From positions 62,001 to 126,000 of the forward strand of contig JAVEYB010000006.1 in the NCBI GenBank assembly GCA_034003725.1: a DNA stretch of 64,000 nucleotides, written 5' to 3'. The notes below the pieces were generated by a model that was not told the origin of the DNA, made no database searches, and saw only the letters and a list, made by a program, of their open reading frames with translations. Position numbers and translations under genes: made by a program. Each line of letters begins with the position of its first letter. Within the stretch, counting starts at the first letter, position 1. Below, piece after piece: positions 1-64,000 of the stretch. This DNA comes from Candidatus Zixiibacteriota bacterium. GTDB taxonomy: Bacteria; Zixibacteria; MSB-5A5; GN15; FEB-12.

Positions 1-1067
1 CGTCGTACCAGGTCCGACAGCAGATACAAAGGCGTCGGCGCCGTGCGCACGACCGGCCGCTCGGTGTGCCAGATCACCCGGGGAAATGCCTCGGCAATCG
101 AGCGATAGGTCGCACAGACGGTGTGATGATTGGTTCCCAGATACTCCGCCATTTGATTCTGATATGCGGATTCGTCAAACGCCTTGTCATCAAACGTCAC
201 CGAGAAAGTCTCGATCCGGTTCGGCGTGAAATGCTTCACCAGTGCGGTCGTGACGGATGAATCCAGTCCGCCCGACAAGTAGGCCCCCACCGGGACGTCG
301 GCACGCAGTTGCAGCCGGACGGCATCGACCAGCAGCGCATGAAGCTCTTCGGCGTACGAATCCACAGGCCGGGAGTAGTCAAACGTGGTCGGAAACAGCA
401 TCGACCAGTACCGTCCGGTCCGAAGCTTGCCGTGCTCGATTTCGAGCGAGCAACCGGCTTCGAGTTCGTTGATATTTTCGAACAAGGTTCGCGGCGGTGC
501 GGAGGTCCACCAGGTGAACGTTTCGTCCAGTCCTTTCAAATCAAACCGTCGCGGCACGTTCGGATCGCAAAAGATCGCCTTGATCTCCGACGCGAAGTAG
601 AAGCGGCCGTCGCAGACGGTGTAGAACATCGGGCGGATGCCCAGACGATCACGCGCGGCGAAGATTTTTGCATTGCGCTTGTCGTAAATGACGAACGCAA
701 ACTGGCCGTTGAAGTGCTGCACGCAGTCGGTCCCGTATTCCTCGTACGCATGCACGATTACTTCGGTATCCGAATGGGTGCGGAAGCGGTGGCCGCGTCG
801 TTCCAGTTCGGGTCGGAGCTCGAGGTAATTGAAGATTTCGCCGTTGAAGGTCACCCACACCGAGCCGTCTTCGTTGCACAGCGGCTGCGAGCCGCCGGAC
901 AAATCGATAATCGACAGCCGGGCCTGCCCGAGCGCACAGCGGTTGTCGAAGTAGGCGCCGAATTCATCGGGCCCGCGATGCTTGATCGCGTTGACCATGC
1001 GGGCGATCAATTCGTGATCGGGCGCGGCCGGTTCGGTCATCTGGAAGTAGCCGGCTATTCCGCACAT
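1..1067 (-). CDS. asnB: Asparagine synthase (glutamine-hydrolysing), 3'-truncated by window edge
   Basis: Class II glutamine amidotransferase of the AsnB family, which transfers glutamine-derived ammonia to an adenylated carboxylate. The chosen ATG at 1067 places the catalytic cysteine at position 2 (MCGIAGYF). The glutaminase domain follows, with the RGPDE and FNGEIFNY motifs, and then the synthetase PP-loop SGGLDSS at about residue 265. The gene runs off the window, so roughly half of a usual 600-residue protein is missing here. It lies 33 bp downstream of an AMP-ligase on the same strand, beside polysaccharide genes. AsnB homologues in such loci often amidate sugar carboxylates rather than make asparagine; that role here is inference. 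Confidence 0.93.
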   Translation of the reverse strand, partial: MCGIAGYFQMTEPAAPDHELIARMVNAIKHRGPDEFGAYFDNRCALGQARLSIIDLSGGSQPLCNEDGSVWVTFNGEIFNYLELRPELERRGHRFRTHSDTEVIVHAYEEYGTDCVQHFNGQFAFVIYDKRNAKIFAARDRLGIRPMFYTVCDGRFYFASEIKAIFCDPNVPRRFDLKGLDETFTWWTSAPPRTLFENINELEAGCSLEIEHGKLRTGRYWSMLFPTTFDYSRPVDSYAEELHALLVDAVRLQLRADVPVGAYLSGGLDSSVTTALVKHFTPNRIETFSVTFDDKAFDESAYQNQMAEYLGTNHHTVCATYRSIAEAFPRVIWHTERPVVRTAPTPLYLLSDLVR

Positions 1068-1100
1068 GATGTCATTCGTCACGCCCCGGCGGGATCGGTT

Positions 1101-2732
1101 CTATACCACACCCGACGCGTGCTGTTCCTTCAAAAGCAGTTTGTTCACTTTGCCGGATTGCAGTTTTGGCAGGCTGTCGACAAAGACCACGAAACGGGGG
1201 ATCTTGTGAACGGCCAGCGTTTTCTGGCAGTGCGTCTGGATATCTTTTTCGCTGAGCGTACCGCCGTTTTTCGTGACAATGACGGCCTTAATCGCTTCGC
1301 CGAGGATGTTGTCGGGAACGCCGAAGACGGCAACCTCGGCGACCCTTTCGTGCTCCAGAATGCGCTCCTCGACTTCCTTGGCGCTCACCCGGTTGCCGCC
1401 CGATTTGATAATCTCCCGGCGTCGGCCGGTGATGAAGTAATAGCCGTCCTCGTCTTTGCGTGCCAAATCACCGGTATACAGCTTGCCGCCCTTGAGTACC
1501 TGGGCTGTCTCCTCGGGCTGTTTGAAATATCCCATCATCACGTTGGGGCCGCTGACGACCAGTTCGCCGGTCTGGTTGACCGGGACCGGCATGCCTGACT
1601 CGTCGAGAATCTCCACGGTGACGCCGGGCACTTCGACACCGATCGATCCAAGTTTGTCAACCAGGCGCTCGGGCGGAAGCCAGGTCACGCGTGGAGCGGC
1701 CTCGGTCTGGCCGTACATGATGAAAATCTCCTTGTGACCGAAGGCGTCGATAAGCTGACGGATCACCTCGGGCGCCATGGCGCCGCCTGCCTGTGTGAAA
1801 TAGCGAAGGTGCTCGAGTTTTCGCTTCACGAAGGATGAGCCGTTGAGCAGGATCATGAAATGCGAGGGGACCCCGGAGAATCCGGTGGCCTGATGCTCCT
1901 CCATCGCATCTAGTACGACTTCGGGATACATGAAGCGGTTGTCGATAATCAGCGACCCGCCGCACGCCACGTGGGTCAGCAGCAACGAATTGCCGTAGAT
2001 ATAGTAGAACGGCAGGATGACCATGACAGAGTCCCGCTCCGTCAGCCGGAGGTACTCCACGGTGGCGAGCGTATTGGACACGAGATTGCCATGCGAGAGC
2101 ATCACGCCCTTGGACACGCCGGTGCTGCCCGACGTGTAGAAAATCGCGGCAAGGTCGTGGCGACCGCTCTCGGCGAACGCCGACTCGTCCGGCGCATCGG
2201 GCAGAGGAATCGTATCGGCGCTTGCGATAATGTCGCCGATCGTTTCGCCGGGAATCCAGTCGATCACGCCGGAAAGCGGCTTGTCGGAGAAAAGATGTCG
2301 CACCGACTCGTTGCCCTCGACGATTTTAGCCAGATGCCTCCGAAAGCGCCCCTGTACGAACAGGACGACAGCCTCGGAGTCCTTGATGATGTCGTTGAGT
2401 TTGTCGGGGGCCAGCGACGTATCAAGCGGAACCGCGACATGACCGGCCTGAAAAACGGCGAAAAACGAAATCAGGTACTCGATCGAGTTCTCGAACAAAA
2501 GCGCAATGTGGCTGCGCTCGGGCAGGCCCAGGGAACGAATCCGCTCGGACAGTGCACAGGATCGCTGCCACCACTGGCCGAACGTGAGGCGCTCGCCCGA
2601 GGCGATCGCCGCCGTGTGCCCGGGACGGGCAGCGGCGGCCCGTGTTAACAGGTCGGCGACGTTCATGTGTTTCGTCGTGGGAACCGGCGGCTTTTCAGAC
2701 CCGCTCATACTCTCACTGTGTGAAGCGACCAT
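1101..2732 (-). CDS. AMP-dependent acyl-CoA/acyl-ACP ligase
   Basis: ANL-superfamily adenylating enzyme of 543 residues, about the usual length. Visible motifs are the AMP-binding loop YTSGSTGVSKG near residues 199-209, YGQTEAAPR near 350, LYTGDLARKDEDGYY near 420, the hinge with GGNRVSAKEVE, and a C-terminal PKLQSGKVNK containing the likely catalytic lysine. It probably activates a carboxylic acid as an acyl-AMP and loads it onto CoA or the acyl carrier protein encoded immediately upstream. The first ATG is used, but internal ATGs at 2708 and 2666 are possible starts. Related ligases accompany ACP and AsnB in exopolysaccharide (exosortase-type) loci. The substrate cannot be read from sequence. 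Confidence 0.9.
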   Translation of the reverse strand: MVASHSESMSGSEKPPVPTTKHMNVADLLTRAAAARPGHTAAIASGERLTFGQWWQRSCALSERIRSLGLPERSHIALLFENSIEYLISFFAVFQAGHVAVPLDTSLAPDKLNDIIKDSEAVVLFVQGRFRRHLAKIVEGNESVRHLFSDKPLSGVIDWIPGETIGDIIASADTIPLPDAPDESAFAESGRHDLAAIFYTSGSTGVSKGVMLSHGNLVSNTLATVEYLRLTERDSVMVILPFYYIYGNSLLLTHVACGGSLIIDNRFMYPEVVLDAMEEHQATGFSGVPSHFMILLNGSSFVKRKLEHLRYFTQAGGAMAPEVIRQLIDAFGHKEIFIMYGQTEAAPRVTWLPPERLVDKLGSIGVEVPGVTVEILDESGMPVPVNQTGELVVSGPNVMMGYFKQPEETAQVLKGGKLYTGDLARKDEDGYYFITGRRREIIKSGGNRVSAKEVEERILEHERVAEVAVFGVPDNILGEAIKAVIVTKNGGTLSEKDIQTHCQKTLAVHKIPRFVVFVDSLPKLQSGKVNKLLLKEQHASGVV

Positions 2733-2833
2733 CTCAGGCGCGCCGGACGACGGACACGCCCCGTGACTGTTCGTCTCAGTTCATCGTGACGCCGCCGGCA
2801 GCGAGGCCGCTATCCGACGGCTCGCATCGTTTC

Positions 2834-3097
2834 TCAGCTCTTCTTGCGCTGGATAAAGGCAACCAGGTTTGCCACCGAATCCAGGTTGGCGGGCAGCATC
2901 TCGTCGTCGTCCACCGTGACGCCGTATTTCTCCTCGAGAAAAGTCGTCAGTTCCAGCACCCCGGTAGAGTCGATAATGCCATGCTCCATAAAGGAGTCAG
3001 TGTCCTCGAATTTCTCGGACTCATCGCCGAAGAAATACGTCTCGTAAATGAAGGCGCGAATTTCCTGCCGCACCGTCGCCTGATCTATTGCAGCCAT
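2834..3097 (-). CDS. Acyl carrier protein
   Basis: A small acidic four-helix carrier protein of 87 residues. The phosphopantetheine attachment serine sits in GIIDSTG at about residue 44. The ATG at 3097 is preferred; an in-frame TTG lies seven codons upstream. It is flanked by a NAD synthase-like gene upstream and an AMP-ligase downstream on the same strand. This suggests a dedicated carrier for an acyl or aminoacyl group activated by the ligase, rather than the fatty-acid-synthesis ACP. The sequence differs from canonical AcpP, which has DSL at the attachment site, supporting a specialised role. Confidence 0.88.
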   Translation of the reverse strand: MAAIDQATVRQEIRAFIYETYFFGDESEKFEDTDSFMEHGIIDSTGVLELTTFLEEKYGVTVDDDEMLPANLDSVANLVAFIQRKKS

Positions 3098-3154
3098 GAT
3101 TCTGTCCGTTCTTTCCAATGGTTCTATCCGTTACGCCACCGTGGTCGGTGATCA

Positions 3155-4117
3155 TCATTTCGCCTCAAGCGGCGCGAGCCGCAGATACTCGGTAGCGGTT
3201 ATCTTGCGCTGGATATTGGCGTATCCTTTTTCGGCCTGATCGGTACCGATGCCGAGCACCCGGGCGGCTTCGGCTGCCGGTACGCCGGTCTCCATGGCAT
3301 GCCACAGCATGTCCATCGTGTAGAAGTCGAGCCCGAAAAAGAACTCTTCCTGGGTGACTTCGGCGCTGTAGGTATCGGTAGTCGGGGTTCGTTTGATGAT
3401 CCCCTGCGGCACGCCCAGGTATTCGGCCAGTTGATAGACCTGGATCTTAAACAGGTGAGCAATCGGTTTGAGATCCGCGCCGCCGTCGCCGTACTTCACG
3501 AAAAACCCCTGCATATGCTCGTCTTTGTTGCCCGTTCCCACGACCGCCCAGTTGCGCTTTTCGGCGTGGTAGTAAAGGGTGGTCATACGAAGGCGCTGTT
3601 TGAGATTCGAGGCCGCAACGATCTGCAGGTACGCCTCCAGCGGCAGCCGCTTCGTCTTCTCGCCTGCCTTGTTGGCGATAGTCAGGTTGAAGAAGTTGAA
3701 GCTCTCTTTTTCAAGGATGTTGGACGGGATGGTGATTTTCGACGTGTACGTGTCGTCGAATTCGGGAAAGACGCTTTTGACCGCCTCGTCGCGCCGCTGA
3801 TAGCAGCCCAGACCGGCCAGCCCGGCTGAGATATTCTCTTTAATCGTTTCGAAACCGAAGGTGGCGGCCAGTTCACGGGCCAATCGCTCGCTTTCGGGCG
3901 AGGAATCGGTCTCGGGCATCATGATTCCGACCACGCGTTTCGGACCAAGCGCCCGGGCGGCAAGCGCGGCGCACACCGATGAGTCGATGCCGCCGGATAT
4001 TCCCACCACGGCGCCGGTTTTCTTGAGGTCCCTGCGGATCTGCTCGCGCAATGTCTGACACAGTTGATCGGCAACCTTCGCGGCGTCGATCCGTAGACTG
4101 TCTTTCGTGAAAGCCAA
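3155..4117 (-). CDS. nadE: NAD(+) synthase family amidotransferase (ammonia-dependent type)
   Basis: Adenine nucleotide alpha-hydrolase-like PP-loop ligase of 320 residues, with SGGIDSS at residues 41-47 and a NadE-type GTGNKDE motif near residue 195. No nitrilase glutaminase domain is present, so it resembles the ammonia-dependent class, slightly longer than the usual ~275 residues. The start is TTG at 4117, supported by AAGGAG nine bases upstream. Family members convert nicotinate adenine dinucleotide to NAD. As first gene of a cassette with ACP, AMP-ligase and AsnB it could instead amidate another adenylated acid; either reading is possible. Confidence 0.88.
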   Translation of the reverse strand: MAFTKDSLRIDAAKVADQLCQTLREQIRRDLKKTGAVVGISGGIDSSVCAALAARALGPKRVVGIMMPETDSSPESERLARELAATFGFETIKENISAGLAGLGCYQRRDEAVKSVFPEFDDTYTSKITIPSNILEKESFNFFNLTIANKAGEKTKRLPLEAYLQIVAASNLKQRLRMTTLYYHAEKRNWAVVGTGNKDEHMQGFFVKYGDGGADLKPIAHLFKIQVYQLAEYLGVPQGIIKRTPTTDTYSAEVTQEEFFFGLDFYTMDMLWHAMETGVPAAEAARVLGIGTDQAEKGYANIQRKITATEYLRLAPLEAK

Positions 4118-4646
4118 CGCGTCACTCCTTATTCTCGGTTACTGCAATTCCACGTGCTGAACAGGAAACGGGGCATACCAGTCCGCCCCGTGGGGCGCCT
4201 TGCGGCCGGCTGTCCCGTCCGTGGGGCGCTTAGTCGATTGTATCGGCAGCCGGGCAAATCCCCTGAGCCGCTGTGACACAAAGAGTTTGGCTCGCCGGAA
4301 GGCAGGGCGCCCCCGACCGGATCCCACTCAATCATGTACCGGGTTACTCCCCAAATCGCTGCCGCCGGGCATGCCAATAGTACGTCGAACCCCCGAAAAA
4401 GCAATACTTTTCTGGACCCGGTGCCGACATACCCTTACAGGGAATCGCGGCCCGGTCCGGGGCTCCTTTTGACGTTGGATCATGACGTGAGAAGACCTAT
4501 ATTTTCCACGGGCAATCCGGCATTCGTCAGCCCCCGCAGGAACTTCCTGTTCGTCGGATGTTACAAGGTACAAACCGGCCGGGGTAGCCGGAAGTGCCCG
4601 GAAAAACCGCGCTTTTATCAAATAGTACAGACAGGACGGGACGGTT
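4118..4646. other. Divergent intergenic region between nadE and wzz-like gene
   Basis: About 530 bases without a convincing gene. It separates two divergent transcription units and must hold promoters for both. A TTGACG at 4471-4476 and a TATATT at 4500-4505 occur on the plus strand but are 23 bases apart, too far for a standard sigma-70 promoter. A GGGGTAGCC string near 4585 recalls the ops element of polysaccharide operons but is too degenerate to call. Confidence 0.5.
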
Positions 4647-6167
4647 ATGGACCTGACCAAGATCGATAAAGCACTCGATATCCGCGAATTGATGGGCATG
4701 GCGTGGCGCCGCAAGTGGCTGATCGTTATCCCGCTGATCCTCGTGGCCGCCGTGGCCTTCGGCAGCTCGTACCTGATCACGCCCGCGTACGAGGCGGCGA
4801 CCATCATTCAGATCGATGCCGCCGTGTCGCTGACGCGAGAATTGGAAGCCATTGTCGGCGAGCAGGAGGGCCTTCGCCGTATGGGCAACAGCGAACGCCG
4901 CGAGAAACTCCAGGCCATTTTCAACGAAATCACTTCCCGCGCATACACGACCATTCTCAACGAGCGGCTTCGCCTCGAGCGGGTACCGATGATCGCGGAA
5001 GAGGCCCGGAAGATCGTGTCCTCGCGGCCCAACATGCCGATCGCCGATGCGCAGTCACGCGCCCTGCAGTCCTTACTGAAGGAGTCGGTCACCGTAGACT
5101 GGGCGGCCGGCGACCAGATCATGATCCGGGTCGAGGCAACCGATCCTCTGATGGCCCGCGACATTTCCAACACCCTCGGAGAAATCTACATCGGCGAGAT
5201 GGTGAAACAAGAGCTGTATCAGATCCGGTCGTCGCAGGACTTCTCCGATATCCAGCTCGAAAAATATGAAAAGGAACTTCGGGATAAGACCGCCGAACGT
5301 ACCAACCTCGAAAAGGAATACATGGCGATCCAGCTCGATGAGTCGATCACGTCGGAGTCCAACCGGTCGGAGATCACCGGAGAGATAGACAGGTCCTCGC
5401 GTGAGATGGAGAACCTTCGCGACGATGAAAAGCAGATACTCAACCGCCTCGCCGCAGCGGGTTTGAACAATTCGAAGATCGAACTCAAAAGCTCCGAGAA
5501 GAAGGATGAGCTCGAGCAGGACCTGAAATCGCAGCTTCGGCAGGTCGGCGACCTGATGATCCGCTATACCTGGTCCGACCCGCAGGTCATCAATTTCAAA
5601 CTGAAACTGAACGGCCTGATCTCATCGATCGAGACCGAGAACCGTCGCCTGGTCAACGACCAGTTCGCGGACCAGAGCCAGGAAGTGCGCGACCAGCTGA
5701 CACAGCTGTTTAACGTTCGCTCATCGCTTGATTATCTCTATTCGAAGAATCCGTATCTCCAGTCGGCGCTGGACGAACTGACCTCCAAAATGAACCTCAT
5801 CCCGGAGTATGAGGCCCGCCTGGCGCAGTTGGAACGCGAAGTCGCCGCCAAGACCGATATTCGCGATCGGTTCAAGAGGCAGCAGGAAAGCTCGACCATT
5901 TCGCAGGCGCTTGTGCAGGACATGTCGTCATCCAAATACCGGGTGGTGGAACCCGCCAAGGCCGCGCTGTCGCCGTTCAAACCGGACCGCAAGCAAATCC
6001 TCCTGATGGGAATCATGCTCGGCCTGGTGGTGGGGGGCGCGGTTGCCGTGCTGGTCGAGCTGCTCGACAACTCGTTCAAGAAGGTCGAGGATGTTGAGGA
6101 AGCGCTGGACCTGCCGGTGTTCGGCGTGACCCCGCGCATGGATTTCCTGAAGAAGATGCCGTCTTAA
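4647..6167 (+). CDS. Wzz/polysaccharide co-polymerase family chain-length determinant
   Basis: Inner-membrane protein of 506 residues with an N-terminal membrane segment at about residues 25-45, a long periplasmic part rich in predicted coiled coil (about 190-330 and 360-415) and a second membrane segment at about 452-475. The Pro-rich stretch before the second segment (PAKAALSPFKPDR) is typical of Wzz proteins. It ends soon after the second segment at GVTPR, so the cytoplasmic tyrosine-kinase domain fused in many homologues is absent. It probably sets chain length during export of surface polysaccharide. It overlaps the convergent O-antigen ligase gene by four bases. Confidence 0.9.
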   Translation: MDLTKIDKALDIRELMGMAWRRKWLIVIPLILVAAVAFGSSYLITPAYEAATIIQIDAAVSLTRELEAIVGEQEGLRRMGNSERREKLQAIFNEITSRAYTTILNERLRLERVPMIAEEARKIVSSRPNMPIADAQSRALQSLLKESVTVDWAAGDQIMIRVEATDPLMARDISNTLGEIYIGEMVKQELYQIRSSQDFSDIQLEKYEKELRDKTAERTNLEKEYMAIQLDESITSESNRSEITGEIDRSSREMENLRDDEKQILNRLAAAGLNNSKIELKSSEKKDELEQDLKSQLRQVGDLMIRYTWSDPQVINFKLKLNGLISSIETENRRLVNDQFADQSQEVRDQLTQLFNVRSSLDYLYSKNPYLQSALDELTSKMNLIPEYEARLAQLEREVAAKTDIRDRFKRQQESSTISQALVQDMSSSKYRVVEPAKAALSPFKPDRKQILLMGIMLGLVVGGAVAVLVELLDNSFKKVEDVEEALDLPVFGVTPRMDFLKKMPS

Positions 6168-7618
6168 GTCGACGGCGGAGCGCCCGATGGGCCGCGGAGT
6201 GCCTGGTTGGCCCGCGAGATGAGGGCCATGAAGAAGGAGGCCAGGAAACCAGCCTGTCCACCGAACAACCAACCCGCCTCAATCAGCGTTGAGACCAACA
6301 GCAGCAGACCAATCGCATAAAGGGCGGACGCGGTCGCTGTCATCGTCTTGTCCCTCGTTTTCTTCCATACCCGGCGAGCGATACCGAATTGCGTTGCGAA
6401 CATACCGACAACGACGCCGGCGCCAATAAGTCCCGTTTCGGCCAGATAGTGCAGCGTCATGTTGTGGGCGGACAACCCGGAGATGTACATGGTGTACGGG
6501 TTGAATCGGGCCCCCGGATAGACATCGCCGTAGTGCTGGAACATCGCCGGCCCCATGCCCAGCACGGGATGGTCCAGAAAGGCCTCCATCGCCCGTTCCC
6601 ACAGTTGTACGCGGAGAAGCAGGGTGCCGGTCGGTTCGAACCGCACCAGCGAGTCGAAACGCTCATAGACGCCGAGCAGCAGCGTCGGCTTCACCGCCAC
6701 CAGCACCAGAGGGAGCACCGCCGCCAGGACCGCGAGTGAACCGATTCGGCGCGCCACCGAAGCGCTGACCGTAACATCATCGATCTGCGAAGAGCTCGTC
6801 GAGCGACTCTTACGACTCCGCCACCAACCGACGAGCAGCACGAACCCAGCCGCCAGCACGCCGAAGCCGATCGGAGCCCGACTCTGGGTACCGACGAGGG
6901 CGCCGAGCACGACGAGACTGCCCAGAAGGTAGGACAACCTCCAGCGCGGCGACCACACGGCGAAGCTTACCCCGACAGGCAAAGCAAGCATGCTCAACTC
7001 GTCAAGAATGCGAAGACTGAATCCGAATGAGCGTGCAATGCCGCCACTGGCTATGAACGGCACCAGCGCTATAAGCGAATGCGCCACACCGAGCCAGAAA
7101 AAAGCCTGGAGCAAACGGGTGGGCGATACGTGACGCGAGAGCCGGTAAGCGCCGAGGAACGCGCCAAGAAGGAACACCACACGGGCCAGCGGTCGAATAA
7201 CTCGCTCGGGTGCGTACCCGAAGATTCCGGAAACACAGAGGACGACCACGAACGCAATGTACCACCACGCGATCACCGGCATCCGGCGCGGGGGACGGTC
7301 CGACAGGGTCACATCCAGGAACGCAGCCACGATCAGGATCAACGCGCTGATATCGAGCAGAATGAGCGGTACCGACTCAACCACAATGAACAGCAAATAG
7401 CAGCAGAAAACGAACTGGTAGAGCGCCCAGCGCGGATTGGTCACCAGAGCAAGGCCGACCGGAGTCGCGACTAGCACGGCTGCCAGGGAGGCGCGGTTGA
7501 TCATCCAGAACACGAGCGCGGCAAGGACAAACACGAACACCGCCAGCAGCACAAGCAGTCCCATCCGGGATGGGGCGATGACGTGATCGGACCCCACTGA
7601 CAAGCCCTCGGTCTTCAT
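6164..7618 (-). CDS. O-antigen ligase/polymerase family membrane protein
   Basis: A protein of 484 residues with about a dozen hydrophobic segments and a large loop holding the Wzy_C-type region: FDSLVRFEPTGT, MGPAMFQHYGD, then AHNMTLHYLAETGLIGAG. The histidine-containing HNxxLxxLAETG motif is characteristic of WaaL/Wzy family proteins that transfer or polymerise lipid-linked glycans on the periplasmic side. The ATG at 7618 is used; an in-frame TTG at 7654 would add 12 residues. It is convergent with the Wzz-like gene, consistent with one surface-polysaccharide locus. Confidence 0.88.
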   Translation of the reverse strand: MKTEGLSVGSDHVIAPSRMGLLVLLAVFVFVLAALVFWMINRASLAAVLVATPVGLALVTNPRWALYQFVFCCYLLFIVVESVPLILLDISALILIVAAFLDVTLSDRPPRRMPVIAWWYIAFVVVLCVSGIFGYAPERVIRPLARVVFLLGAFLGAYRLSRHVSPTRLLQAFFWLGVAHSLIALVPFIASGGIARSFGFSLRILDELSMLALPVGVSFAVWSPRWRLSYLLGSLVVLGALVGTQSRAPIGFGVLAAGFVLLVGWWRSRKSRSTSSSQIDDVTVSASVARRIGSLAVLAAVLPLVLVAVKPTLLLGVYERFDSLVRFEPTGTLLLRVQLWERAMEAFLDHPVLGMGPAMFQHYGDVYPGARFNPYTMYISGLSAHNMTLHYLAETGLIGAGVVVGMFATQFGIARRVWKKTRDKTMTATASALYAIGLLLLVSTLIEAGWLFGGQAGFLASFFMALISRANQALRGPSGAPPST

Positions 7619-7684
7619 GCCGCCAAAGATACGTGCTAACCTCGGTTTGGTCAACGAATGGCGAGAGGCGGTTGTTCACCGCTG

Positions 7685-7876
7685 TTAGCGGACCGGGAGG
7701 GTGATCGTTACGGTCGTCCCTTTGTTCAGTTCGCTGTCGATCGCAATCCGGCCCCCGTGTTCCTGAATCACCCGGTTGGCGGTCCCGAGCCCCGAACCCA
7801 TGCGTACCCGCTCCCCGGTCGCCTGGAAGCTTTTGTGCACTCTACGATGATGCCGGCAATTGTCGTCACACCGCAC
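7685..7876 (-). pseudogene. Remnant of a sensor histidine kinase 3' end
   Basis: The last 46 codons, from ATGERVRMG to the stop, are nearly identical to the C-terminus of the intact kinase at 12227-13990, including the G2 box GSGLGTA and the final TLPVR. Upstream of base 7823 the similarity stops and the reading frame has no kinase sequence, so it cannot encode a working ATPase domain. It is the visible remnant of a duplication, deletion or second kinase copy; see the paired direct repeat. Confidence 0.85.
7692..7823. repeat. 132-bp direct repeat, copy A
   Basis: Matches 12234-12365 over 132 bases with three mismatches, same orientation. Both copies encode the kinase C-terminus on the minus strand. 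They bracket 4.4 kb containing the two DUF3857 genes. Confidence 0.95.
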
Positions 7877-8199
7877 TCGGAACGCGCCCGGTCGCCGGAG
7901 CAGAGTGGTTAGCCCATGCGTTTCATCGCCGCCCTCACCGCCACCAGACGCACTCTCCGGAGATTAAAACCGGAGAACCGACAGCGCACGGAATCATCGA
8001 ACCAGATGTCGACGCTTGGATCGGATATTGACATCACGATCCAGATTCTGTAATTTGACTCCGACAGTGATAACGATCCCGAACGTAGCGTCGGACGACG
8101 AATCGCACCAGACGGGGAAGCGCATGCGGATTCCAGGGCAACTCGCGGACCCGGTCAGCGATGCGGAATCGCCGGACGCAAAAGAGGGGGAGAAGCATC
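7824..8199. other. Non-coding region upstream of DUF3857 gene pair
   Basis: About 375 bases between the kinase remnant and the first DUF3857 gene with no supported gene. It contains the candidate promoter at 8028-8054 and a good ribosome binding site (GAGGGGGAG) just before 8200. No mobile-element ends were recognised at the junction with the repeat. Confidence 0.5.
8028..8054 (+). promoter_or_regulatory. Candidate sigma-70 promoter for DUF3857 operon
   Basis: TTGACA at 8028-8033 and TGTAAT at 8049-8054. The spacer is 15 bases, shorter than ideal; a TAATTT two bases further on gives 17. It lies about 145 bases before the start codon. Confidence 0.4.
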
Positions 8200-10173
8200 A
8201 TGCCCAAATATCGACGGACCACCGGGTTGCGCGGGCCCGTTGCGTTTCTCGCCGCTTTTTTCATACTTCTTCCTGCCGGAGGTGTCGCTGGCGCTCCCGG
8301 TTGGGTCAAAGCAGCGATTGCGGCTGCCGAGGGAATCGAGGTGGATCCCGAGGCTCCTGCTTTGATCCTGCTTAACAATACAGACATCGAGATCAAAGCG
8401 GACGGTGGAGCCCGTACGAAGTCGCTGCGTGCGGTCAAAATCCTTTCCCCCAGCGGGGTAGCCGAGTCAAAGCTGGTTGTGCAGATCAGCGACTACACCC
8501 GGCTCGTCTCGCTGAAAGGATATCGCATTCGGCCTGACGGGAGTGAAGAGAATCTCAAAAAAGAATACGTCGTGGTTGTCGGCTTGCAGGAGAGCGCGGG
8601 ATACCACGACGACCTCCGCCGTACGGTAGTGGTATGGCCGGATGTTTCCACGAACGATGTCTTCGCGTATGAATACGAACTCGACGAGAAGGATCGGTTT
8701 GACGGCTTCTTTCAGTCTTTTCTGTTTCAACGAGGATTACCGGTGGCGCGAACCCGGCTGACCGTATCGGTCCCTGCCGGCTGGGAACTGCATACGTCGC
8801 AACAGGCGCTGGATCCACTTACCCAGCGAGTCGAAATGGGAACACACATATGGGAAGGGGGGCCGCTGGCATACCGTCCGGAAGAGCCCTGTATGCCGCC
8901 CTGGAAGTACGTCGACCGCAGGATTTTGCTCAGCTGCTACAAGCCCGGATCTGTCGGCGGCTCACACTTCGCTGACTGGGGTGCGTGCGGCAGATGGACC
9001 ATGCACCTTCATCGGGAACCATCGATCTGCGACTCGGCACTCCGTACCGCCACAAATGAAATCATCGCAGAAATCGACACCCCGACCGAGCGGCTGCGAG
9101 CAATCGCAGCGTATGTTCGAGACAATGTCCGCTATGTCGCGGTGGAAATCGGCGATAACCGATTCACTCCGCGATTCGCTCATGAGACTTTCGAGAACCG
9201 ATACGGTGACTGCAAGGACAAAGTGACGTTGATGCGGGCGATGCTCGAGGCGGTCGAGATACCCAGCCGCCCGGTACTGGCCTCGATTGGCGGATGGGTA
9301 GACCGGGACTTTCCGACGCCGTTCCAGTTCAACCATGTTATCGTCGCCGTTCCCACTGCGAGCCTCCCGGGATGGGCGATCGAATCGAAGGCGGCCGTGA
9401 ACGGTTGGCTCTACTTCGATCCTACCGATCCAGCGATCGCGCTGGGTGATTTGCCTACTGCCCTGTACGGCAGCCATGTGCTTCGATCAAGCGATTCCGC
9501 ATCGGAACTTCTCACTTTGCCGGGCCTCTCGCCCGATGACCGGTTCCGCTCCTGTTTCGCCTCTCTCGTGCTAGACCGCGACGGCAGCATATCAGGCGAT
9601 CTAAGGATCACCGACCGAGGCGCACGGGCGGCAGGTATCGCATATAATCGCGCGACAACACCGGTCACCGATCAGATCAGCGACCTTCAGGTTCGCATGA
9701 GTTCTGTCTTCCCCCAACTGACAATCAGCGACTACGCCGCAGATTCGGACGGCGATTCCGCCTGGATCACTTTGAGAGTATCCGGAACGGTGCCTCTGGT
9801 TCACGCCGGCGATATGATACTCCTTCGCGCCAATGTGTTCGAGACCGACATATGGGATGACCTGCCCAGAGGTCGGCGCGTGCACCCGGTCTGGCTTGGC
9901 GCGGCCGAAAGGACTGAGAGTGAAATACACTGGCACTTGCCGGAAGGATGGTCGTTGGCCGACCGTGCGGATTCTATCTCGTACCAGGGAGAACCCGGCG
10001 AGGTGACGTGCATGTACACGTTCGATCAGTCCAGGCTGACTGTTGACATGTCCACGACCAGCAACGGAGTCCTGATCGACCCGGAGCAGTATGAGTCGGC
10101 CAGACAATACGTACAGGTTCGCAGGAAGACTGATGATTTGACAGTGATGCTCAGCAGTAACGGAAAGGAGTGA
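8200..10173 (+). CDS. Exported DUF3857/transglutaminase-like protein (catalytic residues intact)
   Basis: A protein of 657 residues with a signal peptide (hydrophobic stretch about residues 12-30), an N-terminal DUF3857 beta-rich domain and a transglutaminase core near residues 290-410. The papain-like triad is visible: Cys in YGDCKDK, His in FNHVIV and Asp in YFDPTDP. A beta-rich C-terminal domain follows. The ATG at 8200 has GGGGGAG seven bases upstream and directly precedes the signal sequence; an earlier in-frame ATG at 8161 does not. It likely acts in the periplasm; the substrate is unknown. It is followed after three bases by a paralogue lacking the triad. Confidence 0.88.
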   Translation: MPKYRRTTGLRGPVAFLAAFFILLPAGGVAGAPGWVKAAIAAAEGIEVDPEAPALILLNNTDIEIKADGGARTKSLRAVKILSPSGVAESKLVVQISDYTRLVSLKGYRIRPDGSEENLKKEYVVVVGLQESAGYHDDLRRTVVVWPDVSTNDVFAYEYELDEKDRFDGFFQSFLFQRGLPVARTRLTVSVPAGWELHTSQQALDPLTQRVEMGTHIWEGGPLAYRPEEPCMPPWKYVDRRILLSCYKPGSVGGSHFADWGACGRWTMHLHREPSICDSALRTATNEIIAEIDTPTERLRAIAAYVRDNVRYVAVEIGDNRFTPRFAHETFENRYGDCKDKVTLMRAMLEAVEIPSRPVLASIGGWVDRDFPTPFQFNHVIVAVPTASLPGWAIESKAAVNGWLYFDPTDPAIALGDLPTALYGSHVLRSSDSASELLTLPGLSPDDRFRSCFASLVLDRDGSISGDLRITDRGARAAGIAYNRATTPVTDQISDLQVRMSSVFPQLTISDYAADSDGDSAWITLRVSGTVPLVHAGDMILLRANVFETDIWDDLPRGRRVHPVWLGAAERTESEIHWHLPEGWSLADRADSISYQGEPGEVTCMYTFDQSRLTVDMSTTSNGVLIDPEQYESARQYVQVRRKTDDLTVMLSSNGKE

Positions 10174-10176
10174 ACC

Positions 10177-12216
10177 GTGATTGGTCCCTGGATTCGCCGT
10201 GGACTCGTTGCTCTCGTACTTGCCGCCGTGACTTGCGGGCCGGCAGCGGTTGCCGACGACTTCGAGTGGGACGAAATCTCTAATGAGGATTGGGCCGTGG
10301 GTCCGGACTCAGGGAAGGGGATTTTCGATGCGGTCATGCTGTTCGAGAAAGTGACTGCCGACCACAAGAAACTGATGAAAAGCGATCTCAAGCACTCCGT
10401 ATACAGACGGATTCGGATCATCGGCGCAACCGGTCGCGAGTGGGCTGATGTCGAAGTGCCGTTCCTCAACCTCGATCAAAAAGTCAAAGAGATCAGGGGG
10501 CGAACGGTCCTCCCGGACGGCAGTACGGTAGAGTTTGATAAAACCAAGATTCGCGAAAAAGAGACGTTCAAGAGCAAAGGGCAGAAGTATACGCAGGTAT
10601 CTTTCTCGCTGCCTGGGGTGTCCGAGGACTGTATTGTCGAGTATTACATTCGCTACGACCTCGACTCGTATACGGCTGAGTGGATAATCCAGAAAGACAT
10701 TCCGCTGCTACGTTTTGAACTCAACTGGATACTGCCGACCTTCAATTTCACCGTTACCGAAGAGATTGAAGAGGAGCTCCGCGACCTCGTGACCCCCAAC
10801 TACCTCTGGTTGAACACACACTCGCCGATTGACGTGCAGCAACTCCCCAACCTGAAGGCTCCCGAACGGCTGGTGGTCAGTTGTGGATTTGTGCCGGCCT
10901 TCAAAGCAGAACCATTCGCGCTGCCGGCGAATTCGCTGAAAACAAAGCTTTACACCTATTACGGATCCCGTGTTCCCCCCCCAACCTACTGGGGCCGAGA
11001 AGCGGCAGACCTCGAGAAGATGAGTCGCGACTTCTGCAAGAAGAACAAGGAACTGCGCAGGATCGTGCAGCGCTTTGCTGACCTTCCGACCGACGAGGCC
11101 AAAATCGAAGCCGCCTACAATTGGCTGCGTGACAGCATTCTGAATCTCTCGGCCTACGATCTTGTCGAATACGAGAACGGCGTGCGAAAGAAGTTGACGC
11201 CGAAGGACATCGCGGATGTGAATGACCTCTTCAAGTATCGATATGGATGGCGCCCCGATCTCGACAAAGCACTTGTCGACATGCTTCGCGAAATGAACAT
11301 TGACGCCAAATACTGCTATGCCAAAGACAGATTCGACGACCTTTTTGTATCGGAAGCCAAGTACTGGCAATTTGACCGGTCGCTGGTGGCCGTTCCCCTG
11401 CCGCAGCCGGGGAAGTACTCGTTCTATGCGGTCGGGCACGAGGTTACGCCTTTCCGCTCCGTGCCGTGGTACCTCGAGGGCGTGCAGGTATTGCTGGGAG
11501 GCGCCAATGATTTGATGGCAGTCGTGCCGTTTTCAGGACCCGACTACAGCACTTCCGAAATCAACTACTCCGTCTCGATCCTGGATGATCTGTCGACCGA
11601 CGCTGTTATGCAGGCTAGACTGACCGGTCACGACGCCCGCGACGTCCGAGTAACACTCCTGGATGCCGATTCCACCGATTTCGCGCCGTTGCTGGCGTCG
11701 GAAACCGAGGAGCGGTACCGAAACGCGAAGGTTGATTCGATTGTTGTCGACCAACTCAACGACATCACAAGTCCGGTCGTTGTTTCGTGCCGGTTGTCGT
11801 ACCCGGACCTCACGACCGTTGGAACGAGACTGCTACTCAAACCCTTCGACTTTTGCACGATTGCCGACAACCCGTTCAGCGCCCCGGAACGTAAAACAGT
11901 GGTGCTCTTCGATTATGCCTGCCAGTTGAATGAAACTGCGTTTATAACGCTCCCTACCGGGTATCAGCTGCAAGCCCTGCCGCACGATACGTCATTCGAA
12001 AACGAGATCGGGCGGTGCGTGGTCGGTTTTCAACAGAACGGCAATTCAGTGGTGGCTCAGCGATTCTTCACGTTGAATCACCCTTTCTGGGGGGCCGCAG
12101 ATTATTCCAGAATCCAGGCGTTGTTCCAGGCTCGGCAGGCATTTTCCGGAAGTATCGTAGTGTTGCAGCAGGTGGAAGACGGCGACGGCGGCATCAAGCA
12201 GTCGTCGGGCCGCTAA
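10177..12216 (+). CDS. Exported DUF3857 protein with degenerate transglutaminase domain
   Basis: A protein of 679 residues with an N-terminal signal peptide and a DUF3857 domain, paralogous in layout to its upstream neighbour. At the place where active members have YGDCKDK this protein reads YGWRPDLDK, and the expected His and Asp regions (DRSLVAVP, WYLEGVQ) lack those residues, so protease or transglutaminase activity is not expected. The GTG at 10177 has GGAAAGGAG overlapping the previous stop codon, indicating tight translational coupling. It may bind or partner the active paralogue; that is inference. Confidence 0.87.
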   Translation: MIGPWIRRGLVALVLAAVTCGPAAVADDFEWDEISNEDWAVGPDSGKGIFDAVMLFEKVTADHKKLMKSDLKHSVYRRIRIIGATGREWADVEVPFLNLDQKVKEIRGRTVLPDGSTVEFDKTKIREKETFKSKGQKYTQVSFSLPGVSEDCIVEYYIRYDLDSYTAEWIIQKDIPLLRFELNWILPTFNFTVTEEIEEELRDLVTPNYLWLNTHSPIDVQQLPNLKAPERLVVSCGFVPAFKAEPFALPANSLKTKLYTYYGSRVPPPTYWGREAADLEKMSRDFCKKNKELRRIVQRFADLPTDEAKIEAAYNWLRDSILNLSAYDLVEYENGVRKKLTPKDIADVNDLFKYRYGWRPDLDKALVDMLREMNIDAKYCYAKDRFDDLFVSEAKYWQFDRSLVAVPLPQPGKYSFYAVGHEVTPFRSVPWYLEGVQVLLGGANDLMAVVPFSGPDYSTSEINYSVSILDDLSTDAVMQARLTGHDARDVRVTLLDADSTDFAPLLASETEERYRNAKVDSIVVDQLNDITSPVVVSCRLSYPDLTTVGTRLLLKPFDFCTIADNPFSAPERKTVVLFDYACQLNETAFITLPTGYQLQALPHDTSFENEIGRCVVGFQQNGNSVVAQRFFTLNHPFWGAADYSRIQALFQARQAFSGSIVVLQQVEDGDGGIKQSSGR

Positions 12217-12226
12217 TCGATTGAAC

Positions 12227-13990
12227 TCAGCGAACCGGGAGGGTGATCGTTACGGTCGTCCCTTTGTTCAGTTCGCTGTCGATCGCAATCTGGCCCCCGT
12301 GTTCCTGAATCACCCGGTAGGCGGTCCCGAGCCCCGAACCCATGCGCACCCGCTCCCCGGTCGCCCGGAGTCCGATGTCAAAGATCCGCTGGAGGTTCGC
12401 GCGTGGGATACCGCGCCCGGTGTCGCTGATCGTGATGCGAATGGTGCGCTGCTCCGCCAGAGTGCGGATCGTGATGACACCGTCACCCCGGATCGATTCG
12501 GCGGCATTCTTGATCAGATTCAGAAAGACCTGGTTGAGCCGCGCCGGGTAACACAAGACCCGCGGTAGTTCGCCGTACTCCCGATGCACGGAAATGTGCT
12601 GCATGAGATCCGATCCCAGAAGGTGAAGACTGGCATCGAGCCCTTCATGAATGTCAACCCGCTGGTACTGCGCTTCATCGAGCCGGGCAAAATTTTTCAG
12701 GCTTCGCACGAGTGTCGCGATCCGCTCCGACGCGGTCGTCATGACCCGGATATTCTCCGACAGCACGCCCATCGACTTGGCGCGCTCCTCGTTCGAGCGA
12801 TCGTCCTCCTCCAGTCGGACCAGGCAGCGGCGCGCAATATCGGTCGAGCTCAGGATCGCCCCCACCGGATTGTTGATTTCATGCGCGACCGCCGCAACCA
12901 GATCGCCCAGCGACGCCAGCTTCTCCTTCATGAGGAGCTGCTCCTGGGTCTCGCGAAGTTGTGCCATGGCGAGTTCGAGATCCCGGTTGGCCTGCTCGAT
13001 TTCACTCTTCTGCTTTTCCAGACGGTCGGACTTCTGCTCCAGTTGCGCGTATGTCTTCTGAAGCTCCCCATGGCGCAGGTGAAGTTGCCGCGCCTGCTCT
13101 TCGGTCTTGTCGCGGGCGCGCCGCAACGAGCCGGTCATGTCGTTGAATGAATCCGCGAGTTGCCCGATTTCGTCGCCGCTGAGCACCGGCAATCGCACGT
13201 CCAGATTACCCGCCGCCACCTGCCCGGCGGCTGCCGCCAGCAATCGAACGGGCCGGGTCATCAGCCGAATGAACACGGCGATTGTGCCTCCCGAGACCAG
13301 CACGGAGATGATCAGCAGCATCACGGCGAACCCGCGCGTGCGATGGTACGCCTCGGCGGCGCGGTTGCTGGCCAAATCCGAAGCCTGTCGGTTCACCCGC
13401 ACCAGTTCCACCAGCCCGTGACTGACATCCGCGAACACGTCTCGCGCGGCGCCGTTCAGCAACGCCATCGCGGTGTCGCTCCCCGCCACCGTCGACAGGG
13501 CAAGGAAATCCATGCTCAGGCTCTGGTACTCGTCCCAGCGGCGGTCGTACTCGTCGTACAACGCAGCTTCTTCGGCAGCGTACACGTCGTGCTCCCCGAA
13601 CTCGTCGCGCAGGTCTTCGTAACTGTCGCGGTTCGCGTTGATCCGATCGACCAGCGCAATCATCCGTTCCTGCAGCTGGCGCCGCTCCGCGTTGTCGGTC
13701 GCTGCCGCGAGCTGCAACTGGGTCAGGCGAAGTTCCGCGGTAACGCTGTTGATATCGGAAATCGCGATCACCCGGGGTATGCGCGCAACCGTCAGCCGGT
13801 CGATTTCGTCTTTCAGTTCGCCGACCCGCGTGATGAAGTACCCGTTCAGCATCACCATGATAAACAGGATCAGCCCGAAACCGATCATCTGTTTGGTGAT
13901 GATGCGATAATCCCTGAAGCGCCTGATATGCATGTCGCCAGTCGTGCCTGTCGAAACCTGCGGATGGTGAACGAAGCGGCGGTGCGTCAC
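12227..13990 (-). CDS. Membrane sensor histidine kinase (HAMP-HisKA-HATPase)
   Basis: A protein of 587 residues. A membrane segment at about 33-55, a helical periplasmic sensor of about 165 residues and a second membrane segment at about 222-245 are followed by a HAMP domain, a coiled coil, the phosphoacceptor box AAVAHEINNP, the N box NLIKNAAES, and ATP-lid motifs DTGRGIP and GSGLGTA. The GTG at 13990 overlaps the upstream stop; an ATG at 13933 nearer the first membrane segment is an alternative. It is the third gene of a porin, PBP-like protein, kinase operon, suggesting sensing of a ligand taken up by that pair. No receiver protein is adjacent. Its 3' end is the source of the 132-bp repeat. 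Confidence 0.92.
   Translation of the reverse strand: MTHRRFVHHPQVSTGTTGDMHIRRFRDYRIITKQMIGFGLILFIMVMLNGYFITRVGELKDEIDRLTVARIPRVIAISDINSVTAELRLTQLQLAAATDNAERRQLQERMIALVDRINANRDSYEDLRDEFGEHDVYAAEEAALYDEYDRRWDEYQSLSMDFLALSTVAGSDTAMALLNGAARDVFADVSHGLVELVRVNRQASDLASNRAAEAYHRTRGFAVMLLIISVLVSGGTIAVFIRLMTRPVRLLAAAAGQVAAGNLDVRLPVLSGDEIGQLADSFNDMTGSLRRARDKTEEQARQLHLRHGELQKTYAQLEQKSDRLEKQKSEIEQANRDLELAMAQLRETQEQLLMKEKLASLGDLVAAVAHEINNPVGAILSSTDIARRCLVRLEEDDRSNEERAKSMGVLSENIRVMTTASERIATLVRSLKNFARLDEAQYQRVDIHEGLDASLHLLGSDLMQHISVHREYGELPRVLCYPARLNQVFLNLIKNAAESIRGDGVITIRTLAEQRTIRITISDTGRGIPRANLQRIFDIGLRATGERVRMGSGLGTAYRVIQEHGGQIAIDSELNKGTTVTITLPVR
12234..12365. repeat. 132-bp direct repeat, copy B
   Basis: Intact-gene copy of the repeat at 7692-7823, three mismatches over 132 bases, located at the 3' end of the histidine kinase gene. 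Confidence 0.95.
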
Positions 13991-14436
13991 TCGGAGATCG
14001 TGAGCAGCACCTTTACGTTTTCCGGAACCTTTGCCTTCGAGATGAAGCCGATCGCCCCGGGCGTGGCGAGCACTCGGCGCACGACCTCTTCCTCGTCGCG
14101 AAGGGCGTCGGGAGGACGCCCCTCCCCGGAGAGCATGTTCTTGAGCCAGATAGACCGCATGCGCGAAGATGTTTTGCCGAGATAGTCGAAGAAGCGGTCA
14201 CGGAGATCCTGATGGTCATCCAGATCCAGCACCACAACCCGGGTGCCGTCGCTCCACGCCGTGATGTCACCGGTATAGAAGTCCAGAAGGGCGTTCTTGT
14301 CCAGGACCGTGTCGGGCGCGGACCGGTGTGCGATCACGACAATCGCCGAGTCTGCCGGATCGGCCGCGGCCTGGCCTTGACGCTCGGCCGCGAGCATGGT
14401 CGTTGTGATCAGCAGGATCGTGAGCAGTCGTCTCAT
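13987..14436 (-). CDS. Small periplasmic PstS-like substrate-binding protein
   Basis: A protein of 149 residues with a signal peptide (about 1-24), resembling the short phosphate-ABC-transporter-type binding proteins (PBP-like domain). The conserved region includes DFYTGDITAWSDGTRVVVLD and a C-terminal ATPGAIGFIS motif. It lies between a porin and a sensor kinase, and its stop overlaps the kinase start. No ABC permease or ATPase is present, so it more likely presents a ligand to the kinase than feeds a transporter. Ligand identity (phosphate or another anion) is not shown by the sequence. Confidence 0.8.
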   Translation of the reverse strand: MRRLLTILLITTTMLAAERQGQAAADPADSAIVVIAHRSAPDTVLDKNALLDFYTGDITAWSDGTRVVVLDLDDHQDLRDRFFDYLGKTSSRMRSIWLKNMLSGEGRPPDALRDEEEVVRRVLATPGAIGFISKAKVPENVKVLLTISE

Positions 14437-14446
14437 CAGTCACTCC

Positions 14447-15607
14447 CTAGAAAAACGCCGAAACGGCGACTCCGACATAGTGACTGGCCGTGAATAACTC
14501 GAATCCCTCCCCCTCAAGCTCCCCCATTACCCGTGCCCATTGCGCCTTGACCGTAATGCGGTCGTTGATCCTGCAGGCAAGGCCGACGGTTGGAATCTCC
14601 AGTTCAAACCGCTGATCGACATGCAGCGGATTGAATGTCTGCGCGCTGAAGAGGTCGAGAAAAAACTCTTCCTGCGTTTTCCAGTAGCTGACATACGCGG
14701 TCCAGCGGCTGTCGATATCGAACCCCGCCGTCGCATAATAGAATGCCAGATCGAGATCAACTTCCGGACCTTCGTTGTCGAACTGCACGGTGATGATTTC
14801 GCCCTCGAGGAACAAGCCCTGCGACCGGTAGGAAAGATCCGCGCCGAGCCGCAGCCGCCCCAACTCCCGCCCGGCATCGATCTCGCCGAACTGCTCCTGG
14901 ATGATCTCGTAAAGCAGATTGCTGCGGTCATAGCTGGCCGAGAACCCGAATTTCAACTCGTCCCTGCGGAACCCCACGCGGCCGCCGAGCAGGAAGGTGT
15001 CGGTCGTGTCAACGCCGGTCTGCCCCTCGTTTGGATCGCTGTTGATATTCGGGCTGTTGCCGACATAGGCCGCATAGTCCAGCTTGTACCCCTGGTACGG
15101 CACGAATCCATAGGCCTGCACGTAGGCGCGGTTCGGTACATACTGGTCGATCGGCACGATCTCCTCGAGCGAGGATTCGTAGGCGATCGGCCGGATGATG
15201 TATGGAAGGATCGGCGTGCGATTTTTGATCTCGTTCAGGTTGTTGAAGATGGGAATCTGAAGCCCCAGTTTCACGTTGAGTCGGTTGTCCAGTCGGTACC
15301 GTACCCACGCTTCCTGAATATCGAGCGTTCCCCAGTTTTTGTTAGCCGAGAAATTGTTGGTGAATTCGAAATTGACAAAAGACGTCCAGTTGGAGGCCAG
15401 TTCCTTTTGCAGGAATACATTGAGATGCTGCAACAGAAAGGAACTGGACTTGTTGGCGTCTTTTGACTCTTCGTGCTTGAACGTGCTCTGGAAGTAACCG
15501 AACAGATACAGATCACCGTTCTCGTCGGCCGTCGCCGGTGAGCTCGGCCACAGACACACGATTAGAAGACATGACAGAGCAAGCGCTTTGGCGGTATTCA
15601 GGGACAT
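14447..15607 (-). CDS. Outer-membrane porin-like beta-barrel
   Basis: A protein of 386 residues with a signal peptide of about 27 residues, alternating amphipathic strands and a C-terminal phenylalanine (SAFF) typical of outer-membrane barrels. The N-terminus after cleavage (YLFGYFQSTF) and the RLNVKLGLQIPIF region resemble phosphate- or anion-type porins. It is the first gene of a three-gene operon with a binding protein (ten bases downstream) and a sensor kinase, suggesting coordinated uptake and sensing. Confidence 0.8.
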   Translation of the reverse strand: MSLNTAKALALSCLLIVCLWPSSPATADENGDLYLFGYFQSTFKHEESKDANKSSSFLLQHLNVFLQKELASNWTSFVNFEFTNNFSANKNWGTLDIQEAWVRYRLDNRLNVKLGLQIPIFNNLNEIKNRTPILPYIIRPIAYESSLEEIVPIDQYVPNRAYVQAYGFVPYQGYKLDYAAYVGNSPNINSDPNEGQTGVDTTDTFLLGGRVGFRRDELKFGFSASYDRSNLLYEIIQEQFGEIDAGRELGRLRLGADLSYRSQGLFLEGEIITVQFDNEGPEVDLDLAFYYATAGFDIDSRWTAYVSYWKTQEEFFLDLFSAQTFNPLHVDQRFELEIPTVGLACRINDRITVKAQWARVMGELEGEGFELFTASHYVGVAVSAFF

Positions 15608-15729
15608 AGACTCCTCAGAGGTTGCCGCGCTGCACGGGCGGCGGCTCGCGAGTCAATGTACGCAGGAGTCGTCAGGAGGACAAATGAAAAGAACGCGCTC
15701 GTTTCACTCGGAGCCGGCCGAACGCAAAA

Positions 15730-15754
15730 GCCGCCGGGCCAGACGCCCGGCGGC
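15730..15754 (-). terminator. Rho-independent terminator after dps
   Basis: A 10-bp perfect GC stem (GCCGCCGGGC with its complement) and a 5-base loop. Read on the minus strand it is followed by CTTTTGC. It lies 40 bases beyond the dps stop codon. Confidence 0.8.
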
Positions 15755-15793
15755 CGAAGTGAATCGTAGAGCAGTGCGTGGTTGGGACGCGGC

Positions 15794-16258
15794 CTACGCG
15801 TGGCGGCCGGCCTTCGACTTCTGCAGGTACGCCCGCAACATCCACATGTCTTTTTCGAGCCCGTCCGCCATCCCGTCCAGCAGATTGGCCGTGCCGCGAT
15901 CGGAAGCCTTTTCCGCTTCTTCGATCGCCTTTCCCATCTGGGTATGGAGGATGACGAAATCGCTCAAGACCCGGTTGACCATCTCATCGGCCGACGGTAT
16001 CTCGCTGTCCTCTTTAATCGTGGCGTTCTTGACGGCTTCGGACAACGTACCGATCGGCGATCCGCCGATCATGAGGATCCTCTCGGCGACATCGTCAACG
16101 ATGTCGGCGAACTTGTTGTAGAAGTCCTCGAACTTCGCGTGGAGCGCAAAAAAGCGCTCGCCCGATACCTGCCAGTGGTAATGATGAAGCTTCTGGTACG
16201 CGACGATGGCGTTGGCCAGGATGGCGTTTAATCCGTTGGTGACGTTACTGTTGGACAT
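15794..16258 (-). CDS. dps: Dps family ferritin-like DNA-protection protein
   Basis: A protein of 154 residues of the Dps/ferritin-like family: four-helix bundle with the inter-subunit ferroxidase motif HHYHWQVSG...HAKFEDFY and conserved DDVAERI. Such dodecamers oxidise and store iron with hydrogen peroxide and may coat DNA. The ATG at 16258 is preceded by AAGGAGG at ideal spacing; an upstream in-frame ATG at 16282 lacks this. It lies 100 bases downstream of a Fur/PerR-type regulator on the same strand, with palindromes in between, so peroxide or iron control is likely. Confidence 0.92.
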   Translation of the reverse strand: MSNSNVTNGLNAILANAIVAYQKLHHYHWQVSGERFFALHAKFEDFYNKFADIVDDVAERILMIGGSPIGTLSEAVKNATIKEDSEIPSADEMVNRVLSDFVILHTQMGKAIEEAEKASDRGTANLLDGMADGLEKDMWMLRAYLQKSKAGRHA

Positions 16259-16303
16259 GGTGTCCTCCTTCTTGGTTTTCATTGTTTCTCATACGCGATC
16301 AAA

Positions 16304-16338
16304 ACTATTATAGTAACTATTCTGTATTAAGAATTGTT
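16304..16338 (-). promoter_or_regulatory. dps promoter with overlapping Fur/PerR-like palindromes
   Basis: A perfect TATAAT -10 box (minus strand, 16312-16307) lies inside an 11-base palindrome ACTATTATAGT at 16304-16314. Next to it AACTATTCT and AGAATTGTT (16315-16338) form a 9-bp inverted repeat with one mismatch around a 6-base spacer. Position and AT-rich dyad form fit a Fur-family operator controlled by the neighbouring regulator. Confidence 0.6.
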
Positions 16339-16360
16339 CCTATTAAATCGGCAAATTTTT

Positions 16361-16795
16361 TTAATTCTTCCGCCGGCATGTCTCGCACAGGCCTCTGATT
16401 TCCACCGACGACAGATGCAGGTCGCTCCAACCGGGAACCGACGGCACGCGCAACGACTCCAGGCCCTCCCAGTGGATATCCTCGATCCGCCCGCAGGAAG
16501 CGCAGACGAGATGCTGATGCAGATCGACGTTTGTATCGAACCGATAGCGGCCGTCGGGCGCCTGGAACCGGGACACGAGTCCGAGTTTCTCAAACGTATC
16601 CACGGTCCGGTAGACGGTGTCGAGCGATATCGACGGAATGCGGCGGTGGACAACGTCGTAGATCTCCTCAACCGACGGGTGGTCCTTGGCCTTATAGATG
16701 GCCCGGAAGACCTCCACCCGCTGGTGGGTGATCTTGAGCCCCTGCTCGCGACAGGCGCTCTCGAACCGGGTCATATGAGCTTTCATATCCTGCAT
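16361..16795 (-). CDS. Fur/PerR family metalloregulator
   Basis: A protein of 144 residues with an N-terminal winged helix (KITHQRVEVFRAI, ISLDTVYRTVDTFEKLG) and a C-terminal dimerisation domain with two CxxC pairs (CASC and CETC) for structural zinc and a DLHQHLVC metal-site histidine cluster. Family members repress iron- or peroxide-responsive genes. The gene next in line is dps, the classic PerR target, so a PerR-like role is favoured. The start is uncertain among ATGs at 16795, 16786 and 16774. Confidence 0.9.
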   Translation of the reverse strand: MQDMKAHMTRFESACREQGLKITHQRVEVFRAIYKAKDHPSVEEIYDVVHRRIPSISLDTVYRTVDTFEKLGLVSRFQAPDGRYRFDTNVDLHQHLVCASCGRIEDIHWEGLESLRVPSVPGWSDLHLSSVEIRGLCETCRRKN

Positions 16796-16906
16796 GATTC
16801 TTGTGCCCTTTCAAAGGCTGAAACAGCAATTAAATAGGAATGGTTCCGAAAAGCAATCCGGTCCGGCAGCCGATGTCGATTTCCCGACTCGTATTGAAAA
16901 CAGAAA

Positions 16907-16935
16907 ACGGGGGCCGGCGAAATGCCGGTCCCCGT
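16907..16935 (-). terminator. Rho-independent terminator after first RRM gene
   Basis: A 12-bp stem with one G-U pair and GAAAT loop. On the minus strand it is followed by TTTTCTGTTTTC. It lies 35 bases after the RRM gene stop codon. Confidence 0.8.
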
Positions 16936-16969
16936 TCTTACAAGCTTGGCGCTCCTGATAAACCGGGGT

Positions 16970-17299
16970 TTACCAGTTGTCGCGACGGCCACCGCGATCG
17001 CCGCCACGACCACCGCGGTCACCACCACGGCCGCCGCCGCCGCGATCACCACGGTCATCGCGCGGGCGAGCTTCGGAGACGCGAAGCGTCCGGCCGCCGA
17101 CGTCCTTGCCGTTCAGGGCGGCGATCGCCGCCTTGGCTTCTTCGGAGCTGGGCATTTCAACGAAGCCGAAGCCGCGTGATTCGCCGGTGAACTTGTCTTT
17201 GATCACCGCCGCACTCGACACCTCGCCGTACTGCGAGAAGGCGTTGCGAAGCTCTTCTTCGCCGGTTCCGTACGCCAGGTTGCCAACGTAGATATTCAT
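16970..17299 (-). CDS. Glycine-rich RRM RNA-binding protein
   Basis: A protein of 109 residues with a single RNA recognition motif: RNP2 IYVGNL at residues 3-8 and RNP1 RGFGFVEM near residue 43. An arginine/glycine-rich tail (RGGDRGG repeats) starts near residue 80 and ends in DNW. Such proteins act as RNA chaperones, often cold-inducible. GGGAG lies upstream of the ATG at 17299. A paralogue lies 243 bases upstream in the same orientation. Confidence 0.92.
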   Translation of the reverse strand: MNIYVGNLAYGTGEEELRNAFSQYGEVSSAAVIKDKFTGESRGFGFVEMPSSEEAKAAIAALNGKDVGGRTLRVSEARPRDDRGDRGGGGRGGDRGGRGGDRGGRRDNW

Positions 17300-17542
17300 G
17301 AGAGACTCCCGTTCTGTTTATCCCTTCGCGACCCCATGTACCAGTGGACATATCATCGGACAAGATAAACGTACTGTGCGCTTTGTAGCGCGTTTGCGTA
17401 TCCGGCGTCCGGATCAGGCGGGGTCGCAGGGATACTTCTCGAACCTCGCGGCAGACCGTGCGGCAGGATACCGTTATCGTTACCATGCAGTGTCGCCACT
17501 GCGTTTGTGTTTTGACTTCTTTCCAATCTGGAGAATCGGACG

Positions 17543-17878
17543 TTACCAGCTCTCGCGATCGCGACCGCCGCCACCACCGCTTCGATAGCCGCCGCCACCT
17601 CCGGAGCCGCCTCGACGGCCGCCGCCGCCGCGCTCCGGCCGGGGCCGGGCCTCATTCACGGTCAACGCGCGACCGTTCAGATCTGCACCGTGCAAAGCGT
17701 CCAGTGCCGCCCGAGCCTCGTCGTCGTTGGCCATTTCAACGAAACCGAATCCGCGCGGTTTACCGGTCATGCGATCGGTGATGAGATTTACCCGCGTCAC
17801 GGTCCCGAAGGCCTCGAACGCCTGGCGAACATCGTCTTCTGTCGCGTTATACGACAGATTACCCACGTAGATATTCAT
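17543..17878 (-). CDS. Glycine-rich RRM RNA-binding protein (paralogue)
   Basis: A protein of 111 residues with the same architecture as the downstream paralogue: RNP2 IYVGNL, RNP1 RGFGFVEM, then a glycine/arginine-rich tail ending ESW. The ATG at 17878 starts directly at MNIYVGNL and has TGGAGAG upstream; an earlier in-frame ATG at 17908 lacks support. A strong promoter at 18065-18093 predicts a leader of about 180 bases, a feature seen in cold-shock mRNAs. Tandem paralogues suggest dosage or divided RNA targets. Confidence 0.9.
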   Translation of the reverse strand: MNIYVGNLSYNATEDDVRQAFEAFGTVTRVNLITDRMTGKPRGFGFVEMANDDEARAALDALHGADLNGRALTVNEARPRPERGGGGRRGGSGGGGGYRSGGGGGRDRESW

Positions 17879-18312
17879 CTGACTCTCCACTAACAGATTG
17901 CCCTGCACGGCAGACGTACCCCCGACGAATGCGAAATGCAGAAAACATCACACTGTGCGCACGACTGCGCCTATATGTCTGGATTAACATGTCGAAATGA
18001 AAGATACTGGCAGAAAAATCGTCCTGACACTTGACCTAATAAAGACGGGTTAAGATCATGCTCTATGATATCGGCAGAACCAACCCAAGTCAACACTTTT
18101 TTGCATAACCCTCTGTACCACGGTAGGCTGGGCGGGAGCCCGCAACGGTCGGTCCAGCTCCCAGTAAGCCCGCGGTCAATACGTTCCCGTTAAACGTACG
18201 CTGCCGCCGTTGAGTGCCCGCGAAGACGCCAGCCCGGACCAAAATCGCTTTAGCAGGCTGTAACAGGCTTTGCGACAAGCTCTTACGGGCGATCCATCAG
18301 TCGCCAACGGAA
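17879..18312. other. Long leader and intergenic region upstream of RRM genes
   Basis: About 430 bases without a gene. The left half is the predicted transcribed leader of the RRM gene; the promoter sits at 18065-18093; the right half, to the GNAT stop at 18313, shows no recognisable feature. Confidence 0.5.
18065..18093 (-). promoter_or_regulatory. Strong sigma-70 promoter for RRM gene
   Basis: On the minus strand TTGACT (18093-18088), a 17-base spacer and TATCAT (18070-18065). Predicted start near 18058, giving a 180-base untranslated leader before the RRM start at 17878. Confidence 0.75.
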
Positions 18313-18813
18313 TCAACACACGATCGCATATACCGGGTATCGCCCGTGCGCGTCCTGCTCCCATCGATCAATACGCATCCCCAGTTTCTCCAGAAGCCGA
18401 ACGGCGGCCTCATGATCCGGGTCAACCGTGGCGGTTAGTCTCACACCCGGATTGTGCTTTCGAGTCACGTCAATCAAACACGAGCCGATTTGACGTCCCG
18501 ATCCTTTGCGCCAGAAACGAGGGAACAACGCAATAAACATCTCGCGTTCGCTTGCGTGTGACGACTCGGATATCGCGGCATGGCCGAGGTATTCTTGTCG
18601 CACCCGGTGCACGACGGCCCACGACTGCAACGGACCGTTCATCTCGCAGACGAGGAACGACTCGAACAGACGCGCTATCGACGCGACCGGCATGGGGCCG
18701 CCCGTATGCAGGGTTACCTGGGGATCACTCATCAATGCAGCGAAGTCCGCGAAGTCGTCGCGTACGTATCCCCGAAGGAAAAAATCGTGGGCATCGAGTA
18801 TTGGGACCGGCAT
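18313..18813 (-). CDS. GNAT family N-acetyltransferase (RimJ-like)
   Basis: A protein of 166 residues with the acetyl-CoA-binding fold: an N-terminal FFLRGYVRDDFADF segment, a central HAAISES strand, the pyrophosphate-binding region RFWRKGSGRQIG near residue 100 and C-terminal VRLLEKLGMR. It resembles the RimJ/RimL group that acetylates N-termini or small amines; the target is unknown. It is four bases downstream of a lipoprotein gene and part of a minus-strand run of small genes. Confidence 0.82.
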   Translation of the reverse strand: MPVPILDAHDFFLRGYVRDDFADFAALMSDPQVTLHTGGPMPVASIARLFESFLVCEMNGPLQSWAVVHRVRQEYLGHAAISESSHASEREMFIALFPRFWRKGSGRQIGSCLIDVTRKHNPGVRLTATVDPDHEAAVRLLEKLGMRIDRWEQDAHGRYPVYAIVC

Positions 18814-18816
18814 GTG

Positions 18817-19308
18817 TCACTGCCCGGAAACGTGGCGTCGGGGCCCCGGATGCCCCGTGTCGAAGACGAATTTCCAGCTTCCGTCGGCCTGGCGTTTCCA
18901 GATGGAAACATAATTGCCGGTTGACTCCTGCTTCACGCCGGTCGAGTCGGGCGCGCTCATCGTGTACGACCCGAGGGTGTAGCCAATATCGCCGGACGCC
19001 GCGACATCGGCAAACCACGGCTCCCACTGAAGTACAAGCTCAGGGTTGTCGGGATACAGCGGCAAAGCGACAGTCCGGCCTTCGATGGGCGCCGCCCCTC
19101 CGCGATAGATAACGACATCGTCGGCCATATACGCACCGAACGCCGCGCGCATGCCTTTCTCCACCGAGAGGGCCGAGAAGGTCCGATCGGCGGACAACAG
19201 CTCCTGTTTGGCTTTTTCCGTATCAACCATTTGACTGCACCCTGCAAGAAGCGACAGTACAACCATGACTGTCGCCGCGTTAGTTGGTATGTGACGTCTC
19301 CAGTTCAT
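18817..19308 (-). CDS. SnoaL/NTF2-like (DUF4440-type) lipoprotein
   Basis: A protein of about 163 residues with a lipoprotein signal ending LSLLAGC, then an alpha+beta barrel of the NTF2-like superfamily (EKGMRAAFGAYMADDVVIYRGG, GSWKFVFDTGHP). These proteins are often exported stress-related or binding proteins without known catalysis. The ATG at 19308 is used; a GTG at 19320 is also in frame. Confidence 0.78.
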   Translation of the reverse strand: MNWRRHIPTNAATVMVVLSLLAGCSQMVDTEKAKQELLSADRTFSALSVEKGMRAAFGAYMADDVVIYRGGAAPIEGRTVALPLYPDNPELVLQWEPWFADVAASGDIGYTLGSYTMSAPDSTGVKQESTGNYVSIWKRQADGSWKFVFDTGHPGPRRHVSGQ

Positions 19309-19333
19309 CGAACAGTCCACCTTCCATCCGTTT

Positions 19334-20119
19334 TTACAGCAGCCTCTTGATTAACTCAGGCACGCCCAGCAGTACGGCGGCGGAGAGCAGTACGACCGCG
19401 ATCAACAACCAGCGCACGAAAGCGGCGCCGCGCTGGACCGCCATGCGCGCGGCCACCCAGGCCCCCAGCATGTTGCCCGCCGCCAGTATCAGACCGACGA
19501 ACCAGTCGACCTGATCGTTCAGCAGGAACACGCCAAGCGCAAAGACAGTGAACACAAGATTGATCAGGACCTTAACGGCATTGGCCTTGACCAGATCGAA
19601 ACCCGCTCCGAGCACCAGTCCGGCCAGCAGAAAAAGCCCGACTCCGGCCTGGATAAACCCGCCATAGAAGCCAATGGCGAAAAACACAAGCAGTTGCACT
19701 ACGCTCACCGGCTTGTCGGTTAGTCCCTGATGGCCCTGCAGCCATCGTTTCGGGCGAACCAGCAGGATAACAAACATAACCAGCATGAGCACGCCGATGG
19801 CGTGGCGCAGCATCCGCTCATCGAGATTGACAGCCACCTGAGCGCCCAGTACGGCTCCAACGATCGCGGGAAGGGCAAGGATGAGGCCACGCTTCAGATG
19901 AAGCACGCCCTGCTGGTGGAAACTCCAGGTGCCCACGGCGGTCTGCAGAAGGATCGCCACCCGGTTGGTGCCGTTGGCCACGTTGGCCGGAAGCCCGAGG
20001 AATATCAAAAGCGGAAGCGTTATCAGCGATCCGCTGCCCGCCAGCGTGTTGATGAATCCGCAGGCGAATCCAGCGGCGATCACGAGGGGATAAATGTACC
20101 AGTCCACGCCGTCACTCAC
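19334..20119 (-). CDS. TauE/SafE family membrane exporter/permease
   Basis: A protein of 261 residues with about eight membrane segments. Typical family motifs are visible: GFINTLAGSGSLITLP near residue 22 and GFYGGFIQAGVGLFLLAG near residue 155. Family members move sulfite, sulfoacetate, taurine-related or other organosulfur anions. The GTG start at 20119 is used. No sulfur-metabolism gene is adjacent, so the substrate is open. Confidence 0.88.
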   Translation of the reverse strand: MSDGVDWYIYPLVIAAGFACGFINTLAGSGSLITLPLLIFLGLPANVANGTNRVAILLQTAVGTWSFHQQGVLHLKRGLILALPAIVGAVLGAQVAVNLDERMLRHAIGVLMLVMFVILLVRPKRWLQGHQGLTDKPVSVVQLLVFFAIGFYGGFIQAGVGLFLLAGLVLGAGFDLVKANAVKVLINLVFTVFALGVFLLNDQVDWFVGLILAAGNMLGAWVAARMAVQRGAAFVRWLLIAVVLLSAAVLLGVPELIKRLL

Positions 20120-20159
20120 TCACAATGTTAGTCGTGCAACCGCCATACGCCGGATCACC

Positions 20160-20804
20160 TCACCCGAGATTCTCCAGCAGGGCGGGCGTAATGTCCGTCA
20201 GCGAAGATACGACGCCGTGAGCTAGCGAGAAGTCATTATCTCTGGTAAACCGGTCGGGCACCGCAATACACGCCATCCCCGCCGCGTGAGCGGCCCGAAC
20301 GCCTTTCTCCGCGTCTTCGAGCACGAGGCACTCACCTGCAGGCAGTCCCAGCCGCCCGGCCACAAACAGGAATACATCGGGCGCCGGTTTCAACCGGGAC
20401 GCGTCCTCGCGTGCGGCGATCAGGTCGAATCGGTCGGTCAGGCGCAGCGAATCCAGGACACAGTGCACGTCGCGCCGGTACGACGAGGACGCGACCGCTA
20501 ATCGCATCGTTTTTCTGAGACGTTCAACCAACTCCCGCGCGCCCGGCATGGGCTGTGCGCCGTTTCGAACCAGGTCATGATACACCTCGGTCTTCTGCTC
20601 GCGGATAATCGCCGGCTCCAGTGGCAGATTCTTCGAGGCAATGTATTCGGCAATACCGTAGCCGGCGCGAATCCAGTGTTCCGCATACTCACTCTCGGAT
20701 AACGAAAGACCATAACGGGCAAACACCCGGCGATAGGCTTCGACATGAAGCCGCTCCGTGTCGCTCAGCAGTCCGTCGAGATCGAATATCACCGCACGTA
20801 TCAA
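20160..20804 (-). CDS. HAD-superfamily hydrolase (beta-phosphoglucomutase-like)
   Basis: A protein of 214 residues. Motif I FDLDGLLSDTE holds the nucleophile Asp and general acid Asp. The cap domain of subclass IA follows, then motif II VASSS, motif III lysine (SRLKPAPDVFL) and motif IV LVLEDAEKGVRAA. It likely dephosphorylates a sugar phosphate or related metabolite. The start is TTG at 20804, immediately before the conserved IRAVIFDLDG. Confidence 0.9.
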   Translation of the reverse strand: MIRAVIFDLDGLLSDTERLHVEAYRRVFARYGLSLSESEYAEHWIRAGYGIAEYIASKNLPLEPAIIREQKTEVYHDLVRNGAQPMPGARELVERLRKTMRLAVASSSYRRDVHCVLDSLRLTDRFDLIAAREDASRLKPAPDVFLFVAGRLGLPAGECLVLEDAEKGVRAAHAAGMACIAVPDRFTRDNDFSLAHGVVSSLTDITPALLENLG

Positions 20805-20819
20805 GACGAGCCGCTCCGT

Positions 20820-21170
20820 TCACTCTCGTACTTCTTCAATCGCCGATGTTCCCATGGCGTCGCCGCCCACCGTAATGCTCCAGGATTCACGGACACGATA
20901 CCGGCCGTCCGCAAGCACTTCGGGCCGCGAGATGCAAATGCCGCCGACGAGGTGGGCATCGATATTCACATACTGCCAAAGCATGTCGAGTGTCCCGTCG
21001 TCGCGCATATGTGCCACGAGGTTGCCCTTCGCGATTCGTCCGCCGTGAAACTCTCCCCACACGACGTTATCGCGCTGATGGTATTCGAACAACACCTCCC
21101 CTGTCAGATCCCCGTCATCGTAGTTTTCCACACCGCGAAAAAGCCGGCTGTCGAAGTTGAAGTCGCTCAT
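20820..21170 (-). CDS. Conserved small protein (often labelled n-acetylglutamate synthase-like)
   Basis: A beta-rich protein of 116 residues with regularly spaced YDDGDLTGEVLF, GEFHGGRIAKGNLVA and YRVRESWSITVGGDAMGTS. This fits a family of small cytosolic proteins commonly given the unsupported name n-acetylglutamate synthase; no acetyltransferase motif is visible. The ATG at 21170 has GAAGGGA upstream. A second in-frame ATG at 21197 overlaps the preceding gene's stop and could also be used. Confidence 0.65.
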   Translation of the reverse strand: MSDFNFDSRLFRGVENYDDGDLTGEVLFEYHQRDNVVWGEFHGGRIAKGNLVAHMRDDGTLDMLWQYVNIDAHLVGGICISRPEVLADGRYRVRESWSITVGGDAMGTSAIEEVRE

Positions 21171-21193
21171 GGAATCAAATCCCTTCAGTGTGT

Positions 21194-21724
21194 TCATTCG
21201 GGACGCAATTCAAACCTGTCCACCGATGTCGTGTGACCGTCGGTATAATCCACTATGTCGATTGTGCGTACTTTCCCCTCGATACGGAATCGCCGGGTGT
21301 CGAGCCGCTCGGCGGTCTCGCCCGCCGCCTCCCGCGTGTCGAACTTTCCCACCGTCACGTGCGGTACATACGGCTCGTCGAACCGTTCCTTGTCCGCAAG
21401 CGGTCCCGTATACAGATCCCGGTGAAGTCGCACAAGTCCGCTATAGCCCTGATCGGGCGAAAGAAACACGTGCCACTTGTCGTTGTACCTGCCGTAGACC
21501 ACCACGGCGCAGCGAAGTTCGAACGGAAATGCGACGCTCCGGCGTGAAACGGTACGCACGTGCTCGGTAAAGGTACTCCTGTCGACACCGTCCACCGGGA
21601 ACACAAGCGTAAAATGCGGGCCGATCATCTGGTAGTCGGGCTGGTCGTACTTCTCGCGAATGGATTGTATCCAGTCATAGTCGGCTTCCTTCAGGTCGGG
21701 GTATGTCAGAGCGAGCAGCGCCAT
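21194..21724 (-). CDS. 2'-5' RNA ligase family protein (2H phosphoesterase)
   Basis: A protein of 176 residues with the two HxTx motifs that define 2H phosphoesterases: HFTLVF near residue 41 and HVTVGK near residue 127. Members hydrolyse or ligate 2',3'-cyclic phosphates of RNA or ADP-ribose derivatives. The ATG at 21724 begins MALLALTYPD and lies ten bases after the upstream DUF3995 gene. Confidence 0.85.
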   Translation of the reverse strand: MALLALTYPDLKEADYDWIQSIREKYDQPDYQMIGPHFTLVFPVDGVDRSTFTEHVRTVSRRSVAFPFELRCAVVVYGRYNDKWHVFLSPDQGYSGLVRLHRDLYTGPLADKERFDEPYVPHVTVGKFDTREAAGETAERLDTRRFRIEGKVRTIDIVDYTDGHTTSVDRFELRPE

Positions 21725-21734
21725 GTTCCAGAAC

Positions 21735-22184
21735 TCACGAAGCGATGAGGTTGAGTACGAATATCGTGATGCTGAGCAGAAGAGACAGCGGTGTAAACAA
21801 CCGCGCGTCCCATCGCGCATAGACCGTGCCATGAACGCGCCGCGTCAGCCCGGTGTAACGGAAATCGCCCAGTGCCCGCAGCAGGAACAGCCCCGCCAGG
21901 GCCCAAAGGGAGTATTCGACAAATCGCCCCTGCACCGGCAGTGTCACGATACCCACTCGCGCGAGTACAAGCCCGGCCGCGATGAAACACACCAAACCGA
22001 TAGACCGCATGATCACCCGCTTTCGGCGAAATGCGGGATCCCCGAGCAGGGTCTCGCCCGCTTCCGGGAATTCGCCGTTCGACTGAGGATATCCCCACGC
22101 GCCGCCGGAGGCCCAGTACACATGCAGGATACCCGCGGCGATCAGAATGACGCTGTCGATGACGGCAAGTATGGCGGCTAACAT
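21735..22184 (-). CDS. DUF3995 membrane protein
   Basis: A protein of 149 residues with four hydrophobic segments and the GILHVYWASGGAWG motif typical of DUF3995. Function unknown. GGGAGACAGG directly precedes the ATG at 22184, which excludes longer in-frame extensions. It heads a minus-strand run with the 2H phosphoesterase. Confidence 0.82.
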   Translation of the reverse strand: MLAAILAVIDSVILIAAGILHVYWASGGAWGYPQSNGEFPEAGETLLGDPAFRRKRVIMRSIGLVCFIAAGLVLARVGIVTLPVQGRFVEYSLWALAGLFLLRALGDFRYTGLTRRVHGTVYARWDARLFTPLSLLLSITIFVLNLIAS

Positions 22185-22328
22185 CCTGTCTCCCGTGCAA
22201 GTACGATTCCTCGAAAGAAGTCTTATTCGTTGCCGGGTGTCAAGTCCGTCCCGTACCCGGGCGTGCAGTTCGCCATTGACGCGCGCGCTCAAATGTGCAA
22301 CTTTGACGGGAGCACGGAGCATCCTGAA

Positions 22329-22826
22329 ATGCGTCTCTCGTTTCAAGCGCATATGACATTTACATCGCCGCTCGGACCGATCGAAGTCCGGCGAAAACTG
22401 GGTGAAGTTACCCGGCAGGCAGATGTCGTGGAGGCCTCGCTCGAGGGGGGCGCCCGGCCCCGTTTTGACGGTCGCCTCGATGAATCGTCCTTTCATCTGA
22501 TCGACCGCCGCAGCCCGTCATACTACGGCTGGGTTGTCCTGGCAGGATCGATAGAGCAACTGCCACCGTCGGTGGGCGGGGTCAGCATTACGATTCGAGC
22601 GGGCATGCACGGGCGAACGGTCAACTTCCGGCTCGGCTTCTGGAGCGCCTGGCTCTTTTTGCTCATTACCATGATCTCCGCGGCCGAGACCATGCCGATC
22701 GCCGGATGGCTCTGGATGGGTCTGTTTGCCGCCGTTCTCGTCGGGATGCATTATCTTGACTATCGAAGCTGTCTGCGCGAAACTGAATACGTACGACGGC
22801 TGCTGCAGGGGTCTGAACCATCCTAA
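22329..22826 (+). CDS. Hypothetical membrane protein
   Basis: About 165 residues, family not recognised. An N-terminal cytosolic part (conserved-looking RRKLGEVTRQ, SYYGWVVLAGSIEQLPPSVGG) is followed by two adjacent membrane segments near residues 105-145 and a short charged tail. It is divergent from the DUF3995 gene. The start is uncertain: ATGs at 22329 and 22353 are both plausible with weak ribosome binding sites. Confidence 0.6.
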   Translation: MRLSFQAHMTFTSPLGPIEVRRKLGEVTRQADVVEASLEGGARPRFDGRLDESSFHLIDRRSPSYYGWVVLAGSIEQLPPSVGGVSITIRAGMHGRTVNFRLGFWSAWLFLLITMISAAETMPIAGWLWMGLFAAVLVGMHYLDYRSCLRETEYVRRLLQGSEPS

Positions 22827-22874
22827 CCCGTGCGCAGCGAGGGTTTCACATACTCGTAACGGGGAGCGCGTGTC

Positions 22875-23399
22875 ATGGACGAACAGCCTTACCAAAAACC
22901 GGCGCCGCAGACCGGTCAGATCGATCAGATGCGGCTCCAGATGCTGATGAACCAGATCCGGGACAACCAGAATCTCTCGCTGGCGGTCATCGGGGGCCTG
23001 GCAGCATCGCTCATCGGCACCGCCATCTGGGCCGCAATTACCTACTTCACCAACTATCAGCTCGGTGTTATCGCAATCGGTGTCGGCTTTCTTGTCGGCT
23101 TCACCGTACGTCGCCTCGGCAACGGAGTCGACAGGGCGTTTGGCATGGTCGGCGGCATCCTGTCCCTGCTCGGATGTGCCGCCGGCAACCTCATGACCGT
23201 ATGCGTTATAATCGCCGATCAAAACGGCATCAGTTTCATGAGCGTCCTCGGAGAGCTCACACCCGACATCGCCTGGGAGTTGATGGTCGAGTCGTTCAAC
23301 GTCTTCGATCTAATTTTTTATGCGCTGGCCGCTTACTACGGATACCGCACCTCACTGCGAACGCTGACTGAGGAAGAGATCCGCTCGGTCATGCGGTAA
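22875..23399 (+). CDS. Hypothetical four-helix membrane protein
   Basis: A protein of 174 residues. A glutamine/methionine-rich hydrophilic start is followed by four membrane segments (about 38-60, 66-85, 90-115 and 145-165) and a charged C-terminus. The central VGFLVGFTVRRLGNGVDRAFG stretch resembles small conserved inner-membrane proteins of unknown function. A GGGGAG upstream of the ATG supports expression. Confidence 0.68.
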   Translation: MDEQPYQKPAPQTGQIDQMRLQMLMNQIRDNQNLSLAVIGGLAASLIGTAIWAAITYFTNYQLGVIAIGVGFLVGFTVRRLGNGVDRAFGMVGGILSLLGCAAGNLMTVCVIIADQNGISFMSVLGELTPDIAWELMVESFNVFDLIFYALAAYYGYRTSLRTLTEEEIRSVMR

Positions 23400-23484
23400 C
23401 GCCGCCGGGAACATCGCGCGCGATCCACGGTTGAGCGGCGTGAGTCTGAATTTGCATCGAGAAGAAGAAGGTAGGCAATAGCCG

Positions 23485-23709
23485 GTGGTCACGCGTTGTG
23501 TGTGTTTCAACCAGTCCTTCGTTGATCTGCGGAAGATCGCACGAAAAACAAAGGCTCGGACCATTGGCGAGTTGCAGCAACACGTCACCTTCGGCCGCAA
23601 CTGCTGTCGGTGCCACCCGTACGTCATCAAGATGCTGGTCACCGGTGAGACGGTCTTCGCGGTGATGGATGAGGACGAGGCTGCCCGGTGGCTTGCCCAG
23701 GGGTCGTAA
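23485..23709 (+). CDS. BFD-like [2Fe-2S]-binding protein
   Basis: A protein of 74 residues with the cysteine pattern of bacterioferritin-associated ferredoxin-type domains: CVC at residues 5-7 and a distal NCCRCHPY near residue 40. Such domains bind a [2Fe-2S] cluster and pass electrons, as in iron release from bacterioferritin. The GTG at 23485 is used; AAGGTAGG lies upstream. No bacterioferritin gene is nearby; dps lies 7 kb away. Confidence 0.8.
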   Translation: MVTRCVCFNQSFVDLRKIARKTKARTIGELQQHVTFGRNCCRCHPYVIKMLVTGETVFAVMDEDEAARWLAQGS

Positions 23710-23730
23710 GCACTCGGGATTTTTCAGACG

Positions 23731-23762
23731 AAGACGGCGGAGCCATACGGTTCCGCCGTCTT
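23731..23762. terminator. Bidirectional terminator between bfd-like and msrB genes
   Basis: Perfect 11-bp stem AAGACGGCGGA with its complement and a 10-base loop, between two convergent genes. Confidence 0.75.
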
Positions 23763-23814
23763 CTCTATGATAAACTGCAACGGGGCGCGTGAATCGCCCG
23801 TGCAGGTTGGGGAA

Positions 23815-24396
23815 TCACTTCTGCTCGCCGCTCGAATCACTCTCCGTCGAACTCTTGAACTTCAGCGCAGCGGAGTTCACACAATAGCGCAGTCCGGTCG
23901 GCTTGGGACCGTCCTCGAATACATGCCCGAGGTGTCCTCCGCAGCGGCTGCACAAAATCTCCGTGCGATTCATCCCGTACGAGGAATCTGACTGGGTATC
24001 AATGGCGGCGCTGCCGGCGGCGTCGAAAAACGCCGGCCAGCCGCATCCCGAATTGTACTTGGTCTCCGAGGTAAACAACACGGCGCCGCATCCGGCGCAC
24101 GTGTAGACGCCATCTTCGAAAAACTCATCGAACACGCCGGAAAACGCGCGCTCCGTCCCCTTCTCCCGCAGGATACGGAACTGCTCGGCGGTCAACCGGG
24201 CTCGCCACTCAGCGTCGCTCTTGATTACTTTCTCACTCATAGTTGTGTCTCCCTGCCCGGCGCCGGGCCGGGCCGCCGCACGCTCCGCCGTGCCCTCGCC
24301 TGATAAAGGCGGGGTCAACAAGAGGCCACACGTCGCGACGGCGAGAATCAACGGCCGTACAACGCGAAGGTCCGTGATGTACTTTTGAACGTCCAT
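23815..24396 (-). CDS. msrB: Peptide-methionine (R)-S-oxide reductase
   Basis: A protein of 193 residues. A short N-terminal hydrophobic segment (about 13-32) suggests export or membrane anchoring, then a complete MsrB domain with two zinc CxxC pairs (CAGC and CSRC), GWPAFFD and the catalytic cysteine in RYCVNSAAL. It reduces methionine-R-sulfoxide in proteins; the leader implies envelope repair. The SGCGWP cysteine could be resolving. Confidence 0.93.
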
Positions 24397-24517
24397 AGTT
24401 ATGCGTCCGGCTGAGCTCGGTGCATCCTTTCAACCATCGATACGCATTCGGGGTTCCACTGACCGACTCGCGTCATACTCACGCCGTTCTTGCCGTTGTG
24501 GCATGGTCCAAGAAAAA

Positions 24518-24544
24518 ACGGCGGGACTTGTTAAGTCCCGCCGT
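24518..24544 (-). terminator. Strong terminator downstream of the 44-codon gene
   Basis: Perfect 12-bp stem ACGGCGGGACTT with its complement and a GTT loop. On the minus strand it runs into TTTTTTC, so it ends transcription arriving from the small gene at 24616-24750. Confidence 0.9.
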
Positions 24545-24615
24545 CACAGACTGAATGCTGTAGGTGTCTTTCCGTCCAGCCGGGGGCGAGGCCGGAGCCG
24601 GTGTCGGTTGTTCAG

Positions 24616-24750
24616 TCAAGTCGGGGAATCGCGAAAGTTGTACTCACTGATGTCCAGTTTCCCGACGGAGAACCCGCGAGAGATGCCGACGGAATCCGTG
24701 GCGGCATCTCGACGCCGCGCAGGCGCGGTGTCCGGTAGCAAGGGCGGCAT
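24616..24750 (-). CDS. Small protein of 44 residues, unrecognised
   Basis: An ATG at 24750 lies six bases after a consensus GGAGG, and the frame stays open for 44 codons to TGA at 24616. The product begins MPPLLPDTAPARRRDA and ends KLDISEYNFRDSPT. It has no hydrophobic segment or cysteine; the N-terminus is Arg/Pro-rich and the C-terminus acidic/aromatic. A TATAAT at 24793-24788, an upstream dyad at 24817-24839 and a strong terminator at 24518-24544 define a separate transcript of about 265 bases. It directly follows a PAS-LuxR regulator gene on the same strand. It could be a signalling peptide, regulator or RiPP-like precursor; no function can be assigned. Confidence 0.6.
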   Translation of the reverse strand: MPPLLPDTAPARRRDAATDSVGISRGFSVGKLDISEYNFRDSPT

Positions 24751-24787
24751 TGCGGGCCTCCGCTAAGAACATCGACCAACTCAGGCA

Positions 24788-24839
24788 ATTATACAAGAGA
24801 CGACCGTGATACACGTATGGGATACTATAGCTATCCCAT
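24788..24839 (-). promoter_or_regulatory. Candidate activator-dependent promoter of the 44-codon gene
   Basis: On the minus strand a perfect -10 TATAAT occupies 24793-24788. The -35 position reads ACGTGT, a poor match. Abutting it is an inverted repeat, ATGGGATA and TATCCCAT around a 7-base spacer (24817-24839), centred near -47 of the predicted start. This is a usual place for a LuxR/NarL-type activator. Confidence 0.6.
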
Positions 24840-24899
24840 CGTATCGGTCGTAGTCGCTTATCAAAACGTATTATATTGCGCAACAGCAACTTACGGATT

Positions 24900-26213
24900 C
24901 TACTCGGACCCTGAAGTGGTCGCTTCTCCTTCGGAAAGCTGCTGCAGATACAGACGAAGGTTGATCTCTTCGTTGTCTATTCCGAGCTTCCGCCTGATGC
25001 TCTTTCGTTGATTGCGCACGGTTCCTTCGGAGGTATGCAGGGCGGCGGCGATGTCCTTTGAGGACAACCCGTTCTTGATCATATGGCAGATTTCAAGCTC
25101 TCGGGGAGAAAGCGATGCGGACAATCCTCTGAGTCGCTGCAGGAAAGGGGAGGTCAATTCTTGAAGGGACTGCCGGATGGTAGCGACTAGATTCAGGTCG
25201 GACGGCTCCAGACGGCGTTCCAGATCGGCCAGTAAGGGTAGCACCATACGATCGACATTGGCGCGAATGTGCTCAGCGATTCCCCGGCGCTCACTGTCGA
25301 TCTGGTCGAGCACCTCACGAAGAGCGGTGTTCTTGCGCCGCAGCGCTTCCTGATCTTCTTCCAGCGCTCGATTGGCGTCGGCCAAAGCCTGCTCGGTCTT
25401 CTTTCGGTTGGTAATGTCCTGTATGATCCCGAACAAGCGGACTATTCTTCCCGCCTCATCCCGTGCCACCTTAATCAAAGCGGCGTGATACGCAGTGCGG
25501 CCCGACGGCAGATTGACGCGAAGGTCGAGCTGGCACTCGCGTCCGTGCTCGGTCGCTTCCCGCAGACTGCGGCGCAGCAGGGCCGCGTCTTCCGGATGAT
25601 GACAGGCGATATGCTGTTCCAACGATGGCGCGCCGAGTTCCGGTCGCCGCTCGAACAGGTGAAAGACCTCGTCGGACCACGTCATGACACCGGTGGCCAG
25701 GAGCAGTTCCCAGTGACCGATTTTGCCGAGTACCTGCGCCGCCTTCAGACGCGTTTCACTGTCTTTCAGGGCCTGTTCGTATCTTTTGCGGAGGGTGATG
25801 TCGCGCGATACGCAAATGATCTCCCCCGACTCCCCGCTGCTGTTGTCGCACACCACCGTGGAGTTCGTCTCGTACCAGATGTAGGTGCCGTCCTTCCGAC
25901 GGATTCGATACTGCACCGTGTACACGGTCGGCCGCGTAAGTATCGTATCGTGGCTCGTCCGGACGTTTTTGATGTCTTCGGGATGAATGTAACTGTACGG
26001 GTCCGTGCCGACCATTTCCTCGGGCTCATACCCGAGCAGTTGTCGGCAGGCCGGCGAGACATACAGGTACGACCCATCGGGAGCGTGGTGCGACATCATA
26101 TCAATCGCCTGCTCGGCCATCAGGCGAAAACGCATCTCCCCTTCACGACGGCGATACTCCTCAGCCGATCGAGGACTGCGATCCCCTCCCGGTTTCCGGT
26201 GCTCGTGATCCAT
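24900..26213 (-). CDS. PAS-PAS-LuxR transcriptional regulator
   Basis: A protein of 437 residues: PAS domain at about 30-145 (SYLYVSPACRQLLGYEPEEMVG, then a PAC region), a second PAS at about 155-270, a coiled coil at about 275-320 and a C-terminal LuxR/NarL helix-turn-helix (LSPRELEICHMIKNGLSSKD, TVRNQRKSIRRKLG) at about 365-425. There is no kinase or receiver domain, so it likely senses a small molecule or redox state directly. A sigma-70 promoter precedes it at 26302-26330. The dyad just beyond its stop codon suggests that it controls the small downstream gene. Confidence 0.9.
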   Translation of the reverse strand: MDHEHRKPGGDRSPRSAEEYRRREGEMRFRLMAEQAIDMMSHHAPDGSYLYVSPACRQLLGYEPEEMVGTDPYSYIHPEDIKNVRTSHDTILTRPTVYTVQYRIRRKDGTYIWYETNSTVVCDNSSGESGEIICVSRDITLRKRYEQALKDSETRLKAAQVLGKIGHWELLLATGVMTWSDEVFHLFERRPELGAPSLEQHIACHHPEDAALLRRSLREATEHGRECQLDLRVNLPSGRTAYHAALIKVARDEAGRIVRLFGIIQDITNRKKTEQALADANRALEEDQEALRRKNTALREVLDQIDSERRGIAEHIRANVDRMVLPLLADLERRLEPSDLNLVATIRQSLQELTSPFLQRLRGLSASLSPRELEICHMIKNGLSSKDIAAALHTSEGTVRNQRKSIRRKLGIDNEEINLRLYLQQLSEGEATTSGSE

Positions 26214-26301
26214 GTCGTGGCTCTCTTTCGGCTACACTTGCCTTGCCGAAGATGGGGTGCGATACCGGTCGTTCGCGGCAACCCGCGTCCACCCGCAAGT
26301 A

Positions 26302-26330
26302 ACTATAGTCCACAAGCCCGGCGAGGTCAA
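26302..26330 (-). promoter_or_regulatory. Sigma-70 promoter for PAS-LuxR gene
   Basis: Minus strand TTGACC (26330-26325), 17-base spacer, TATAGT (26307-26302); about 80 bases of leader to the start at 26213. Confidence 0.7.
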
Positions 26331-26354
26331 TCTGATTAACGACTCCGCGTCGAA

Positions 26355-26768
26355 TCAGAACACCAACCGGACGCCGAACTGATTGATCGACTCCGGTTCG
26401 AATGTCGAAATGACGCGCTGATAGTTCACGCTGACAAACGATGTCACCGGCTTGACAAACGATAGTTCCACGTAGTGGTCTTCATCGAGACCCGGTGTCA
26501 GGTCGTAGTTGTAATCGGCCGTGAATTCGATAGTGAACGAAGTCAGCACCTTGAACGAGTTTATGAGAACCAGCTGCAGCGTGTGACCCCGGTTGGCGCC
26601 GCTGTCATCGACGTTTGCGTAGACGGACAATTCGTTCGAGATCGGCTGGAAGCCAAACCGTTTCGAGCTGTCTTCCCAGGATGGAATGAGGCCGGACTGC
26701 GCCGACGCAGACCTTACGAAGAAGAGACTCAGTGCCGACATGCAGACGAGCAGAACAAGCTTGCGCAT
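26355..26768 (-). CDS. Exported hypothetical protein, probable outer-membrane strand-rich domain
   Basis: A protein of 137 residues with a clear signal peptide (about 1-23, ending SASA-Q). Alternating hydrophobic strands (TLQLVLINSF, SFTIEFTADYNYDL, HYVELSFVKPV, SVNYQRVI) lead to a C-terminal phenylalanine (GVRLVF) of the kind that marks outer-membrane barrel proteins. It is too short for a full large barrel. Family not recognised. A GGAGG-like site lies just before the ATG. Confidence 0.7.
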   Translation of the reverse strand: MRKLVLLVCMSALSLFFVRSASAQSGLIPSWEDSSKRFGFQPISNELSVYANVDDSGANRGHTLQLVLINSFKVLTSFTIEFTADYNYDLTPGLDEDHYVELSFVKPVTSFVSVNYQRVISTFEPESINQFGVRLVF

Positions 26769-26863
26769 GTAAGCCTCCTGTGTATTGGTTGAGAGATTGA
26801 CGGGAACGCGACGTCAGTATACGCCGGTCCAATCGGATGCGCAATTACTGGAAGAGCCCGCCG

Positions 26864-27601
26864 TTATGGACGAACGACGGTGAGAATACGGTCCGGCACG
26901 TTGGTGACAATCCCTGCGACGCCCTTGCGGGCGAGCAGCCGGGCCATGGCCGGACGGTCCACGGTCCAGACGATTATCGGCAACGCGAGCGAACGCATCT
27001 TGCGGACAAACCCGAAACGCAGCCTCCCCCAGTGAGGGGCTACAAATGTTGCGCCGCAGTGCGCAAGGCGACGCTCGATAGTGAGATCGCGCACCCGCGA
27101 TCGCAAGGCAACCGACCTCGGAGCCCCGATCAACAACCCCGCCTGCAGCGCGGAGTCGATTTGTCTCACGCGGGCTACCGTGGAATCCCGGAAGGACTTG
27201 AAGATCGCGTGGTCGGCGCTGTATCGGTCCAACACCTGCGCCACCACCGCCTCTTCATAACCGCTCTCCTTGAGTTCGATATCGAGCGCGATACGCCCGG
27301 CACACAAGGCCACCGTTTGCTCGAGCGTCGGAATCTCGTATCCCGCGCCGGCGGCGAGCCCGCATACTTCCCGATAGCTCTGCAGCGCGATCGGGATCGG
27401 GGATCCATCCACCGCCGGGTCGTGGTGTACGACAATTGTTCCGCATGCGGTTCGCCGGATATCGCACTCTATTGCGTCGGCGCCGATAGCGATGGCTCGC
27501 TCGAAAGACTCGAGCGTATTCTCGCGCGCCTGTTCCGACGCTCCCCGGTGGGCGATAACCAGCGGGAAAGTCCGCCGTTCAAGTGAACGAAATGAAATCA
27601 T
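26864..27601 (-). CDS. Glycerophosphodiester phosphodiesterase
   Basis: A protein of 245 residues of the GDPD TIM-barrel family. It shows the signature IAHRGASEQARENTLESF near residue 14, metal-binding DAIECDI, and the catalytic HHDP histidine. Such enzymes hydrolyse glycerophosphodiesters to glycerol-3-phosphate and an alcohol. No signal peptide is present, so it is probably cytoplasmic. The ATG at 27601 is favoured over an in-frame upstream start at 27619. Confidence 0.92.
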   Translation of the reverse strand: MISFRSLERRTFPLVIAHRGASEQARENTLESFERAIAIGADAIECDIRRTACGTIVVHHDPAVDGSPIPIALQSYREVCGLAAGAGYEIPTLEQTVALCAGRIALDIELKESGYEEAVVAQVLDRYSADHAIFKSFRDSTVARVRQIDSALQAGLLIGAPRSVALRSRVRDLTIERRLAHCGATFVAPHWGRLRFGFVRKMRSLALPIIVWTVDRPAMARLLARKGVAGIVTNVPDRILTVVRP

Positions 27602-27739
27602 GCCGTGCTGTCCGGGCACTGACTGCCGCAGAATCCTCCCGTGACAGCCCCATCATACGCAGAACCGACGTGCGATTCCAGCACTACCTTCGAGCCCGGC
27701 GCCCGCCATTGCCGGGCGCTATACGAGCGGCGCGTAGAA

Positions 27740-28543
27740 TCAGGCGCCGCCGGAAAGCCGCTCCAAAGCCATAATGATTTCCGCCGGTTCGGCACGCCTG
27801 CGATAATCGGGGTCCACGAACGCGTAACGAATGACGCCCTCGACATCGACAACGTACGTGACCGCAAGTGGGAGTTCCCACGACGCATCGCCGTTGTACG
27901 CCGGAAGGTCGAGCCGGCCGGCAAAAGCATCCTTAACTCCCGCAGGAATCGTATAGACGATCCCGAATTGCCGGGCGACCGCATTGCCCCGGTCAGACAG
28001 CACCACATACTCCAGCGACGACTTCTGCTTCGTGCTCAACGAGCTGTCGGGGAGTTCCGGGCTGATCGCCACCAGCGTTGCGCCCAGCTCGCGAATGCGA
28101 GGCAGGATGTCCTGCATGGCATTCAACTGAAGATTGCAGTATGGGCACCATCCGCCCCGATACCAGACCAGGACGACCGGTCCGCTGCCCAGCAGGGAAT
28201 CGAGTGAAACAGGGTTGCCCACGGCATTCGGCAGGGAAAACATGGGCGCCATGTCCCCTTCGGTCAGCGCAGTCTCCAACACGCCTGACTCCGCCACCTC
28301 GATCACGCCGCGTTCAAGCGTGTTCACCATTTCGGGAGGCGCGGTCTCGGAAAACTGCATCTTCATCCCATCGAGGTCGGCCTGAAGCGATGGCTGGGAA
28401 AGAGGCGGCTGTGGCGACGGCTGCGACTTCTCCTGCGACTGCTGCGTGTCACCGCCGCATCCGATCTGGACGAGGCATAACACTGCCATAAGCAGTATCC
28501 CGACCAGAGTCCTCGTTACAGAATGGGCTTCCCTGCTGATCAT
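27740..28543 (-). CDS. AhpC/TSA-family redoxin lipoprotein
   Basis: A protein of 267 residues. The lipoprotein signal ends CLVQIGC, followed by a low-complexity Ser/Gln/Pro linker, a helical region (about 50-95) and a thioredoxin-fold redoxin domain with GGWCPYC near residue 155. The CPYC motif and LVAISPELPDSS region place it among peroxiredoxin-like (PRX-like2) proteins. It probably reduces peroxides or disulfides at the periplasmic face. The ATG at 28543 has GGAAAGGA upstream. It is divergent from hsp20. Confidence 0.87.
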   Translation of the reverse strand: MISREAHSVTRTLVGILLMAVLCLVQIGCGGDTQQSQEKSQPSPQPPLSQPSLQADLDGMKMQFSETAPPEMVNTLERGVIEVAESGVLETALTEGDMAPMFSLPNAVGNPVSLDSLLGSGPVVLVWYRGGWCPYCNLQLNAMQDILPRIRELGATLVAISPELPDSSLSTKQKSSLEYVVLSDRGNAVARQFGIVYTIPAGVKDAFAGRLDLPAYNGDASWELPLAVTYVVDVEGVIRYAFVDPDYRRRAEPAEIIMALERLSGGA

Positions 28544-28696
28544 AGTGATTCCTTTCCGTGAAGGTTCTTCCCCTGCCTGATGTAACATCGTCCGCCGTTC
28601 GGGGTTTCATGGCGTGCGAGGACGGGACGCGAGGACAGTCGTCCGTGTGATCAGTCCCGCCGCGTGCGAGGTCACCAAGTCGAATCGGCAGTGCGG

Positions 28697-28763
28697 CTGT
28701 CAATGTGACATAGAAGATCGTCCATTGTGACACGCAAATCCGGTCAAAATGACAGTGCAATCC
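28697..28763 (+). repeat. Three direct repeats with 22-bp period
   Basis: TGTGACA at 28704-28710, TGTGACA at 28726-28732 and AATGACA at 28748-28754 are exactly 22 bases apart. Similarity extends to a GTC before and AATC after each core. The phasing is two helical turns, as expected for a cooperative binding array. Confidence 0.75.
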
Positions 28764-28830
28764 TGTCCGGATTCCGGGCAAAGAATGCAATTTATTGTAC
28801 GGCAATAACATGCCGAAACCGGCACAGTCT

Positions 28831-28858
28831 TTGACTCTCAATCGCTCGAAACTATCTC
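28831..28858 (+). promoter_or_regulatory. Promoter of hsp20
   Basis: TTGACT, 16-base spacer, TATCTC; predicted start about 23 bases before the hsp20 ATG. Confidence 0.6.
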
Positions 28859-28887
28859 AAAGAGCCAAACAAAAGGAGGAAAGACAC

Positions 28888-29319
28888 ATGAAGAGCCTTA
28901 TGAAACGCACTCCAGGTACCAACCGGTGGTTGGACCCGTTTTTTGAGGACTTCTTTTCCGTCCCGTCCATGTTCAACCGCTGGGAATCCGAGTACACTCC
29001 TCGCGTAGACATCGTGGATAAAAACGACTATCTATCGATGTCGTTCGAGGTGCCCGGAATGGACAAGAAAGACATCAAGGTACAGATCAAGGACAACATT
29101 CTGAGCATCTCCGGTAACCGCGAGAGCAGAATCGAAGAGAACGGCGACAGCTACGTGCGCCGCGAGATCCGAACCGGCTCGTTCTGCCGGCAGTTCACGC
29201 TTCCGCGGACGGTCGACACGAGTTCGATCAAGGCGGAGTACAAAAACGGTATTCTTGAAGTTCGACTGGACAAACGGGAAGAGGCCAAGCCGAAGGAAAT
29301 CGACATCAAGGTCTCGTAA
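28888..29319 (+). CDS. Hsp20 family small heat-shock protein
   Basis: A protein of 143 residues with a short N-terminal arm rich in Trp/Phe (NRWLDPFFEDFF) and an alpha-crystallin domain from about residue 40 (DYLSMSFEVPGMDKKDIKV, ISGNRESR, FTLPRTVD, YKNGILEVRL). It acts as an ATP-independent holdase. AAAGGAGG precedes the ATG at 28888. A DegP-type protease follows 110 bases downstream on the same strand, an apt protein-quality pair, with a hairpin between them. Confidence 0.93.
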   Translation: MKSLMKRTPGTNRWLDPFFEDFFSVPSMFNRWESEYTPRVDIVDKNDYLSMSFEVPGMDKKDIKVQIKDNILSISGNRESRIEENGDSYVRREIRTGSFCRQFTLPRTVDTSSIKAEYKNGILEVRLDKREEAKPKEIDIKVS

Positions 29320-29354
29320 TTCCTTCTCCCCGGAAGACACCAAAGCGCACGGTG

Positions 29355-29379
29355 ACGGCCGGCCGGCAAGGTCGGCCGT
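29355..29379 (+). terminator. Intercistronic hairpin between hsp20 and degP
   Basis: A 10-bp stem ACGGCCGGCC with one G-U pair and GGCAA loop, followed by TGCTGTTG. The T-tract is weak, so it may only attenuate read-through into degP. Confidence 0.5.
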
Positions 29380-29428
29380 TGCTGTTGATACACGGAACGA
29401 ACCGACGCCTTTGTGTGTACTTAGGAAC

Positions 29429-30934
29429 ATGGATACACAAACACATGAAACCGTCCGGGCCCGGCGCCTGGTCCTTCGCGGCGTACTGGTGAGCGCACTG
29501 CTGTTTGCGCTGGTCGCTGCTGTCGGTACCGGCGTGGCCCAGCAGCCGATCGGTCCGTCACCTGCCGGCCAGGATCGGCCTCTGATGACCCTTCGCGATC
29601 TCAATCGCGCCTTCATCGACCTCGCCGCTCAGGTGAAGCCGGCGGTAGTCACCGTGTCCACCGAACGGATCCTGACCATGCAGCGGCGCAGCCCGTTCAG
29701 TTCGCCGTTCGCAAACGATCCGTTTTTTGATTTCTTCTTCGGTCCGCGCGACAACCGCCGGCAGCCCGAAGAACAGGAGTACCGACAGGAAGGGCTCGGT
29801 TCCGGCGTGATTGTCAGCGCCGACGGCTATATCCTGACGAACAACCACGTCGTCGCAAGTGCTGACAGCATTTATGTCGGGCTCTACGACGGCAGCCGCC
29901 ACACCGCCGAAGTAGTGGGCACCGACCCGCAGACCGATATCGCGGTACTCCGGATCGATGCCGACAATCTCCCGTTCATTACGATCGGGAACAGCGACAG
30001 CCTGCAGGTGGGTGAGATCGTTCTGGCGATCGGATCGCCCATGAGCGAAAACCTCGCCGCGACCGTCACCCAGGGGATTGTCAGCGCCAAGGGGCGCTCG
30101 AATGTCGGCCTCGCCGACTACGAAGATTTCATTCAGACCGATGCCGCTATCAACCCGGGTAATTCCGGAGGCCCGCTGGTGAATCTCGACGGCACCCTGG
30201 TGGGGCTGAACACCGCGATTGTCAGCCGCTCCGGCGGCTTCCAGGGGATCGGATTCGCCGTACCGTCGAATATGGCCATGCGCGTCATGAACTCCCTTAT
30301 AAGCGAGGGACGCGTGGTGCGCGGCTGGCTGGGTGTCAGTATTCAGGATGTCGACGAGACTATCGCACAGGCCATGAAACTGCCGCAGACCACCGGCGCG
30401 CTGGTCGGCGATGTCAGCGAAGACAGCCCGGCGGCAAAAGCCGGACTCGAAGCCGGCGATCTTATCACGTCGGTCGATGGTCGTGAAATCAGGAATTCTT
30501 CGCAACTCCGCAACCAGATCGCCGCCACGCCGCCCGGCTCGTCGGTCAGACTTGGCGTTATTCGCAACGACCGGGCTATCACGCTGACCGTGACGCTCGG
30601 TGAACTTCCGTCGGAATTGGCCCGCGGCGGAGTGACAACCGATATCGAAGATATGCTCGGGTTTTCGGTGCAGACCATGAGTAACGATCTGGCGCGTCGA
30701 TATAATATCGATCAGCGTGCGACCGGTGTGGTGGTGACGTCACTGGACCCGCAGAGTCCCGCGTACGAGGCCGGTCTGCGCGAAGGCGACCTGATCCGGT
30801 CCGTGGAGCGCCAGCGTGTCCAGAGTTCCGATCAGTTTTACACGGTGATAAATGAGAAGAAGCGCGGCGACAGCGTGCTGCTTCGCGTCATTCGCGGAGG
30901 CAACGCGTTCTTCCTCGCCTTTGCGCTCAGATAA
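29429..30934 (+). CDS. DegP/HtrA-type periplasmic serine protease
   Basis: A protein of 501 residues. An N-terminal membrane/signal segment (about 13-38) is followed by a trypsin-like domain with the triad His in TNNHVV, Asp in TDIAVLRID and Ser in NPGNSGGPL, then two PDZ domains (about 285-375 and 400-495). It is typical of Do-like proteases that degrade or refold envelope proteins. The ATG at 29429 is the first sensible start before the signal sequence. It is downstream of hsp20 and may be partly co-transcribed. Confidence 0.95.
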   Translation: MDTQTHETVRARRLVLRGVLVSALLFALVAAVGTGVAQQPIGPSPAGQDRPLMTLRDLNRAFIDLAAQVKPAVVTVSTERILTMQRRSPFSSPFANDPFFDFFFGPRDNRRQPEEQEYRQEGLGSGVIVSADGYILTNNHVVASADSIYVGLYDGSRHTAEVVGTDPQTDIAVLRIDADNLPFITIGNSDSLQVGEIVLAIGSPMSENLAATVTQGIVSAKGRSNVGLADYEDFIQTDAAINPGNSGGPLVNLDGTLVGLNTAIVSRSGGFQGIGFAVPSNMAMRVMNSLISEGRVVRGWLGVSIQDVDETIAQAMKLPQTTGALVGDVSEDSPAAKAGLEAGDLITSVDGREIRNSSQLRNQIAATPPGSSVRLGVIRNDRAITLTVTLGELPSELARGGVTTDIEDMLGFSVQTMSNDLARRYNIDQRATGVVVTSLDPQSPAYEAGLREGDLIRSVERQRVQSSDQFYTVINEKKRGDSVLLRVIRGGNAFFLAFALR

Positions 30935-30962
30935 CACACCCCCGGTTTACAACTCACACTCG

Positions 30963-30991
30963 GCGCCGTCGGGCATTCTGCCTGACGGCGC
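30963..30991. terminator. Bidirectional terminator between degP and VOC gene
   Basis: A 13-bp stem starting GCGCCGTC with one G-U pair and a TTC loop, located between convergent genes. Confidence 0.7.
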
Positions 30992-31014
30992 TAAGCCGTT
31001 ACGCGTCGCGGCGG

Positions 31015-31488
31015 CTACTTCCCGTCGTATGCAGCCCGCAGTGCGGCGATATCGAGTTTGACCATCTGCATCATGGCCTGCATGACGCGATTCACTTTGG
31101 CCTGGTCTTTGTCCTGAATGAAATCCATAAACACGGCAGGTATGATCTGCCACGCCAGGCCGTACTTGTCCGTCAGCCAGCCGCACGCCATCGCCTGGCC
31201 CCCGTCGAGCAGTCGATCCCAATAGTGATCGACTTCTTCCTGCGACTCGCACCTTACGAGAAGGGAAACTGCGGGCGAAAACTTGAATTGCGGACCACCG
31301 TTCAGTGCGACAAATTCCTGCCCGAACAGAAGAAACGAGACGGTCATGACGGTTCCGGCCGGAACCGGCGCACCCTCGCCATAGCGACTGACATGTTTGA
31401 TTTTCGAATCTTTGAAGATCGACGTGTAAAATTGGGCTGCCTCTTCGGCCTGCCCGTCGAACCACAAAAAGGGCGTAACACGTTGCAT
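31015..31488 (-). CDS. VOC-fold PhnB-like protein
   Basis: A protein of 157 residues, PhnB/3-demethylubiquinone-methyltransferase-like glyoxalase fold: PFLWFDGQAEEAAQFY near the N-terminus, ALNGGPQFKFSPAVSL in the centre and WQIIPAVF. The classic metal ligands of glyoxalases are not all present, and such proteins mostly lack known function. ATG at 31488 with AAGGAGT upstream. Confidence 0.88.
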   Translation of the reverse strand: MQRVTPFLWFDGQAEEAAQFYTSIFKDSKIKHVSRYGEGAPVPAGTVMTVSFLLFGQEFVALNGGPQFKFSPAVSLLVRCESQEEVDHYWDRLLDGGQAMACGWLTDKYGLAWQIIPAVFMDFIQDKDQAKVNRVMQAMMQMVKLDIAALRAAYDGK

Positions 31489-31679
31489 CGATGACTCCTT
31501 TGTAGCGCTCTTGCGAGCATGTTTCCCCGCCCCGTCAAGCTACGTCCCGGGAAGCCGCTTCGCAATCACATTGTAGACTTTATCAGGTCACGTTCCCCAC
31601 GGTATATCAGACTAGTGTATTGTGCCTCTTCCAGTTGCGCCGCGACAAGGTCGCCCGGCGGTACCGTACTGCCGTCAGC

Positions 31680-31707
31680 CAAATACGGTAGTCCTGCGAT
31701 TGTTGCC
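31680..31707 (+). promoter_or_regulatory. Conserved upstream element, copy 1
   Basis: CAAATACGGTAGTCC, two bases, then CGATTGTTGCC. The same two blocks occur at 46331-46359 in front of the APC permease gene, there separated by three bases. This copy ends 63 bases before the hydrolase start at 31771. Confidence 0.6.
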
Positions 31708-31770
31708 CTGCCCGTTTATGCCGTTTCTATCCTCACGAGCAACGATCAACCTAAAACCAGGAGGTCTCTC

Positions 31771-33177
31771 ATGAACAAACGGGCATTCTTCACAGCGCTT
31801 GTCGCCGCCCTGTTGCTGATTTCGGCCGCAACCGGACAAGGTCTGCCGACCGGCGACCCGGGGCAATTCGGCCTCGATCCGGATCGACTTGAACGAATCG
31901 ATCGTCACTTTCAGGAGGAGCTGAGCGCCGGTGCTCTTCCCGGCGCGGTCGCGATAGTGGCGAGAGACGGCCACGTCGTGTATCAAGGAGTCTTCGGATA
32001 TGCCAACCGGGAATCCCATACGCCGTTGACGCCGGATTCATTTTTCCGTCTGGCGTCGATGACCAAACCGATTATCTCCGTGGCCACCCTGATGCTCCAC
32101 GAACAGGGGTATTTTCAACTGACCGATCCGGTCTCCCGGTTCATACCGGACTTCGCCCATCCGCGGGTGCTCGCGGAGTTCAGTTGGGATGACACGACTT
32201 TTACCGCGGTGCCGGCAAGTCGCGAGATCACGATCCACGACTTGCTTACCCACACGTCGGGGATCGGGTACGGGCTTTTCAATGACACTCTCGCGGCGCT
32301 GTACGCCAGGGCCGGCATCCCGGATCTTGTGACGGTCCGGGACAAGCGAATCGGCGAGGCTGTGCGCGCCCTTGCAACCCTGCCCCTGCTTCACAATCCG
32401 GGTGAAAAGTGGACGTACGGCTTAAGCGACGACGTTCTCGGATACCTTATCGAAGTCGTATCCGGGCAGCCTCTCGATCGGTTCCTCCGGGAGCGCGTGT
32501 TCCAGCCGCTGCGGATGTTCGACACCTACTTCTACCTTCCCGAGCGCAAGAAGGACCGGCTCGCGACACTGTACACCGAGAGAGACGGCGCTCTCGTACG
32601 GTGCAATCAGGAACGCATGGACGAACTCTTCACCGGCGTTTCCCCGGATTATCCTGTTGATGGTGCGCAGGTGTATTTCTCCGGTGGCGGGGGGCTTTCC
32701 TCGACCGCTGAGGACTACGCCCGGTTTGCTCAGATGCTGCTCAATCGCGGCGAGCTTGACGGCGTCCGCATACTCCGGCCGGAGACAGTCGACCGCATGA
32801 CGACCAACCAGATCGGCGACTTGCCTATCCAGTGGTGGACACAGTGCGGCTACGGCTACGGCGTCTGGGTCGCCAAAGACATACCCGGCGCCAATCAGAT
32901 TTGGAGCGCCGGTTCGTACGGGTGGGACGGCATCTTCAACACGGTCTATTGGGCTGATCCGAAAGAACGGCTGTTCGGAATTTTTATGAGCCAGGTGCTT
33001 CCAACGACCTACCAGTCGGATCAAATTCAGTCACTGGTCTATGACGCGCTCAATGCTGACTTTGCCGGCAGCGATGTCAAGTCCGCATCGGCGACTATCG
33101 CTCCTGCGGAGCACTTGATTGGTCCGGATCTCGTGTGGAATAGCGGTGGAGATCAGACTTTCCATCTGCTGGACTGA
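31771..33177 (+). CDS. Beta-lactamase-fold serine hydrolase
   Basis: A protein of 468 residues with a signal peptide (about 1-23) and a class C beta-lactamase/esterase domain. It shows the SxxK nucleophile motif SMTK near residue 92, HDLLTHTSG and a YGLSDD element at the Tyr position. Members are carboxylesterases, D-amino-acid peptidases or lactamases; activity cannot be assigned. The ATG at 31771 follows AGGAGG at proper spacing. A shared 28-base element lies upstream. Confidence 0.92.
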   Translation: MNKRAFFTALVAALLLISAATGQGLPTGDPGQFGLDPDRLERIDRHFQEELSAGALPGAVAIVARDGHVVYQGVFGYANRESHTPLTPDSFFRLASMTKPIISVATLMLHEQGYFQLTDPVSRFIPDFAHPRVLAEFSWDDTTFTAVPASREITIHDLLTHTSGIGYGLFNDTLAALYARAGIPDLVTVRDKRIGEAVRALATLPLLHNPGEKWTYGLSDDVLGYLIEVVSGQPLDRFLRERVFQPLRMFDTYFYLPERKKDRLATLYTERDGALVRCNQERMDELFTGVSPDYPVDGAQVYFSGGGGLSSTAEDYARFAQMLLNRGELDGVRILRPETVDRMTTNQIGDLPIQWWTQCGYGYGVWVAKDIPGANQIWSAGSYGWDGIFNTVYWADPKERLFGIFMSQVLPTTYQSDQIQSLVYDALNADFAGSDVKSASATIAPAEHLIGPDLVWNSGGDQTFHLLD

Positions 33178-33299
33178 CTCTTTCGAAACGCCGCACTCAT
33201 ATGTTGTATGCGGACGGCGGGGCCATCAGGAGCGCAGCCTGATGGTCCTGCCGTTCTTGTCTTACAGTGAGTGTGCATCGGGCTCGAGCACAGCCGACC

Positions 33300-33659
33300 C
33301 TACTCAGCCCTGGGGGTAAACAAGCCGAGAAGGTTCCCGTCGAGATCCTTGAAGTGCGCGTACCAGCCGGTCCCGGGGATTTCGCTCCTGGTGACGACGA
33401 TCCTGCCGCCTTCCTGCTCGATTCGCCGGCAGCAACCATCGATGTCTTCCACGTAGATATAGGGCACGATACCTCCGCCCGGCTTGACTGTGTCGGTGCG
33501 GTATATGCCTCCGCCGATCCCGCTCTCCCCGGACGAGAATGTTGCGTAGACGCTTTGACGAGGGTCGGTGAATTGCCAGTCAAACACGCGACTGTAAAAC
33601 GCCGCGGCCCGGGCGACGTTTGTGGAGCCAAGTTCGAGGTAAACGATCGGTCGTGGCAA
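33300..33659 (-). CDS. VOC family glyoxalase-like protein
   Basis: A protein of 119 residues, two-module VOC fold: YLELGSTNVARAAAFYSRVF, GGGIYRTD, YIYVEDIDGCCRRIEQEGG and WYAHFKDLDGNLLGLF. Members range from metal-dependent dioxygenases to resistance proteins; the role is unknown. The start is TTG at 33659 with GGAGGAG upstream. Confidence 0.87.
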   Translation of the reverse strand: MPRPIVYLELGSTNVARAAAFYSRVFDWQFTDPRQSVYATFSSGESGIGGGIYRTDTVKPGGGIVPYIYVEDIDGCCRRIEQEGGRIVVTRSEIPGTGWYAHFKDLDGNLLGLFTPRAE

Positions 33660-33693
33660 AAACCAGTCTCCTCCGGACGACCGAGGTTCCGTC

Positions 33694-35082
33694 CTACAGG
33701 CGCGCCAGCGCCTTCTCGTATGAGGTGAACCCCGGCACCGTATTCATGGCGAGTCGCGGCTTGTGAAATGCCGGGTTATCGCTAATGATCTTGAGCAGTT
33801 TTTCGCGCTCTGCAGGCGCGGCCAGATGCGCGATTCCGACCGCTCGCTCGCCCAGCGACAGGCCGCGCGGATCAAGCGCGCCGTTTTCGGTCACCAGGAT
33901 AACCTGGTCCGAAGGTGTGGCGGTTGTCGTAATTCCCGCCGGACAGAGATCGAGAATTTTCGAGATGCCCGCCTTGGTAGTGGACTTGAGAGCGATGATC
34001 GCCACGCCGTTCTTGGAAAACTGCGCCCCGCGGATGAAATCCGACTGGCCGCCGACACCACTGTAAATCTTGCGCGCATCGAGCGAGTCGGCCCACACGT
34101 TGCCGTGCAGATCGATCCCGATCGCCGAGTTGATCGTCACCATGCGCGGCTGCTCGGCGATACGGAAAACAGAATTGGTGTAGTTCGACGGGCGGCTTTG
34201 AACCGCGCTGTTGTACGATAGCCAGTCGTACCCGGCCTGATCCTCGGCGAGAAAGATCGACGAGATCGAGAAGTTGATGGCCTTCTTCCACCGGTTGCTG
34301 ACCACGCCCTTTTGCACCAGCCGTATCATGGCGCCCGCAAACAACTCGGTGTGAATACCGAGGTGCTTCACCCCGCGCTTCAAGATCGCGTCGGTGACCG
34401 CCTCCGGTACCTGTCCGATACCGTACTGCAGGGTCGAACCGGGCTCGCTGCCGGAACCGTCCTGAATGTACAGCGCGGCTATGATCTCTCCGATCCGCTT
34501 CGCCATGTCGTCCGGTGACGTTACGGGCGATTTGGGAAGAGGGTAGTCCGTATCGTAGATGTAGTCGATGTAGCTTTCGGGAATCGTGTCGCCCAGCACG
34601 AACGGCATCCGCGCGTTTCGCTCGGCAATGACCACCCCGCCGGACTCTTTGGCGACCTGCACGGCCTTGAGAACGCCCTCGACGGTTGTGCCGAGTACGT
34701 AGTTGCCCCCGCGGTCCGGTCCGGCAACCGAGACAAGGGCCACCGTGGGCTTGATCCGGTGCTTGACCCATTTCGGAATCTCGGACAAATGAAGCGGGTG
34801 ATATTTCGCCCATCCACGGTTGACCGCGTTTCGTGTAAGGTAGCTGTTGAAGATCACGCGATGCGTAAGCCTCTGACATCGCTCCTCGGAGAACAGCGCG
34901 TTGAGCGAGTCGTCCCCCAGCAACAGCACGGCGTACATCGAAACGTCTACTATCGACAGGTCTGCCGCCAGCTGCCGCAGCAAATCGCGTGGCGTCGCGG
35001 CGTTGCCGGCGCAGTAGATGACACTACCCGGTTTGATTACACCGGGATTGATCGCCTCGGACGGATGTTTGATCTTGATCAT
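33694..35082 (-). CDS. Acetyl-CoA hydrolase/4-hydroxybutyrate CoA-transferase family enzyme
   Basis: A protein of 462 residues, family I-type CoA-transferase with two Rossmann-like halves. Visible signatures are VIYCAGNAATPRDLL at the N-terminus, LQYGIGQVPEAV near residue 220 and the C-terminal VTENGALDPRGLSLGERA. Homologues exchange CoA between short acyl-CoAs and acetate, propionate, succinate or 4-hydroxybutyrate. It stands alone between a VOC gene and a hairpin; the substrate is not determinable. Confidence 0.9.
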   Translation of the reverse strand: MIKIKHPSEAINPGVIKPGSVIYCAGNAATPRDLLRQLAADLSIVDVSMYAVLLLGDDSLNALFSEERCQRLTHRVIFNSYLTRNAVNRGWAKYHPLHLSEIPKWVKHRIKPTVALVSVAGPDRGGNYVLGTTVEGVLKAVQVAKESGGVVIAERNARMPFVLGDTIPESYIDYIYDTDYPLPKSPVTSPDDMAKRIGEIIAALYIQDGSGSEPGSTLQYGIGQVPEAVTDAILKRGVKHLGIHTELFAGAMIRLVQKGVVSNRWKKAINFSISSIFLAEDQAGYDWLSYNSAVQSRPSNYTNSVFRIAEQPRMVTINSAIGIDLHGNVWADSLDARKIYSGVGGQSDFIRGAQFSKNGVAIIALKSTTKAGISKILDLCPAGITTTATPSDQVILVTENGALDPRGLSLGERAVGIAHLAAPAEREKLLKIISDNPAFHKPRLAMNTVPGFTSYEKALARL

Positions 35083-35141
35083 GGCCCATAGAGTACACGA
35101 CTAGACACTTTTCTTCAAGCGGAAAGTGCGGTTCAACACAA

Positions 35142-35175
35142 AGGTCGGGCCGCCGAGTGTCCGGCGGCCCGACCT
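35142..35175 (-). terminator. Terminator downstream of NifX-like gene
   Basis: Perfect 14-bp GC stem (starting AGGTCGGGCC) with 6-base loop; minus strand continues TTTGTGTT. A smaller perfect 7-bp hairpin (35238-35258) lies between it and the gene. Confidence 0.75.
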
Positions 35176-35299
35176 CTTGGGAGACGGCGGAGCCGAATTC
35201 CGGGGAGAAATCCGGCCCACCTTTGCTGCTGCGGCGAGTCGGTAAGTAGGATACCGACCCGTGAGTAACCCTAGTTCAGTTGGCTGAGCGGCGCGCGTA

Positions 35300-35599
35300 T
35301 CAGACCGGACACACCGTCTCCGGTCGCATCACCAGCTCGATTACATCGCCGACCGACATCCCCGACATCTCCCGCAGACTACGCCCGGAAAGCCACTCCG
35401 TCCCGCCCATAGCGAGCGTGGAACCGTCCGAATCGCTGCAAGTTATCGGTTCAGTCGGACGACGGCCGACATGACCGCTGTCGCAGACCTCATACGTATG
35501 AGTCGCAGTGTCGTACACGATCCAGAAGCGCGGCGGCCGATGGTCGAGAGCGGCCGCTGCCGTTATATCCGGCCCCTGCGATGCAACGGTGATCTTCAT
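35300..35599 (-). CDS. NifX/NifB-family cluster-binding-like protein
   Basis: A protein of 99 residues starting MKITVASQGPDITA, followed by FWIVYDTATHTYEVCDS and a C-terminal part with further Cys. This resembles the dinitrogenase iron-molybdenum cofactor-binding fold (NifX, NafY, MTH1175-like). No other nitrogenase gene is present, so it more likely carries or senses an iron-sulfur cluster in another process. The ATG at 35599 has GGAGG at good spacing, excluding a longer frame. It is immediately downstream of the V4R sigma-54 activator gene, same strand, with its own possible sigma-54 promoter. Confidence 0.75.
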   Translation of the reverse strand: MKITVASQGPDITAAAALDHRPPRFWIVYDTATHTYEVCDSGHVGRRPTEPITCSDSDGSTLAMGGTEWLSGRSLREMSGMSVGDVIELVMRPETVCPV

Positions 35600-35624
35600 A
35601 AACCAACCTCCGCTTGCCTTGCTT

Positions 35625-35687
35625 ACAAATGTTGTGCCGGGCGGGCATTTAGATTGACGCGTCGTCCGGGGCAACCTCCCTGCAACC
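35625..35687 (-). promoter_or_regulatory. Possible sigma-54 promoter and half-sites for NifX-like gene
   Basis: Minus strand reads CGGCACAACATTTGT (35639-35625), close to the -24/-12 consensus but with TTGT instead of TTGC. GTTGCA (35686-35681) and GTTGC (35675-35671) half-sites lie upstream. The -12 mismatch keeps confidence low. Confidence 0.3.
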
Positions 35688-35840
35688 GCATCACGACCCT
35701 CGTCCACCCACTCATTCCGCTGGTAATCAAGCAGATACGGCGGCTGCGACGGGCCTGGACGGCTCACGAACAGTGGCCCATTCGTTGGAGCAGCGGACCC
35801 TTTTGATTGGCGAATTGGACTGGCAGGCGAGAGCGTTATT

Positions 35841-37490
35841 TCATTTTGAAATGCTCAGTTGGCCTGTCGTTCCCAGGGCCTTCAGCTTTCGCCAGAGCGT
35901 CGCTGTACTGATGCCGAGAATACGCGCGGTCCGGGCGCGGTTGCCGCCCGACGCATACAGCACGGACAGGATGTGGCTGTTGACGATATCCTCCAGCGGC
36001 CGGGATAACGGGTCCCCTTCGCCGGCTCCTGCTTCCACCTGGGCCACAATCAGAGGCGGCAACGCCTCCGGAAGTATGACATTGTCACGACTCAACACTG
36101 CTGCCCGCTCCAGCGCGTTTTCCAGCTCGCGGACATTGCCCGGCCACGAATACGCTTGCAGGTAATCAAGGCAGGTCGCGTCAAGGCGAAGGTTCTCCAG
36201 ACGAAGTTTGCCGGAAAGCTTTTCGACCAGGAAGCGTGCCAGGGGTAGAATATCCTCTCGTCGCTGCCGAAGTGGCGGTATCTCGATTTCGATCACACGA
36301 AGCCGGTACAGAAGGTCATCGCGGAAACGCCCCTCACTGACAAGGGCGTCGAGATCGTGATTGGTTGCGGCGATTATCCGTACGTCGACGGGGCGGGGAA
36401 CGCTTTCGCCGATACGCATGATCTCTCTCTCCTGCAGGACGCGCAGGATTTTGATCTGCATGGCGGGCGTGATGTCGCCTATCTCGTCGAGAAACATCGT
36501 TCCCCCCGCCGCCTGTTCGAACAGCCCGGTCCGGTCACGCACGGCGCCCGTAAAAGCCCCTGCCTTATATCCGAATAACTCACTTTCCAACAGGCTCTCC
36601 GGAAGCGCACCGCAGTTGACCGCGACAAACGGCCGCTTCGCCCGGTGCGACACGCCGTGAATGTGCCGGGCCAGAACCTCCTTACCGACACCCGTCTCTC
36701 CGGTGATCAGTACCGAGGAATCAAACTGGGCGACCCGCTCCGCAAGATCGATAACCTGCCGCAGCGCCTTACTGCGTCCTTCGACAAAGAACGGCGTGTC
36801 ACGATGGTTGTCCGCCGAACCGAACTGACCGCGGCTGCGGGTCAATTGACGATCTTTTTTCTTCAGTTCATGGCTGAGACGACGGACAGTCCCGATGATG
36901 TCGTCCGCCTCGAAATACTTCAGATGTGGTTTTATTTCGTCCCCCCAGGAATCCAGATCACGCCCCTCTGCGTGACAGAAGGAATCGCCGCACGCCCGAC
37001 ACCGACGCTCCAGGAAGTACACGGGGCGATCCAGCACGTGCGACACGTACCCGCTGGCGTATCCCACCAGCTTCCAGCATGTGGGGACTCTCGTGGCGCC
37101 GATCTCCGATACATGCTCCTCGGCTTCGCCGGATTCATGCCAGTCACATTCGATATGGATTCGTCCGCTGCCGCTATCTACATCAAGCACGCTGACCCGC
37201 GCCCGCGCGATCCCCTCGATCGACTGCAGCCGGAAGCCCGCCCGCAACAACTCCGTTTGATCGGGCCACTGAAAAACCCGCCGCATCGCCGCTGCATCGG
37301 CGTGTCCCCAGAAATACCCGAATCGTGTAAACAGGCGCCGGGTCTGCTCCATTCCCAGCGTCTCCACAAGGTCCCGTCGGAATCGTGCGAATGCATGGAT
37401 AGAGTGCAAGACGAGCCGGCGCCCCTGAAGACTCAGGTTTCCGTCGGAACTTCCAACCAGCTCGCCGATTTCGAGGTCCTGTGCACGCAT
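35841..37490 (-). CDS. V4R-domain sigma-54-dependent transcriptional activator
   Basis: A protein of 549 residues: XylR_N-type domain (about 10-105), V4R domain (about 110-175) with RRCRACGDSFCHAEGRD that could bind metal or a ligand, a linker, then an AAA+ sigma-54 activation domain with Walker A GETGVGKE, the sigma-54-contacting loop GAFTGA, Walker B GGTMFLDEIGD and an R-finger region, and a Fis-type helix-turn-helix (NRARTARILGISTATLWRKL) at the end. Sensory control is probably by a hydrophobic or redox ligand at V4R. Its promoter overlaps a perfect TTGCAAC dyad, suggesting autorepression, and matching half-sites precede the redox operon at 54.7 kb. Confidence 0.93.
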   Translation of the reverse strand: MRAQDLEIGELVGSSDGNLSLQGRRLVLHSIHAFARFRRDLVETLGMEQTRRLFTRFGYFWGHADAAAMRRVFQWPDQTELLRAGFRLQSIEGIARARVSVLDVDSGSGRIHIECDWHESGEAEEHVSEIGATRVPTCWKLVGYASGYVSHVLDRPVYFLERRCRACGDSFCHAEGRDLDSWGDEIKPHLKYFEADDIIGTVRRLSHELKKKDRQLTRSRGQFGSADNHRDTPFFVEGRSKALRQVIDLAERVAQFDSSVLITGETGVGKEVLARHIHGVSHRAKRPFVAVNCGALPESLLESELFGYKAGAFTGAVRDRTGLFEQAAGGTMFLDEIGDITPAMQIKILRVLQEREIMRIGESVPRPVDVRIIAATNHDLDALVSEGRFRDDLLYRLRVIEIEIPPLRQRREDILPLARFLVEKLSGKLRLENLRLDATCLDYLQAYSWPGNVRELENALERAAVLSRDNVILPEALPPLIVAQVEAGAGEGDPLSRPLEDIVNSHILSVLYASGGNRARTARILGISTATLWRKLKALGTTGQLSISK

Positions 37491-37503
37491 ATCGTAGCCT
37501 TTC

Positions 37504-37555
37504 AATTTGCAACGTCAATTGTTGCAAATTTAAACGGCAAGGTTGCCCGCGTCAA
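37504..37555 (-). promoter_or_regulatory. Promoter and operator dyad of V4R activator gene
   Basis: Minus strand TTGACG (37555-37550), 17-base spacer, TAAATT (37532-37527). The -10 overlaps a perfect 10-bp inverted repeat: AATTTGCAAC (37504-37513), seven bases, GTTGCAAATT (37521-37530). This arrangement fits autorepression by the encoded activator. Confidence 0.7.
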
Positions 37556-37591
37556 CCGATTTAACCGACTCCGTGCTCCACGAAAAATGCC

Positions 37592-37624
37592 GCCGGCCCG
37601 GCCGATACGTACGGCCGGACCGGC
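37592..37624 (-). terminator. Terminator downstream of pirin gene
   Basis: A 13-bp stem beginning GCCGGCCCGG with one G-U pair and 7-base loop; minus strand continues with GGCATTTTTCG. Confidence 0.75.
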
Positions 37625-37636
37625 GTGCGTGCCGGA

Positions 37637-38335
37637 TTACGGCAGATCAAACAACAGCACTTCCGCATGCTCTTTTGCCGAAATCCGCAGCTCTGTGACA
37701 TCACTGATTGCCGCGCCGTCACCGGCCCTCATTTCGGCTCCGTTGACGGTCGCGGAACCGTCCGCCACATGTATCCACCCGTATCTGCCGGGTGAGAATC
37801 GGTGCTCGACGGATGAGCCGTCGTCGATGATGGCGGCATACAGGAAAGCATCCTGGTGCATTGCCAGCGACCCGTCGCGACCATCCGGCGATACCAGCAG
37901 CTTCAGCACGTTGTGCTTGCTCTCGTCGGGGAAGTGCTTCTGATCGTACGAGGGCTCGAGACCACGTTCCGACGGGTATAGCCAGATCTGCAGAAGGTGA
38001 ACGTGGTCCTCCTGCGACGGGTTAAACTCGCTGTGGAGAACCCCTCGTCCCGCACTCATGCGCTGGACATCGCCGCGACGAATCACGGATCCCGTACCCA
38101 GACTGTCCTTGTGTTCGAGAGCGCCGTCCAGCACATACGTGATGATCTCCATGTCGTTGTGCGGGTGCGTGCCGAACCCTCCACCCGGCGCGACCCGATC
38201 ATCGTTGATCACCCGCAGGACACGGAACCCCATATGGGCCGGATCACGATAGCCGGCAAACGAAAACGTGTGCCACGTATCGAGCCAGCCGTGGTCGGCG
38301 TGGCCGCGCTCGGCGGCAGGGCGGACAGTAATCAT
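37637..38335 (-). CDS. Pirin family protein
   Basis: A protein of 232 residues, bicupin. The N-terminal cupin has the metal-ligand motif THPHNDMEIITYVLDG near residue 56 and HSEFNP with further His/Glu near residue 101. The C-terminal cupin is degenerate. Pirins include quercetin dioxygenases and iron-dependent co-regulators, often induced by electrophiles. AAGGAG precedes the ATG. A MarR regulator gene lies 62 bases upstream on the same strand, a common pairing for aromatic or oxidative stress responses. Confidence 0.93.
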   Translation of the reverse strand: MITVRPAAERGHADHGWLDTWHTFSFAGYRDPAHMGFRVLRVINDDRVAPGGGFGTHPHNDMEIITYVLDGALEHKDSLGTGSVIRRGDVQRMSAGRGVLHSEFNPSQEDHVHLLQIWLYPSERGLEPSYDQKHFPDESKHNVLKLLVSPDGRDGSLAMHQDAFLYAAIIDDGSSVEHRFSPGRYGWIHVADGSATVNGAEMRAGDGAAISDVTELRISAKEHAEVLLFDLP

Positions 38336-38397
38336 CGTGTGCTCCTTTCGTTATGCGTAATATGTGTTCAAACACGTTTTTAGCCTGAATAATCATT

Positions 38398-38832
38398 TCA
38401 CCCCGGCTGGTATGCTTTGGCCAGCAGGCCCGCCAGCTGCGCCAGTTCCTGTCGGGTCATGTGGAGAAAACGGGTCCGATGGTATTCGCGCATCGGACGA
38501 TCCAGCGCAGACAGCAGCGATAAACCCTCTTCCGTAATCCTTGTCTGAACCACCCGTCGATCAAAGTCGCTTCGCTCGCGCCTGACCAACCGGCGTCTTT
38601 CGAGGCGATCGAGCAGCCGGGTAATATCGGGCACCCGCGTAATCATGCGCTCACCGATCTGCTGGCACGACAGCGGCTGCTGTTGCGACCCGCGGAGAAT
38701 CCGCAGGACATTGAACTGCGGTTCGGTGATCTCGTGCACCTTAAGCACACTCGAAAACTCATCTCGAAATCGTTCGGCCGTCTTCAACACGGCAATCACT
38801 ATCTCCTGCGACTGTGTCTCAGCTACCGCCAT
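38398..38832 (-). CDS. MarR family transcriptional regulator
   Basis: A protein of 144 residues, winged helix-turn-helix: dimer helix, recognition region (CQQIGERMITRVPDITRLLD near residues 56-75) and wing LVRRERSDFDRRVVQTRITEEG. It probably represses itself and pirin. A perfect 16-base palindrome lies about 53 bases upstream of its start; a smaller GTGTTCAAACAC palindrome (38364-38375) lies in front of pirin. Confidence 0.92.
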   Translation of the reverse strand: MAVAETQSQEIVIAVLKTAERFRDEFSSVLKVHEITEPQFNVLRILRGSQQQPLSCQQIGERMITRVPDITRLLDRLERRRLVRRERSDFDRRVVQTRITEEGLSLLSALDRPMREYHRTRFLHMTRQELAQLAGLLAKAYQPG

Positions 38833-38884
38833 GGGCCACCCTTATCGGTCTCATGTGACGTTCAGATACACTCGTTGTAACGAC

Positions 38885-38900
38885 ATTTGTTATAACAAAT
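38885..38900. promoter_or_regulatory. MarR-type operator palindrome
   Basis: Perfect 16-base palindrome ATTTGTTATAACAAAT in the divergent region between marR and a methyltransferase gene; length and position suit MarR dimer binding. Confidence 0.6.
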
Positions 38901-39031
38901 AACTCATCTCAGAGTTCCCGCGCGTTCCCCCATCGAACTTCAGTCGCGCCCCCGCTGTTTGACAGTCCAAAGATACCCGCTCGGGACAACCCTGAAGCGC
39001 CTCATCTGGAAACGAATAGAAACCGCAGGTC

Positions 39032-39850
39032 ATGACGTATCAACGACCCCGGCATTATGCGCCGACCGATATAATCGCTCGGATACGTTCGGCGGCCGAC
39101 TCTGTCGGACTGCCGGTGGAATCGCTCACCCGCGACGATATGGCCTCGTTTGATGAGTTCCATATTGGCGGCCGCGACCAGACCCGACAGCTGGCTCGAG
39201 CTGCCGATGTTCGACCGGGCGAACACGTCCTCGACATCGGATGCGGGGTCGGCGGTCCGGCACGCACGCTTGCGGCCGAGTTCGGCGCTCGGGTTACGGC
39301 GACCGATGTTACGTTCGAATTCTGCCGCGCAGCAACATGGCTCAATCGGATCGTCGGACTGGAAAACCGCATCGCCTGCGTACGCGCCGATGCATCACGG
39401 CTGCCGTTTGCGGCGGGAAGCTTCGAGATTGTCTGGATGCAACATCTTTGCGCGAACATTGCAGACAAAACCGGGCTCTTCGAGGAGTGCCGTAGAGTAA
39501 TGCGGCCGCATGGTCGGCTGGCGCTTTACGAGGTGGTCGCAGGTGAATCGCCGGGTATTCATTTTCCCGTCTTCTGGGCCGAATCGGCCGAACACAGCCA
39601 CCTCTTGTCAAAAGAGACGTTCTTTTTCACGGTCGAGCAGGCAGGGTTTGAACCGGTGTCGACATGCGATCTGACCGGCGAGGCAGTCGCCTTCTTCCGG
39701 TCGGCGATGCGGATTGCCCGAGCGGTGCGCCCTCCTCTGAGCCCTTCAATCATCATACCGGTCGATGCCGGACGAAAGGCTGCCAATGTCCTGCGGAATC
39801 TTGAAGAGGGCCGGATAGAAGTCGTGAGCGGGGTATTTCGGCCGCGCTGA
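39032..39850 (+). CDS. Class I SAM-dependent methyltransferase
   Basis: A protein of 272 residues. SAM-binding motif I VLDIGCGVGGPAR near residue 72 with the GGPAR form seen in sarcosine/dimethylglycine and tocopherol methyltransferases, ATDVTFEFCRAA after it, and ADASRLPFAAGSFEIVWMQH. A C-terminal FFTVEQAGFEPV region follows. It likely methylates a small molecule. It is divergent from marR with the operator palindrome between them, so it may share that control. Confidence 0.87.
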   Translation: MTYQRPRHYAPTDIIARIRSAADSVGLPVESLTRDDMASFDEFHIGGRDQTRQLARAADVRPGEHVLDIGCGVGGPARTLAAEFGARVTATDVTFEFCRAATWLNRIVGLENRIACVRADASRLPFAAGSFEIVWMQHLCANIADKTGLFEECRRVMRPHGRLALYEVVAGESPGIHFPVFWAESAEHSHLLSKETFFFTVEQAGFEPVSTCDLTGEAVAFFRSAMRIARAVRPPLSPSIIIPVDAGRKAANVLRNLEEGRIEVVSGVFRPR

Positions 39851-39868
39851 AACGGGGCCTGCGTTATC

Positions 39869-40531
39869 TCATCGAACCAGCACGGCCACGCCGGGCCGGC
39901 TGGCGCCATAAAGCGACATGCCTTCCTTGCCGGGCAATTGTATGCGAAGTCTCGATCCCCCGGCGAGAGAACGCCACAACGAGCGGCCGGTTTCAAGAGC
40001 GTTATCGAAGCGCGATACGGCCTCTCCGGAAACATCGGTGATGACGTCGATACTCGAGCCGTTGCTCAACTCGATCAGGAAGCGTTCCGGCAAATAGCGC
40101 TGCAAGTGCTGGAGCGGAAGGTTTTCAGCACGGGCCACTATGGTCAGGATTGAGTCGGGTACGGGACGGCTGCCGCCAAAAAGATGCACTCGCCGAATGA
40201 ACGCCGCCCCGATCTCATCGCGACTGAGGGTTTCCGCAAACGATGCAACTTCATCGGAGTCCGATGCGAGAATCAACGGTGTGTCCCACACCGTCGTACC
40301 GTCCATGCTGAGCCGTAACTTGCCGCGCGTGAGATCCACAATCAGCGAGAGAGTGGACGCGACCGATGACGGCGTACTCTGGGCCGACGACTCCGTCGTT
40401 GCGGGCGCAGCTTTCCGATCACGCATCGAAACGACCACCAGCAGGGCTACCACGAGCAGGGTGACAGCGAGGCCCGCGACGGCCGCATGTGTTCCCTTAG
40501 TAAATATAGACGGGCGTTCCGATCGTGACAT
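39869..40531 (-). CDS. Membrane-anchored hypothetical protein of L,D-transpeptidase operon
   Basis: A protein of 220 residues, one N-terminal membrane segment (about 16-36) and a periplasmic part with no recognised family; strands such as LSLIVDLTRGKLRLSMDG recall the linker-like substrate regions in YkuD proteins but the catalytic HGC motif is absent. Its start at 40531 lies 35 bases inside the end of the upstream transpeptidase gene, indicating coupled translation. It may be an accessory or inactive relative of the neighbouring enzymes. Confidence 0.7.
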   Translation of the reverse strand: MSRSERPSIFTKGTHAAVAGLAVTLLVVALLVVVSMRDRKAAPATTESSAQSTPSSVASTLSLIVDLTRGKLRLSMDGTTVWDTPLILASDSDEVASFAETLSRDEIGAAFIRRVHLFGGSRPVPDSILTIVARAENLPLQHLQRYLPERFLIELSNGSSIDVITDVSGEAVSRFDNALETGRSLWRSLAGGSRLRIQLPGKEGMSLYGASRPGVAVLVR

Positions 40532-41102
40532 AACGAAACACCTTCTCCAGGTCATCGGCGCCAAGACGCACGCACCCATGCGTAACGCTCACACCGAGCA
40601 GACGTTCGTACAAGGTTCCGTGTATGAAGTAACCGTCCCCGAAACCGATCGCATACGCCCCCAGCATTTCCGAGTCGAACCGTTCATGCTCCGAGGTCGG
40701 GATGGGCAGGCTGTCTTCCAAAAACGCCCAGTCGGGCTTGCGCCACCACGGGTCGACCAGCTTGCTGTCAACTTTGTACTTGCCGGCAGGCGTATCAAAC
40801 ACCCAGCGACGGCCGGTCACGCTGTCGGTGAGCATGGCCCCGGAGCCGGTGGAACACACGGCGTCTATCAGCACCGAATCCTCGGTCCGAACGAAAAGCC
40901 GGTTCGCGTAGCGATCGATCACGATATACGGGCGGGGAAGCCTGCGCGACCGACGGACCTCCGTTTTTGTCGTTGTGTCCGTCACGCCGACGGCTGGGGG
41001 AGCGCTCGATGTCGAAAGCGAATCCGCACCGATCGACAGCGGTGCTGCAACGAGCAACGCGACAACCCCCGCTTTCCAGACGGTAAGATTGTGTCTGCTC
41101 AT
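40497..41102 (-). CDS. L,D-transpeptidase (YkuD domain)
   Basis: A protein of 201 residues with a signal peptide (about 1-25) and a YkuD domain. The catalytic signature is HGTLYERLLGVSVTHGCVRL, with His and the nucleophilic Cys in THGCVR. Such enzymes make 3-3 peptidoglycan crosslinks or attach proteins to the wall. The start at 41102 is an ATGA overlap with the upstream transpeptidase gene. Confidence 0.9.
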   Translation of the reverse strand: MSRHNLTVWKAGVVALLVAAPLSIGADSLSTSSAPPAVGVTDTTTKTEVRRSRRLPRPYIVIDRYANRLFVRTEDSVLIDAVCSTGSGAMLTDSVTGRRWVFDTPAGKYKVDSKLVDPWWRKPDWAFLEDSLPIPTSEHERFDSEMLGAYAIGFGDGYFIHGTLYERLLGVSVTHGCVRLGADDLEKVFRYVTIGTPVYIY

Positions 41103-42217
41103 GGCACCAGTCCTGACCGACGGACGATGGTCACCGGCGTGCCGACCTCGACATATTTCATCAGTGTGTCCATATCTTCGTTTGAGAGGGCTACGCACCC
41201 GTTGGTCCAGTCACGCCCCTGCCCGCCGTAGCCGTGAATTTCGATAAGTCCGCCGATTCTCGCACTGTTGTTTATCAGGCCCGACTCCCGGTTGGCCGAG
41301 AACCGCGTGCGGTCCCGGTCATTGGGGTAGTTCAACATCAGGGCCTTGTAATACTTGCTCCCTGTCGGGCGCACCCACGTCACCCGGTACATCCCCTCCG
41401 GCGTGGCGCCGTCGCCGCTCTGTATCTTCTGTACGGCCGGGTTGAACCCCAGATCACAGGAAAACGTCTTGCTGATTTTCCCACGCGAAACCAGCAGCAA
41501 CCGGTGCGCCGACTTGTCCACGACTATCGCCCGGGTACCTGTTGCCTTCGATGTCGCGAGCGTCTGTGACACCCACTCGTCCCATTCGGCCTGTCGCGAT
41601 GATTCCTCGGAACGATGTCGATCGAGTCGCCGCTTGAGGGCCTCAAGGCTCTCCTCGCAGCTGTCGAGCGCCGCCAGCGCTTCGCTGGTGTGCCCCTCGT
41701 CCATCAGATTTGCCGCCACATCCAACTGCGTGCTGGCATGTGTGAGCAGGCGGTACGTGTCGAGGCGGAAGAGCGATGTATCGAGGTCTTTCTGCCGCAC
41801 TTCGATTCTTCGGGCCAGCTCCCGGTGACGTTTTGTCACGGTGTCGCGCTCGCTGCGCGCGGCATCGCGCGCCAGCTTCATCGTCTCGCGGACCTGGCCG
41901 GATGCGCTGGCCAGAAGTGAGTCTGCCACCGAATAGTCCCGCATCAGCAGCCACCGCTGATTCTGGCTGTCGAGTTCAGCCTGGGCGGCGTTCAATTGCG
42001 ACCGCGCCTGAGCGAATGCGTTCGGCGCCCAACGCGCTGACTGGTTGAGCTGCGCGTCCTGCAGAACGCTCAGGGATTCGCGGTAACGGGCGAGCGTACG
42101 CTCGTGATGGGTCGTTATCGCGTGCCATCGGGCTGCCAGCGAAGCGGCGACAGCGATGCCCATTGTAATCGCCAGCGCAAGCCACCGATGCCGTCGTATG
42201 AACCCAGGTAATTGCAT
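41099..42217 (-). CDS. L,D-transpeptidase with N-terminal helical domain
   Basis: A protein of 372 residues: membrane anchor (about 10-30), a long helical region rich in Ala/Arg/Glu (about 35-215) resembling the downstream-located lipoprotein's helical domain, then a C-terminal YkuD domain with HGYGGQGRDWTNGCVAL (catalytic His and Cys). The ATG at 42217 is used; a TTG two codons earlier is possible. The gene is middle member of a four-gene cell-envelope operon with overlapping ends. Confidence 0.9.
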   Translation of the reverse strand: MQLPGFIRRHRWLALAITMGIAVAASLAARWHAITTHHERTLARYRESLSVLQDAQLNQSARWAPNAFAQARSQLNAAQAELDSQNQRWLLMRDYSVADSLLASASGQVRETMKLARDAARSERDTVTKRHRELARRIEVRQKDLDTSLFRLDTYRLLTHASTQLDVAANLMDEGHTSEALAALDSCEESLEALKRRLDRHRSEESSRQAEWDEWVSQTLATSKATGTRAIVVDKSAHRLLLVSRGKISKTFSCDLGFNPAVQKIQSGDGATPEGMYRVTWVRPTGSKYYKALMLNYPNDRDRTRFSANRESGLINNSARIGGLIEIHGYGGQGRDWTNGCVALSNEDMDTLMKYVEVGTPVTIVRRSGLVP

Positions 42218-42228
42218 CGCCAAACAAC

Positions 42229-42254
42229 GAAGGACCGTCGAGCGACGGTCCTTC
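42229..42254. terminator. Intercistronic hairpin upstream of L,D-transpeptidase
   Basis: Perfect 11-bp stem GAAGGACCGTC with its complement and GAGC loop between the lipoprotein and transpeptidase genes; the T-tract on the minus strand is poor (GTTGTTTGG), so partial termination is likely. Confidence 0.55.
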
Positions 42255-42281
42255 GAATCATATCCGTTCCTTCGGCGTCAA

Positions 42282-42887
42282 TCAGGTCTTGGACCTGGTT
42301 GTCTTGCGCGCCTTGGCTTCCTCGATCTGCGTCATGATGCTTTGCAGTTTTTCCATGGTCGAGTTAGCTTTGGTGCGGGCGGTCAGGAAACTGCCGGCGT
42401 CAAAATCGGCCCGCGCATCGGAGAACGAGGTCTGGGCGGCGGTGAAATCGGCTTTGAGCAGCTCGATATCGGCCCGCGTACCCTTCGCCACCGGGGCAGC
42501 CTTCACAGCCGCGTCAACGGTCGCCATCAGCGTCTCCGCATCGGCAAGCAGCGTCCGAACCTCTTCCTGGACGCGCTGCTTCTCGGCTGCGGCGTCGGTT
42601 ACCGCCTGGGCGGCCAGCCGTTCGGCCGCGGCGTACAGGTCACGGGACTTGTCGTAGCTGCGCAGCAGCGAAAACTTGCCGTCCTGCGCCTGCTGCTCTA
42701 CCTTCGCGGCGTTCAATGTATCCATCGCCATCTGGAACGACATGGCGGCGTACTGTTCTGCCTCGGCGGCTTTGGCGCTTTCGAAAGCCTTGTCAGTGGT
42801 TGCGATCTGTTCTGTAGGGACGCTGCTGCAGCCAACGACCCACAACAGCGCGAGTGCCACCAGCACCGACGACACACGCGTAAACAT
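42282..42887 (-). CDS. DUF4398-like helical lipoprotein
   Basis: A protein of 201 residues with lipobox VVGC at about residue 20, then an almost entirely helical body rich in Ala, Glu, Asp and Lys (EQYAAMSFQMAMDTLNAAK, AAAEKQRVQEEVRTLLADAE), typical of DUF4398/OmpA-associated coiled-coil lipoproteins. It likely forms part of an envelope or peptidoglycan-associated assembly with the L,D-transpeptidases encoded downstream. Confidence 0.82.
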   Translation of the reverse strand: MFTRVSSVLVALALLWVVGCSSVPTEQIATTDKAFESAKAAEAEQYAAMSFQMAMDTLNAAKVEQQAQDGKFSLLRSYDKSRDLYAAAERLAAQAVTDAAAEKQRVQEEVRTLLADAETLMATVDAAVKAAPVAKGTRADIELLKADFTAAQTSFSDARADFDAGSFLTARTKANSTMEKLQSIMTQIEEAKARKTTRSKT

Positions 42888-43325
42888 ACGTTGATTCCTC
42901 CCGCCGGCTGTTCTTCTCGAACACTAAGGTTACAAAAAAAGGACATGCGTCGGTCCGGCGACCCGTTGCATATCCGTCATGTTGACCGCGAACGGTCTGT
43001 TCTCATCTATTTGGTTTTCGCTAACGTCTCTTCCCGGTATCCTGTCATCGGACAGTCATCCCGGCGCCTGACCACCTCACCGAGCGGCATGTCTGCTTCC
43101 CCGCTCTTCGGCGGCCGGGCACTTTCAGCCGCCTAATAGACACGGTAACAGCTCACTTGTCAAGGGCTTTTCCTGCAGCGCGGCATTTCCTCTCCGGCCG
43201 ATTTTGCCTTGTCCTTCGAGATAATATGGAGTATAATCATCTACATACAAACCGGCATCGACCGGCTAACCCCAACACATGTCGACTCTTGCCGTCACGG
43301 AGCCCGGTTGATCGTCTGACTTACC
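42888..43325. other. Divergent intergenic region
   Basis: About 440 bases between the lipoprotein operon (minus) and the large LuxR-type regulator (plus). Apart from the promoter at 43209-43237 no gene, repeat or RNA structure was recognised. Confidence 0.5.
43209..43237 (+). promoter_or_regulatory. Sigma-70 promoter of large LuxR-type regulator
   Basis: TTGTCC, 17-base spacer, perfect TATAAT; about 80 bases of leader to the start codon at 43326. Confidence 0.75.
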
Positions 43326-46214
43326 ATGAACGCACCTGCATACATCGCCGAACTGGTCGGCCGCGATCAGGAACTGGCCCTGCTCACCGCCGTCTTCGAG
43401 ACGGTGGCGGCCGGAGAGGGGCGGATTGTCCTTCTTACCGGCGACGAAGGCTCCGGCAAGACTGTGCTCGCCGAGGCCGCGCTCACTCGGTTTCCCGGAC
43501 CCGCCTTCACCGGCCGGGCGCGCGAGCGCTCCACCCCGCCGTATGGTCCGGTTGCCGCCGCGCTTCGCGAGTGCCTGCGACACACCGACGTCACGCTCGT
43601 TCAGGACTCTCTTTTGCCCTATCTGGCGCTCCTCCTTCCGGAGTTGGGGCCGCCACCCGAGCACGTAGACCCCGAGACGATCGTGGAGGCAATCTCATCG
43701 ACCTTCTCCGCCGCCGCGGCCGACCGGGGGGCCGCGATCCTCTTCGATGATCTGCACTGGGCGGACAACGCCACGCTGGAACTTCTGCCCGCGCTCGCCG
43801 ATCGACTGGCGGCGGAACCGATCGTTATCATCGGCACCTATCGGGACGACGAAGTCTCTCGCGCACACTTGATCCGTCGGATGCGTTATGAACTTCGCCG
43901 CACGCGTCGTCTCGAAGAGATCGCGGTGCAGCCGCTCGCGCATGAGCACGCCGAGGCGCTCATTGCGCGCTGTCTGGGTTGCCGCCCCGGGCCATCTCTC
44001 ACCCGCGAAATCGTCGACCGCACCCTTGGTATTCCCCTTTTCGTCGAGGAGTTCGTCCGGGCGCTTGAATCGGGCGGACGCCTTCAAATCGAATCCGGCC
44101 GGGCCGAACTGGTCCCCGGTGAGTCGGTGCCGGTGCCTGACAGTGTGCGCGATGCCATCCTCCTGCGTCTGGACGGCCTGAGCCCGGAAGGCCGCGCTCT
44201 CCTGGATCTTGCGGCGGTCATGGGTCTCGAGTCCGATCTCGCGGCGCTGACGGTGCTGCACGGCGGAAACGTACCGCTGGAGGAACTGCTGGATCGCGGT
44301 GTCCTGCGCGAGACCGAGACCGGACGAGCCGCCTTTCGCCACGCGCTCATTCACGAAACCGTGCGCAACCAGATCTCATGGTCGCAGCGTCTCTCGCTGC
44401 ACGCCAGAGTCGGCGCATATCTTGAAGCCAACGGAGCGCCGCCCGAAGAAGTCGCCGAGCACTGGCTGGCCGCCCATGAATCGACACGTGCACGCGCCGC
44501 CCTGCTCAAAGCCGCCGAACATTCCTGCCGGCTCCATGCGTATCGCGATGCCGCCCGGGCAATCGACCGCGCCCTCGAGATATGGCCGCCCGGCGATGAC
44601 GACGACTCCCGTTTGGCGGCGGTGGAGCGCTTCGCCCGCTGTGCCCAGATAGGCGGACAGCTTACCGAAGCGGCACGTGCCTGGCGCGAAGTAGTCGACA
44701 GCCCGCTGCTGGAGGGCGACTTCCGACGTCGCGCCGAAGCCCTTCGCGCACTCGCCACGGTCTACGGCCTCCAGGGGGCGGTTGAAAAAGCCGTGGAGGC
44801 GCGCCGCCGGGCTGCCGAAGCATTCCGCGCCGCCGATTGTCTTGGCGACGCCGCATCGGAAATGCTCGCCGCCGCCCTGCGCCTTAACGCCACCACGCAG
44901 CTGACCGCCGCCCTCGACGCCGTGCAGCAGGCCGTCGCATGGGCCGAGCTGGCCGGCCTTGTCGATATCCAGGCGCGGGCGCTCGGCCTCAAAGGAGACA
45001 TCCTCGCCATGCAGGGGAAGTACGATGCCGGGCGCGAGACAGCACACGCCGGCCTCACACTCGCACTGAAGCACAACCAGACGGAGGCGGCTTCCGAAGT
45101 CTACCGCCGCCTCGCCATTGCGCTGGCCAGCGCCTCCGACTACTCCGCCTCCCGCAAAGTCTTCACGACTGCGGTAGACTATTGTCGTTCGGAGGGTGTC
45201 GATGTGCACACGCAGGTCTGCTTGAGTTGCATGTCGTATGTGCTCTTTATGACGGGCGACTGGAAACGAACGGTCGAGGTCTGTTCTGAAGTGCTGGCGT
45301 CGAAGGCGTCGCCGCCCGGGTCGCGTGTGACCGCCGAAGGCGTGCTGGGTATTGTCCGTGCCTACCGGGGCGAGTTTCGCATGGCGAGGAAGAACCTTGC
45401 CGACTGCATTACCTCAGCCCGGCGCCTGAACATTGCCGCTATGCACATGACCGCGCTCTGGGGGATGGCGCTCATTGACGACTACGAGGGCGCGTCGGAA
45501 TCCGCCGCCGAGCGCTACCGCACGCTGCTGGATTTCTGGAAGCAGACGCAGGACCTTCACGATGTTATCCCGGCGTTGTGCAGCGCGGCCACCTTCTTCG
45601 CCGGAACGGGCCACGAGGCGGACACCAGCCGGTGCGCTGAATCGCTTGCCCACATCGCGTCGGCTACCGGCAATCTCGAAGCGCTGGCCGGGCTTGCGTA
45701 CGCGCTGGGCGAACTGTCGATGCTCGGCGGAAAAATCTCCGACAGCGTGCAGCAGTTCGCACAGGCCGTGCAGAATCTCGATCGGCTGGAGATACCCATC
45801 GGCCGCGCGCATACCGAATGGCGCTACGGCGTAGCGCTGTCTCGGGCCGGTGACAATTTAGAGGCCATCACGCACCTTCGCGCCGGCTACCGCACCGCCC
45901 GCAAACTAGCGGCGCGGCCGTTGGCCGCCCGAATCGCGGAAGACCTGGCCGCCCTCGGAGAGACTCCCGAAGAGCGTCGGTCGATCGACGCCGCCGAACG
46001 CGCCGATAAGGCCGGACTTACTTCGCGGCAACTCGAGGTGGCCCGCCTGATCGCCGACGGACTCACCAACCGCCAGATCGGCCGCAAGTTGTTTCTGTCC
46101 ACGCGGACGGTCGACATGCATGTGGCCAATATCCTCAGCCGTCTGGACTGCCGCAGCCGCACCGACGCTGTCCGACGTATCGCCGACCTCGGACTGATCG
46201 ACAAGAGCGCGTAA
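43326..46214 (+). CDS. Large ATPase LuxR-type regulator (LAL/MalT-like)
   Basis: A protein of 962 residues: AAA/STAND-type ATPase domain (AELVGRDQE start, Walker A GDEGSGKT at about 39-46, Walker B AAILFDDLHWAD near 135-146), a long central region of TPR-like helical repeats (about 380-880) and a C-terminal LuxR helix-turn-helix (LTSRQLEVARLIADGLTNRQ, TVDMHVANILSRL) at about 895-955. These are ligand-gated activators of metabolic or secondary-metabolite genes. The permease and methyltransferase genes just downstream are plausible targets. Confidence 0.93.
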   Translation: MNAPAYIAELVGRDQELALLTAVFETVAAGEGRIVLLTGDEGSGKTVLAEAALTRFPGPAFTGRARERSTPPYGPVAAALRECLRHTDVTLVQDSLLPYLALLLPELGPPPEHVDPETIVEAISSTFSAAAADRGAAILFDDLHWADNATLELLPALADRLAAEPIVIIGTYRDDEVSRAHLIRRMRYELRRTRRLEEIAVQPLAHEHAEALIARCLGCRPGPSLTREIVDRTLGIPLFVEEFVRALESGGRLQIESGRAELVPGESVPVPDSVRDAILLRLDGLSPEGRALLDLAAVMGLESDLAALTVLHGGNVPLEELLDRGVLRETETGRAAFRHALIHETVRNQISWSQRLSLHARVGAYLEANGAPPEEVAEHWLAAHESTRARAALLKAAEHSCRLHAYRDAARAIDRALEIWPPGDDDDSRLAAVERFARCAQIGGQLTEAARAWREVVDSPLLEGDFRRRAEALRALATVYGLQGAVEKAVEARRRAAEAFRAADCLGDAASEMLAAALRLNATTQLTAALDAVQQAVAWAELAGLVDIQARALGLKGDILAMQGKYDAGRETAHAGLTLALKHNQTEAASEVYRRLAIALASASDYSASRKVFTTAVDYCRSEGVDVHTQVCLSCMSYVLFMTGDWKRTVEVCSEVLASKASPPGSRVTAEGVLGIVRAYRGEFRMARKNLADCITSARRLNIAAMHMTALWGMALIDDYEGASESAAERYRTLLDFWKQTQDLHDVIPALCSAATFFAGTGHEADTSRCAESLAHIASATGNLEALAGLAYALGELSMLGGKISDSVQQFAQAVQNLDRLEIPIGRAHTEWRYGVALSRAGDNLEAITHLRAGYRTARKLAARPLAARIAEDLAALGETPEERRSIDAAERADKAGLTSRQLEVARLIADGLTNRQIGRKLFLSTRTVDMHVANILSRLDCRSRTDAVRRIADLGLIDKSA

Positions 46215-46330
46215 GTAATCCCACTCATCGGCTCACGTACCGTAATCTCCGTCCAACCCGAAGACTCCCTTAAGGTTCCGGCACACAAACTGGCCGGCGG
46301 CCGGCGTGGCGGTACGGTAGCCGATGTCTT

Positions 46331-46359
46331 CAAATACGGTAGTCCCCCCGATTGTTGCC
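46331..46359 (+). promoter_or_regulatory. Conserved upstream element, copy 2
   Basis: CAAATACGGTAGTCC, three bases, CGATTGTTGCC; pairs with the element at 31680-31707. It lies 87 bases before the permease start. Confidence 0.6.
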
Positions 46360-46446
46360 GGCCGGCCGGAAGCCGATCTTTTGGCACGTAATCGATAACA
46401 CGGGTCCATGACTCATAGAATCACCCGGCAACCGACGGAGGTCCGC

Positions 46447-47901
46447 ATGTCCCAACAGAACATACCAACCGGCCGCACCGCACCAATCGGCACCTGGCAG
46501 GTGGCAGTCGCGGGAGTTGCGCTGGTCGTGGCATCAAGCACGATGGTCAGCGAATTCACCGGATTCTTCCGCCTGGGTCTGGCGTTCGTGCCGGCGCTGG
46601 CGGCAGGGTTTGCGATCAACCTGCTGCTGGGGATTTCGGCGGCACGCCTGAGTGTCGTCTATCCCCGCGCCGGCGCGTTGTATGACTACGCCCGTGCCGT
46701 AATCGGCGGATCCGCCGGCCGGTTCATCGGCGCCGTTCTCGGCCTGACCTTTGTCGGCATGTTTGCCTTTGCCGCTTCGGGCGAAACGGCCGCGGGCGCA
46801 TTCGGGCTCAAGGCGTTGATTGGATCGGATCTTCCTCTCGGCGTCTTTGTCGTGGTTCTTACCGCGCTCGCCGTCCTCCCGAATATCCTGGGAATCAGGA
46901 CGACCGCCTGGATCTCCGCGCTGCTGCTGTTGGTCATGCTTGGTATTCGCTGGTTCTTCGGCCTGGCCGGTTTCCTCGGCGTCAGTGACACCGGCGCATG
47001 GTCCTCCGAGCATATGATTGATGCAGCCACGGCCGCGAGCTGGTTTGGCGGCGATGGCATCCTCACCGCGGGTCTTGCGCTCGCCCTGTGGAGTTTTGTG
47101 GGAATCGAATTCGCCTGCTCGCTGGCCGAGGAAGTCAAATCACCGAAAAAGTCAATGCCGCGCGGGCTGCTGATCGGTCTGGCCGGAGTCCTGCTCACCA
47201 CCATCGTCATGGGACTCGGCGTGGCCGGCACTGAACCGCTCGCGGCGTGGCGCACGGCGGTGGAGTCCGACCTCGGCTACGGCGGCGACGCGCCGCAGTT
47301 GGCCGTGGGCAGCCTGATGTTTGGACGGGTCGGGTACCTGCTGATGGCTTTGTCGTCGGTGGCGGCGACCCTGGGCACCCTCACGGTCGCCTATGCGGCC
47401 ATGCCGCGGATCATCTACAGTGTCGCCCGCGACGGCTACTTTTTTGGACCGCTGTCGAACACCTTCGGTACGCTGCATCCGAAATTCGGCACCGCTGTGA
47501 AGGCCACCCTGCTCTGCGCCGCGCTGTATGTCGGGCCCGCTCTGTACAGCAATTCGGTAATCGACTGGTTGTTCACCGCCGCGTATTGCTGGACGGCGCT
47601 GTACGGTGTGTTCCACGTGTTGGCGGTCGTCGATTCCTACCGCCGCCGCAAAACAGAACCGGCGCGCCGCACGCGCTGGTTCATCGCAACCGGCGTTTTT
47701 GGAATCGCTGCGACAACCTTCGGTCTGTATGTAGCTTTTGCCGGCTCACACGCGCACTACGGCATGCGGTCTCTTCTCATGTGCGCCGTCGTAATCGCGT
47801 GCACGGCGATATCTTTTGCCCTGAGCAATCGTCGCTCAACCGTCCCGTCGCTGGGGACCGCAGTTGAATTGAACTATGCACCGTCTAACTCGAATAACTA
47901 A
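46447..47901 (+). CDS. APC superfamily amino acid permease
   Basis: A protein of 484 residues with about twelve membrane segments. Family features include a first segment with VASSTMVSEF, ARLSVVYPRAGALYDYARAV near residue 62 and FVGIEFACSLAEEVKSPKKSMPRG near residue 220, the conserved cytosolic signature of amino acid permeases. The ATG at 46447 follows GGAGG; an upstream ATG at 46408 lacks a good site. A methyltransferase gene follows after ten bases and is probably co-transcribed. Confidence 0.92.
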   Translation: MSQQNIPTGRTAPIGTWQVAVAGVALVVASSTMVSEFTGFFRLGLAFVPALAAGFAINLLLGISAARLSVVYPRAGALYDYARAVIGGSAGRFIGAVLGLTFVGMFAFAASGETAAGAFGLKALIGSDLPLGVFVVVLTALAVLPNILGIRTTAWISALLLLVMLGIRWFFGLAGFLGVSDTGAWSSEHMIDAATAASWFGGDGILTAGLALALWSFVGIEFACSLAEEVKSPKKSMPRGLLIGLAGVLLTTIVMGLGVAGTEPLAAWRTAVESDLGYGGDAPQLAVGSLMFGRVGYLLMALSSVAATLGTLTVAYAAMPRIIYSVARDGYFFGPLSNTFGTLHPKFGTAVKATLLCAALYVGPALYSNSVIDWLFTAAYCWTALYGVFHVLAVVDSYRRRKTEPARRTRWFIATGVFGIAATTFGLYVAFAGSHAHYGMRSLLMCAVVIACTAISFALSNRRSTVPSLGTAVELNYAPSNSNN

Positions 47902-47911
47902 GGAGTCTGTC

Positions 47912-49027
47912 ATGTGTAACTCTATTGGCTGTAATCCGGGACGCTTTGACAACATCAAAGCCGAGGCCTTCGCCTACAAAATGATGAGCACGCTCAACAG
48001 CGCCGCCGTCGCATTCATGGTGTCGATCGGGCATCGCACACGTCTGTTCGACATCATGGCGACACTGGAACCCTCGACCAGCGAGCAGATCGCGCACGGG
48101 GCCGGTCTCAACGAGCGCTATGTGCGCGAGTGGCTCGGCGCGATGGTGTCCGGACGTATTGTCGCCTATGACCCCGAGTCCCGCACGTACTGCCTGCCGG
48201 CCGAACATGCCGCCTTCCTCACACGCGAGGCGTCGCCGAATAATATCGCGGTCACGGCGCAATACTTCGCGGTTCTTGGATCAGTAGAAGACAAAGTGGT
48301 CGAATGCTTTCAGACGGGCGGTGGCGTACCCTACTCCGCGTATCCTCGATTCCATGAAGTGATGGCCGAGGAAAGCGCACAGACCACTGTGTCGGGGCTT
48401 TTTGACGCCATTCTCCCGCTCGTACCCGGCCTGGACGACCGCCTGCATAGCGGGATCGACGTGCTCGATATCGGCTGCGGCCGCGGAAAGGCGTTGATCG
48501 CAATGGCGCAGCGGTACCCCAACAGCCGGTTCACGGGCTACGACCTGTCGACCGAGGCAATCGCCTCGGCGGTGGAACAGACTGAGCAGCTCGGGCTGAC
48601 CAACCTGAAGTTCGCTCCGGTTGATCTCACGCATTGGTCCGAGGAATCCGCATTTGATCTGGTGACTGCGTTTGATGCGATTCACGACCAGAGCCGACCG
48701 GACATCGTGCTGGACAACATCAACCGTGCGCTTCGCGATGACGGTGTCTTCCTGATGCAGGATATCGCGGCCTCAAGCAATGTCGAAAACAATATCGAGA
48801 ACCCCCTGGGCGCCTTCATCTACACCATCTCATGCATGCACTGCATGACCGTGTCGCTGGCTCAGGGCGGACTCGGTCTCGGCGCCGCCTGGGGCGAAGA
48901 GCTGGCGCGCTCCATGCTCGCCGAGAGTGGTTTCGAACACGTGACCACCAGCCGCCTCGAGCACGATATCCAGAACACCTATTTCGTCGCGCGCAAGCGG
49001 CAGGAGAAAGCAACCAGGGCCGCCTGA
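47912..49027 (+). CDS. SAM-dependent methyltransferase with N-terminal winged helix
   Basis: A protein of 371 residues. An N-terminal helix/winged-helix dimerisation region (EQIAHGAGLNERYVREWLGAM) as in Rv2258c-type or O-methyltransferases precedes a class I fold with motif I VLDIGCGRGKALIAMA near residue 185 and DLVTAFDAIHDQSRP. A further cysteine-rich SCMHCMTV stretch is seen near residue 305. AAGGAG precedes the ATG at 47912. It is co-oriented with, and ten bases after, the APC permease; perhaps the permease imports its substrate. Confidence 0.88.
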   Translation: MCNSIGCNPGRFDNIKAEAFAYKMMSTLNSAAVAFMVSIGHRTRLFDIMATLEPSTSEQIAHGAGLNERYVREWLGAMVSGRIVAYDPESRTYCLPAEHAAFLTREASPNNIAVTAQYFAVLGSVEDKVVECFQTGGGVPYSAYPRFHEVMAEESAQTTVSGLFDAILPLVPGLDDRLHSGIDVLDIGCGRGKALIAMAQRYPNSRFTGYDLSTEAIASAVEQTEQLGLTNLKFAPVDLTHWSEESAFDLVTAFDAIHDQSRPDIVLDNINRALRDDGVFLMQDIAASSNVENNIENPLGAFIYTISCMHCMTVSLAQGGLGLGAAWGEELARSMLAESGFEHVTTSRLEHDIQNTYFVARKRQEKATRAA

Positions 49028-49068
49028 TTTCTCGCGCACCACACTGCAAACACTCCTTACCGCGCGCT

Positions 49069-49097
49069 GCGCGTCGGCCGAACTTCGGTCGGCGCGC
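49069..49097 (+). terminator. Terminator after permease-methyltransferase operon
   Basis: A 12-bp stem with two G-U pairs and AACTT loop, followed by GGCTCATTTTGC. Confidence 0.5.
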
Positions 49098-49316
49098 GGC
49101 TCATTTTGCGGGGCCGCTGATCCGACCGCGCCGCAGTGGATCACTCGTTCATGAGACTGAAAGAGCGGCCCCGCAGCAGCCACGTGTTTATAATGGATAT
49201 TGCGGATCGCCATACTATCTATTATCTTCCCGTCACGCGCCGTTTGCCGGGCGCGCTCAAACCGCCGAATCGATACCGGGTATCATTGACGCAGGAAGAT
49301 CTCGACTGTTCGACCC

Positions 49317-51254
49317 ATGACGAATGACACATCATACGATCCGCTGCCGGGCGACGATGAAATTGCGTTGCGGCGAATTCTCGAAGGCACGGCGTCAACC
49401 ACCGGCACACCGTTCTTCCGTGCTCTGGTCGAAAACCTGGCCGGGGCGGTCAACACCGACGGGGCGTGGGTCACGGAGTATGAAGCGGACACCCGCCGTC
49501 TCAGAGCATTAGCCTTCTGGATGGTCGACGGCTTTGTCGAAGACTACGCCTACGATATCGAGGGAACGCCGTGCGAACCGGTGATCGAAAACGCCCGGCT
49601 GGTTCACTATCCCGACAACATCGTTCATCTCTTTCCGGGCGATAACGACCTGCCACGGTTTAATGCCGTAAGCTACATGGGCGTGCCGCTCAAGGATCTC
49701 GACGGCCGTATCCTCGGCCATCTCGCGGTCATGGATTCCAAACCCATGCCCCGGCAGCCGCGCGGCCTCGCGCTGTTTCAGATCTTCGCGGCGCGGGCCG
49801 CGGCGGAGTTGCAGCGCCTGCGGGCCGAGGCCGATGTTCGCGCGCGCGAAACCAAGCTGGAACGGCTCATCGACAGCGCCCTCGACGCCATCGTCGAACT
49901 GGACCACGATCTCAGCGTGCTCCGTTTCAATCCCGCGGCCGAGAAGTTGTTCGCTCGTCCCGGACCCGAAAGTCAGGGACTGTCGTTCTCCGAGTGCCTC
50001 CATGACGAAAGCTATACCCGCCTGCGCGAACTGGTCCGGGAACTGAATGCGCGGCCTGAAGGCAGCCGGTATCTCTGGGTTCCGGGCGGATTCCGGGCGG
50101 TCCGGGCCACCCAGGAGGAATTCCCCGCGGAAGCCTCCTTGTCGCGCTACGACGCGCAGGAACGGACCTTCTACACCCTCATCATCCGAAACGTCAATGA
50201 CCGCATCGAAGCCGAACGTCGGATTCAGACGCTCACCGTCCAGACGGAGTATCTTCGCGACGAGATCCGTGCGCTGCACGGATTCGACGATATCATCGGC
50301 GAAAGCCGTCCCATGCTCCGCTTGATCGACGATCTGAACCAGGTGGCCGCCACCCAGGCTACCGTGCTGATTCTCGGAGAAACGGGAACCGGCAAGGAAG
50401 TGGTCGCGCGGGCCATTCATGCGGCGAGCAGGCGCAGGGACAAGCCGCTCATCAAAGTCAACTGCGCGGCCATTCCCGCCACGCTGATCGAGAGCGAATT
50501 CTTCGGACACGAACAGGGAGCGTTTACCGGCGCCACGAAGCGCCGCGAGGGTCGGTTTGCTCTGGCCGATGGCGGCACGATATTCCTCGATGAGGTGGGG
50601 GAATTGCCGCTGGACTTGCAGAGCAAGCTGCTGCGCGTACTGCAGGAAGGAGAGTTCGAGCCGGTCGGAAGCTCGCAGACACGGCGAGTCGACGTGCGCG
50701 TTATCGCCGCCACCAACCGCGACCTGCAGCAACAAATGCGCTACGGGTTGTTTCGCGAAGATCTTTTCTACCGCCTGAACGTCTTTCCCCTCCACGTGCC
50801 GCCGCTGCGCGAACGCGGGCGTGACGTCGTCATGCTGGCCGAGTCCTTCACATCGAGTGTCGCCCGACGTATCGGCCGCGACATCATCAGCCTTACTCCC
50901 GAGTGCATGCGGCGGCTGTGCGCCTACGACTGGCCGGGCAATGTGCGTGAGCTCCAAAATGTCATCGAACGCGCCGTGATTACATCCCGCGACGGACACC
51001 TCAACCTCGACCGTGCCCTTCCCGATGTGTCCCGTCCCCCTGCGCCTGTGCCGCTCCCGGGCGGCAACGGCAGCCACGACCGCATCCGCACCATGGCCGA
51101 GTTGCACGAACTCGAGCGGGAAAACATCGAACGCGCCCTCGACCAAACCGACTGGCGCGTCTCCGGCCGCAACGGCGCGGCAGCGCTCCTCGGCATGAAA
51201 GCATTCACGCTCAGCTCGCGCATCAAGGCGCTTGGCATCAAGCGACCGCTCTAA
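49317..51254 (+). CDS. GAF-PAS sigma-54-dependent activator
   Basis: A protein of 645 residues: GAF-like domain (about 15-165), PAS domain (about 180-300), AAA+ domain (about 325-560) with Walker [15 protein letters not shown] loop, [11 protein letters not shown] and a C-terminal HTH_8-type recognition region ([20 protein letters not shown]). It senses a small molecule or redox signal and drives sigma-54 transcription. Directly downstream is an osmC-like gene with a GG-N10-GC promoter and a triplet of upstream sites, the most likely target. Confidence 0.93.
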
Positions 51255-51267
51255 ACTGACTCACCTT

Positions 51268-51324
51268 CTCACGAGTTCTCGCGATGCCGGATTACGAGAT
51301 TTCGTTACTCACGAAATCTCGCGA
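51268..51324 (+). promoter_or_regulatory. Three enhancer-like sites upstream of osmC-like gene
   Basis: CTCACGAGTTCTCGCGA (51268-51284) and CTCACGAAATCTCGCGA (51308-51324) are direct repeats 40 bases apart. Between them an inverted copy ACGAGATTTCGT (51294-51305) pairs with the third into an 11-bp hairpin-like dyad. They lie 75-145 bases before the predicted sigma-54 start site. Confidence 0.7.
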
Positions 51325-51393
51325 CCCCAAGGGCAGCGTCACCGAACATCTAGTACGCTCACAATCAACGACTTATAAGTCTCCTGACGATCC

Positions 51394-51407
51394 GGCACGG
51401 GTTCTGC
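51394..51407 (+). promoter_or_regulatory. Sigma-54 promoter of osmC-like gene
   Basis: GGCACGGGTTCTGC has the invariant GG-N10-GC spacing and a good -24 half (CGGCACG). Predicted start near 51418, 51 bases before the start codon. Confidence 0.6.
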
Positions 51408-51468
51408 CTATGACATGGACGTAACCAGTCAACGTTTTACCATGTATCACGGAAAAAGGAAACATCCT

Positions 51469-52047
51469 ATGAGCACCCAGAACACGACGACGCCGACCAC
51501 CCTCAACGGCATCAATGTCACACAGGTGGTCGCGACCATGAATGAAATCAAGGACAAGCCGATGCTGGCCCGGTTCACCTTCCGCTCCGACAACACCTGG
51601 CTGTCCGGCGGTCACAACCGGTCGTCCATCAAGGGCTTTTACGGCTACTGCAAAGAGGATACGTCGCGCGCCGACTCCTTCGAGATGGACAACGATGAGC
51701 CGCCGGTCCTGTTCGGGGAAAACCGCGGCGCCAACCCCGTCGAGTACATCCTGCACGGCCTCGCCGGCTGTTTGACGACCACGCTGGTGTGCTACGCGTC
51801 GGCCATGGGAGTCGAAATCGACGAAATCACGTCGCACTACGAAGGTGACATCGACATCCGTGGACTGCTCGGCCTGAGCGACGAAGTCCGTAATGGCTAC
51901 GACAACATCCGCGTAACCTTCTCGATCAAGTCCGACGCACCGCGTGAAAAGATCGAGGAGTTGATCGGGCTCGCGCAGGCGCACTCGCCGGTCTTTGACC
52001 TGGTATCACACGGCACGACCGTTTCCGTGCGGTTGGCCGACCGATAG
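51469..52047 (+). CDS. OsmC family protein
   Basis: A protein of 192 residues, OsmC/Ohr fold. It has the first conserved cysteine in the central helix, GLAGCLTTTLVCYAS near residue 100, and the GENRGANPVEYILHGLAGC signature. The position of the second catalytic Cys of classical OsmC/Ohr (CPV) reads HSPVFD, so thiol peroxidase chemistry may be altered, as in several OsmC subfamilies. The ATG at 51469 has AAAGGAAA upstream; an earlier ATG at 51415 would lie before the predicted transcription start. Probably activated by the GAF-PAS activator encoded just upstream. Confidence 0.88.
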   Translation: MSTQNTTTPTTLNGINVTQVVATMNEIKDKPMLARFTFRSDNTWLSGGHNRSSIKGFYGYCKEDTSRADSFEMDNDEPPVLFGENRGANPVEYILHGLAGCLTTTLVCYASAMGVEIDEITSHYEGDIDIRGLLGLSDEVRNGYDNIRVTFSIKSDAPREKIEELIGLAQAHSPVFDLVSHGTTVSVRLADR

Positions 52048-52097
52048 CGATTGCCCGCCCAACCGGTCACTATCCGGCCTGACTCATTTCTTCGGTT

Positions 52098-52146
52098 CTG
52101 TCGGATGCGCTCTTGCCCGCCGCCGCGGGCGAGTCGCATCCGACAG
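52098..52146 (+). terminator. Hairpin after osmC-like gene
   Basis: Perfect 12-bp outer stem CTGTCGGATGCG with its complement, enclosing a second GC stem, 50 bases after the stop; a short T run follows. Confidence 0.6.
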
Positions 52147-52238
52147 TTCCCGTTTGCCGCCCTTTCCCTTGAATCCGACCACAAAAACGGATATATTGGT
52201 CGTCGCGCATCGAGGCGCGGCAAGGATAAGGAACACGC

Positions 52239-53606
52239 GTGAAGGGAACTCCGGACAGCGACCGTTTTTTCAAGGTGATTCTCAGCTCGATCGCCGATGG
52301 AGTCTTCACTGTCGACAGCGACCGAAAAATCACCAGCTTCAACCCCGCTGCGGAGCGGATCACCGGTGTACCGGCCTCGCAGGCGATCGGGCGGCAGTGC
52401 TTCGACGTCTTCCATGCGGACTGCTGTGAAGAGGGCTGTCTTCTGGAGAATACCCTTCGCACCGGGCGGGAGGCTATCGATCAGCCGGTCAACATCACCA
52501 ACGCTTCCGGCGAACGTATTCCCATCAGTATCTCCACCGCTGTCCTTCGCGACGACGACGGCAACGTGCTCGGCGCGGTTGAAACGTTCCGCGATCTTTC
52601 CACGATTGAACACCTCCGCAAGGAACTCGCCCGAAACTACACGTTCGAGGATATCATCTCGAAAAGCCCGCTGATCCATAAGCTGTTTGCGATACTGCCG
52701 GATGTCGCCGAAAGCGACTCGACCGTGCTGATCCAGGGCCCGTCGGGCTCCGGTAAGGAACTCTTTGCCCGCGCCATTCACAATCTCAGCGCCCGCAAGG
52801 ACCACCACTATGTCGTCATCAACTGTGGCACCCTTCCGCCGCAGTTGTTTGAATCCGAGTTGTTCGGCTATGTCAAAGGAGCCTTCACCGACGCCAAAAA
52901 AGACAAAGCGGGCAAGCTGACCGCCGCCGACGGCGGCACGGTGTTTTTCGATGAGATCGGCGAGCTCCCCATGTCCACGCAGGTAAAACTGCTCCGCCTC
53001 CTGCAGCAGCGCGAGTACGAACCGCTCGGGTCGACCGAACCCATCCGTGCCGACATTCGCGTGGTCGCCGCCACCAACCGCGACCTCCGCTCCCTGGTCG
53101 CCTCGGGCAAGTTCCGCGACGATCTCTATTTCCGGCTCGCAGTCGTACGGTTTGATCTGCCCCCGCTCGTCAACCGGCGCGAAGATATCCCGTACCTCGT
53201 CGACCACTTCATCAAGAAAAACAACGCCCGGCGCGGCAAAAACATCGTCAGCGTCAGCCCCGATGTCATGAGTACCTTGTTGCGCCACGACTTTCTCGGC
53301 AACATTCGGGAACTCGAAAACGTCATCGAGTGCGCGTTTGTGGTATGTCGCGGCAGCATTATCCAGAGAGAGCATCTTCCCGCCGAATTGCAGGAACGGG
53401 TCGCGGTGTCGGCGGGCCCTGCCGTACCGGACGGTGATCCGGTACGCGACGCCGTGGACGAACAGAGCCGCATCACGCACGCGCTGACCGCCAGCGGAGG
53501 AAACCGGGCCGAGGCGGCTCGCATGCTCGGAATCGATCGCACCACGCTCTGGCGTAAAATGAAACGCTACGGCATCGATCCCAACCGCCTGCCCTTTAAC
53601 GTATAG
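52239..53606 (+). CDS. PAS sigma-54-dependent activator with GAFTDA loop and cysteine-rich PAS
   Basis: A protein of 455 residues: PAS domain (about 10-120) containing the cysteine group CFDVFHADCCEEGC at about 54-67, AAA+ domain (about 140-370) with GPSGSGKE, and a Fis-type helix-turn-helix (NRAEAARMLGIDRTTLWRKM) at about 425-445. The sigma-54-contacting loop reads GAFTDA instead of GAFTGA. The cysteines could ligate heme or an iron-sulfur cluster or act as redox switches. The GTG at 52239 has AAGGATAAGGA upstream. It precedes the redox operon region and could be its activator alongside, or instead of, the V4R protein. Confidence 0.92.
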   Translation: MKGTPDSDRFFKVILSSIADGVFTVDSDRKITSFNPAAERITGVPASQAIGRQCFDVFHADCCEEGCLLENTLRTGREAIDQPVNITNASGERIPISISTAVLRDDDGNVLGAVETFRDLSTIEHLRKELARNYTFEDIISKSPLIHKLFAILPDVAESDSTVLIQGPSGSGKELFARAIHNLSARKDHHYVVINCGTLPPQLFESELFGYVKGAFTDAKKDKAGKLTAADGGTVFFDEIGELPMSTQVKLLRLLQQREYEPLGSTEPIRADIRVVAATNRDLRSLVASGKFRDDLYFRLAVVRFDLPPLVNRREDIPYLVDHFIKKNNARRGKNIVSVSPDVMSTLLRHDFLGNIRELENVIECAFVVCRGSIIQREHLPAELQERVAVSAGPAVPDGDPVRDAVDEQSRITHALTASGGNRAEAARMLGIDRTTLWRKMKRYGIDPNRLPFNV

Positions 53607-53742
53607 TGTCGTCATAAGCGCACCGGATGCAGACGCCGCGAGGAGTACATCAGCCCCGGCGCGACGCAACGTGGGACTCTGCATAATTGTATACTGATCG
53701 GAATTGTGTTCCGCCAACCAAATCCAACACCGAGAGACTGCA

Positions 53743-54510
53743 ATGACGTGGGATCCGACCACCTACCTGGCTCACGCCACCCTGCGCGAGCGGCCGACAG
53801 CCGAACTCCTCGCCCGCATTCCGCTGGAGACGGCCGAACGAATCTACGACCTTGGCTGCGGCACCGGTAATTCGACCGCGCTTCTTAGGACCCGCTGGCC
53901 CGAGGCGCGGATCACCGGCGTTGACAGCAGCGAGACAATGCTCACGCGCGCACGCCAGAGCGGTCTCAATGCGGACTGGCAATTGGCTGACCTGAGTTCC
54001 TTCGTTCCACCCGACCGTCCCCGACTCGTCTTCTCGAATGCCGCGTATCATTGGATCGACGATCACCGGACGGTCTTCACGCGACTGGCCGACTGCCTGA
54101 CCGAAGGCGGGGTTCTCGCGATACAGATGCCGGCGAATTTCGACGCTCCGTCTCACACCTTGCTGAGGGAGGTCGCATCCGACGGCCCGTGGGCCGAAGA
54201 CGTGGCCGATATCAGGCCTGCAAACCCGATACACCCGGCCGCCGACTATTACGATATTCTCTCCGGCCATTGCAGGACTGTCGATATCTGGTACACGGAG
54301 TATCTGCAGGTAATGACCGGAGACAATCCGGTGCTCGGCTGGGTGAAAGGAACCGCTCTGGTTCCGTATCTGGATCGACTGCAGGCGGACGTCCGCGAGC
54401 GGTTCCTCGCCGCGTACGCGTCCCGGCTGCGCAGAGCATACCCGCCCGGGACAGACGGCACCACACTGTTCCCGTTCCGCCGGCTCTTTGTTGTTGCTCA
54501 GCGTCACTGA
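53743..54510 (+). CDS. tam: Trans-aconitate 2-methyltransferase
   Basis: A protein of 255 residues, close to the 252 of E. coli Tam. It begins MTWDPTTYLAHATLRERPTA and continues ELLARIPLE, the Tam-type N-terminus, followed by SAM motif I YDLGCGTGNSTALL, FSNAAYHWIDDH and QMPANFDAPSHTLLRE. It esterifies trans-aconitate, a spontaneous isomer that inhibits aconitase. The ATG at 53743 is chosen because conserved sequence begins there. Confidence 0.9.
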   Translation: MTWDPTTYLAHATLRERPTAELLARIPLETAERIYDLGCGTGNSTALLRTRWPEARITGVDSSETMLTRARQSGLNADWQLADLSSFVPPDRPRLVFSNAAYHWIDDHRTVFTRLADCLTEGGVLAIQMPANFDAPSHTLLREVASDGPWAEDVADIRPANPIHPAADYYDILSGHCRTVDIWYTEYLQVMTGDNPVLGWVKGTALVPYLDRLQADVRERFLAAYASRLRRAYPPGTDGTTLFPFRRLFVVAQRH

Positions 54511-54595
54511 GGACAGTTCTCAGCCGGGAATCGGCAGCCGGCTCGTCCGCCGGGTTTCCTGTTGATCTGACGCTGGGGACGAGATACTGTCAATC

Positions 54596-54669
54596 GCAAC
54601 TACACTCGTCGTTGCATGCAACATAATGGATTGTTGCAGTGCAACGCTCTATGTTGCAACACCTGCAAC
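54596..54669 (+). promoter_or_regulatory. Phased GTTGCA/TGCAAC array (enhancer-like) upstream of redox operon
   Basis: Three palindromes, GTTGCATGCAAC (54611-54622), GTTGCA-G-TGCAAC (54633-54645) and GTTGCA-N5-TGCAAC (54653-54669), have centres about 22 bases apart. The inner pair TGCAAC-N7-GTTGCA (54640-54658) matches the dyad in the V4R activator promoter. The array lies about 95-145 bases upstream of the sigma-54 promoter start. Confidence 0.75.
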
Positions 54670-54734
54670 ACCACCATCGCGATGTCGAAACGTAACACGC
54701 TAACTTACAGCGCATTACGAATACTTGTGAAATC

Positions 54735-54750
54735 TGGCACAAAGTTCGCA
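54735..54750 (+). promoter_or_regulatory. Sigma-54 promoter of the redox-complex operon
   Basis: TGGCACAAAGTTCGCA matches the -24/-12 consensus with one deviation (TCGC for TTGC) and exact GG-N10-GC spacing. Predicted start about 54760, giving a very short leader to the ATG at 54773. Confidence 0.8.
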
Positions 54751-54772
54751 TTGACACGATGTGGAGAAGGAA

Positions 54773-55525
54773 ATGAATGTTGCAATCCCCAAGTTTGGTG
54801 AAACAGTAGCCCCCTGCTTCGAAGTCGCCCGGGTCTTCTTGGTCTGCCGCCTCGACAACCGCACACCTATCGACCGCCGACTGCTCGAATGTGGCGGCTG
54901 CGAAGGGTTTGGCCGGGTAAAGCTGCTCCGCGACAAAAAGATCGATGTGGTTATTTGCGGCGGCATAAAGGGGTTTTATCGCGATCTGCTGCAGGCGGCG
55001 GGCGTAGTCGTTATCGACAATGTGACCGGCGACGCCTCCGAAGCGCTCGACCAGTTTATCTGCGGACGCCTCAAGCCGCGCGAGATCGAATCCGAACCCG
55101 TCTCGTTCGATGCGCGCATACCGCTCGAGGACCTCATCTGCTGGACGCGGGAGCTTTTTACGGCGCACGGGTATTCGGTCACGACGGGCGCCGATACGGC
55201 CGCCTTTCCGATCGATCTCATTGCGGAGATTTCCTGCCCAACCTGCGGCAAGGCCATCCGTGTCGCCATTTGCTGCGGTGCGCACACGTATCGCCCGGAT
55301 CAGGAGATCCAGCAGCTGCATCTGGCCGCCGCACGCGACTTCAATGCGCACGTTTACGTGGCCTCGTCATCGCCGCAGGTAAGACGCCTGTGCGACGAGT
55401 ACGGAATTGAACTGATCGATCCCGACGCACACTTCGCCGCCTGCGACCACCCGGTCACCAACGCAATTCCCATCCTGCAGATGAAGATCGCGGGCCACGA
55501 AGCGGCCTCGCCGGACAACAGATGA
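54773..55525 (+). CDS. NifX-like domain protein with cysteine-containing C-terminal domain
   Basis: A protein of 250 residues. The N-terminal ~110 residues (NVAIPKFGETVAPCFEVARV, CGGCEGFGRV, VVICGGIKGFY) fit the NifX/NifB dinitrogenase-cofactor-binding fold. The C-terminal ~135 residues carry CPTCGKAIRVAICCGAHTY and a terminal HFAACDHP and are not recognised. The ATG at 54773 is used because a GTG at 54761 sits at the predicted transcription start. As first gene of the redox-complex operon it may carry or sense an iron-sulfur cluster, or act in maturation. No nitrogenase genes are present. Confidence 0.8.
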   Translation: MNVAIPKFGETVAPCFEVARVFLVCRLDNRTPIDRRLLECGGCEGFGRVKLLRDKKIDVVICGGIKGFYRDLLQAAGVVVIDNVTGDASEALDQFICGRLKPREIESEPVSFDARIPLEDLICWTRELFTAHGYSVTTGADTAAFPIDLIAEISCPTCGKAIRVAICCGAHTYRPDQEIQQLHLAAARDFNAHVYVASSSPQVRRLCDEYGIELIDPDAHFAACDHPVTNAIPILQMKIAGHEAASPDNR

Positions 55526-55561
55526 TAAAAAAAACGATGATGATACCGTGACGGAGACACC

Positions 55562-57058
55562 ATGAAGACTACGCCGGTTAATGACGAGCAGCGGGCAAAG
55601 GCATTTGCGCCGACCAAAAAGCCGGATGTCGTCCAACGCCAGAAACTGGCTGTTCGATACCACGTCGAAGATTTCAATGTCGACGATCGTCCGCGACGTT
55701 TCCTCGAAGCGTTTGCGGCGATCCTTCGTCATTCAAACTACCAGTTCGCGCTGGACCATTTCATTCGCATGAGCGCCAAGTGCTCGCGCTGCGCAACCCA
55801 GTGCCAGGTGTACCTTGCCACCGGGGACACCGATGACATCCCGTGCAAGCGGTCCGAACTGCTGCTGTCGGTGTATCGACGGCACTTCACGCTGGCCGGC
55901 TCGCTGCGCGGCCGCCTCTTGGGGACCGGGCATCTCACCGACGAAAAAATCCAGGAAATGGCGGAATCCTTCTGGAATTGCACGGCCTGCCGCCGTTGCA
56001 GCATGGAGTGCCCGGCCGGCATCGATCACGCCCTCATCACGCACCTCGGTCGGTATATTCTCAGCGAGATCGGTATCGCACCCCGCGCGCTGGTCGTTTC
56101 CACCCGCGAGCAACTGGAAGGCAAGACCGGCAACACGTCGGCCGTACCGGTCCCGGCGCTTCTGGATACACTGGAGTTCCTCGAAGAGGACATGAAGGAA
56201 GAATTGCATGTCGACATCAAATTCCCCGTCGACATCAAAAACGCGGAATACGTGTTCTTCCCGGCCGTGAGCGATTTCCTCATGGAAGCGGAAACGCTCA
56301 TGGGCATCGCCGCCGTATTCACCGCCACCGGCGACTCCTGGACCACCGGCACGGGCTATTTCGACGGCATCAACTACGGGCTGTTTTACAGCGACCGCAT
56401 CCTCGAGCGGGTAGTCACGAAGATCGACGTGGAAACACGACGGCTGAACGGCAAGAAGGTGCTGATCGGCGAGTGCGGACACGCCTCGCGGTCGGCCAAG
56501 TACTTTCTCCCCGCGCATTGCGGCGGCAAGGACGCGCTCCCCGTCATCAACATCATGGAATACACCTATGGCGCGTGGAAAGCCGGCAAGCTCAAGTTGC
56601 GACCAAACGCGATCACGGACCGCGTCACCTATCACGACCCGTGTAACATCTCGCGACAGAAATGGATTCTGGAGCAGCCCCGCGAGCTGCTAAAAGCAAT
56701 CTGCGCGGACTATGTCGAGATGACCCCCAACCGCGAGGACAACATTTGCTGCGGGGGCGGGGGCGGAACGGTGTCGATCGACGAGATTCGGCCCTATCGC
56801 ACCGCAGTCGGCGGCCTGGCCAAGGCCAACCAGATCCGCGCCACGGGCGCCAGGTATATAGTCGCCCCCTGCGCCAACTGCAAAAAGCAGCTGCGTGAAC
56901 TGGTCGAAGACCAGGGCATCGATGCCGAAGTCGTGGGTCTGCACGACCTGCTGTACAAGGCGATCATCTTCGATCCCGCGATGATCGTTGAACCGGAAAC
57001 GGAAGAAGACGCTGTCGAAGAAGTGAAGCCTGATGCCACCGGCAGCGCTGACAAGTAG
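55562..57058 (+). CDS. HdrD/DsrK-like iron-sulfur oxidoreductase subunit
   Basis: A protein of 498 residues. The N-terminal ferredoxin domain has cysteines at 74, 77, 81 and 95, and CTACRRCSMECP at 140-151. Two CCG-type domains follow, with GECGH, HDPCNISRQ, the NICCGGGGG motif near 395 and APCANCKKQL. In DsrK, TmcB and HdrD such CCG domains bind the noncubane cluster that handles disulfide or trisulfide chemistry. It is probably the cytoplasmic catalytic subunit of a membrane complex with the cytochrome b encoded 14 bases downstream. The natural substrate is unknown. Confidence 0.9.
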   Translation: MKTTPVNDEQRAKAFAPTKKPDVVQRQKLAVRYHVEDFNVDDRPRRFLEAFAAILRHSNYQFALDHFIRMSAKCSRCATQCQVYLATGDTDDIPCKRSELLLSVYRRHFTLAGSLRGRLLGTGHLTDEKIQEMAESFWNCTACRRCSMECPAGIDHALITHLGRYILSEIGIAPRALVVSTREQLEGKTGNTSAVPVPALLDTLEFLEEDMKEELHVDIKFPVDIKNAEYVFFPAVSDFLMEAETLMGIAAVFTATGDSWTTGTGYFDGINYGLFYSDRILERVVTKIDVETRRLNGKKVLIGECGHASRSAKYFLPAHCGGKDALPVINIMEYTYGAWKAGKLKLRPNAITDRVTYHDPCNISRQKWILEQPRELLKAICADYVEMTPNREDNICCGGGGGTVSIDEIRPYRTAVGGLAKANQIRATGARYIVAPCANCKKQLRELVEDQGIDAEVVGLHDLLYKAIIFDPAMIVEPETEEDAVEEVKPDATGSADK

Positions 57059-57072
57059 AAAGGATCCGCACC

Positions 57073-57777
57073 GTGGATGCATTTTTGGAATTCGCAACCG
57101 GGCCATTGTTCCGCCTGACATTTGCGATCATGATTCTCGGGCTGGTTCGCATTCTCGTCCTTGATTTGATCGGCATGTTCGAAGCCTATCGACGTGCCGG
57201 CGACAAGACGATCCCCTGGAAGCTCACCCTGAGCCGCACACTCGAATGGGTCTTCCCGGTTAAACGCGTAATCAGTCACCGCCCTGTCTACAGCGTCATC
57301 GCGATCCTGTTCCATATCGGCTTGCTGGTTACACCCATATTTTTATTCGCCCACGTGCAATTGTGGCGTGACGGGCTCGGGTTCGGCTGGTGGACGCTGT
57401 CACCGGGGCTGGCGGACACCTTGACGCTCGCGACCATCGCACTCGGCGTGCTTCTCTTTCTGGGCCGGGTCGGGTCGCGCGACGCCCGGTCCCTCAGCCG
57501 AAAACAGGATTATCTGTGGCCCCTCGTGCTCATCGTGCCGTTTATCACCGGGTATGTATGCGCCAATCTCGGCGTCAGCCCGGCGCTGTACCGGCTCTCG
57601 ATGCTGGTCCACGTGTTGTCGGGTGAACTGATATTCGTGTTGATCCCGTTCACGAAGATCGCCCACTGCGTGCTGATGCCGCTGTCGCAGCTTGTCTCCA
57701 CGCTCGCATGGAAATTCCCGGCACGCGTCGACGAAGACGTCTGCACCACCCTCAACAAGGAAGGAGCCCCGGTATGA
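57073..57777 (+). CDS. NarI/DsrM-like cytochrome b membrane subunit
   Basis: A protein of 234 residues with about five membrane segments and histidines placed as heme b ligands (SVIAILFHIGLLV, SMLVHVLSGELIFV, PFTKIAHCVLMP), typical of the NarI/DsrM gamma-subunit family that exchanges electrons with menaquinol. The GTG at 57073 has AAAGGA upstream; ATG at the next codon is not in a better context. Its stop overlaps the ferredoxin-subunit start by four bases. Confidence 0.88.
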   Translation: MDAFLEFATGPLFRLTFAIMILGLVRILVLDLIGMFEAYRRAGDKTIPWKLTLSRTLEWVFPVKRVISHRPVYSVIAILFHIGLLVTPIFLFAHVQLWRDGLGFGWWTLSPGLADTLTLATIALGVLLFLGRVGSRDARSLSRKQDYLWPLVLIVPFITGYVCANLGVSPALYRLSMLVHVLSGELIFVLIPFTKIAHCVLMPLSQLVSTLAWKFPARVDEDVCTTLNKEGAPV

Positions 57778-58535
57778 GTGTCGCCATTCTGACTGACGTC
57801 ACCCGCTGTATCGGCTGTCTCGAGTGCGTGGCTGCCTGCAAGAAGCAGAACGGACTGGGGCTCGACGTGCCGCGTAGCTGGCAGAACAACGACGGGTTGT
57901 CGGCCCAGAACTGGACCTCCATCCTGCAGAAGCCGGGCCCGCACTACATCCGCAAGCAGTGCCGTCACTGCCTGAAGCCCGCCTGCGCCAGCGCGTGCCC
58001 GGTCGGTGCCCTGCACACGACCCCCGAGGGCGCTGTCGTCTACGATAACGACAAATGCCTGGGGTGTCGCTATTGCATGATGGCCTGCCCGTTCGGGATC
58101 CCGCGGTACGACTGGGACCAGCAGGTCCCCTACGTCCGCAAGTGTGTATTGTGCTACGATAACCTGAAAAAAGGCGAGCCGCCTGCCTGCACGAAAGCCT
58201 GTCCGAAAGAGGCTACGATATTCGGCTCCCGCACGGACCTGGTCAAAGAGGCGCGCCGCCGAATTGCCGAAAACCCCGGAAAGTATATCGATCACATCTG
58301 GGGCGAGCATGAGGTCGGAGGCACGTCGGTGCTCTACATATCCGACATCAATCTCGATTTCCTCAGCTACCAGTCGGAGTTGACGACGCCACTGCCCAAG
58401 ACGACCAGTCTCGCGATGAAAGCCGTCCCGTTCGCGTTTGTCGGCATGGGCGGCGTCATGCTGGGATTGAACTGGATCATCAAGCGTCGCCAGCAGCTCA
58501 AAGGCGACAGCACTGCAGAGGAGGGACATCGATGA
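57774..58535 (+). CDS. Four-cluster ferredoxin subunit (HmcB/DsrO/HybA-like)
   Basis: A protein of 253 residues with four [4Fe-4S] sites: CIGCLECVAACKK near residue 12, CRHCLKPACASACP, CLGCRYCMMACP and CVLCYDNLKKG...CTKACP. A C-terminal membrane anchor (about 215-235) is present as in HybA. No Tat signal is seen, unlike DsrO, so the side of the membrane is uncertain. AAGGAG precedes the ATG, which overlaps the previous stop (ATGA). Confidence 0.92.
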   Translation: MSVAILTDVTRCIGCLECVAACKKQNGLGLDVPRSWQNNDGLSAQNWTSILQKPGPHYIRKQCRHCLKPACASACPVGALHTTPEGAVVYDNDKCLGCRYCMMACPFGIPRYDWDQQVPYVRKCVLCYDNLKKGEPPACTKACPKEATIFGSRTDLVKEARRRIAENPGKYIDHIWGEHEVGGTSVLYISDINLDFLSYQSELTTPLPKTTSLAMKAVPFAFVGMGGVMLGLNWIIKRRQQLKGDSTAEEGHR

Positions 58536-60397
58536 ACCGCGTTCATGTCGTGAAAGCCATCCTCTGGGCGCTGGTCGGCCTGTCGCTCGCCGTGGCCATC
58601 AACCGCTTTGCGTTTGGACTCGGCGCCACGACTAATCTCACCGACGCTACCCCGTGGGGTCTGTGGATCGGATTCGACGTCATGGCCGGCGTGGCCCTGG
58701 CGGCCGGCGGCTTCGTGATCACCGCCATCTTCTATGTGATGCGGCGTAAGGAGTTTCATCCGATGGTCCGGCCGGCGGTCCTGACCGCGTTTCTGGGCTA
58801 TGTCGCGGTCGTCTTCTCTCTCATGGTCGACCTCGGTCTGCCCTGGAACATCTGGCATATGATCATCTTCTGGAACCCCCATTCACCGCTGTTCGAAGTC
58901 GGCTGGTGCGTGATGCTCTACACATCCGTGCTCCTTCTCGAGTTCAGCCCCGTGCCGCTGGAGTCATCGAGCCGCTATGCGAAGATCCGCGACTTCCTCA
59001 TGAAATTCCGGTTTCCGCTCGTGCTCCTGGGCATCATGCTGTCCACGCTTCACCAGTCGTCGCTCGGGTCGCTGTTTCTGATCATGCCGTTCAAGCTGCA
59101 CCCGCTGTGGTACACGCCCCTGCTGCCGATTCTCTTCTTCATCTCCGCAGTCGGTCTCGGCTTGATGATGGTGTCGTTGGAGAATCTGGTCTCCTCATGG
59201 ATATACAAACGCCCGCCTGAAACGCATCTGGTCGCCAAACTCGGCAAAGCGGCCGTGTGGGTGTTGAGTATCTTCCTGATCGTGCGGTTCGTCGATCTGG
59301 CGATCACCGGCAAACTCGCATTGATGGTCGAAGGAACCTGGGAAGGCTTCCTATTCATCGCCGAGATCCTGATTATGGCGGTGATCCCGATATTGTTGTT
59401 CGCGGTCCCGAAAACGCGCAATTCGCTCGCCGGACAATGGACCGGCTCCTTCCTCGTGGTGTTCGGTGCGATTTTCAACCGCGTCAACGTCGGCGGCCTG
59501 ACCATGCTCTCGACCTCCGGCGACAGCTACTTCCCCTCCTGGATGGAGCTCTCTATCAGCCTCGGCATCGTTTCCTTTATGGTTCTGGTGTTCCTGTTTG
59601 CCATCGAGAAGTTCAATATCTGGGAAAACCGACCGACGGAAGAGGAGTCGGATCCACACGCGTCGCCGCACTTCAGCCGGGCCGGTGAAGTATGGCTCGG
59701 CGCACCGGCTGTCGCGGGACGGACCCGGTATTCCTTTGCCTTTGTGGTCGCGCTTGCAATTGGCTTCGCGCTCATCCCGGGCAAGAAGATCAGGAGCGGC
59801 GGGGTCGCCGATGTTCCGACCGTGGCCGCGCGTGGCGGCGATACGCTCTTTGTCGACGGCAATCGCGACGGGTACGGCGTCGCGTTCAAGCACCAGTTCC
59901 ATGAGGACACGCTCGGCCGGGAACAGTCATGTGTGCTCTGCCATCACATGAATATGCCGCAGGACAAAAACAGCGGCTGCTTCCACTGCCACCGCCAGAT
60001 GTATGTCGCGGCGGACGCGTTCCGCCACGAATGGCACGGCTCACCGTCGGGCGCCAATGTCGCCTGCAGCGAGTGTCACGCCGACAACATGAATCGCACC
60101 GCAACATCCGCAAAGACATGTGAGTCCTGTCACACCGACCTGGTCGTGCCCGGCGCAACCGTAACCGTCGAGCAGTACCTCGCACCGGCCTATACCGATG
60201 CCATGCACGCGATGTGTATCGGCTGCCACCGCGAAGTCGCTGCCGAAAAACCCGAGAAAGAGGCGATCGTGCTCTGTGCGAACTGCCACTCGAGCGCCGG
60301 ACCGGAGTATCTGCGGGCCGACGTTCTCGAGCGCCTCAAACGGACCGAATTCAACCATGTCGTCCTGCCCGGGCTCAGCCTGGAGCAGGTGGAGTAG
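58532..60397 (+). CDS. NrfD-family membrane subunit fused to hexaheme c-type cytochrome
   Basis: A protein of 621 residues. Residues about 1-365 form an NrfD/HybB-like quinone-interacting membrane domain with nine or so helices (NLTDATPWGLWIGFDVMAG, FWNPHSPLFEVGWC). A further helix near 395-413 precedes a soluble domain with six CxxCH heme sites: CVLCH, CFHCH, CSECH, CESCH, CIGCH and CANCH. In Dsr and Hmc complexes these functions lie on separate proteins (DsrP and DsrJ; HmcC and HmcA). The fusion gives a direct path between quinone and periplasmic hemes. Start overlaps the previous stop by four bases. Confidence 0.92.
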   Translation: MNRVHVVKAILWALVGLSLAVAINRFAFGLGATTNLTDATPWGLWIGFDVMAGVALAAGGFVITAIFYVMRRKEFHPMVRPAVLTAFLGYVAVVFSLMVDLGLPWNIWHMIIFWNPHSPLFEVGWCVMLYTSVLLLEFSPVPLESSSRYAKIRDFLMKFRFPLVLLGIMLSTLHQSSLGSLFLIMPFKLHPLWYTPLLPILFFISAVGLGLMMVSLENLVSSWIYKRPPETHLVAKLGKAAVWVLSIFLIVRFVDLAITGKLALMVEGTWEGFLFIAEILIMAVIPILLFAVPKTRNSLAGQWTGSFLVVFGAIFNRVNVGGLTMLSTSGDSYFPSWMELSISLGIVSFMVLVFLFAIEKFNIWENRPTEEESDPHASPHFSRAGEVWLGAPAVAGRTRYSFAFVVALAIGFALIPGKKIRSGGVADVPTVAARGGDTLFVDGNRDGYGVAFKHQFHEDTLGREQSCVLCHHMNMPQDKNSGCFHCHRQMYVAADAFRHEWHGSPSGANVACSECHADNMNRTATSAKTCESCHTDLVVPGATVTVEQYLAPAYTDAMHAMCIGCHREVAAEKPEKEAIVLCANCHSSAGPEYLRADVLERLKRTEFNHVVLPGLSLEQVE

Positions 60398-60399
60398 TC

Positions 60400-61869
60400 A
60401 TGCCGAAAAAGCGTGCCGACATATCCGAGGTCCTGTGGCTGCAACGGGAAGTGCTCGAGCAGTTGCCGTTCAACGTGGCGGTCATCGACCGCGACTTGGA
60501 CGTGGTTGATGCCAACCGCAGTTTCACCGAGCGGTTCGGCGAGTGGCGCGGAAAGAAGTGCTACGAGGTTTACAAAAAATCCGGCTGCCCGTGTGACCGA
60601 TGCAACGCGCTCAAGACTTTTGAAGACGGTCAGTCACGCGTGACCGACGAAACCGGACTCGACCAGGACGGGCGCATGACCCACTACGTCGTGCATTCGG
60701 CGCCGCTGCGACGCACGCCGGACGGCCCCGTCGAGTACATCCTCGAGATGTCCTCCGATGTCACCGAGACCAGTAAGTGGCAACGGGAATACCAGATCCT
60801 GTTCGACCGCGTGCCGTGCTATGTTACGGTGATCGACCAGAACTATCGCATCACGCGGGCCAACGAGGCGTTCCGGGAACGATTCGGCGACGCTGTCGGC
60901 GAGTACTGTTACAAGATCTACAAACGGCGTGACCGCACGTGTCCGAACTGCCCCGCCGAGAAGACCTTTGAAGACGGTCAGGCGCACCGGTCGAATCAGG
61001 TCGGCACGAGCAAAAAGGGGGAGAAGACGCACTACCATGTAATGACTTCGCCTCTGCAGCGCGGCGACGGCAGGGTTGCGCACGTGATCGAAATCTCAAG
61101 CGATGTTACCGATTTGAAGAAGCTGCAGGATGAAATGATCGAGGCCGAGCGCCTCGCCGCTGTCGGGCAGACCGTGGCCGGTCTGGCTCACAGCGTAAAA
61201 AACATCCTTATGGGTCTCGAAGGCGGCAAGTATATTGTCAGTCTGGGACTGAAAAAAGAAGACAAACAACTGATCGAGCAAGGCTGGGAGATGCTCGAAC
61301 GTAACTTCGACAAAACGACCACCCTGGTGAAGGATTTCCTCGAATTCGCCAAGGGGCGCGTGCCGCACGCGGTCCCGACCGACCCCAACCAACTGGTCAA
61401 TGAGATAATCGGCCTGTATCGCGACGTTGCGGCTCAGTCCGGAGTCGACCTTCGCGCGGACCTCGACCCGAAAATCAAGCCGGCTCCTCTCGATCCGGAC
61501 GGCATGCATACCTGCCTGACCAATCTGGTGTCCAACGCTCTTGATGCATGCGCGATGAGCGAGAAGGAAAACGCCTGGGTTGAAGTCCGCACGCGCAACG
61601 AGGGCGGCGCGCTTGTCTTCGAGGTCGCCGACAACGGCACCGGCATCGACTACGAAATCAAGAAAAAGATCTTCACCACGTTCTTCACCACCAAGGGTGG
61701 ACAGGGTACCGGACTCGGATTGCTGACCACCCGAAAGATCGTGCAGGAACACGGCGGCAAGATCGTCGTCAAGTCCCGACCCGGTGAAGGGGCGCGCTTC
61801 CGGATCGAACTGCCTCGGGAACGGCTCGCCGGACTCGCGAAGCAACAGTCTAACGACGATATCGAGTAA
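60400..61869 (+). CDS. Soluble dual-PAS histidine kinase with conserved cysteines
   Basis: A protein of 489 residues: two PAS domains (about 15-120 and 130-235), a HisKA box GLAHSVKNIL with phosphoacceptor His264, N box LVSNALDA and HATPase motifs DNGTGID and GTGLGL. Both PAS domains carry the same cysteine pattern: C54, C65, C68 and C170, C181, C184, each ending KTFEDGQ. This could hold metal, heme or an iron-sulfur cluster, or act as a thiol switch. There is no membrane segment. The gene starts two bases after the cytochrome gene, so it is translationally tied to the redox complex. Confidence 0.92.
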   Translation: MPKKRADISEVLWLQREVLEQLPFNVAVIDRDLDVVDANRSFTERFGEWRGKKCYEVYKKSGCPCDRCNALKTFEDGQSRVTDETGLDQDGRMTHYVVHSAPLRRTPDGPVEYILEMSSDVTETSKWQREYQILFDRVPCYVTVIDQNYRITRANEAFRERFGDAVGEYCYKIYKRRDRTCPNCPAEKTFEDGQAHRSNQVGTSKKGEKTHYHVMTSPLQRGDGRVAHVIEISSDVTDLKKLQDEMIEAERLAAVGQTVAGLAHSVKNILMGLEGGKYIVSLGLKKEDKQLIEQGWEMLERNFDKTTTLVKDFLEFAKGRVPHAVPTDPNQLVNEIIGLYRDVAAQSGVDLRADLDPKIKPAPLDPDGMHTCLTNLVSNALDACAMSEKENAWVEVRTRNEGGALVFEVADNGTGIDYEIKKKIFTTFFTTKGGQGTGLGLLTTRKIVQEHGGKIVVKSRPGEGARFRIELPRERLAGLAKQQSNDDIE

Positions 61870-61892
61870 CCGACATAGATGGGAACGGCAGT

Positions 61893-62417
61893 ATGACCAA
61901 ACCGATGAACAAAACCGTACTGGTGGTCGACGACGAGGACGATGTCCGCCTGTTTCTGACGACCGCGCTGATCGAGGCCGGATTCGAGGTGGCGCAGGCG
62001 CGCGACGGTCTCGAGGCGCTTGAAATCGTGAAGAAACAACCGCCGGACCTGATCTCGCTCGACCTGGTGATGCCCAAGCACTCCGGTGTCAGGTTCTACC
62101 ACGAACTATCCAAAAACAAGAAATGGGCCTCGATCCCGATTATCATTGTCACCGGCCACGCCCGCGATGATCTCGGCAAGGCCGACCTCAGGGAACTCAC
62201 CATGTCCGGACCGGGAATCTACCTCGAGAAGCCGGTCAAGCCGACCAACTATATCGCCGCGATCAAAAAGCTGCTCTGCGTCGAAGTGACGCCCGAGGAA
62301 GATGAAGCCGCGGAGACAGTGGCTATTCAGAACGAGTTGAAAAACCTTGTCGACGGGGCCGACCCGGCGACTCTGAAAAAAATAAAGGAACTGCTGAAAG
62401 GCCGCAGCAACGACTGA
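61893..62417 (+). CDS. Stand-alone receiver protein with helical C-terminal extension
   Basis: A protein of 174 residues: receiver domain with DDEDD acidic pocket, phosphoacceptor Asp57 in SLDLVMP, Thr in IIIVTG and Lys in YLEKPVKP. A ~45-residue acidic/helical tail (TPEEDEAAETVAIQNELKN) follows; there is no DNA-binding domain. It lies 23 bases after the dual-PAS kinase and is its likely partner, acting by protein contact. Confidence 0.92.
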   Translation: MTKPMNKTVLVVDDEDDVRLFLTTALIEAGFEVAQARDGLEALEIVKKQPPDLISLDLVMPKHSGVRFYHELSKNKKWASIPIIIVTGHARDDLGKADLRELTMSGPGIYLEKPVKPTNYIAAIKKLLCVEVTPEEDEAAETVAIQNELKNLVDGADPATLKKIKELLKGRSND

Positions 62418-62471
62418 CTACATGTCGCATACGCCACAATGACCGACCCGGTCGCAGAAAGAAGGCGCCGC

Positions 62472-62867
62472 ATGGCAAAAAAAATACTGATCGTCGACGA
62501 CGAACCCGATGTCCGCACGTTTCTGGAGACGCTGCTCCGCGAAGAGGGGTACGAAACCAAGACTGCGGTCGACGGCAACGAAGCCGAGAAGATCGTGGCC
62601 TCGTTCAAGCCCGACCTGATCACGCTTGACATCATCATGCCGAAAGAAACCGGCGTGAAGTTCTATCGCTTTCTGACGAAAGACAAGGCGCTCTCCGGCG
62701 TACCGGTAATCATACTGAGTGGCGTGACGCGGTTCAAGGATCTGTTCGGGCGCGACCATGCCGCCATGCCAAAACCGTTTGCGTTCGTCGAAAAGCCGAT
62801 CGAGAAAGACGAACTGCTACAAAAAATCGCTGACGCAATCGCCGGCAAGCCGGCCGCCAAAGCATAA
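62472..62867 (+). CDS. Stand-alone receiver protein
   Basis: A protein of 131 residues, receiver domain only: IVDDEPDV, phosphoacceptor Asp53 in TLDIIMP, ILSG and FVEKPIEKDE. It is related to the preceding receiver (shared PKxxGVKFYR/PKxSGVRFYH segment), suggesting tandem duplication. GAAGG precedes the ATG at 62472. Last gene of the operon; it could accept phosphate from the same kinase and compete with the first receiver. Confidence 0.92.
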   Translation: MAKKILIVDDEPDVRTFLETLLREEGYETKTAVDGNEAEKIVASFKPDLITLDIIMPKETGVKFYRFLTKDKALSGVPVIILSGVTRFKDLFGRDHAAMPKPFAFVEKPIEKDELLQKIADAIAGKPAAKA

Positions 62868-62925
62868 AACCGCATTGGCTGTGGTGTCAGACGACCCCGC
62901 CTGACGCCATACATGTATCTTGTGT

Positions 62926-62981
62926 TGTCGGGCGACTCGCCCGACACCATCTATCGGATGGATACCCGTTTTCACGGGTAT
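62926..62981. repeat. REP-like palindromes downstream of redox operon
   Basis: Two adjacent palindromes: TGTCGGGCGA/TCGCCCGACA (62926-62946) and ATACCCGT/ACGGGTAT (62962-62981). They may also end transcription of the operon. The second form resembles intergenic repeats seen widely in environmental genomes. Confidence 0.55.
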
Positions 62982-63101
62982 GGCAGCCGTCTACGGCGGG
63001 TCCTTCTTCAAGCCCGCCTTCGTCCAAACCACAGCCCACCGCAGCGACGGACCGACAACTTCCGTGGTGCCAGGCGAGATCGACTAACACCACGTGTGAA
63101 C

Positions 63102-63491
63102 CTACTTCTTCACGAACTCCATCAGGGACACGACCGCGCCGGTTGGATCTTTGAGAATGCAGAAGCGTCCGAGGTTCGGAATGTCCTGCGGGCCGTGAAA
63201 CACCTCGCCGCCCAGCTCTCCTACTCTCTTCGCACAGGCATCGATATCGTCCACGGCGATATAGGCCATCCAGTGCGACGGGACCTCTTTCGGGACATTG
63301 GGCGGCATTGCCATTAAGCCCCCGGCCTGCGTGTCACCGGCCTTCAGAATCGTGTACTTCATGCCGGGCATGCCGGAGTCTTCGGCTTTCCAGCCAAGCA
63401 GCTCGGTGTAAAACTCGGTCGCCCTGGCGGCATCCCAGGTCATCAGTTCGTTCCAGCAAAATACCCCGTGTTTAGGCATACCGTTTGACAT
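63102..63491 (-). CDS. VOC family glyoxalase-like protein
   Basis: A protein of 129 residues, two VOC modules: HGVFCWNELMTWDAARATEF, FYTELLGWKAEDS, GGLMAMPPNVP, MAYIAVDDIDACAKRVGELG and FCILKDPTGAVVSLMEF. This subgroup (often 27-kDa antigen CFP30B-like) has no established reaction. AGGAGACG precedes the ATG at 63491. It is the third VOC protein of the window. Confidence 0.9.
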   Translation of the reverse strand: MSNGMPKHGVFCWNELMTWDAARATEFYTELLGWKAEDSGMPGMKYTILKAGDTQAGGLMAMPPNVPKEVPSHWMAYIAVDDIDACAKRVGELGGEVFHGPQDIPNLGRFCILKDPTGAVVSLMEFVKK

Positions 63492-63715
63492 GTGACGTCT
63501 CCTCTGATTTTGTGATACGCGAGATTGGAGTAACCTCCCGCAGGAGTATACGGTATGATCGTCGGAAACGGTATCACATTTGTGAGCCGGCGCGCGGGAT
63601 GAAGTGCTCTCAGCCCCATAGGGCGGATCCCTCTTCGAGTCCGCCTTTGCTCCACCCCCCGCTTGCTACCAGGCGCACTGGGGCGTCGTGCGCGTGGGCA
63701 TGTGCCACGTACGCA

Positions 63716-63744
63716 GGTCACCCTTCGACAGGCTCAAGGTGACC
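63716..63744. repeat. Short palindromic repeat with TTCGACAGGCTCA core
   Basis: GGTCACCCTT and AAGGTGACC flank CGACAGGCTC, an almost perfect 9-bp stem. The core is a familiar dispersed intergenic repeat type in bacterial genomes. It sits three bases from the permease gene's 3' end and may serve as its terminator. Confidence 0.5.
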
Positions 63745-63746
63745 GA

Positions 63747-64000
63747 CTATTCGTGTCTCAGCGCATCGATGGGGTCGAGCAGAGCTGCTTTGCGCGCGGG
63801 GTAAAACCCGAAGAATATTCCAACGGCCGCCGAAAACAAAAACGATAACGCGACAATCTCCGGCGTGACAATGGCGTCAAGCTCGGTCCAGCGGTTGAGG
63901 CCGCCGACAATTGCTATCGACAAGGCTATTCCCACCAGCCCGCCGCTCACGCTGAGCACCACCGCTTCCGTCAGAAACTGCACGAGTATATCGCTCTCAC
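63747..64000 (-). CDS. MacB/FtsX-type ABC transporter permease, 5' part beyond window
   Basis: Only the last ~84 residues are in the window. They show the C-terminal end of the MacB/FtsX permease family: QFLTEAVVLSVSGGLVGI, a membrane helix, a second helix FLFSAAVGIFFGFYPARKAA and the typical ending LDPIDALRHE. The protein would be an export or lipoprotein-handling ABC permease with a large periplasmic domain. The start lies outside the window. Confidence 0.9.
   Translation of the reverse strand, partial: ESDILVQFLTEAVVLSVSGGLVGIALSIAIVGGLNRWTELDAIVTPEIVALSFLFSAAVGIFFGFYPARKAALLDPIDALRHE

Follow-up and report, generated by a model that had tools for sequence, protein, structure and literature searches.

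The window, that is the whole stretch of 64,000 nucleotides that was analysed, carries on its minus strand a gene for a PAS-PAS-LuxR(GerE) regulator of 437 amino acids (24900..26213), in which two stretches of PAS_3 and a GerE domain scored above the Pfam cut-off. It is followed by an intergenic unit and then by msrB (23815..24396, minus strand), recognized by its Pfam SelR domain and by synteny, which encodes a methionine sulfoxide reductase B whose N-terminus carries a membrane/signal segment. For the regulator gene, a consensus scan, which is expected to yield about 0.7 chance sites in this region, suggested a sigma-70-like promoter, TTGACC-17-TATAGT (26302..26330, minus strand). The window and both contigs of the related genome G002 have, upstream of the regulator gene, a gene for a protein of 137 aa (26355-26768, minus strand in the window) whose start resembles a signal peptide and which belongs to no Pfam family. 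Convergent to msrB, a small BFD-like [2Fe-2S] protein is encoded at 23485-23709 on the plus strand (Fer2_BFD 25.5 bits, cut-off 26), and a similar convergent sequence also follows msrB in loci L005 and L007. The preliminary description had listed a 44-codon ORF, a GGAGG site, a TATAAT box, a dyad and a terminator behind the PAS-LuxR gene, and all of these elements are present in the sequence of the minus strand.

The comparison within the genus covered the window genome (G000), G001 and G002, which represent three lineages and four copies of the locus. The gene order PAS-LuxR, intergenic unit, msrB is common to the three genomes. G002 contributes two copies (L006 and L007), one per contig of a single bin. 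Since they are 91-95% alike in the RNA region and share their neighbours, they were taken as probable strain variants within one bin, and the effective comparison is therefore one of three lineages.

Conservation among the four copies is unevenly distributed. The stretch between the luxR stop and the promoter region has 15% invariant positions, the 5' half of the RNA, which is poorly conserved, 25%, its 3' core 40%, the terminator 52% and the stretch between terminator and msrB 22%. The highest value, 71% (22 of 31 positions), was found for the block TATCCCATACGTGTATCACGGTCGTCTCTTG (24794..24824, minus strand), a putative promoter/activator element. When the motif CCCANNCGTNTNNCANNGTCGTCNCTTG was searched with up to three mismatches allowed, each locus copy in G000, G001 and G002 yielded a single hit, and the rest of these genomes none. 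In addition, CTTG and the downstream GTCGA hold their spacing in all four copies, as read from the sequences. The unit had been described as having its own promoter region behind the PAS-LuxR gene; this stands as far as the block, conserved and unique to each locus, is concerned, but TATAAT, the -10-like box at 24788..24793 (minus strand) in the window copy, is not kept as such in the alignment and reads CAAAAT or CGAAGT in the relatives.

Overlapping with the block is the 8+8 dyad ATGGGATA-N7-TATCCCAT (24817..24839), which is beyond chance and to which the adjacent LuxR regulator may bind. A search of the three genus genomes with up to 2 mismatches gave exact matches to ATGGNATA-N7-TANCCCAT at this locus only, namely in the window copy and the two copies of G002; a second exact site was not found. 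The dyad reported upstream of the unit is thus upheld for these three copies, but in the alignment G001 retains only its promoter-proximal half. A wider dyad regulon was discarded, the sole other site with 1 mismatch in G000 falling inside a long coding frame. From this arrangement it appears likely that the unit is an independent RNA with its own promoter.

The unit ends in an intrinsic terminator (24517..24545, minus strand) with a stem of 13 pairs, a loop of 3 nt and a T-run. It is strong, as had been described, and 11 of 11 pairs are kept in the four copies. As the luxR stop and the RNA were found to have no other terminator between them, luxR transcripts probably end at 24517 as well, and the terminator probably serves both luxR read-through and the small RNA. 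This would also be the case if the whole unit were no more than the structured 3' UTR of luxR, with a terminator belonging to this gene and no separate RNA function. Against this speak the block and the dyad, which are placed after the luxR stop and ahead of the RNA at a fixed spacing to the downstream GTCGA. Such a fixed-spacing block fits a DNA control element, and conservation is lacking in the stretch that separates it from the luxR stop. A mere 3' UTR is accordingly regarded as improbable.

The candidate small RNA extends over 24511..24784 on the minus strand, with a predicted 5' end and a 3' end set at the terminator, and has syntenic homologues in G001 and in the two G002 copies. Both its overall fold and the terminator are beyond chance. 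The fold of the window copy has a z of -3.85, and 0 of 200 shuffles were equally stable. In the core domain, the single-sequence folds of the four copies gave z values of -4.7, -2.7, -5.1 and -5.5. The consensus structure is paired in 98.9% of the pair cells of the four-copy alignment, against 23-52% for slid control structures. Double-sided changes were found at 5 pairs (7 cells), and the covariation score was matched by 0 of 500 shuffles; with only three lineages, few independent changes underlie this covariation.

The 3' domain (24549..24617, minus strand) consists of a long-range helix, in which 24611-24617 pairs with 24549-24555, around a C-rich hairpin (24577..24594, minus strand). All 7 pairs of this outer helix (GACTG/CAGTC) are kept in the four copies, two of them being changed on both sides: the arms read GACTGAA/TTCAGTC in the window and GACTGTC/GACAGTC in G002. 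The hairpin exposes the loop UCGCCCCC (24582-24589), a proposed pairing site, which according to folding is unpaired with a probability of 0.91-1.00 in the window copy. The sequence GCCCCC(C)GGC is kept in all four copies, and in each of them at least three C residues of the loop are unpaired at 0.97-1.00.

The preliminary description had read the unit as the gene of a 44-residue peptide. Within the window this reading looks attractive, as the ORF (24616..24750, minus strand) runs for 44 codons from the ATG at 24750 to a stop ending at 24616, is preceded at a spacing of 6 nt by GGAGG (24757-24761, minus strand) and is part of a complete unit. Frames of this kind are common by chance. In composition-matched first-order random sequences of 499 nt, read on a single strand, 58% of the trials gave a frame of 44 or more codons beginning with ATG, and 5.6% gave one together with a GGAG/GAGG-like site. 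The ORF is not beyond chance, and in the RNA fold of the window copy the GGAGG falls within a predicted helix. In the alignment, none of the other same-genus copies has the ATG: G001 reads ACG at this position and G002 reads GTC, and the frame of the relatives is disrupted by gaps of 7, 1, 10 and 2 nt. Loss of the frame in relatives had itself been named beforehand as the outcome that would point to a small RNA. The peptide belongs to no Pfam family, and the homologue search, also proposed there, returned an E value below 0.2 for the window itself only among 80 genomes of the order, i.e. no significant match.

The peptide gene was rejected, since neither start codon nor reading frame is kept in the relatives, and it is now considered highly unlikely. 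The ORF is judged to be a chance frame inside the RNA. A small RNA is favoured over a peptide because the relatives keep the promoter site and the RNA folds and lose the frame, and the unit is very probably non-coding. The case illustrates how a small ORF that looks convincing and has a good ribosome site can arise by accident within a structured RNA.

The conserved structure could alternatively act in cis, as a leader of msrB in which the terminator attenuates transcription coming from the conserved promoter and read-through into the gene depends on a signal. This would agree with the position of msrB, which in G000, G001 and G002 is the next gene downstream and has the same orientation, with a terminator about 120 nt ahead of its start, and with the conservation of the structure upstream of the terminator. 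However, a separate promoter-like site of msrB, GGAACC-N16-GGTTGAA (24429..24457, minus strand), lies between the terminator and the msrB start. It is conserved in the four-copy alignment as GGAACC-N15/16-(C/G)GTTGAA, the relatives showing the N15/16 spacing and the CGTTGAA variant. We take it to resemble promoters of ECF sigma factors, and such a site suggests that the methionine sulfoxide reductase may be under stress-sigma control. Moreover, thermodynamic folding, on which this point is based, paired the 5' arm of the terminator with different sites among the copies and gave no antiterminator common to the four. Rfam returned 0 matches at the gathering score over the whole window, riboswitches included. 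A simple msrB leader is disfavoured because of the gene's own conserved ECF-like promoter and the lack of a shared antiterminator, and the probability left to it is low.

The small RNA and the regulator share their distribution. Full-length regulator orthologues were detected in 3 of 54 genomes of the family, all within the genus. The same three genomes gave about 100-124 bits with a covariance model of the RNA, and at most 33 bits were obtained in the 129 further genomes of the phylum that were searched. In the eight weak matches that were aligned, nearly all of the match corresponds to a GC-rich terminator (GGCGGGA type) that is frequent in this group; for this reason the weak matches (up to 33 bits), essentially terminators among those inspected, were not counted as homologues. 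At L072 of G006, a genome of the same family, a terminator (1501-1594, minus strand) follows a 7-bp GAUUGUC/GACAAUC helix that resembles the outer helix described above. This element has no C-rich hairpin and is possibly another small RNA. The shared distribution of regulator and RNA fits a functional pair but does not prove it.

Taken together, the sequence suggests, with moderate confidence, that the main function of this locus is to encode a small RNA transcribed from a promoter of its own. Most likely this is a genus-restricted small RNA of an ordinary kind. A non-coding RNA of about 270 nt would be transcribed from its own promoter and end at the terminator 24517-24545. The PAS-LuxR regulator encoded directly upstream probably binds the conserved block and the dyad; for control of the small RNA by this regulator, the chances seem evenly balanced. 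The conserved 3' domain would display the C-rich hairpin loop, and as its most likely action this loop would base-pair, independently of Hfq, with G-rich stretches near the sites where translation of target mRNAs starts. Hfq (PF17209) was undetected in the three genus genomes, and five control genomes were positive.

A trans-acting pairing RNA is favoured because of the predicted single-stranded C-rich loop and the precedents of sX13 and RepG. By analogy with these, action through pairing of the loop is conceivable, its probability falling somewhat short of even. A G-rich start region was found in 2 of 53 genes, counting the genes of the window only, and no target emerged. In all copies, CCGGG in codons 7-9 of luxR could pair with the loop; the match is a palindromic core of 5 bp and reaches 7 bp in G001 only. 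In a target ranking of the 53 window genes by duplex energy luxR came third. This rank was not taken as evidence, since energies of long duplexes do not separate the genes and the ranking is uninformative. The complete arrangement, a genus-specific two-gene module in which a PAS-LuxR sensor acts on one dedicated small RNA with a unique promoter and a C-rich loop, beside msrB, is offered as a tentative and rather doubtful proposal. What is new here is a probable genus-restricted small RNA, together with a corrected view of the supposed peptide gene. For uncultured phyla such as GN15/Zixibacteria, small RNAs have hardly been described.

The neighbourhood of the RNA recalls GacA-dependent RNAs of the RsmZ/CsrB type. 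The adjoining gene encodes a LuxR-type regulator, and CsrA is encoded in G000 and G002, so an RNA that sequesters CsrA/RsmA under a LuxR-type regulator, like GacA-RsmZ, was considered. The CsrB/RsmZ class is defined by repeated ANGGA loop motifs. In contrast, the candidate RNA has no repeated loop motifs of this kind. Each RNA contains 1-2 ANGGA motifs, compared with 0.6 expected, and 4-8 GGA, compared with 3.7-3.8 expected. This reading was rejected on account of the low motif counts, and such a function seems very improbable.

A closer parallel is offered by Hfq-independent small RNAs with C-rich loops, of which sX13 and RepG are examples and which form a functional class, not a homology family. 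sX13 of Xanthomonas is a non-coding RNA of 115 nt with three C-rich loops, and acts independently of Hfq; pairing with G-rich motifs close to translation starts has been proposed for it (PMC3771888). The candidate RNA likewise has a C-rich apical loop. It differs from sX13 in its length of about 270 nt, its unrelated sequence and its single conserved C-rich loop, no further conserved C-rich loops being found in the four copies. RepG of Helicobacter pylori is encoded beside an orphan regulator gene and pairs with G-runs in an mRNA leader through a C/U-rich loop (PMC8295292). The candidate RNA resembles it as a C-rich-loop RNA adjoining a regulator gene. In RepG the C/U-rich loop is that of the terminator, whereas here the loop belongs to a separate hairpin upstream of the terminator. 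If the proposed mechanism is true, the locus would represent an independent case of C-rich-loop regulation in bacteria in which Hfq is undetected.
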